This document shows, in pieces, positions 1 through 27,485 of a stretch of 27,485 nt of DNA. The position numbers and the translations under genes are program-made. The notes beneath the pieces were generated by a model. It saw only the letters and a list, made by a program, of their open reading frames with translations, did not search any database and was not told where the DNA came from. The first letter of the stretch is position 1. Each line of letters starts with the position of its first letter. Origin of the DNA: Deltaproteobacteria bacterium (GTDB lineage Bacteria > Desulfobacterota_B > Binatia > UBA9968); the NCBI GenBank assembly GCA_016193385.1, contig JACPSF010000018.1:1-27485 (forward strand), written 5' to 3'.

Positions 1-235
1 GGCCGGGAAGCCGATCCAACAAGGAATCCCAATTTGCTGGCGTGGCTCTTCTGGCCGTGCCACGCTTTTTTCCCGGTCGCTGTGCCCTTGTGTCCGCACC
101 TGCCAGGAGTCGATAGGCCCTTTGGTGCTTTATTAGCTCATCCTTTGAAGCGGCCAGTTCGGAAGTTCGCTGACCTATCTCCTTCTTAAGCCGGTCGATC
201 TCTCTTTTTACAGACGTGATCAGATTTTGGGGCAT
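1..235 (-). CDS. Partial small coiled-coil protein, C-terminus beyond the window
   Basis: An open frame runs from an ATG at 235 to the left edge with no stop (78 codons visible). The start is convincing: GGAGG lies six bases upstream of the ATG on the minus strand. Residues 1-45 form a charged heptad-like helix (VKREIDRLKKEIGQ, then SELAASKDELIKHQ). A basic linker follows (RPGKKRGTARRATP), then the segment NWDSLLDRLP. From memory, a helical coil plus a basic linker plus a W-S/A-LL-RLP segment occurs in many uncharacterised small proteins that end in a winged-helix-like domain. That is a recollection and no family name can be given. The gene is cut by the window edge, so its length and function are unknown. 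Confidence 0.7.
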   Translation of the reverse strand, partial: MPQNLITSVKREIDRLKKEIGQRTSELAASKDELIKHQRAYRLLAGADTRAQRPGKKRGTARRATPANWDSLLDRLPG

Positions 236-365
236 AGGGTTCCTCCAAATATGTTTCTCGTTCTCCTAACACCCCAGGGTTTAGAAAACAACTCGATCCT
301 CTATGCCCTTTAGGCATCATGTATGACCTTTGCGTTGTCCAACACGAATACGGGGTCAGGCAGCG

Positions 366-526
366 GGGCGGGATAAGGGGTCTTTTACGACGGGAAAGCC
401 ATCCATACGATACAAGCGGTGAGTCATGTCGCGCCGTCCTCGCATTCTTAGCCCTTCGATACGGCCCTTCGGGCCACTCAGGACAGGCGGTGGATCTCCA
501 AAAAGCCACGGGCGAGCCTGGCATCC
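366..526. repeat. Dispersed repeat, copy A
   Basis: This stretch matches 2723-2859 in direct orientation. Shared blocks include GGGCGGGATAAGGG, AGCCATCCATACGAT, CGTCCTCGCATT, GGTGGATCTCCA and GGCATCCGCGTTG, in the same order. Copy A has about 38 extra bases (roughly 448-487) between the last two blocks. No protein family was recognised in any frame. The two copies lie on either side of the AbiE toxin-antitoxin genes. The rest of the gap 236-867 holds only the hairpin cluster listed separately. Confidence 0.75.
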
Positions 527-628
527 GCGTTGCCGAATATTGCCTGGTGATCGATCAGTGGCATCTGCTTTTATCCGCCTTCGCAGAAGACCAGGGCCGT
601 AAGGCCGTGGATGAATGGGACCGGCGGA

Positions 629-711
629 CCCTCCGAAGCTCGAAGAGCGAAGGAGGGTGCTTCGGCGGATATCGCCGAAGAAATGAGGCTACCACGGGTG
701 TAAGCGCGTGG
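629..711. other. Hairpin cluster in the gap before the AbiE genes
   Basis: Three hairpins follow one another. The first has two tiers: CCCTCC (629-634) pairs with GGAGGG (652-657) and GCTC (638-641) with GAGC (645-648), separated by GAA on both sides and closed by a GAA loop. The second is TTCGGCG-GATAT-CGCCGAA (661-679), a perfect 7-bp stem. The third is CCACG-N10-CGTGG (692-711). No T-run follows, so this is not a simple terminator. It may be a REP-like element or a small structured RNA; no known RNA family was recognised. Confidence 0.5.
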
Positions 712-867
712 AGGCTTCATGGTCGCGGGGAGATAGACAGCGCTCCGAGGTCATGCCGTAGGTTACGTGAAAAGGCTCCTTTAAATTCCTCTTGGTGGTG
801 ACCTCAGTGGAGCAGACCGAACCCCAGGCGGAATCTGTAGCGGGTGCTAAATCAGAAAGATCGAAAC

Positions 868-1713
868 TCAACTCGCGCTGATGCCGGCCTGACGGAAAGC
901 TCTACGGACAGCACGAAAAACACCATCAAACTCCGGCAATTTTGCCATCTGTCCGGCCAGCCTCTGGCTCCACAATCGTTGGAGCCGGGCATGCTTAGTC
1001 TCCAACCGCCCGCGAATCGTTTCAATGGTTTGGCCGCGAAACTCAAGCTTGCCCGCGATAGCGTCAGTAACTTCCGCCAAGTCCATGTGGGCCTGCTCGC
1101 ATAGATACCAAAGGTCATAAAGGTCGCGCGGTTCGTTCCTCGCCCTATCGCAGACAGCAATGACCTTCTCAGCTGCAATTTCTTTCAGTGAGTAAACCTT
1201 GACGACGGCATTTCCCGGAATGTCTTCGTACTCCTCATAGGCCCGCAGCACAGGTCGCTCTTCGATAGGATAGATCACTTTTTCCCTGATGGTGATGTCC
1301 GTCTTTACTTCTTTTCCGGAAGGAGAGCCTCCCAGAGGGCCCTCATAGGTAAGGTAGAACGTGTGGCTGTTGGCGTGGGGTTGTCGGTCAGAACGAGCAT
1401 AGCGGATTACAACGCCGGAGTCGCGATAACTCTCTTCAAACGCAACGTCGAGATCCTTGCGGATGGATTCGAAAGGCACCTCCTCCGCGAGGGTAAAATC
1501 CAGGTCCTCGGAGAAGCGGTAATCCGGGAAGTAACATTTTTTGAGAGCTGTTCCTCCTTTGAAAAACAGGCGGCTTCGAAGCGGGCTTCGTGAGAGACCG
1601 ACAAGAAACCATGACAGGCAATAATCGCGCTCAAGAACACTTTCGGGAATCCGTCGTTCCCCTGCCTTCGCTAGGCGGTTGGAAAGGACTGAAAGGTTGC
1701 GCTGGGCGATCAA
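868..1713 (-). CDS. abiEii: AbiEii/AbiGii family nucleotidyltransferase toxin
   Basis: This is the toxin of a type IV toxin-antitoxin / abortive infection pair. The family comprises DNA-polymerase-beta-like nucleotidyltransferases; characterised relatives use NTPs, and some modify tRNA. All the expected motifs are visible: FKGGTALKK (residues 51-59), RFSEDLDFTL (66-75, with the metal-binding D-x-D-like pair), TDITIR near 139, SLKEIAAEKV (176-185) and RDLYDLWYL (196-204). The length of 281 aa is normal. The start is a TTG four bases after the stop of the antitoxin gene, so translation is probably coupled. No better ATG precedes the conserved N-terminal segment IPESVLERDYCLSW. The gene looks intact. 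Confidence 0.93.
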   Translation of the reverse strand: MIAQRNLSVLSNRLAKAGERRIPESVLERDYCLSWFLVGLSRSPLRSRLFFKGGTALKKCYFPDYRFSEDLDFTLAEEVPFESIRKDLDVAFEESYRDSGVVIRYARSDRQPHANSHTFYLTYEGPLGGSPSGKEVKTDITIREKVIYPIEERPVLRAYEEYEDIPGNAVVKVYSLKEIAAEKVIAVCDRARNEPRDLYDLWYLCEQAHMDLAEVTDAIAGKLEFRGQTIETIRGRLETKHARLQRLWSQRLAGQMAKLPEFDGVFRAVRRAFRQAGISAS

Positions 1714-1717
1714 GGCG

Positions 1718-2554
1718 TCAGATCCTTACAACCGACAAAAGTTCTTCCGGCTCAACATTCAGACGGAGACGCCAGCGGTGGAGGTGCTTTCCCTGGCTGG
1801 GCAAAACAGGATCCAGAGGAACGTAGGTGTTCGTGAGGCGACTCGTCAGCGCCTTTGCTGTTTCGTCTGATCCCAGCTCGTAGAGTTCCAGCAAATACCC
1901 CAGCCTCCTGATGACAGCGCCGATGTTGAGACGGATCGCATATTCGACAAGGCGCTCCGGATTGACTTTCTCCCGTTGCATCCAGAGACCCTTGGCGACT
2001 TCTGTTATGCCTCCACAGTACTCGGGTTGCTTCAGGCCATCGATGATGGTGCGGTCGATATCGCTGACCCTGACCTTGTCTTGTTTTGTTGCCCAGTGCT
2101 CTTCAATTCCGAAGATCTGTTTTTTCGTGCAGCGGACGAAACGGAATTCTGTCCCCATGATTGAGCGCGCTCGTTTAGGATTAGGGGTGCTCACATAGAC
2201 CACGAGTTGTGGCTGCGTGAGCATCTGGTGCGCCTCCATCGCCGTGGCGTAAGATAGATAATAGTCATCCCCGCTGGCCAGTGCCTTTGCCACAAGCCAG
2301 GGATGGCCCATGTACTCGGTTTCTTTCCCCAACTCGAAGGGAACAAGGATGAAGAGCCCGGGCTTGAGGCGGGTCACCACACCTCTTTCCACGAGCGAGC
2401 GGACGAAGCTCCTGGCTGAGGGATCCGCCAAGCCGGTAATTGCCTTAACATCCCTGACTCCGAACAAGACCTGGTTGCACTCGTGGAGGGTAGTTACGAG
2501 CAACGCAGCCAAAGGTCCGAGCGTCTTGAGGCTATTTTTATGGTTTTGCGGCAT
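1718..2554 (-). CDS. abiEi: AbiEi family antitoxin, transcriptional regulator
   Basis: This is the antitoxin partner of the downstream nucleotidyltransferase. Family members carry an N-terminal winged helix that autoregulates the operon and a C-terminal domain needed to neutralise the toxin. Here the wHTH covers about residues 20-75 (VKAITGLADPSARSFVRSL, then GVVTRLKPGLFILVP). The AbiEi core follows (YLSYATAMEAHQML, FRFVRCTKKQIFG, VSDIDRTIIDGLKQPEYCGG). At 278 aa it is full length. It starts at an ATG a short distance (about 15 nt) below a predicted promoter and lies four bases upstream of the toxin gene. The order antitoxin-toxin matches known abiE loci. Confidence 0.92.
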   Translation of the reverse strand: MPQNHKNSLKTLGPLAALLVTTLHECNQVLFGVRDVKAITGLADPSARSFVRSLVERGVVTRLKPGLFILVPFELGKETEYMGHPWLVAKALASGDDYYLSYATAMEAHQMLTQPQLVVYVSTPNPKRARSIMGTEFRFVRCTKKQIFGIEEHWATKQDKVRVSDIDRTIIDGLKQPEYCGGITEVAKGLWMQREKVNPERLVEYAIRLNIGAVIRRLGYLLELYELGSDETAKALTSRLTNTYVPLDPVLPSQGKHLHRWRLRLNVEPEELLSVVRI

Positions 2555-2571
2555 TCCGTGTATTGCTAATG

Positions 2572-2603
2572 CACATTTTACATATAAAATATGACAAAAT
2601 CAA
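2572..2603 (-). promoter_or_regulatory. Predicted abiE promoter with overlapping palindromic operator
   Basis: Read on the minus strand, TTGATT (2603-2598), a 17-base spacer and TAAAAT (2580-2575) form a good sigma-70-type promoter about 20 bases above the antitoxin ATG. An imperfect palindrome at 2572-2593 (CAnATTTTAnATnTAAAATnTG, 18 of 22 positions symmetric) covers the -10 box. AbiEi proteins are known to bind inverted repeats in their own promoters, so this is the natural candidate operator. Confidence 0.65.
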
Positions 2604-2722
2604 GAGCAGATTTAGGTTTTTATTGTGAAGCGTGCTGCTCGAATGCACGAATAGACTACAGGATATAAACTGCTATCCGCAGTAGTGATCGTGACCGTTT
2701 TCTGAGTTTACTTTGGGTCCCG

Positions 2723-2859
2723 AGGGCGGGATAAGGGACTCCTTTACAAAATGGGAGAGCCATCCATACGATAGGAGCGGTGGGGCATGTTGCGGCGTCC
2801 TCGCATTGTCACCGGTGGATCTCCAAGAAGCCACGAGCGAGCTTGGCATCCGCGTTGCT
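2723..2859. repeat. Dispersed repeat, copy B
   Basis: This is the direct-orientation partner of 366-526, without the approximately 38-base insert. The matching blocks are GGGCGGGATAAGGG, AGCCATCCATACGAT, CGTCCTCGCATT, GGTGGATCTCCA and GGCATCCGCGTTG. It sits just upstream of the abiE promoter region and immediately before the hairpin-bounded element at 2875-3052. Confidence 0.75.
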
Positions 2860-2874
2860 TTAATCGAAGGTAAA

Positions 2875-3052
2875 CCCCCAGCTCTGCTGGGGGACTCGCA
2901 GAGTTTGACAGTTCCGGGAGAATGCTTTTCAAGTTGGGGTAAAAGGACTTACGACTGCAAATCATGCTGGTTTTTTGTTTTGCTTTTTTAACGTTTGCGG
3001 ATAGGCCCCTTTGAGGGGCCAGCAAACGTCAAGCCTCCGGCTCTGCCGGAGG
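2875..3052. mobile_element. Candidate palindrome-bounded non-autonomous element (IS200/REP-like)
   Basis: Two hairpins of identical design bound this segment: CCCCCAGC-TCT-GCTGGGGG (2875-2893) and CCTCCGGC-TCT-GCCGGAGG (3034-3052), both with perfect 8-bp stems and a TCT loop. Between them lies a larger stem, ACGTTTGC (2991-2998) with GCAAACGT (3022-3029), enclosing GGCCCC-TTTGA-GGGGCC (3004-3020), preceded by a T-rich tract. No transposase gene is inside. IS200/IS605 and REP-associated (RAYT) elements use such subterminal hairpins, so this could be a transposase-less derivative. The remaining bases 3053-3229 show nothing recognisable. Confidence 0.4.
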
Positions 3053-3229
3053 TACATGACGCGGTGCGGGGCCTTGCGCTATCCCTCTCTTTCCATCGGG
3101 ACCTAAGGTTGCCCGTTAAAAGCTATCCTAACTTTTTTCCGCGAGATTGCTTCAGATTGGGTTGTAGGAGAATTCAGTCCAATCTCACGCATGAAGTATT
3201 TGTCAACAAAAGGCTTGACCCGTTCCCCG

Positions 3230-4300
3230 TTAAATCAAGCCGACGGCACGTAACAGATGGTTCCCCCGGGCAGGCGCTCTGGATGAGCTCTGCTGGTCAC
3301 AGATTTCAGTGACCTTGATCGGGAAATATCCTGCTAATCCGTCCCATATCACCTCGCAGTGAGGCTTCGGGAAATCGAAGCCGCTAACCACATACGCACC
3401 AAGCTCCCGCTGAAACTCCTTCGGTTGGTACGGATACACGGCATAGAGCTTCAATCCATGACTTTTGATCCCATTCGCAATTACCGCATTGATGTGCTCA
3501 TCATTAAAGCCATAGCCAGCAACCACGAGCTTCCGATCCCCCGCGCATAGAACCTCTTCAAACAACGACTGATACCAGTTAAGAAGTGGTTCTTTCTTGA
3601 GAAGGTCAGTCTTCGCATGTCCGATCACTAGACCAGGTGTTCCATCGTGGAATTGCCAGCTATACGACCCGTGAAGCTTTATATATGCCAATGGACGATA
3701 AGACCTTTTGCTCCAAAAGTCTGCCTTGTATTTTTGCAGCCAATCGTGATCCGGCAGCTTTACCCAGTCGTCTGGTTCAAGTTGCACATCCAGCGTGCCG
3801 TTAAACCACCTTGGGCTCCTCCGAGGCAATCCCGGGATATCAATCGAGATAGTGGTATCTGAGTTCGAGTAAAAGCGCTCCACAAACAAGTCCTGATTCA
3901 GGGTGAAGAAGAACCCACCTGTGCACCTATCTTTAGATCCAGCAAAACGACGAATTAAGTGGCTACATGCCGCTGCTGCACTATTAAGGTGTCGAGGATC
4001 TACATCCCCAGTGCAAATGGCCTCGTGCATTTGCTGATAGGCATTACTTAGACCCGTACGAAAAGAGGATTTTTGCTCATCTCGATAGCCATCCGGTTTC
4101 ATTATCCGATCGTAAATTTTCTCGTAATCCAGCTCGTTGAGCATTTCTTTCCGCAGGTCGAAATCCCGAGTAATTGCCGGTTGGCTTAGTATAGCAGCCC
4201 ACATTTCACTGGCGAGGTACCCGCGAAAATTTTTCGTGAAGCCGGCTCCCGTTAAGAGGATTGTTTCAGCAGGTTTATACCAATCCGCATCCTTGCCCAC
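3230..4300 (-). CDS. SIR2-domain protein, probable defence NADase
   Basis: This is a stand-alone SIR2-like protein. Numbered from the chosen GTG start, it shows the NAD-binding TGAGFTKN (about 17-24), FFFTLNQDLF with the conserved Asn near 135, IKLHGSYSW with the catalytic-type His near 210, and VVAGYGFNDEHIN (about 260-272). In bacteria such SIR2 proteins often act as NAD-depleting effectors of anti-phage systems (Thoeris ThsA and DSR-type proteins are examples); the sequence does not assign it to a named system. An ATG at 4321 is in frame, but GGAGGAGG lies inside its first codons. This places the real start at the GTG 4298-4300, nine bases after that SD. The gene abuts methyltransferase remnants. 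The last 25 residues or so are low in conservation-like features and may be frame extension. Confidence 0.82.
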   Translation of the reverse strand: MGKDADWYKPAETILLTGAGFTKNFRGYLASEMWAAILSQPAITRDFDLRKEMLNELDYEKIYDRIMKPDGYRDEQKSSFRTGLSNAYQQMHEAICTGDVDPRHLNSAAAACSHLIRRFAGSKDRCTGGFFFTLNQDLFVERFYSNSDTTISIDIPGLPRRSPRWFNGTLDVQLEPDDWVKLPDHDWLQKYKADFWSKRSYRPLAYIKLHGSYSWQFHDGTPGLVIGHAKTDLLKKEPLLNWYQSLFEEVLCAGDRKLVVAGYGFNDEHINAVIANGIKSHGLKLYAVYPYQPKEFQRELGAYVVSGFDFPKPHCEVIWDGLAGYFPIKVTEICDQQSSSRAPARGNHLLRAVGLI

Positions 4301-4302
4301 TG

Positions 4303-4670
4303 TTAATGACCCCTCCTCCATTCAGTAATTTCGGAATAAAGCTCCTGGCGGACCACGCCGCGGGACCAGTGGCGACCGTTCATGAAGCCGTATTTGGTCG
4401 AGATCCGCTGAATGGTGAAAGCCTTGAATAGCCGCTGAATCTCGGGGTGATCATTAATGGAGAGAAGAAGCTTAACCTTGCGCCCGTCCGAGATCTCGGC
4501 CATCCGCGCGAAGTCCTCCGGTTTACGGTTTAAAGCTAGGGCGATAACTTTTTATACCATAGTAGGGTTGATTGAGATAGAAGAAGGTGTGCCCCGATCG
4601 TATCGCTCCAGTATCTGGTGGTAAGGCTTGTTTTCGATGTAGAAGGACAAGAGGTCGAGTCTTTTGTTGT
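4303..4670 (-). pseudogene. Decayed D12-class N6-adenine DNA methyltransferase (C-terminal part)
   Basis: Three pieces of one protein read in different minus-strand frames. FYIENKPYHQILERYDR (about 4645-4595) is followed, after a frameshift, by TFFYLNQPYYGIKSYR (about 4590-4540). After another shift come KPEDFARMAE and then KLLLSINDHPEIQRLFKAFT (below 4520). These match the usual order in D12 (Dam-like) methyltransferases: IEN..Y..IL.RYDR, then FYLDPPYYG, then EDF..MAE, then LLSINDHPEI. The catalytic DPPY motif has become NQPY (4559-4573). The N-terminal SAM-binding half is absent. It is a dead remnant next to the SIR2 gene; the end points are approximate. Confidence 0.75.
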
Positions 4671-5042
4671 TTGTCTCGGCGCCTTCACGTTACAGGATTG
4701 GACTCAACGACGCGTCAATTGAAACTCAGAGGGGGTTTTTCGGCGGGTGAATCCTGCGATTTCGGAGAAGAACTGTCTGCTCCCGTTGGGATATTTGTCG
4801 GGGCGTGAGGCAGGAAAACCGGCTATACCTTTGGCCAAAATAGGTTAAGAAACTCAACCAGCCCCCGGCGCGGCACGCCGTAATGAAAGGGAGTCTGCCG
4901 GGAATGAGGCGAAGCAGGGTACGAAGGGGTCCTGAGGAAGAGCCTGGCTTACCAAGGGCGGGAGCGGAATACCCCAAACGAGCGACGCGGCACCCAACTC
5001 GCGCCTTTTACTATCAGCCGCATATGTTGTATTTTAAGGTTC
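4671..5042. other. Gap with no recognisable gene
   Basis: About 370 bases between the methyltransferase remnant and the protease-like gene. Short open frames here have no recognisable motif and no clear ribosome-binding site. A small stem GGCG-CGGCA-CGCC lies near 4867. The upper part may contain further decayed methyltransferase sequence, but no frame matched convincingly. Confidence 0.4.
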
Positions 5043-5666
5043 ATGAACAGTCACCCAAGACAGGCTGTTGAACAGGGCTTCGAGCAAGATCGACTAGATT
5101 ACTGGGCAATGCGGGACGAATTGCTTGCCAAATATTCAGGTAAATGGGTTGCCGTCCATAAAGGGCGTGTAGTAGCCGTGGGTGATGACCCATTGTCCAT
5201 TATGGATCAAGCATTAGCGGAAGACGGGTACGCCTACACTAATAAAGTTGGCGATGAGGACAGAATCGTCGTTCGGCAGCGGCGGGTCTCGTTTCCCTAC
5301 GACGACACCTATTCCCCGACGCCCCTACCCCGCATGGCGGCGGTCCTCTACAACCTTCCGCAAACTAAGAGCAAAACCGTTTCGGATGCCATCCCCGACA
5401 CCGGCGCTGACGTTAGTTGTCTACCGGTGGATGATTGCCAGGATCTCGACCTTTTTCTCTTTCCTTACTACTCAGGCATTTCCCATCCTTTTGGCGGCGT
5501 GAGGCGCGCAGTTATATTTTACGGGGCAAGAGTGGAAGTCGATGGCAAACTCTATAATGCCATTGTGGAGCCAGTGGACGAACGCGAACGACTGGTAGGG
5601 CGGGAGGTCCTCAACCAGATGAAGGTGACCTTCGACGGGCCATCACGAATAACGACTTTCGATTGA
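5043..5666 (+). CDS. DUF5678 domain fused to retropepsin-like aspartic protease
   Basis: The 207-aa product has two parts. Residues 24-75 (LLAKYSGKWVAVHKGRVVAVG followed by DEDRIVVRQ) match the pattern of the small DUF5678 domain. Residues 82-205 look like a single-copy retropepsin fold: the catalytic-type motif DTGADVS is at 119-125 and a closing LVGREVLNQMKVTFDGP at 184-200 resembles the (I/L)-G-R-x-x-L segment of bacterial and retroviral-like aspartyl proteases. Such proteins would act as homodimers, each supplying one Asp. No signal peptide or membrane segment is seen, so it is probably cytosolic; the substrate is unknown. The start is uncertain: AAGG lies only three bases before the ATG at 5043, and the next in-frame ATG (residue 23) would still keep both domains. 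Confidence 0.75.
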   Translation: MNSHPRQAVEQGFEQDRLDYWAMRDELLAKYSGKWVAVHKGRVVAVGDDPLSIMDQALAEDGYAYTNKVGDEDRIVVRQRRVSFPYDDTYSPTPLPRMAAVLYNLPQTKSKTVSDAIPDTGADVSCLPVDDCQDLDLFLFPYYSGISHPFGGVRRAVIFYGARVEVDGKLYNAIVEPVDERERLVGREVLNQMKVTFDGPSRITTFD

Positions 5667-5770
5667 CAGCGGGGATAGAAGTGCGATGGGCCGAGTTTGG
5701 TTCTTTGTTAGCGAAGGGGCTGAGCCATAGCGTGGGCCAAGGCGGGGAGAGAGCTTCGTTCGCACTCAGA

Positions 5771-7717
5771 TCAGATTCTCACGCCGATCTTAAAACCTTC
5801 ATGGATGGCGTTGTGAATCGACCTGGGCCGCACGGCGTCTCCGATGACATATAACTCATCTACGCTGAACTCGAGAAAACCAAGCAAGTCTTGTAACGGC
5901 TGCCGCGGCCCCGCCTGAACGATCGTGTCGGCCTCGATGAACTTTTCTTCTCCATCCTTCTTTTTGATCCTAACACCGCTTTCGCTAACTTCCTCAACCC
6001 GGCTTGCCGTATAAATTTGGATGGAGAACTCTCGGATCCATTTGTCGTGGCGCCATTTCCAGGTGGGGATGACATCCCGGCCGATTTTCTCTTCCTCCTC
6101 CACTACGGATACCGCTTTTCCGTTTGCCGCCAGGGCCTCAGCCGCTACTAGGCCCATTCTATCGCCGCCCAGGACCACGATCTTTTCTCCCGTCTCCACA
6201 TCCTTCTCCAGGATATCAATGGCGCTTACCACCTTGGGTTTGCCGTTAATTTTCCACCGGACCGGGGAGATCTCCGCGCCCGTCGCGACCACCACTACGT
6301 CAGGGGCTTCCGCGTCACAGAGCTTTGGGGTAACCTCCGTATTTAATTTTAGAGTTACCTGAAATTTCTCGATTTGGGTCTTGTAGTGATGCACCAGCTT
6401 GAGAAAGACCTCCCCACCACCAATTTCTCTGGAAGCTGAGAGGAGTTGGCCCCCCGGTTGATCCCTGCGATCGTAGAGTGAAACCTGGTGGCCCCGCTTG
6501 GCGGCGGTAATGGCGCACTCCAGACCTCCCGGCCCAGCGCCGATCACCATGACCTTCTTTTTAGTAACCGCTGGCTTTATCTGGTACTCGGGCTCGTATT
6601 CATGGCCCAACCGGGGATTCACCGCGCAAATATACGGCAGGTTGCGGAACATGCGCGAGAGGCAAAGCAGCCCGCCCACGCATGGCCTGATCTCTTTGGT
6701 ACGGCCTTCCTTGATCTTGTGCACGAGTTGGGGATCGGCGAGCAGGGGGCGGCAAACTTCCCAGAAATCTATGATTCCATCTCTGAGGGCCTGCTCAGCC
6801 AAAAAGGGGTCGCCGAAACGCGGCCCAAAAGCCACCGGTACGTTGAGGACTTTCTTTGCGGCCTCCGCCAGATGAAGCCAATGGTCGGTAGGAACGTCTC
6901 GCCCCAGGGCGCCGGTGCGCGACTCATGCCAACCGATCACTAGACTAATGCAATCAGCGCCGGCCCTTTCGGCCATTTTCATAAACTCCAAGCATTCATC
7001 GGGGGTGTTGCCACCGTACTCGTCCATCAACTCGACGCCGTTCAACCTGACGATGACCGGTTTGTCATCTCCGATCGCTTCTTTGATGGCCTGAATAACC
7101 TCGACCATGAATCTGCCGCGATTTTCGACCGAGCCGCCGTACTCGTCGGTGCGCAAATTGGTGAATTTTGAGTTGAAGTTCGATAGGAGATAGCCCATAA
7201 AGCTGGTGATCTCCACGCCGTGAAATCCGGCCTCGATGGAGCGCCGGGCAGCCTGGGCGTGCTCATGGATGCACTCCTTGATTTCCGCCTTGGACATCTC
7301 CTTGGTAGGCCTGAAGTGTCATAGGATTTGTTTGGTGCTGGACGGTTGGACGCAGTAGTCGAGTTCTATGCCGCCGTAGCGTCCGCCGTGCAGCATCTGC
7401 TGGATCGAGATCGCCCCCTGCCGGTTGATCATCTCGGCGACTTTGGCCAGAGAGGGGATATATTTGTCGTCACAGAGGGCAAGCTGACGGAGATAGGCTT
7501 TTCCTTCCCCCTTGCGGTCGGGATAGGCCCCTTGGTTCGTGATGATGCCGCAACCGGTCCCGGAGATGACCTCCATTCGAGCCATCTCCCTCTCCGACGT
7601 ATACCCGTCCAGGGTATTGAAGTTGGAAACTCAGCAGGCGGCGTACTTGATGCGGTTTGAGGTGTCAAACCGGCCGAGCCGTCCGGGTTCAAAAAGGCGT
7701 ATAAAGTCTACTGCCAT
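5771..7717 (-). CDS. OYE/2,4-dienoyl-CoA reductase-type FMN/FAD/NAD(P)H oxidoreductase with two in-frame UGA codons
   Basis: One continuous minus-strand frame of 649 codons gives the normal length (about 640-670 aa) of the FadH/trimethylamine-dehydrogenase/enoate-reductase family. The frame starts at ATG 7717 and is broken only by TGA at codon 29 (7631-7633) and codon 133 (7319-7321). The N-terminal TIM barrel shows FEPGRLGRFDTSNRIKYAAC (9-28), LHGGRYGG (109-116) and RTDEYGGSVENRGRF (189-203). The Fe-S region is CVGGLLC...ICAVNP with cysteines at 346, 352 and 364, so the usual second ligand of the C-x2-C-x3-C-x11-C pattern reads Gly. FAD-binding GAGPGG is at 393-398 and a second Rossmann GGDRMG at 517-522. 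Codon 29 aligns with Thr37 of OYE1 and Cys26 of YqjM, which touch the flavin. It is the last gene of the operon. Selenoprotein or decaying gene: both remain possible. Confidence 0.85.
7601..7633 (-). promoter_or_regulatory. Candidate bacterial SECIS downstream of UGA codon 29
   Basis: Directly after the TGA at 7633-7631 the minus strand has 13 bases, then the perfect stem ATACCC / GGGTAT closed by the five-base loop TGGAC (stem-loop 7617-7601). The loop begins 19 nt after the UGA, inside the 16-37 nt window of the published bacterial SECIS consensus, and has G at loop position 2. E. coli fdhF has its loop 17 nt after UGA and also carries GG in the loop. The region is coding, as bacterial SECIS elements are. 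Confidence 0.5.
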
Positions 7718-7775
7718 ACGGTTTTAACGCTGCCTTTCCATAAGATTCACCTGAACGTTAGTTCCCTCTCAGGCT

Positions 7776-7898
7776 TCAAGAGTCAAGGTTCAAAAGTCGC
7801 GCGGCATCTCCTCCCGGTATCTTTTCAGACTCGTGCGGCAAAAAATGGGCATGAATATCGATCACTTTAGGCACGGCTTGGCTCCCGTGCGATGTCAT
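7776..7898 (-). pseudogene. Truncated amidohydrolase N-terminus
   Basis: The 40-codon frame overlaps the stop of the upstream small gene (ATGA) and reads VPKVIDIHAHFLPHESEK. This is the metal-binding beta-strand-1 HxH motif (IDIHAHFLP) of the amidohydrolase 2 / ACMSD decarboxylase family. It then stops after LLNLDS. Normal members are about 300-350 aa, so nearly the whole barrel is missing, and no downstream piece of the barrel is seen before the flavoprotein ATG 58 bases later. The simplest reading is that a deletion removed the rest. In related operons such amidohydrolases decarboxylate or hydrolyse ring intermediates. Confidence 0.6.
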
Positions 7899-8074
7899 TC
7901 TAAGCTTAAAGGGTCTGAGACATGCAAGGCAAGCATCTCCAGACTCGCGAGAATCCGGTCCGCGTTTTTGACCCCGGCGGGCATGTCGCATTCCAGGGCC
8001 AATCGCCTCAGCTCCTGGGCGGCCTCGCGCATCTTGCCTATCTCTCGATCCATGGCGCGCAGCTTCTCGTTCAT
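7895..8074 (-). CDS. Small 59-aa helical protein, unknown function
   Basis: The ATG overlaps the TGA of the upstream ligase gene (ATGA at 8074-8071) and its own TGA overlaps the ATG of the amidohydrolase remnant. This is typical of translationally coupled operon genes and supports it as real. The sequence is amphipathic and charged (MNEKLRAMDREIGKMREAAQ, then ELRRLALECD), probably two helices separated by a MPAG turn, followed by a second helix DRILASLEMLALHV. There is one Cys, no signal peptide and no membrane segment. No family was recognised; it could be a small accessory subunit of one of the operon enzymes. Confidence 0.65.
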   Translation of the reverse strand: MNEKLRAMDREIGKMREAAQELRRLALECDMPAGVKNADRILASLEMLALHVSDPLSLE

Positions 8075-9393
8075 CTCAGGTCCTTGAAACGGTTAGCCTT
8101 GACCTCAAAGCGCGGCAGCGTCCCATGCGCTTCCAGCTCGACATTTATCCGGACGCCGGTATGGAGCCTCAGCGCTTGCTTCAGACGCTCCTCCAGGTCG
8201 GGGCGGTTTCGCTCATCGGGCTTCATTTCCACCTTTACGGTCACCTCATCCAATTCTCCCTTTTTCTGGAGGATGACCTGATACTCATCCCCGAACTCGG
8301 GAAATGCCCGGACAACCTCTTCAACGCTTGTCGGAGAGAAGAGGACGCCTCGAATCTTGGTCAGCCTGTCACTACGGCCTAAAATTCCTCCTTTGAACAG
8401 GCGAAAACTGCGGCCGCACTTGCAAGGCTCTCCCGAGAGGAGGGCGGTGTCCTTCAAGTTAAAACGCAGATAGGACTGCGCCTTTCGATCCAACGGCGTA
8501 ATAACCAGCTCCCCTTTTCCACCAGGCTCCACGGGCTGCCCTGTCTCCGTATCCAGGACCTCCACTAGAAACATGGCTTCGTTGACGTGGAGGCCCCCGG
8601 CCTGCTCAGCACATTCAAATCCCCAGGCGCCGCCTTCGGTGGCTCCCGCATGATCGTACACCTTCGCTCCCCACCTCTCTTCGATTCGCCGCTTGGTCGC
8701 GGGTATTAACGCGCCCGGCTCGCCGGAGCAGAGCATCTTGGAGATGTGCAGCTCATTGGGCAAATTGATTCCCATCCGTCCGGCGACCTCAGCCATATGC
8801 AGGGCATAAGTGGGCGTGCACATCAAGGCTGTGGCCTGAAGCTCTTTCATCTTGAGTATGCGATCCTCGGTGGAGAGCCCGCCCCCCGGGATGACCTCAC
8901 AGCCGATCTTCTCACAGGCGTAGTGCCCCGCCCAAAACGCTATGAAGACCCCGTAGGAGAACGGGATGAAAACGCGATCCTGCGGGCGAAAGCCCTGGGC
9001 CCACAGGACCGTCGCCCAACACTCGCTCCACCATTCCCAATCTCTCCACGAGTCCGCTTGTCGGACCGTTTGACCCGTCGTGCCGGAGGTCTGATGGTAG
9101 GCGGTGACCTCCTCGGTCGGAACTGCGAGCAGGGCCCCGTAAGGATAAGGATCGGCTTGTTGAGCCTCGCGCAGCTCATTCTTGTCCGTCCTCGGGATCT
9201 TTTGGATATCGCTCAAGCTCTTTATAGCGGCGGGTTTGATTTTGGCGCTGTCGAGTTTTTTGCGATAGAAAGGCGAGTTCGTGTAAACATGATTGACGGC
9301 GCGCTTAAACTTCAGCAGCTGGAGGTGCTCCAACTGGTCGCGCGGCAGGGTCTCTAACACCGGGTTCCAGTACCGGGCGGTGCTAAAATTCAT
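8071..9393 (-). CDS. Phenylacetate-CoA ligase family (PaaK-like) aryl/acyl-CoA ligase
   Basis: This AMP-forming ligase would activate an aromatic or related carboxylic acid to its CoA thioester with ATP. At 440 aa it matches PaaK length. The N-terminus has the family pattern RAVNHVYTNSPFYRKKL and IPRTDKNELRE (66-76). The phosphate-binding loop TSGTTGQTV is at 102-110, YDHAGATEGG carries the A5-type motif, and the C-terminal RFEVKANRFKDL includes the expected basic residues. CxCG-type cysteines (EPCKCGRSF) are also present, as in many PaaK proteins. It lies 43 bases after the second ubiD-like gene and overlaps the next small gene by four bases. Neighbours suggest an aryl or unsaturated acid substrate; sequence alone does not identify it. 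Confidence 0.9.
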   Translation of the reverse strand: MNFSTARYWNPVLETLPRDQLEHLQLLKFKRAVNHVYTNSPFYRKKLDSAKIKPAAIKSLSDIQKIPRTDKNELREAQQADPYPYGALLAVPTEEVTAYHQTSGTTGQTVRQADSWRDWEWWSECWATVLWAQGFRPQDRVFIPFSYGVFIAFWAGHYACEKIGCEVIPGGGLSTEDRILKMKELQATALMCTPTYALHMAEVAGRMGINLPNELHISKMLCSGEPGALIPATKRRIEERWGAKVYDHAGATEGGAWGFECAEQAGGLHVNEAMFLVEVLDTETGQPVEPGGKGELVITPLDRKAQSYLRFNLKDTALLSGEPCKCGRSFRLFKGGILGRSDRLTKIRGVLFSPTSVEEVVRAFPEFGDEYQVILQKKGELDEVTVKVEMKPDERNRPDLEERLKQALRLHTGVRINVELEAHGTLPRFEVKANRFKDLR

Positions 9394-9436
9394 GCGGCCT
9401 CACCGTACCGGGAAGAGACTCCCATTAATGAGTCGG

Positions 9437-10954
9437 TTACGTCCGGTTAATCCAACGATGATAATCATGAGCACTCAGGTAGTCTTTCAGGTCGGTCTTT
9501 TTGAATCTGGCCCGCTCAAAAATCGGCAGGCTGGTTCCTCTTTTCAGGTTCTTATACTTCCATGGAACCGTGGCATCGATAATCATTTTCGCCTTGCCGA
9601 CGAAACTTCCATCCATCAGCTCTCTGGCTCCGGCTATGGGGTTGTTTCGGTGGGTTTTGACTTCCGGGATGATGTGAATTTGCTCGGAGGGGTTACACCG
9701 GGTGGTCACGGCCCAGTCAATCTCGTCCATATCAAGGATATTGACGTCTTCGTCTACGATGGTGATGGTTTCGAGGTAAACGGAAAAGCCAAAGGCTGCC
9801 ATCGCGACGTGGGTTTGAAGTCCCTCAAAATCGTAGTCATCCTTTTTGACCTGGATGACGCCATGATGCCAGTGCGCTGACCCGGGCGTCAGGGCCGCGT
9901 CGATCACGAAGTTGGGCTCGAGCGCCTTCGCGTACTGATAAAAGGCGACATCGTTCGATATCCTCAGGTTATAGTTTTCCTTGGTCCCGGCAACAATGGC
10001 ATACGCGACCGCGTCTTTTCGCAAGGAGAGGGCCTTGATTTTAAGGATCGGTTTCTGCTGGGGAATACTTAAGTATTTCAAGAACTCGGGCCAAGGCCCT
10101 TCCGTGCCGACGCCGTAAGGGGGCTCGATGACTCCTTCGATCACAAATCCCGCCTCCGCGGGGACATCCACGTCTATGGTCTCGCATTTGACCATCTCCA
10201 CCGGTTTCCCCCGGATCGCGCCGGCCAGGCCGAGCTCATCCTGGCCTATAGGCAGCTTGGTCGCAGCAGAGATGTACATCTCGAGAGGCGCCCCTATGAC
10301 CAGGGCCACCTCGAAAGGCTTTCCTTCCTTTTTGCACTTCCTGAAGTCATGGCCGACTCCGGTTTCATTTCTCACATTCAAGATAACGGTGTTATTTTGG
10401 AGGAGCATGGCCCTATTCATGGCTACGTTTTGAAGCCCGGTTTCCGGGTCTTTCGTGATGACAAGGGGCTGGAAATATTTTCCTCCGTCGTCGGGTGTAG
10501 CCTTTATGGAAGGGACGATTTTAAGGGCGTCAAAGTCGCGGGTATAAATTTTCTCTTTGCAGGGGCCATTTTTAACTTTGATCGGAGGGATACGGGTTTC
10601 GCTGATCTTTATGAAAGCCTCTTTGAACTCCAGGGGCGAGGAGGGCAGGCCAAGGATATCACAGGTCCTGACCCGTTCGGAAAGGATGCATGAGGCGACG
10701 GGGAAGTCGTAACCTTTGACGTTTTTGAAAAGGACCCCCGGCGTCCTCGGTAGCGCGTTCAAAGCTGAAATGATTCCCGGCAACTCGCACTCTGAGTCCA
10801 CCTCTCTCTCTATTTCAACGACGTCCCCTCTCTCGGCGTAATAGTCGATGACACCAGCGAGTCCGCTCCGGAGGAGGGATCCAGGGACGAGCCCCTTACC
10901 CCCGGAATGATCACGATGTCTCGATCTGCCTGAACCCTCGTCGCAACCGCCCAA
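9437..10954 (-). CDS. UbiD family decarboxylase, second of the tandem pair
   Basis: UbiD enzymes (de)carboxylate aromatic or unsaturated acids with prenylated FMN. Visible family features include VIDYYAERGDVVEIEREVDS at the N-terminus, LVITKDPETGLQNVAMNR (substrate/cofactor region), EPPYGVGTEGPWPEF with the conserved acidic cluster, and a C-terminal VDEDVNILDMDEIDWAVTTR. The start is a problem. The only upstream start codon in frame is TTG at 10954, inside the preceding ubiD gene, which adds about 30 residues with no family resemblance; conserved sequence begins near LLRSGLAGVIDYY (about 10870). An AGGAAG precedes that TTG. Either a long coupled overlap exists, or a deletion fused the two genes out of frame. 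No ubiX-type prenyltransferase is present in the window. Confidence 0.85.
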   Translation of the reverse strand: MGGCDEGSGRSRHRDHSGGKGLVPGSLLRSGLAGVIDYYAERGDVVEIEREVDSECELPGIISALNALPRTPGVLFKNVKGYDFPVASCILSERVRTCDILGLPSSPLEFKEAFIKISETRIPPIKVKNGPCKEKIYTRDFDALKIVPSIKATPDDGGKYFQPLVITKDPETGLQNVAMNRAMLLQNNTVILNVRNETGVGHDFRKCKKEGKPFEVALVIGAPLEMYISAATKLPIGQDELGLAGAIRGKPVEMVKCETIDVDVPAEAGFVIEGVIEPPYGVGTEGPWPEFLKYLSIPQQKPILKIKALSLRKDAVAYAIVAGTKENYNLRISNDVAFYQYAKALEPNFVIDAALTPGSAHWHHGVIQVKKDDYDFEGLQTHVAMAAFGFSVYLETITIVDEDVNILDMDEIDWAVTTRCNPSEQIHIIPEVKTHRNNPIAGARELMDGSFVGKAKMIIDATVPWKYKNLKRGTSLPIFERARFKKTDLKDYLSAHDYHRWINRT

Positions 10955-12093
10955 ATAACTTCCTGCAAATTGGTAATATCGATATCTTCATCGACGACGA
11001 TGACCTGTTTTAAGTACATCTCAGCCGACAGGGCGGCGATCATGGCCGATTGCGCCTGTCCCTGAAATCTCTTTTTGATTGAAATAATGAGGGAGAACGG
11101 CGCAGGGACGTGAACGTCAATGAGGGTCGGCACCGCGCCCTTGACGGACTTATAGAGGTTTGCCTCCATGGGAATGGTCGCCATCACAAGATGCTCTCGA
11201 TGCTGCCCGCCGCAAATGTCCTGGTATATCGCTTTCTTCCTTAGATGCATGGATTTGACGGTTACAACCGGTCTCAATCCTTTCCCGGTCGCGTATCCCG
11301 AGAATTCGCAAAAGGGGCCTTCTTCTTCTCTCAGGTGGGGCTCAACGACCCCCTCCAGTACAATCTCGGCTGCGGCAGGAAAAAGGGTGCCGGTTAAGTT
11401 TCCCCTCAGCACTTCAGCCGGGCCTCCGAGAAGACCGCCGATAATCCCCAGCTCGCTATCGCCGTAGGCGCCGATATAGAGGGCGCCCAGTGCCCAGGCG
11501 GGGTGATTGCCGAGGGAGACGCTGATGGGAAGCGGTTTCCCTCGCTCTTCCATCCTCGAGTAGATCTCATGGAGGTGCTTTCCCACCGTCATGAAAATTC
11601 CGGCCCGGTTTCGGCTTTTGTACATCAGCCGGTTGAAGCTGGCGTTGTACTTTCCCGTTTCCGGGTCTTCCGCCAAAACCATCCCGGCCGTGATGTAGGG
11701 GGCGGCATCGCCCTCGTGATAGGTCATCATGGGAAGGGTCTTCAAGTCCACATCATGTTCACCGATGGTCTCCTCCATGACGGGCCCGTCGGAAACAATC
11801 TCGGGGGGAATTTGATTTTCAACAGCCTCCAGGTATTTGTCTCTGAACTTTTGTGGATCAATGCCGAGGCTGGATGCAATCTTCTTCTTGGTGGAGTAGA
11901 GATTCGTCACTACGGGCAAATCCGAGCCCTTGACCTTTTCGTAAAAAAGGATCGGGAGCTTCCTTGTCTCCTCGAGCTTCGTCAATATCGCGGCGACTTC
12001 GTATTTGGGATCGACTTCCTTTTTGATCCTGCAGAACTCTCTCGGGTTCGCCCGTTCATACTCGGCGAGAAATCCTCTCAAGTCTTTGGGCAT
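10810..12093 (-). CDS. UbiD family decarboxylase, first of the tandem pair
   Basis: This prenyl-FMN-dependent (de)carboxylase has 427 aa from the chosen start. The N-terminus MPKDLRGFLAEYER followed by REFCRIKKEVDPKYEVAAI is typical. ETGKYNASFNRLMYKSRNRA, EEEGPFCEFSGYATGKGLRP (acidic catalytic cluster) and DRDIVIIPGVRGSSLDPSS near the C-terminus follow in the usual order. The ATG at 12093 is preceded by GAGGGGGGAATAGG and lies one base after the stop of the CoA-transferase B gene; in-frame upstream ATGs fall inside that gene. After LDPSS the last 20 or so residues look unlike the usual C-terminus, and the overlap with the next gene suggests the two genes were joined by a deletion. Confidence 0.87.
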   Translation of the reverse strand: MPKDLRGFLAEYERANPREFCRIKKEVDPKYEVAAILTKLEETRKLPILFYEKVKGSDLPVVTNLYSTKKKIASSLGIDPQKFRDKYLEAVENQIPPEIVSDGPVMEETIGEHDVDLKTLPMMTYHEGDAAPYITAGMVLAEDPETGKYNASFNRLMYKSRNRAGIFMTVGKHLHEIYSRMEERGKPLPISVSLGNHPAWALGALYIGAYGDSELGIIGGLLGGPAEVLRGNLTGTLFPAAAEIVLEGVVEPHLREEEGPFCEFSGYATGKGLRPVVTVKSMHLRKKAIYQDICGGQHREHLVMATIPMEANLYKSVKGAVPTLIDVHVPAPFSLIISIKKRFQGQAQSAMIAALSAEMYLKQVIVVDEDIDITNLQEVIWAVATRVQADRDIVIIPGVRGSSLDPSSGADSLVSSTITPREGTSLK

Positions 12094-12094
12094 C

Positions 12095-12877
12095 CTATTC
12101 CCCCCTCGGACTTGTATATCTTTTCTCCGGATCGAGAACGTGAAGAATTCTAAGCTCTTCTTCGGTCGGGGGCGAGGCTTCATAGAGATCGTCCTTTACC
12201 ATAAGAGGGAAGCCTGTGTTCTCTTGAACCTTCTCGACCGTGGCTCCCGGCTGAAGCCCTTCAAGACGCATCACGCCTTTTCTGTCGTCAAAGCCCAGGA
12301 TCGCGAGATGGGTGACGACTTTGAGCGCGCCGCCCGCGATCAAGCCCGCCTGCTTCCTGGAATCGCCGCCATTCAGGTATCCAGGACTCGTGATAAAATC
12401 CACTTTTTTGACCAGCCTGCGCTTCTCGTGATGCATGGCGACGATGACCTTTGAGAGGCTCGCAATGTCGTTTCCACCCCCCGTTCCCGGAAGCCTGACG
12501 CTGGGTTTATCCCAGTCGCCGATGAAGGAGCTGTTGATGTTCCCGTACTGGTCTACTTGAGCGCCGCCCAGGAAGCCGTAGTCGACGTAGCCCCGCTGTT
12601 GGAGGAGCAGGACGTCGGTTGTGGCCAGGACCATGTTGGCATGTGCGGCGCACCTCTGTTCGTTCGTCGACGGAGGAAGTTTCCCCGGTTCGACGAAAGG
12701 GCCGATCACTCCGCCTTCGAAGAGGATGGTAAGGCCCTTCGCGTGGGTTTTCTGGGCAAGGATTGCAGCCAGGAGGGGGAGTCCGGCGCCCGCAAAAACC
12801 ACCTTCCCGTCCTCAAGGAGTCTTGCGCTGGAAATACAGACCAACTCTGCCGTGTTGTAGGTCACCTCAGCCACCAT
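12095..12877 (-). CDS. CoA-transferase subunit B (glutaconate CoA-transferase / IpdB type)
   Basis: This is the beta subunit of a class I CoA-transferase. The motif VVFAGAGLPLLAAILAQ (29-45), ILFEGGVIGP, and the glycine-rich LPGTGGGNDIASLSK are characteristic. At 260 aa it is the usual length. It begins eleven bases inside the end of the A subunit gene, so the two are translationally coupled and would form an alpha-beta complex in the cytosol. Known relatives either transfer CoA between short dicarboxylic acids (GctAB) or hydrolyse a ring of a CoA thioester (IpdAB in steroid catabolism). The neighbouring decarboxylases and ligase fit either role. Confidence 0.88.
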   Translation of the reverse strand: MVAEVTYNTAELVCISSARLLEDGKVVFAGAGLPLLAAILAQKTHAKGLTILFEGGVIGPFVEPGKLPPSTNEQRCAAHANMVLATTDVLLLQQRGYVDYGFLGGAQVDQYGNINSSFIGDWDKPSVRLPGTGGGNDIASLSKVIVAMHHEKRRLVKKVDFITSPGYLNGGDSRKQAGLIAGGALKVVTHLAILGFDDRKGVMRLEGLQPGATVEKVQENTGFPLMVKDDLYEASPPTEEELRILHVLDPEKRYTSPRGE

Positions 12878-13823
12878 GCCCCATCCTCGCGCCTGAAGTG
12901 GCTTTTAAGATATCCTTCACGGGGAAGAGCCCGAGGTAATCATCGAATGTCTCCGGCGTGTAGAAGTATTTATCCAGATACTCGTTGACCCCATCGAAGC
13001 TCTTTTCCATCATGAGCTTTACATACATGTCCATGTGGTTAAAGTCAGGCTCGTAGACCCCGTAACACTCGTGGGGGAGGCAGCCATAGGGTGCCTCCAC
13101 CACGGCGTCGACGCACAAAAAGGGAATGTCCGTCCGGTCGGGAACCCTCCTGATTTCGCTGTTATCGATAATTTCTTCGGCGGTCAAAATCACGGTGGTT
13201 GCCGCCAGGGCAATGTCTTTGTCCATGAAGGGGAAACCGCCGATCTGCGCGTTGCCGTATGGGTCGGCCCTCTGGACATGGATGATAGCCACGTCCGGAT
13301 TAAGCGCGGGGATCAGAGCGAGCTTTTCCCCCGTGAAAGGGCAGTTCATCTCTTTTATTATATGGCCGAGCCTTTTGGAGACATCAGAGCCCAGCATGGA
13401 TCGCGCCGGCAGGAAAGGAACCCCCATCGCTCCCGCCCGATACCTTAACCCGAGGCTCATGTGGCTCCACTCCTCGTATTGAGCTTCTCCGGATTGAACG
13501 TAGTGCCTCATGATCCTTGAAACTCCCCAGGTGACCCCAGGGCTGAACCAGCTCGTGATGATATGGCGGGTGGCGCCTGCCACAAGCAGCAGGTCTCCTT
13601 CGGTAGCCGTGATGCTCTTGGAGAAGGTCAGACCCTTTTTTCTCTGTCTGATCATCTCCCAAATCAGTGCCATGGGGGTTCGTGAATAGTGGCAGCCGCC
13701 GATGGCCACGTGGACGTTGTCCGGGATGAGGGCCACAGCCTGGCTTAAGCTTTTAACCTTCTCTCTGAGCCCCTTGTCCTTTTTTTCAACCTTTTCCCGA
13801 AGCTCGAGGTATGAACTTGCCAT
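12867..13823 (-). CDS. CoA-transferase subunit A (glutaconate CoA-transferase / IpdA type)
   Basis: This is the alpha subunit partner of the downstream B gene and the first gene of the minus-strand catabolic operon. Family features include HVAIGGCHYSRTPMALIWEM near residue 38, GLTFSKSITATEGDLLL, and PDVAIIHVQRADPYGNAQIGG in the C-terminal half. The length of 318 aa is normal. The start ATG has a modest AAAGG seven to eight bases upstream. The upstream gap (13824-14113) separates it from a divergent ornithine-cyclodeaminase-family gene and should contain the operon promoter; no strong -35/-10 pair was identified there. The substrate is unknown. Confidence 0.88.
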   Translation of the reverse strand: MASSYLELREKVEKKDKGLREKVKSLSQAVALIPDNVHVAIGGCHYSRTPMALIWEMIRQRKKGLTFSKSITATEGDLLLVAGATRHIITSWFSPGVTWGVSRIMRHYVQSGEAQYEEWSHMSLGLRYRAGAMGVPFLPARSMLGSDVSKRLGHIIKEMNCPFTGEKLALIPALNPDVAIIHVQRADPYGNAQIGGFPFMDKDIALAATTVILTAEEIIDNSEIRRVPDRTDIPFLCVDAVVEAPYGCLPHECYGVYEPDFNHMDMYVKLMMEKSFDGVNEYLDKYFYTPETFDDYLGLFPVKDILKATSGARMGHGG

Positions 13824-14113
13824 GAAAGTTGCCTTTAAGTGGTAGGAAACTCTTTCTATTTTTCCGCAAAAGCCTATCGCGTATGAGCCGCTATGTCAAT
13901 CTGATAGAGGCCGTTCTTCGTCGCCGAGGCGCCCGCAGCTCAGCGCTACCACAGGATTTGTCCCCGCAGTTTGTGACCCTGAGCCGTGGTTTTCTTGACC
14001 GTGTTCGAGCGCGGTGGTAGCTTTGGAGCACCCGTGTGACGATAAAGAACGCGCTAGAGATTAGAGTGTCCGGGCGAAAAACTTCGGAGAGCAGAAAACA
14101 GGAGGATTACCAG

Positions 14114-15172
14114 GTGGTTCATCCGATTCTGATCCGGCCCAACGAGCTTAGGGGCATCGTGGGCATGGATGAAGCGATTGAGGCGGTGCGAATGGGCTTT
14201 CGGGAATGGGGGAACCATCCGCAAATCAACGCTCCCCGCCGGCGCATTCATGTTCCTTCCGGTGTCAGGGTTAGCGTTCATCAGGGCGGCGTACCGGCCG
14301 CGGGAGTCACCGGGCTCATGACCCACTGCGAGTGGGTGAAACCTCTGAGCGATCACCAGGAGTACCCTAGGCTGAATCATCCTGTGAGTGTCCTTTACGA
14401 CGCCGCCGAGGGGGAACTGAAGGGGATTGTTATCGGCGAGATCACCTGCAGCGAGCTTCCCGATAATGTCGCGGTTACAGGGTTACGCACCGCGGCTACG
14501 AGTGCTGTTGGCACAGATATTCTGGCCCGAAAAGATGCCGAGCGAGTCGGTATCCTCGGCTCCGCCGGACAGGCCCGCAACCATCTGGTCGCTTTGGCGA
14601 AGATTCGCAAAATCAAGGAGGTAAAGGTCTACAGCCGAAAGGCGGAGAATTGCAGGAAGTTCGCGGAGGAGATGGGGCCGCTTCTAGGAATTGATGTTCG
14701 ACCTGCTTCTTCGGCGGAGCAAACGGTTCGTGACGTGGACATTATCCTGACGGCGACAAATTCAAGCGTTCCCGTCTTTGATGGCCGCTGGCTTGAGCCG
14801 GGAGTGCACGTGACTACGATCGTGGGGAGTAATGTGGGGTTGGTGCAGGGCGGGTTTGCCAAGGCGAAACGACGGGAGATTGACGATACCACGCTCCAGC
14901 GGAGCGATGTGATCACCATCGCCTCTGTCCAGCAGGCGATCCAGGACGAGCAAGGCGATATCTTCGACCCGGTTCAGAAAGGAATCATCCGTTCGGATCA
15001 GATCATCGAGATCGGCGCGATCCTGGCGGGGAAAAAAGAGGGAAGGACGAAGGCGGAACAAATTACCCTTTTCAAAAATAACGCCGGTCAGGGAGTGGCC
15101 GACGTGGCCCTAGGCGCGCTGGTGCTGAAGAAGGCTGAGGAGAGAGGCTTGGGCCAGATCCTGAAGCTGTGA
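14114..15172 (+). CDS. Ornithine cyclodeaminase / mu-crystallin family oxidoreductase
   Basis: Members bind NAD(P) and act as ornithine cyclodeaminase, alanine dehydrogenase or ketimine reductase; the subgroup here cannot be told. Visible signatures are MDEAIEAVRMGFREWG at the N-terminus, GLRTAATSAVGTDILAR, the Rossmann loop GILGSAGQARNHL, VDIILTATNSSVPVFDG, and the C-terminal LFKNNAGQGVADVALG. A GTG at 14036 is in frame, but the GTG at 14114 is preceded by AGGAGG eight bases upstream and starts just before conserved sequence, so it was chosen (352 aa). It is transcribed divergently from the CoA-transferase operon and followed by a terminator-like hairpin. Confidence 0.88.
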   Translation: MVHPILIRPNELRGIVGMDEAIEAVRMGFREWGNHPQINAPRRRIHVPSGVRVSVHQGGVPAAGVTGLMTHCEWVKPLSDHQEYPRLNHPVSVLYDAAEGELKGIVIGEITCSELPDNVAVTGLRTAATSAVGTDILARKDAERVGILGSAGQARNHLVALAKIRKIKEVKVYSRKAENCRKFAEEMGPLLGIDVRPASSAEQTVRDVDIILTATNSSVPVFDGRWLEPGVHVTTIVGSNVGLVQGGFAKAKRREIDDTTLQRSDVITIASVQQAIQDEQGDIFDPVQKGIIRSDQIIEIGAILAGKKEGRTKAEQITLFKNNAGQGVADVALGALVLKKAEERGLGQILKL

Positions 15173-15222
15173 AATGTGACGGAACTTCTCTGTTCGGCGG
15201 CCTGGTGAACAAGCTGAACTAC

Positions 15223-15244
15223 ATCCTCGCCGGAGAGGATTTTT
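15223..15244 (+). terminator. Rho-independent terminator candidate after the cyclodeaminase-family gene
   Basis: ATCCTC-GCCGGA-GAGGAT forms a perfect 6-bp stem with a 6-base loop, and the final T continues into TTTT. It lies 50 bases after the stop codon at 15172 and before the GAPDH pair, so it probably separates two transcription units. The short stem and T-run make it weak. Confidence 0.5.
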
Positions 15245-15309
15245 CACTTCTGAACCGTCGGTTTTTCAGGTGAGTGGGTGTAGCGTTTGAGAGGGAGGTA
15301 GCTGCAATC

Positions 15310-16329
15310 ATGCCCGAAGGGAAAATCCGAATCGGCATCATGGGGTTGGGCCGAATTGGTCGACACCTCTATCACCTTGCGCTGGAAGGTGACGATATCG
15401 AAATCGCCGCAGCTGCGGATCTCGGCAAACCGGAAATCATCCACTACCTCCTCAAAAGCGACGGTCTAGATGAGCCGTGCTGCGAACTCCGGGATAATTA
15501 TCTGGTAAATGAGAAGTTTCGGACAAGAATGCTACAGCTTGCGAGACCGGGGGACGTCCCGTGGGACGTTTTGGGGGTCGACTGCGTTGTAGACGCCACA
15601 GGCCGATATCGGCGCCGCGAGCACATGGAAGCCCATTTGCGGGCCGGCGCGGGACGGGTCATTCTGGCGTCGTTGCCGGCAGAGCCAATAGATCGTGTCG
15701 TAATCCCCGGCATTAACGAAGCGAGCGCGGTTAGTGAGGACAGACTGATATCAGCAGGGTCAGCAACCACCAATGCTCTTGCGCTCCTGTTGTATTTTCT
15801 GGACAAGGCATTGGGAGTCGACTGCGCGTCAATGACAACGGTACATGCTTATAGCAGCGATCAGTCCCTTCAGGATTATGCACGCGAGGATTTTCGTCGC
15901 AGTCGATCCGCGGCGCAGAACATCATCCCCAACAATAACGAGTCGGCTCGCTGGGTGGAAATCATCCTGCCAAAATTTGCGGGCACATTGAGCGGTTACG
16001 CCCTCAATGTGCCGGTGCAACATGGATCCTTGCTGGATCTCAACTGCGTGATGCGAGATGCCGGAGTGACTGTGAAGCGGGTGAACGAGGCCATTCGTGC
16101 CGCCGCTAGCGATCATCCGATGCTGATAGGTGTGACTGACGATCCGATCGTTTCCTCTGATGTCATCGGTTGCCGGCAATCATTGCTCTTTGATTCGCGG
16201 GCGACCCTCAAGGCGGGAAAAAGAATCGTCAAAGTGCTGGCCTGGTACGAGAGCTTGGGCCATGCGTGCCGCGTGCTCGATGTGGTACGGCACTATCGCA
16301 GGCTCGATGGCATCGGAGGTGTGAAATGA
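15310..16329 (+). CDS. GAPDH-like protein lacking the catalytic cysteine
   Basis: This is a paralogue of glyceraldehyde-3-phosphate dehydrogenase (339 aa). The NAD-binding IGIMGLGRIGRHLY (8-21) is kept, as are the catalytic-type His in TTVHAYSSDQ (H179) and VSSDVIG. The nucleophile motif normally reading S-C-T-T-N-C reads SATTNA (Cys to Ala at 152, codon GCA 15763-15765). The C-terminal NAD-contacting W-Y-D-N-E-x-G-Y-S reads WYESLGHACR. It should therefore not oxidise glyceraldehyde 3-phosphate. The ATG at 15310 follows GGAGGT by ten bases; an in-frame GTG at 15274 is less likely. Its stop overlaps the start of an intact GAPDH gene (ATGA), implying coupled synthesis and perhaps a mixed tetramer or a regulatory subunit. 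Confidence 0.88.
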   Translation: MPEGKIRIGIMGLGRIGRHLYHLALEGDDIEIAAAADLGKPEIIHYLLKSDGLDEPCCELRDNYLVNEKFRTRMLQLARPGDVPWDVLGVDCVVDATGRYRRREHMEAHLRAGAGRVILASLPAEPIDRVVIPGINEASAVSEDRLISAGSATTNALALLLYFLDKALGVDCASMTTVHAYSSDQSLQDYAREDFRRSRSAAQNIIPNNNESARWVEIILPKFAGTLSGYALNVPVQHGSLLDLNCVMRDAGVTVKRVNEAIRAAASDHPMLIGVTDDPIVSSDVIGCRQSLLFDSRATLKAGKRIVKVLAWYESLGHACRVLDVVRHYRRLDGIGGVK

Positions 16330-17327
16330 GAGTTGCAATCAACGGATTTGGCCGAATTGGCCGTACAGTATTCCGTATTTTGGATAAGCGTGCGGACGTT
16401 GAAGTGGTTGCCATTAACGACCTCTTTGACAATGAAGCGCTGCGCTACTTGCTGAATTATGACACTGTTATGGGTCCTTTCGAGGGCACGCTGTGGCTGG
16501 AAGGGGATGATCTGGTAACCGTGCATGGCCGAACCCGGATGCTTTGCGAAAAGGACCCGCTCAAACTACCGTGGGGCGAGCTCGGCATTGACGTCGTCGT
16601 GGAATCGACGGGCATTTTCACTGCCAGGGAACAGCTAACCGATCACCTTCGCGCCGGCGCGAAGCGGGTAGTGCTTACGGTTCCGGCGAAGGACGAGATT
16701 GATTACACGGTCGTGCTCGGCGTCAATGATGAGGGGCTGAATCCGCAACACCGCATTATTTCAAACGCGAGCTGTACCACCAATTGTTTGGCGCCATTGG
16801 CGAAGGTACTCCATGATGCTTTTGGTATAGTGGAAGGCATCATCAACACGGTGCACGCCTATACGAATGACCAGCGCCTCGCCGATGTGCCGCACTCGGA
16901 CTGGCGGCGCAGCCGCGCTGCGGCGGAAAATATCATTCCGACGTCGACCGGTGCCGCCAAGGCGGTCGGCAAGGTGTTGCCTGAATTGCGAGGCAGGCTG
17001 GACGGCATTGCCGCGCGTGTCCCGGTACCCGATGGTTCTGTCGTAGACCTGTTTGTCGAACTGGAAAAACGCGTTATTGCCGAAAATGTACATACCGAGA
17101 TACGAGCCGCGGCCGAGTCCAAGCGCATGAAAGGTATTCTGCAATTTATGGAATTACCCGTAGTATCCTCCGACATTATAGGGAATGCGCATTCCTCCAT
17201 TTTTGACGGGGGATTTACTAATGTTACTGGCAACAGGTATCTCAAGTGCCTCAGTTGGTACGACAACGAATGGGGATATTCCAATCGCGTCTGCGATTTG
17301 CTTGGCGTGATCGCAGGATGGGAATGA
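16326..17327 (+). CDS. gap: Glyceraldehyde-3-phosphate dehydrogenase, type I
   Basis: This converts glyceraldehyde 3-phosphate, phosphate and NAD(P)+ to 1,3-bisphosphoglycerate, a core step of glycolysis and gluconeogenesis in the cytosol. It has 333 aa with all key features: AINGFGRIGR (4-13), ISNASCTTNCLAP with Cys150, INTVHAYTNDQ with His177, RRSRAAAENIIPTSTGAAKA, SSDIIGN and the C-terminal WYDNEWGYSNR. The ATG overlaps the stop of the upstream paralogue and is preceded by GGAGGTG. No other glycolytic gene is nearby, so it may be a second GAPDH in this genome rather than the main one. Confidence 0.95.
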   Translation: MRVAINGFGRIGRTVFRILDKRADVEVVAINDLFDNEALRYLLNYDTVMGPFEGTLWLEGDDLVTVHGRTRMLCEKDPLKLPWGELGIDVVVESTGIFTAREQLTDHLRAGAKRVVLTVPAKDEIDYTVVLGVNDEGLNPQHRIISNASCTTNCLAPLAKVLHDAFGIVEGIINTVHAYTNDQRLADVPHSDWRRSRAAAENIIPTSTGAAKAVGKVLPELRGRLDGIAARVPVPDGSVVDLFVELEKRVIAENVHTEIRAAAESKRMKGILQFMELPVVSSDIIGNAHSSIFDGGFTNVTGNRYLKCLSWYDNEWGYSNRVCDLLGVIAGWE

Positions 17328-17526
17328 CCAACCGTGGGTGAAGGACGCACTGAAATCAAAGGCCGGTTGTGGCCCGTGGGGCTATAAATTCGATTTTTCT
17401 GAAAAAGCCTCTCTTGTTCAAAGCCAAGGAAGCCGCTAAAGTCATCCCTTCAATAAATTCCGGAGACACAATGCCAATTTTCTCTTGACTCGATGTATTA
17501 AAACTCGGGGTCAGAGAACTGTTTTA

Positions 17527-17557
17527 TTGACAAAACGTTGAGCCGTAGACGTCTAAT
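17527..17557 (+). promoter_or_regulatory. Possible promoter for the molybdenum hydroxylase gene
   Basis: TTGACA (17527-17532) and TCTAAT (17552-17557) are good -35 and -10 boxes, but the spacer is 19 bases, longer than the optimal 17. It would give a leader of about 175 bases ahead of the TTG at 17739. Confidence 0.3.
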
Positions 17558-17575
17558 TACACCTTAGAAGATCCG

Positions 17576-17635
17576 CGGACGTAAGTCCGGGGGTGGCGCC
17601 CGTGAATGCCGAGGGAACCGCGCGCCGTTTCGGTT
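17576..17635 (+). other. Structured leader upstream of the molybdenum hydroxylase
   Basis: Three consecutive hairpins: CGGAC-GTAA-GTCCG (17576-17589, a GNRA-type tetraloop), GGG-TGGCG-CCC (about 17591-17601) and AACCG-N10-CGGTT (17616-17635). They lie between a possible promoter and the coding region. No riboswitch family could be assigned by eye. The remaining gap 17328-17738 shows no gene. Confidence 0.35.
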
Positions 17636-17680
17636 GACATGAGAATTTGTTCTGGCGATACTCCATCCCGAACAATTCTT

Positions 17681-17698
17681 TAACAAGGTTAACAAGGT
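17681..17698 (+). repeat. Tandem 9-bp repeat
   Basis: TAACAAGGT occurs twice head to tail, about 40 bases before the start of the molybdenum hydroxylase gene. It could be a pair of half-sites for a regulator or simple slippage. Confidence 0.6.
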
Positions 17699-17738
17699 TG
17701 AGGCGGTCGAGCGTAAAGTACTGTTGAGGAGGTGGAGC

Positions 17739-19985
17739 TTGTCTTATCAAATTGTGGGTAAATCCGTGCCGCACATAGAAGGGGTGGACAAGGTCACTGG
17801 CAAGACCCAGTTTGCCGCCGATGCGCCGATTTCAGGCCTGCTTTGGGGGAAGATTTTGCGAAGTCCGGTGCCGCACGCCAGGATCGTTCGCATCGATACC
17901 TCAAAGGCGAGAACGGTGCCTGGAGTCCACGTGATCATGACCGGAGCCGATCTGCCGCCGGTATACGTCGGATCGCGGATGAAGGATCTGCCGGTTTTGG
18001 CTAGAGAGCGTGTCCGCTTTGTCGGGGATCCGGTCGCAGCCGTGGCCGCCGAAAGCCGCCAGATTGCCGCGGAGGCCGCGAGCCTGATCGAGGTCGAATA
18101 TGAGGAATTGCCGGCGGTCTATGATCCCGAAGAAGCGCTTCGTCCTGGCGCGCCGGTTATACATGAGGACCGCTCCCAATACAAATATGCTCCGTCGGTG
18201 CCGGAAGGGATGCCCAACCTTCAGTCTTACATGGTGTGGAAAAACGGCGATCTAGAGGCAGGTTTTAAGCGGGCTTATCGGATTTTCGAGCACACCTTTC
18301 GCACCCAACTGACCCATCATGGCTATCTGGAGCCACACTCCTGTGTCGTTCGGGTCGATCCGGAGGCCAGGGTTGAGATTTGGGCGTCTAACAAGGCTCC
18401 TTACGAGCTCAGAGACCGGCTGGCAGAGGAGCTGGGTATCCCCAAGGAGCGTGTCAAAGTCCATATTATGTCGGTGGGAGGGGACTTCGGCGGGAAGGCG
18501 TCACTGATCGACGTGCCGATCTGTTATTTTCTTGCAGAGCGCACGGGCAAGCCGGTTAAATTAGTCCTTGACTACTCCGAGGAGCTTACGGCGGCGGCTC
18601 ACAGACACCCGGGTCTGATTACGCTGCGCACGGGAGTTGAGCAGGACGGGACGCTCGCCGCGATACATGCCAGAATCGTCTTTAGCGGCGGGGCCTACGC
18701 CGCCTTTAAAGCGAATCCTTACGTAACCGTCTTGGGCGGGCGCCGGCTGGCTAGCTACTACCGCGTTCCCGCAATTCACGTCGAAACCTATTGCGCTTAT
18801 ACCAACCAGGTCCCCTGCACCCAGACCCGGACGCCGGGAAGCCCGCAAATCGTCTTCGCCTCGGAATCGCAGATGGACATCATCGCGCGCGAGCTGGGTC
18901 TAGATCCGGTGGAGGTCCGGAGGCGGAACCTGCTCGATGACGGCGATTCGTCCCCTATGGGGGAGAAATGGCAGCACATACGGGTCCGCGAAACTTTTGA
19001 AAGGGCCATTAAAGCATCGGGTTGGGGGAAGTCGCGACCGACAAAGTATCGTGGCCGAGGCGTGGCCCTCTACGAGCGTGGGGCGCCCTCCGGTAAAGCA
19101 AGCGCGGCGATTACACTCGAAACCGAGGGTAGTGTTACGGTGTTAACCGGTTGCCCGGATGTGGGGCCCGGATTTTATACCGTTGTGCAGCAGATCGTGA
19201 GCGAGACTCTTGGTGTAACGCCGGAGAGCGTCAAGGTCCGCTTCGAGGACACCGATAGCCTCCCCTACGATCCGGGCACTGGCGGTAGCAAGTCGACGAA
19301 CACGTCGGGTCACGCCGCCTATAAGGCGGCGCAGGAGGTGCGTGAGAAGCTTGTAGCTTCAGCGGCACGAGAGTTCGGTTGCGGGACCGAGCAGGTACAG
19401 CAGCTTAAAGGTCGGTTCGTCGGTCCCGGGCGTAAGAGCCTCTCTTTCACCGAAGTCGCCCGGAAGATGGTTTTGAAGAACGGTGGCCCCGTCCATCACC
19501 TAACCATGTACGAGCCGAAAGATAACCCTCCGGTGACTTCGTTTGCCGTGCAGGTGGCGGAGGTTGAGGTGGAGCCGGAGACCGGCCAAGTCAAAGTGAA
19601 GAAGATTACCACCGCGCATGATGCTGGAGTCGTTCTGAACAAGCTCACCTATCAGGGGCAGGTGGATGGTGGAGTCATCAACGGGCTGGGGCTGGCACTT
19701 ATGGAGGAGACTCCGATAGTCGACGGACGCATCACAGCGCTCAACTTGGGTGAATTCAAGATTCCCTGTACGCAAGATATCCCCAAGCTGACCACGATCT
19801 TGCTGGAAAGCCCGACCGGCCCGGTTCCCTTTCAAGGCAAGGCCGTAGCCGAGCTCCCCAATGTTCCGGCCGCCGCAGCGATCGCCAATGCCATCTACGA
19901 TGCAGTCGGAGTCCGTCTCTTTGAGCTTCCGCTCACAGCCGAGAAGGTCTACTGGGCCTTACGCGGCAGGAAGGCGCGGCTTTAA
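17739..19985 (+). CDS. Xanthine dehydrogenase family molybdopterin-binding (large) subunit
   Basis: This is the Mo-cofactor subunit of a molybdenum hydroxylase (748 aa, normal for CoxL/XdhA-type large subunits). Features in order: GKSVPHIEGVDKVTGKTQFA at the N-terminus; MSVGGDFGGKAS (cofactor loop, normally GGGFGGK); CTQTRTPGSPQ, where most relatives have an A-F-R-A-P-G motif; QMDIIARELGLDPVEVRRRN; DPGTGGSKSTNTSGHA; YQGQVDGGVINGLGLALMEE; and KAVAELPNVP with the expected catalytic-region Glu. The TTG at 17739 was chosen because AGGAGG lies six bases before it; a TTG at 17724 would place that SD inside the gene. No [2Fe-2S] or FAD subunit is adjacent, so electron-transfer partners must be encoded elsewhere. 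Its end overlaps the convergent DAHP synthase gene by four bases. Confidence 0.9.
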   Translation: MSYQIVGKSVPHIEGVDKVTGKTQFAADAPISGLLWGKILRSPVPHARIVRIDTSKARTVPGVHVIMTGADLPPVYVGSRMKDLPVLARERVRFVGDPVAAVAAESRQIAAEAASLIEVEYEELPAVYDPEEALRPGAPVIHEDRSQYKYAPSVPEGMPNLQSYMVWKNGDLEAGFKRAYRIFEHTFRTQLTHHGYLEPHSCVVRVDPEARVEIWASNKAPYELRDRLAEELGIPKERVKVHIMSVGGDFGGKASLIDVPICYFLAERTGKPVKLVLDYSEELTAAAHRHPGLITLRTGVEQDGTLAAIHARIVFSGGAYAAFKANPYVTVLGGRRLASYYRVPAIHVETYCAYTNQVPCTQTRTPGSPQIVFASESQMDIIARELGLDPVEVRRRNLLDDGDSSPMGEKWQHIRVRETFERAIKASGWGKSRPTKYRGRGVALYERGAPSGKASAAITLETEGSVTVLTGCPDVGPGFYTVVQQIVSETLGVTPESVKVRFEDTDSLPYDPGTGGSKSTNTSGHAAYKAAQEVREKLVASAAREFGCGTEQVQQLKGRFVGPGRKSLSFTEVARKMVLKNGGPVHHLTMYEPKDNPPVTSFAVQVAEVEVEPETGQVKVKKITTAHDAGVVLNKLTYQGQVDGGVINGLGLALMEETPIVDGRITALNLGEFKIPCTQDIPKLTTILLESPTGPVPFQGKAVAELPNVPAAAAIANAIYDAVGVRLFELPLTAEKVYWALRGRKARL

Positions 19986-21118
19986 AACTCGCCGAAAAAG
20001 CGTTTTTTGTCAGAGGCCGCACGAGCCTCGTATCCCCGCTCCAGCTTGGCGCTCGAGGTATACAGCGATTCCAGACGCTGACGCAGCTCCCATGCCTGTT
20101 CGCAGGCCTTCACGAGTCCGGAAAACTGCTCAGGGAACAATCCCTGGAATCCGTCGGATTTGGCAATGAGCGGGTTAGGGTGCGTCTCGACCAGAACTAC
20201 CGAAGCGCCAGCCATGATCCCGGCCAGGGACATGGGATAGACCAAATCTCTTATCCCGGTGCCATGAGAGGGATCGACGGCCACGGGCAAGCACGACAGC
20301 TGGTAATGGAACGCGGCGATACCCCCGAGGTCTAAAGTGTTCCGGGTATATCTGTTGGCGCTCATGATACCTCGCTCGCATAGAATGACATTCTCTTTGC
20401 CGGTGGCCATGACTCGTTCCACCCACAGCAGGTACGCCTCGATGTCCAGCGAGTTCCCGCGTTTGTGGATCACGGGCAGGGGAGTCTCACGCAACCGATT
20501 GAGCAAAGCCTGGTTTTTCGAGTTCGGCTCACCGACCTGCAGGCAGTCCACTCCCATGTCTTCGTAGATAGAGACGTCTTGAGGGTCGAGGACCTCGACC
20601 ACGGTGGGTAGTTCGAATTCTCTGCCGGCCTTGACGATGAATTTGAGGCCGTTGCGAAGAGCCTCTTCCGAGTTGGAGCCTATCCCCTCCCAGCCGCTGT
20701 AGGGACTGGAGCGGTACTTGACCACTCCCCCACGCAGGCCCTTCGCCCCGGCCTCCTTCACGAAACGCGCGGCCTCCATGATCTGCGCTTCGCTTTCCAC
20801 CGAGCAGGGTCCGCCGATCACGGCGAGCTGGTCGCCGCCGACCTCCACGTTTCCGATGCGGACCGTACGGTGAATTAGATTTCCGGGAGAGCCCTTCTGA
20901 GCGGCGCGTTTGTAGGCGCGTGAGATTGGAATCAGGCTCTCAACGCCGCCCATCTCCTGGAGCTCGCCTACGGGAAGCAGGCTGATATCGCCGTAGACAC
21001 CGATGAGGGTAATCTCCTCACCGATCATTTTGCCGGTCGTGTATCCCCATCCGTGAAGTTTTTCTTCAACCGCAGAAACTTCATCCGGCGTTGCGCCGCG
21101 AGACATTTTGACGATCAT
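19982..21118 (-). CDS. Divergent class I-beta DAHP synthase (3-deoxy-7-phosphoheptulonate synthase family)
   Basis: The family condenses phosphoenolpyruvate and erythrose 4-phosphate at the entry to the shikimate pathway. At 378 aa, it has the N-terminal ferredoxin-like regulatory domain (residues 1-70) and the TIM barrel. GPCSVES (103-109), LRGG (128-131), HKRG (218-221), VILCERGI, TRNTLDLGGIAAFHY and VAVDPSHGTG are conserved. Two substrate-binding segments differ from the usual: K-P-R-T-S-P-Y reads KYRSSPY (134-140), and Q-I-G-A-R-N-M-Q-N reads QVGEPNSKN (194-202), losing the Arg that normally contacts phosphate. It may therefore be a paralogue with altered substrate or lower activity. The ATG has GAGGT eight bases upstream. 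Confidence 0.88.
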   Translation of the reverse strand: MIVKMSRGATPDEVSAVEEKLHGWGYTTGKMIGEEITLIGVYGDISLLPVGELQEMGGVESLIPISRAYKRAAQKGSPGNLIHRTVRIGNVEVGGDQLAVIGGPCSVESEAQIMEAARFVKEAGAKGLRGGVVKYRSSPYSGWEGIGSNSEEALRNGLKFIVKAGREFELPTVVEVLDPQDVSIYEDMGVDCLQVGEPNSKNQALLNRLRETPLPVIHKRGNSLDIEAYLLWVERVMATGKENVILCERGIMSANRYTRNTLDLGGIAAFHYQLSCLPVAVDPSHGTGIRDLVYPMSLAGIMAGASVVLVETHPNPLIAKSDGFQGLFPEQFSGLVKACEQAWELRQRLESLYTSSAKLERGYEARAASDKKRFFGEF

Positions 21119-21216
21119 GACTAGGACCTCTTTCTCTTTGCGGACGGATCGGGCATCCGCGAGAGGGTGCCGGGCCTCGTGATTTCTGAGATCATGGGTG
21201 ACTCAGGTTCAGAATT

Positions 21217-22254
21217 TCAAATAGCCTGAGCGTTCTCGACAGCCGCCTTCTCCAATTTGTCGGCGTTGGACCGGTGCGAGAGGAACTTCATCCTTACGTA
21301 GGGCGAGGTATATCCGTTCAAGATGCGTTCGACTCTTCCCGGTTTGTTGTAAAAAGACTGGAATGCCCAGGAGGTGAGTTCCCCGACCTGTTGCCGCGTC
21401 AGAAACTTCGTTGGCATGACAGCATGCTCAAGGTCCCAAAGGCCGAGTTCTTTGATCTCGACGACGTTCTCCTTGATCGCTCTTTTCCAGATGGGGGAAC
21501 CGGGAATGGGGTTGAGCGCTTGAATCATCACGAGATCCGGATCGATTACATCGACCGCCTGATAGCGCCGCCGGATTTTCACCTCGTCATCTTCCCAGAA
21601 TCCGTTGAGATAGGTAGCGATGGTGGAGATATCGTTCTGCCGGAGGTAGCCGACGATCTCCTTTAACTGCTTGACGCCAACCTTCATGGGTCCTTTCCGA
21701 GCCTCGGCAATTTCCTCGTCGGTCCCTCCATCCACCCCAATTAACACCTGATACATGCGGACGTTGCGCAGCCGGGGAATAATATCGGCATCCCGAATAA
21801 AGTTCTGGGCTCGTCCCAGAATAAACCAGGCAAGGTCCAACTTTTTCTTTTCCAGCTCCTGGACCAGGTCAACCATTTTTTGCCGGTCCGAATTGAAGTC
21901 ATCGTCCATGAAAGTGACGTACTTTACACCAAATTGTTTGTTCAGGAGCTCCATCTCCTCTAACGAGTGCTTGATCAGCTTCATCGCGTTATGGAACCGG
22001 GCGAGTGGAGCGGCTCCGCCCGCGGCGGCGATGACAGTGCCGAAAAATACCGCGTCCGGTTTTCTTCGCCCGATCTCCTCCATCATTTGATTGTCGTTGA
22101 GTCCAAGAGCGCGGCAGTCCAGAACCTCGACAGAGGCGGCTTTTTTCTCGCGGATGAAGGCGGTGACCTGTGCGTAAAGGGGATTGCTCGCCAAATGGCG
22201 CTCTCCCCAAGGAGCCCAATTTCCCATGGGAGGGGTGACAAAGAGAAGCTTCAT
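21217..22254 (-). CDS. B12-binding/radical SAM protein with internal deletion of the Fe-S cluster segment
   Basis: The N-terminus MKLLFVTPPMGNWAPWGERH matches B12-binding radical SAM proteins of the BchE-like group. From KHSLEEMELLNKQFGVKYVT onward the sequence matches the second half of their radical SAM barrel (MDDDFNSD, MYQVLIGVDGGTDE, PDLVMIQALNPIPGSPIW). Between residues 94 and 96 (MKLI to KHSLEE, near 21970) roughly 150 residues expected in this family are missing. These include the end of the B12 domain and the C-x3-C-x2-C cluster motif; no such motif exists anywhere in the 345 aa. The frame is intact. The ATG at 22254 follows GGAGG by five bases. It should be inactive as a radical SAM enzyme. 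Confidence 0.8.
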   Translation of the reverse strand: MKLLFVTPPMGNWAPWGERHLASNPLYAQVTAFIREKKAASVEVLDCRALGLNDNQMMEEIGRRKPDAVFFGTVIAAAGGAAPLARFHNAMKLIKHSLEEMELLNKQFGVKYVTFMDDDFNSDRQKMVDLVQELEKKKLDLAWFILGRAQNFIRDADIIPRLRNVRMYQVLIGVDGGTDEEIAEARKGPMKVGVKQLKEIVGYLRQNDISTIATYLNGFWEDDEVKIRRRYQAVDVIDPDLVMIQALNPIPGSPIWKRAIKENVVEIKELGLWDLEHAVMPTKFLTRQQVGELTSWAFQSFYNKPGRVERILNGYTSPYVRMKFLSHRSNADKLEKAAVENAQAI

Positions 22255-22310
22255 ATCTTCCTCCGTGTTGATTGATCCGACAGCATGCCTGCGCGGGCCA
22301 ATTAACATAT

Positions 22311-22356
22311 ATATATATGATTTCGGCATAAACGGTCAACATATAAAACATTGACC
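22311..22356 (-). promoter_or_regulatory. Predicted promoter with inverted repeat, upstream of the radical SAM-like gene
   Basis: On the minus strand TTGACC (22339-22334) is followed by an AT-dinucleotide run giving TATATA at spacing 16 or 18. The -35 box is one arm of a perfect inverted repeat GGTCAA-N11-TTGACC (22334-22356), a plausible regulator site. It lies about 80 bases above the ATG at 22254. Confidence 0.5.
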
Positions 22357-22658
22357 TTCGCTTAACTCAATAGATGGCAGTTTGTAGGGCCGCACGAACA
22401 TAATTGGCCCCGATGGAGCCCGCCAGGACATTGGGAAACCGGCCCCGACGGGGGTGACGCCCGTCAATTGACCACACTGATCGCTTGGCCTAAGGGGGTG
22501 GCGCAGGTATAAGGCCCCTATTTTACGGCAATTTCATACGAACTTGCGGTTTTTCTGCTCCCAAAAAGTCGACCCTTCGTTCCAAGACAGATAGTGCAGG
22601 AAACTGGTCCACGAATTGCTTCTAAGCTCGAAGCTGATCTCGGTTTGGAGGTTCAGAC
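22357..22658. other. Gap with no gene
   Basis: About 300 bases between the divergent radical SAM-like gene and the small membrane protein gene. One perfect hairpin GACGGG-N7-CCCGTC lies at 22447-22465. No open frame with a ribosome-binding site and no RNA family was recognised. Confidence 0.4.
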
Positions 22659-23036
22659 ATGACTTACATCCTGTTGGGATTTTCAGTAGCTGGCTTATCG
22701 ATATGCGCTTTCATCCTGTTTTTTGACCAAGGCAGGTGGTTTCCTGCCTTTGCTCGGAGAGATCAGAAGAAACCGACAAAGGATCTCTTTACATGGACTG
22801 ATCAGGCGGACCCGGCTGCCACGGGCGCTGACGAAACGCGGGCGCAGGAAATAGGGCGGGAAGAGAGGCTCCACATAATACCCGAGACCAGATTTACGCC
22901 GCTCAATGATGGTGAGACCGGGGGTGCTGACGTACGCTTTCAATGGGGGAAATATACGCTACGAGAGCTGGAGGCGAATTTTGCAGCCGAGATTCCTTCT
23001 CTAAAAAACGAACCAAGAAGGGCAAGGCTCCGATAA
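22659..23036 (+). CDS. Small single-pass membrane protein, unknown function
   Basis: The 125-aa product has one hydrophobic segment at residues 3-22 (YILLGFSVAGLSICAFILFF), followed by a short basic stretch and a soluble charged region with no recognisable domain. This looks like an N-terminal membrane anchor. GGAGG lies seven bases before the ATG, so the start is good. It precedes the membrane-anchored coiled-coil gene on the same strand by about 150 bases and the two may work together. No family was recognised. Confidence 0.65.
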   Translation: MTYILLGFSVAGLSICAFILFFDQGRWFPAFARRDQKKPTKDLFTWTDQADPAATGADETRAQEIGREERLHIIPETRFTPLNDGETGGADVRFQWGKYTLRELEANFAAEIPSLKNEPRRARLR

Positions 23037-23189
23037 ATTCGCGACTGTGATAATCATTCGTCCCCGAGACCAGATGGTGCCAATTTGCGACACTTTGACG
23101 TTATTTTGCCGTTTCAGGCAATCCAGTAACCCCGTTTTCTCAAAGAAATCCTAAACAAACAGTTGGCCCCAAATTTGCTGCCTTCCATT

Positions 23190-24623
23190 ATGTTGTCAGG
23201 GATGGGGCTGATGGAATCGTTACTGAGTTTGGGATCTTTCGAGCTACCGCTTCCAGTTTGGCAGGTGATACTCTATATCTGCCTGGTTACTTTTTTTATC
23301 CTTTCCGGCAGAATCAGATTCTCCCTTTTGACTACATTCCTCTTCGTTATTTACTGGATGTTCCTTGTTTCCTGGCCATACCTTATGGGCACGGCAAGGG
23401 GCGATTCGATAGCCATGACCGCTTATATCGTATTCGGATTCGCCCTCGCAGGTATGGGCGTTTACGTCTACTTTTTTTTCAACGAGACGGGGCGGACGCC
23501 GGGTTTTATGTCATACGGGGTCAGCAGACTGGAAAAGACTCTCATCAAACGCATTGACAAAATGGAGGCTGCTGTCTTGGAGGCTGATACCAAGGCCGCA
23601 AGAGAAGTTCAAGGACTGGCAGGTCTCAAGGACGGTCTTGAAGAGAAATTAGGCCCGTTGGCAGGTCACCTGGTCGAGATAGACAAAATTCTTCAAGGGA
23701 AAGAGTCAACCCTCAGAGACTTGGAAGAGAATCTGCTGGCCAGATTGGATGATCTGGAGTCAAGGCTTGAAGAGAAAGAAGGATTGGTAGAGTCACGGAA
23801 CTGGCAGGTTAAAGATATCGCGTCCAAGGCGGGGCGAGACATTTCAACGCTGAAAGCGCAGCTACGTGAAAAAGAAGGGCTCTTGAGCAAAAAAGATGAG
23901 GCGCTGAGAGAACTCGAAACGAATACGACGGCGAAGATTGTAGAGCTGGAAGACAAACTTGCGAGCCAAGGGGCCAGAAAAGCGGAGTTGAAAGATCAGC
24001 GGGCTGAGCTGGAGGAAAAGATCGCGGCCTTGCAGGCTCAGCTTAGGGAAAAGGATGCGCTCCTTGGTCCCCAGGAATCCTCAGTCGGGGAGCCGGGGAA
24101 TAGTCTGACAGCGAAGCTCCGAGAAGTAGAAAACCAGCTTGCGAAGAAAGAGGGTTTGCTGCTGGAGAGAAGCCGGGAACTCAAGGAACTCAACGCCGAG
24201 GTGGAGAGTCGGGTAGGCCTATTGCGGGCCGAGCTTCAGGAAAAGAACGATCTTCTCAGCAGGAAAGAATTTGAATTGAAGGAGCTGGAGAAAGATTCGT
24301 CAGTAAATGTACACGCGTTGAAGGCGCAATTGAGCGAAAAAGAGGCACAGTTGGAGGCCTGGGAACTCGATGTGAGCGCCCGCGACTCAGGCGCGGCAGA
24401 AAAGGTCGCGGCGCTTCAGGCCCGGCTAGAGGAACTGCAAGATCACTTGGAGGAGAAAGAGAACCTGTTACAGGCCAAGGACAGAGAGGTAAAGGAACTC
24501 GAATCTGAGGCACAAGATAAAATCGCAGTGTTGCAGACCGAGCTTAAGGAAAAGGAAGAATTGCTTCGCAGAGGAGGACCATTCGTCCCCTTCCGCGCGG
24601 GTTTCCACTCTCAGAGAGACTAG
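23190..24623 (+). CDS. Membrane-anchored long coiled-coil protein with about 32-residue repeats
   Basis: The N-terminal 100 residues contain three hydrophobic segments (VWQVILYICLVTFFILSG; LLTTFLFVIYWMFLVSW; AYIVFGFALAGMGVYVYFF). The rest is an almost unbroken coiled coil of some 340 residues. In the distal half a unit of about 32 residues recurs: L-x-A-Q-L-x-E-K-E-x-L-L-x-x-K-(D/E)-x-x-L-x-E-L-E, for example LKAQLREKEGLL, LQAQLREKDALL, LRAELQEKNDLL and LKAQLSEKEAQL. It ends in a non-helical GGPFVPFRAGFHSQRD tail. Such architecture suggests a structural or tethering role at the inner membrane; no family was recognised. The start is uncertain: ATGs at 23190, 23202 and 23211 and a TTG at 23163 are all in frame, and none has a strong SD. 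Confidence 0.75.
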   Translation: MLSGMGLMESLLSLGSFELPLPVWQVILYICLVTFFILSGRIRFSLLTTFLFVIYWMFLVSWPYLMGTARGDSIAMTAYIVFGFALAGMGVYVYFFFNETGRTPGFMSYGVSRLEKTLIKRIDKMEAAVLEADTKAAREVQGLAGLKDGLEEKLGPLAGHLVEIDKILQGKESTLRDLEENLLARLDDLESRLEEKEGLVESRNWQVKDIASKAGRDISTLKAQLREKEGLLSKKDEALRELETNTTAKIVELEDKLASQGARKAELKDQRAELEEKIAALQAQLREKDALLGPQESSVGEPGNSLTAKLREVENQLAKKEGLLLERSRELKELNAEVESRVGLLRAELQEKNDLLSRKEFELKELEKDSSVNVHALKAQLSEKEAQLEAWELDVSARDSGAAEKVAALQARLEELQDHLEEKENLLQAKDREVKELESEAQDKIAVLQTELKEKEELLRRGGPFVPFRAGFHSQRD

Positions 24624-24650
24624 GTCCCGCTTGAAGAATCCCGGGCTGCT

Positions 24651-24690
24651 GATCGCCTTAAGGCGGTCTGTTGTCTAAAGGGGCTTTTTT
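24651..24690 (+). terminator. Possible terminator after the coiled-coil gene
   Basis: The hairpin GATCGCC-TTAA-GGCGGTC (24651-24668, 7 bp with one G-T pair) is followed 16 bases later by AGGGGC and a T6 run. The distance between stem and T-run is longer than in a standard terminator, so it is only a candidate. Confidence 0.35.
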
Positions 24691-24710
24691 CTCCGACCCC
24701 GGGCCGCCTC

Positions 24711-25820
24711 CTACAGGCGGTCCTCCAGCCAATCCAACATGTATGGCACGTTGTGGGCCCAATAATCGTGGCTGCAGTGGATCGTGCCGCCGGCATGCGG
24801 GTCGTCGTAAATCGTCAACGTCTTATCAGCACCGGCTATCTCCCTGAACAGGCGTTTGGCGCCATCGACGTTCATGAGTCGATCGTCGGCTCCGTGTGTG
24901 ATCAACACCGGGCACGTTATTCGGTGGGCCACCCCTTCCACGGTGAAAGCCTTGAGCTTCTCACGAGCTTCGGCGTCGCTGATTCCGCCGAGCAGCCGCC
25001 GCAGCGTGGGTTGGAGCTGCTCGCAGAACAGGTAGAGATCGTCGAGCACACTGTAACAGCCGCTCCAGCCAATTAGCGCCTTGATGCGCGGATCAAAGGC
25101 CGCCGCGCGCGGCGCATAATATCCTCCCATGCTGATGCCCATTAACGCGACCCGCTCGGGGTCCACTTCCGGGCGGGAGAGGAGATAGTCGACGCAGACC
25201 CGGGACGGGGTTTCATAATCGTAGCGCGTAGGTATCCCCTTGACGTATAACGACGAGCCCCGGCCGGGAGTATCAACCAGCAGCAGGGCCCGGCCACGCT
25301 CGAGGACCTGCCTGCCGCTGAAAAAGATTTCCTCCGAGAACGCGTCCGCCCCGCCGATCAGGAAGACCGCAGGCCACGGACCGGGACGAGGGTTGATAGG
25401 GTGGCAAAAATACCCCTCGTACTCCTCGTTTCCGCAGCGGATGGTAATGATTTCTATCGGGGGAAAATGCAGCTTAGCTGCAGCCCGAAAGTTTTCCTGG
25501 GACTTGACAAAGCGCTGGGTCCTTTTGGCCTTATCCTCTGTGCCGAGAAAGACATCGGACATCCGGTAATATTGATTCGCGTGAAAAAAGTTTTGCATCG
25601 CCGATCGCTGATGGCCGAGCGCAAGAGCTTTCTTAGCCTTCGCTTCGGTCGACTCGGCCAAAGCCAGCCAGGCGCGCTCCCACGCGGCTTTATCGCCAGC
25701 CTCCAGACCACGGCACACCCGGACGATGTCAAAGACGTCGCCGCCCCCCTGCTGAGCCTCGGCAACGAGCCGGAGCGTCTGCGATTCAAATGAATGCGTC
25801 GGTTTAAAGAAGTCGAGCAT
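24711..25820 (-). CDS. Alpha/beta hydrolase, 2,6-dihydropseudooxynicotine hydrolase-like
   Basis: A serine hydrolase of 369 aa. Residues 1-120 form a helical cap-like N-terminal domain (WERAWLALAESTEAKAKKAL, then FFHANQYYRMSDVFL), and the catalytic domain follows. The nucleophile elbow GISMGG is at 228-233 (Ser230), the acid lies in HGADDRL (about 312) and the His in DPHAGG or IHCSHDYW (342-351). This N-terminal-helix architecture is that of the DHPON hydrolase / C-C bond hydrolase group, which cleaves carbon-carbon bonds beside a ketone. The real substrate is not known. AAGGAGGG lies just before the ATG. It is divergent from the neighbouring MFS gene. Confidence 0.85.
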   Translation of the reverse strand: MLDFFKPTHSFESQTLRLVAEAQQGGGDVFDIVRVCRGLEAGDKAAWERAWLALAESTEAKAKKALALGHQRSAMQNFFHANQYYRMSDVFLGTEDKAKRTQRFVKSQENFRAAAKLHFPPIEIITIRCGNEEYEGYFCHPINPRPGPWPAVFLIGGADAFSEEIFFSGRQVLERGRALLLVDTPGRGSSLYVKGIPTRYDYETPSRVCVDYLLSRPEVDPERVALMGISMGGYYAPRAAAFDPRIKALIGWSGCYSVLDDLYLFCEQLQPTLRRLLGGISDAEAREKLKAFTVEGVAHRITCPVLITHGADDRLMNVDGAKRLFREIAGADKTLTIYDDPHAGGTIHCSHDYWAHNVPYMLDWLEDRL

Positions 25821-26040
25821 GAGCCCTCCTTAAAAGGCAAACCGCACGAGAGAATCCGAAAGCTCCCAACGCCAGCCAGCCGTACCAAAATCGGCATCTT
25901 TCCAAAGCATATTCGGCACAGGGCGAATCTGTCAACTTGAGGCAGGATCTCTGCCAGTGTATAAGCGCTTGAGGAGGACGGCCGCATCCTGTCTCCTTGC
26001 TCGGTTTTTTGCCTATCAGGCCGGGTAAAATGCTGCGGTT

Positions 26041-27225
26041 ATGAAAATTTCCGGCACTACACTTTATGCACTGGCCGCGGTTGCTCAGTCTTCCGGCGCT
26101 TCGGGCGCAGCGACGCTGGCTCCGTTTTACATGAAGGCGCAAGGGTTCACAGTCGGTTGGGTCGGGATTCCTCTCGTGATCAACGGGCTCGGGCGTGTCG
26201 GATCTGACTTGTTGTCGGGTTACCTTGCCACTTACGTCAACCCCGCAACCTTGCTGATCGTAGCGACGTCAATCGGTCTAGCGTTCTCGATTCTTGGGAT
26301 CCTTTTCCGTGAATGGATGCCAGTCTTCCTGAGCGTCTGGATGGTGTTCGGCCTGACCGAGGCGATGATTGCTCTCTCCCTACGCAAAATTGCCTTTGAT
26401 CTGTCGCCCCCGGAGCGACAGGGTCGTATCCAAGGGCAAGTGGCCTCGGCCTTGGGAATCGGCTTCACCCTGGGCCCGGCGCTGGGCGGGGTCGTGGGCG
26501 CGTGGTGGGGCCCGGGGTTGCTCTTCCTGTTTTACGCCGCTCACCAGGCGGTGACCCTTGGCCTGGTCTTTCTTACTGGCGGTCACCGGGCAGGCAAACC
26601 CACAACAACTGAGCGGGTGGCTCTGTTACGGGAGGGGCGAAGGCTGTTGAGCTTGCCCCCGTTCGCTGCGGCGTGTCTTGCGATCTTCCAGTCCTTTTTG
26701 TTTCTCACGGGCGTAACCCGTGTGGCCTTTCCTTTTTTGGCGGTATCCCGGGGGCTCACCCTGGATGTGGTGGGTACCATGGTGAGCCTATCGCGGCTGA
26801 CGGATACGTGGGGGCGGTTTTCCGGTGGTTGGCTCTGCGATCGGTTCGGAACGGCACGGGTGATAGCGGGGGGGATCTTGATTGGCATCCCGATGTTTAT
26901 TTTGGAACTGTATGGAACGGGGTTTGGGGGTTTGCTCGCGCCTTTATGCTTCATGACGATGGGATTCGGCTTTACCAACGTTGGCTCGACGACGCTCGCC
27001 CTACAGGTAGCAGGGCAGAATACGAAGGCGATCGGCCTTGCGCTGGCACGCGCGTCGACCTCATTTGGGCAGATGTTTGGCCCGCTGCTAGCCGGCCTTC
27101 TCGTTCAGGAGCTGGGATATAGTGGGGGGTTCACGGGTATGGGCCTGTTCTCGCTCGTAGTGTTGATCGGTGTTATTTACGGACTAAAGGGCGCCGCAAG
27201 TACGGGCAGGAAGGATCAATCTTGA
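26041..27225 (+). CDS. MFS transporter
   Basis: A 394-aa integral membrane protein with about twelve hydrophobic segments and the duplicated major facilitator layout. A weak loop-2-3 motif (GLGRVGSDLLSGYLA) is at residues 49-63, and its repeat in the second half is SLSRLTDTWGRFSGGWLCDRFG. GIGFTLGPALGGVVGAWWG in helix 5 resembles the antiporter motif. It would export or import a small molecule using the proton gradient; the substrate is unknown. It is divergent from the hydrolase gene with a gap of 220 bases, which may hold both promoters. The ATG has no strong SD, so the start is moderately certain. Confidence 0.9.
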   Translation: MKISGTTLYALAAVAQSSGASGAATLAPFYMKAQGFTVGWVGIPLVINGLGRVGSDLLSGYLATYVNPATLLIVATSIGLAFSILGILFREWMPVFLSVWMVFGLTEAMIALSLRKIAFDLSPPERQGRIQGQVASALGIGFTLGPALGGVVGAWWGPGLLFLFYAAHQAVTLGLVFLTGGHRAGKPTTTERVALLREGRRLLSLPPFAAACLAIFQSFLFLTGVTRVAFPFLAVSRGLTLDVVGTMVSLSRLTDTWGRFSGGWLCDRFGTARVIAGGILIGIPMFILELYGTGFGGLLAPLCFMTMGFGFTNVGSTTLALQVAGQNTKAIGLALARASTSFGQMFGPLLAGLLVQELGYSGGFTGMGLFSLVVLIGVIYGLKGAASTGRKDQS

Positions 27226-27410
27226 TTTCAACAGGTCGATTATTTGTTTGCCGCATCGAATCTCGGCTCTGCTTTCATCGCGAGCATCCCACCTTGATCG
27301 ATGGACCGAAGCAGAGTTTTCCCCTTTAGCCGTCGGTTAGCGCCCTAGTCTTACTGTGTCAATAAAATCATGGTATTATGCATGGAAATTCGTGTAGGAG
27401 GTGAATATCC

Positions 27411-27485
27411 ATGCCGAAGCTTGCCGACTTCGAACGGTACATCAATCACCTGTGCGAAACGCTGGGGCACCAGGACCGCCACGCC
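27411..27485 (+). CDS. Partial transposase, IS701-family N-terminus
   Basis: The right edge cuts this gene after 25 codons. AGGAGG lies nine to ten bases before the ATG, a strong SD. The visible residues (ADFERYINHLCETLGHQDRH) resemble the start of IS701-type DDE transposases, which typically run L-x-x-F-x-x-x-x-x-x-x-x-x-x-x-LGHxDRR. The left inverted repeat should lie in 27226-27410, perhaps near 27330-27365, but cannot be fixed with one end only. Confidence 0.65.
   Translation, partial: MPKLADFERYINHLCETLGHQDRHA

Follow-up and report, generated by a model that had tools for sequence, protein, structure and literature searches.

In a 27,485-nucleotide stretch of DNA (the window), a gene encoding a flavoprotein with Oxidored_FMN and Pyr_redox_2 domains (positions 5771 to 7717, minus strand) contains at codon 29 an in-frame UGA that, judging from comparative sequence analysis, is very probably read as selenocysteine. 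Comparison of the gene with its relatives lends good support to a new selenoprotein family in the old-yellow-enzyme superfamily. The proposal as a whole, to which we assign a probability of about 0.88, is that the selenocysteine (Sec29) would be inserted by means of SelB, tRNA-Sec, and a hairpin, and that it would lie beside the FMN of a flavoprotein of the 2-naphthoyl-CoA reductase (NCR) or FadH kind.

Inspection of the gene bore out a preliminary description of the frame as open apart from two UGA codons. The frame comprises 648 codons on the minus strand (7717 to 5774), starts with an ATG at position 7717, and ends with a TGA stop at positions 5771 to 5773. The only internal stops are the TGA triplets at codon 29 (7631 to 7633, minus strand) and codon 133 (7319 to 7321, minus strand). 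Oxidored_FMN (PF00724) matched residues 8 to 342 with 175 bits (cut-off, 27), and Pyr_redox_2 matched residues 387 to 641, C-terminal to the PF00724 barrel, with 88.8 bits (cut-off, 26.1). The scores obtained with NCBIfam equivalogs did not reach the curated cut-offs for mycofactocin OYE 2 (416.9 bits versus 793.15), BaiCD (347.5 bits versus 825), or the long form of bilirubin reductase (304.2 bits versus 750). The top structural match of the flavoprotein was NCR. A strand was predicted at residues 23 to 25, ahead of residue 29, and is taken here as the first strand of the barrel.

Scanning the contigs of genomes for this gene revealed five loci (L001 to L005), corresponding to four MAGs since L003 and L005 have the same accession prefix. 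Loci L001, L003, L004, and L005 originate from Deltaproteobacteria groundwater MAGs and L002 from "bacterium CPR1"; protein P0008, a homologue, is from Candidatus Binatia. Codon 29 is covered by all of these loci except L003. The sequence context previously given for this codon, NRIKYAAC-UGA-VSNFNT, agrees with the window letter for letter, and L001, L004, and L005 share its TGA. Thus, UGA occupies codon 29 in four of the five close DNA sequences that cover it, the window included, and these four UGA-form sequences are the ones compared below. The remaining covering locus, L002, which encodes protein P0012, has TGC and hence Cys at this codon. The residues on both sides of codon 29 are kept in the UGA sequences, in line with the conserved flanks expected of a selenocysteine codon. 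Comparison of the window with L001 showed 277 identical codons out of 648, 238 silent differences, and 133 amino acid differences, with both the UGA and the open frame downstream from it having been kept. The presence of a second in-frame UGA in the window copy could be taken to mean that UGA-29 arose by ordinary nonsense mutation or by sequencing error. Such an origin is extremely improbable, since four sequences, each from a different source, have this UGA and since 12 database proteins start just past it.

The homologues listed were the best 120 of the 5091 found, and these proteins together with the window, L001, L004, and L005 formed an alignment of 124 rows. Among the 112 rows with a letter at position 29, 94 have Ser, 14 have Cys, and 4 have UGA. 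The preliminary description had looked to Cys at this position in homologues as support for selenocysteine; Cys was indeed found in the close homologue P0012/L002, but the residue is mostly Ser in the listed homologues (94 of 112 rows). The vicinal codon 28 (7634 to 7636, minus strand) specifies a Cys that is invariant in all 112 rows with a letter. A quick tree, computed for 73 of the rows on the positions from residue 60 onward, grouped the window, L001, P0012, and 12 truncated database proteins in one clade (SH-aLRT, 100), P0012 being located beside L001 and P0013 (SH-aLRT, 96) on a long branch. Since P0012 sits inside the UGA clade, the Cys form is probably derived from the UGA form, a direction of change that the long branch of P0012 prevents from being firm. 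The genome in which this Sec-to-Cys change is apparent (L002/P0012) retains selA, tRNA-Sec, and partial matches to selB and selD.

The truncated proteins are 12 of the 13 best homologues among the 5091 (P0001 to P0013), in which residue 29 is missing because the sequences start at codon 30, 45, or 48; P0012, with Cys at position 29, is the only full-length protein in this set. The database proteins of the UGA clade therefore lack the N terminus. Taken at face value, these gene calls would place the start of translation past the UGA, at codon 30, 45, or 48, with the earlier part of the gene remaining untranslated, and there is little constraint overall on codons 1 to 28, since 14 are identical, 4 differ silently, and 10 are changed between the window and L001. 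A downstream start is nevertheless very unlikely. Codons 21 to 28 (NRIKYAAC) are unchanged at the protein level in the window, L001, L004, and L005 even though silent changes are present, the reading frame of the Cys form and of the Ser forms is open across the codons before position 29, and the predicted strand at residues 23 to 25, taken as the first of the barrel, would be lost. The selenocysteine originally suggested at codon 29 is thus supported, as far as sequence comparison can do so, by the shared UGA, the Cys homologue, the conserved flanks, and the sel genes of the relatives.

Matches to selA, selB, selD, and tRNA-Sec were above the cut-offs in all four of the relatives' genomes, those of selB and selD being partial in genome G002, and ARAGORN reported a tRNA-Sec with the anticodon TCA in each of the four. 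The SelD genes of G001, G003, and G004 themselves contain one TGA. SelD was used as a positive control, and a UGA motif with a predicted downstream hairpin was found at five of five loci, a result that has no chance baseline and that was obtained with a script that also gave many chance frames. In the window, no tRNA was found and no Rfam family matched above the gathering score. A changed genetic code, in which UGA stands genome-wide for an ordinary amino acid, would account for the fact that both internal stops are UGA. This explanation is barely conceivable and was rejected, because TGA properly ends 11 of 19 hand-picked genes of the window, including the flavoprotein gene, and is therefore not reassigned, and because the relatives possess a tRNA-Sec with the anticodon TCA.

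A perfect ATACCC/GGGTAT stem with a UGGAC loop had been described 13 nt past the UGA, and this candidate SECIS hairpin (AUACCC-UGGAC-GGGUAU) was located at positions 7617 to 7601 of the minus strand. It is part of a longer predicted fold that includes a lower stem (7583 to 7630, minus strand; predicted minimum free energy of -15.9 kcal/mol over 48 nt). On its own, the hairpin carries little weight, because a chance control returned an equal or better hairpin in SECIS-like geometry after 83 of 628 codons of the flavoprotein gene. The combination of UGA and hairpin exceeds chance, because conservation in the relatives extends to the UGA, to the frame, and to the codons of the hairpin. Codons 32 to 38 are identical in the four UGA sequences. 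Among the 259 codons common to the window, L001, and L004, no other run of identity is as long, and the second-longest run, codons 25 to 29, has the UGA at its end. Likewise, six of the seven codons 33 to 39 are invariant in the four UGA sequences versus 28 of the 73 other conserved-residue codons within codons 1 to 113. In the comparison of the window with L001 alone, the hairpin run is equaled by codons 230 to 236, which are also seven identical codons in a row. The hairpin is kept in all four UGA sequences, the outermost pair being opened in L001 by a single silent change. The stem is absent from the Cys form L002, and the Ser form L016 has the higher hairpin score (16 versus 15). Among 5000 synonymous recodings, 4.4% form the hairpin. 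The fraction of recodings with a fold energy at least as good as that of the natural sequence was 0.043, 0.37, 0.007, and 0.21 for the respective four UGA sequences, the fold being clearly better than the recodings in only two of the four. Covariation of the hairpin pairs was not found among the four UGA sequences. We therefore treat the hairpin as supporting evidence only for selenocysteine at codon 29.

The second internal TGA of the window copy stands at position 133, where the alignment of 124 rows (best 120 of 5091 homologues plus 4) has Arg in 97 rows and Lys in 20. The three closest proteins have Arg there, and Lys codons are present in L001 and L004. Since Arg or Lys is present in 117 of 124 rows, selenocysteine was rejected for this codon, which would instead be either a nonsense codon private to this copy or an error in the sequence. 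An Amidohydro_2 gene located between the ligase and flavoprotein genes is complete in L005 (340 amino acids; Pfam match) and in L004 (333 amino acids), and it is represented in the window by a remnant (7779 to 7889, minus strand) in which the two ends of the gene, about 20 codons each, are joined in frame. Arg or Lys at position 133 elsewhere and the erosion of the gene upstream suggest that full-length protein may not be made from the window copy, which may be inactive.

These observations are what would be expected if the family were a selenoprotein family and the window copy had been freshly broken, with UGA-133 as a genuine nonsense codon and the operon in decay. This explanation, which is compatible with the Sec29 proposal, has in our estimate a little less than an even chance of being correct. 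It has in its favor the Arg and Lys residues at position 133 and the upstream amidohydrolase gene reduced to its ends; against it, no private change was found in residues 60 to 648 at the 310 columns that are invariant in 14 other rows (a set that excludes column 133), so that relaxed selection gives no sign in the window copy, and a sequence or assembly error could account for either lesion. The window copy has either been freshly broken or been hit by sequence or assembly errors.

Further UGA forms were searched for in genomes with strict cut-offs, which miss gene pieces. In the family of G001, 7 of 25 genomes matched at the set cut-off, with TGA at codon 29 in G001 and G004; G003 matched only with the 3' part of the gene. 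The class-wide search matched 7 of 148 genomes, identical to the 7 already obtained from the family. In a phylum draw with P0040 as the query, 6 of 395 genomes matched and TGA was present only in G001, and the search with P0012 in the phylum of G002 matched 1 of 149 genomes, namely, G002 itself. In genome G022, one TGA was reported within residues 232 to 648, position 29 being Ser.

The flavoprotein gene belongs to a neighborhood of genes, all on the minus strand, that specify by domain annotation an AMP-binding, phenylacetate-CoA-ligase-like protein (8071 to 9393; PF00501 and PF14535), two UbiD-family proteins (9437 to 10954 and 10810 to 12183), and two CoA-transferase subunits (12095 to 12877 and 12867 to 13823). 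Elsewhere in the window are a pair of genes for an AbiEii-like nucleotidyltransferase and an AbiEi-like antitoxin (868 to 2554), a gene with a SIR2-like domain (3230 to 4321), and two neighboring genes, overlapping at their ends, that belong to the glyceraldehyde-3-phosphate dehydrogenase family (15274 to 17327).

The position corresponding to residue 29 tunes the flavin in old yellow enzymes and is Thr, Ser, or Cys elsewhere. The UGA had been placed at Cys26 of YqjM, and residue 29 does align with Cys26 in a manner ungapped from the N-R motif; its equivalent in OYE1 is presumably Thr37. YqjM, XenA, and the Thermus ene-reductase have a Cys at the flavin, but these enzymes are single-domain proteins devoid of selenium, whereas the window protein has two domains and a proposed Sec. 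C25 variants of both XenA and TsER appear in PDB titles, and we take C25 to be the same position as residue 29. Residue 29 also aligns, again ungapped from the N-R motif, with Cys30 of trimethylamine dehydrogenase (TMADH), a thiol at the place of the proposed selenol. This residue, replaced in the C30A mutant according to the PDB title of 1djq, is the site of the 6-S-cysteinyl-FMN link. In phmmer alignments, Cys likewise occupies this position in the histamine dehydrogenases 3k30 and 6de6. TMADH and the histamine dehydrogenases are amine dehydrogenases with a His before the flavin Cys, unlike the window protein, which has Cys28 there. In phmmer alignments with the enzymes of the proposed kind, the residue opposite Sec29 is Val, beside a one-residue gap, in NCR (PDB 6qkg) and His in the E. 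coli 2,4-dienoyl-CoA reductase FadH (1ps9).

Of the four-Cys Fe-S motif found in FadH (CIGCNQAC...C), the second Cys is missing from the window protein, a feature by which the latter also differs from NCR. In its Fe-S region (residues 346 to 364), C346, C352, and C364 are present and Gly349 is at the place of the second Cys, in departure from the pattern C-x2-C-x3-C...C. For this reason, we do not claim that the window protein is a member of the [4Fe-4S] reductases. Position 349 is Gly in 104, Cys in 16, and Asp in 2 of the 122 rows with a letter (best 120 of 5091 homologues plus 4), suggesting that the Fe-S cluster may be altered in most of the listed relatives.

Published lists of selenoproteins include a flavoprotein designated "NADH oxidase" (Geobacter metallireducens; GOS set), which is filed under PRK09564 / COG0446, CoA-disulfide reductase (PMC2398784, PMC9312934, and PMC1794560). 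The proposed Sec of the window protein is in Oxidored_FMN (residues 8 to 342) and not in Pyr_redox_2 (residues 387 to 641), and the "NADH oxidase" is set apart from it by description only, identity between the two having been rejected from the PRK09564 / COG0446 listing and not from sequence. In the main text of these articles, there is no occurrence of "flavin" or "old yellow" in PMC2398784 and PMC9312934 or of "flavin" in PMC1794560. No selenoprotein of the Oxidored_FMN family was found by text searches of open-licence PMC articles, including PMC13365417, a corpus that has most subscription journals outside its scope.

We propose that, in the window's clade, SelB and tRNA-Sec would insert selenocysteine at UGA codon 29 under the direction of the hairpin located 13 nt downstream. 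The product would be a flavoprotein of the 2-naphthoyl-CoA reductase or 2,4-dienoyl-CoA reductase kind, which probably reduces a CoA-bound ring or enoyl substrate supplied by the neighboring UbiD and ligase proteins. Following the predicted strand at residues 23 to 25, Sec29 should adjoin the FMN at the place of YqjM Cys26 and TMADH Cys30, and its selenolate would most likely tune the flavin (redox potential and N5/C4 reactivity), possibly with Cys28. In the window copy, the UGA at codon 133 would be a separate private lesion or an error. Sec29 might even be bonded to FMN in an aryl-CoA or enoyl-CoA reductase, either as 6-Se-selenocysteinyl-FMN, in place of the Cys joined to FMN C6 in TMADH, or as a reversible Se-flavin adduct resolved by Cys28; we consider such a bond unlikely, and if it did occur, it would constitute a selenium-modified flavin cofactor. 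In this family, selenium has apparently been placed at the flavin-tuning position and one lineage has apparently gone back to Cys, thereby offering a natural Ser/Cys/Sec series in which the effect of selenium beside a flavin could be tested.
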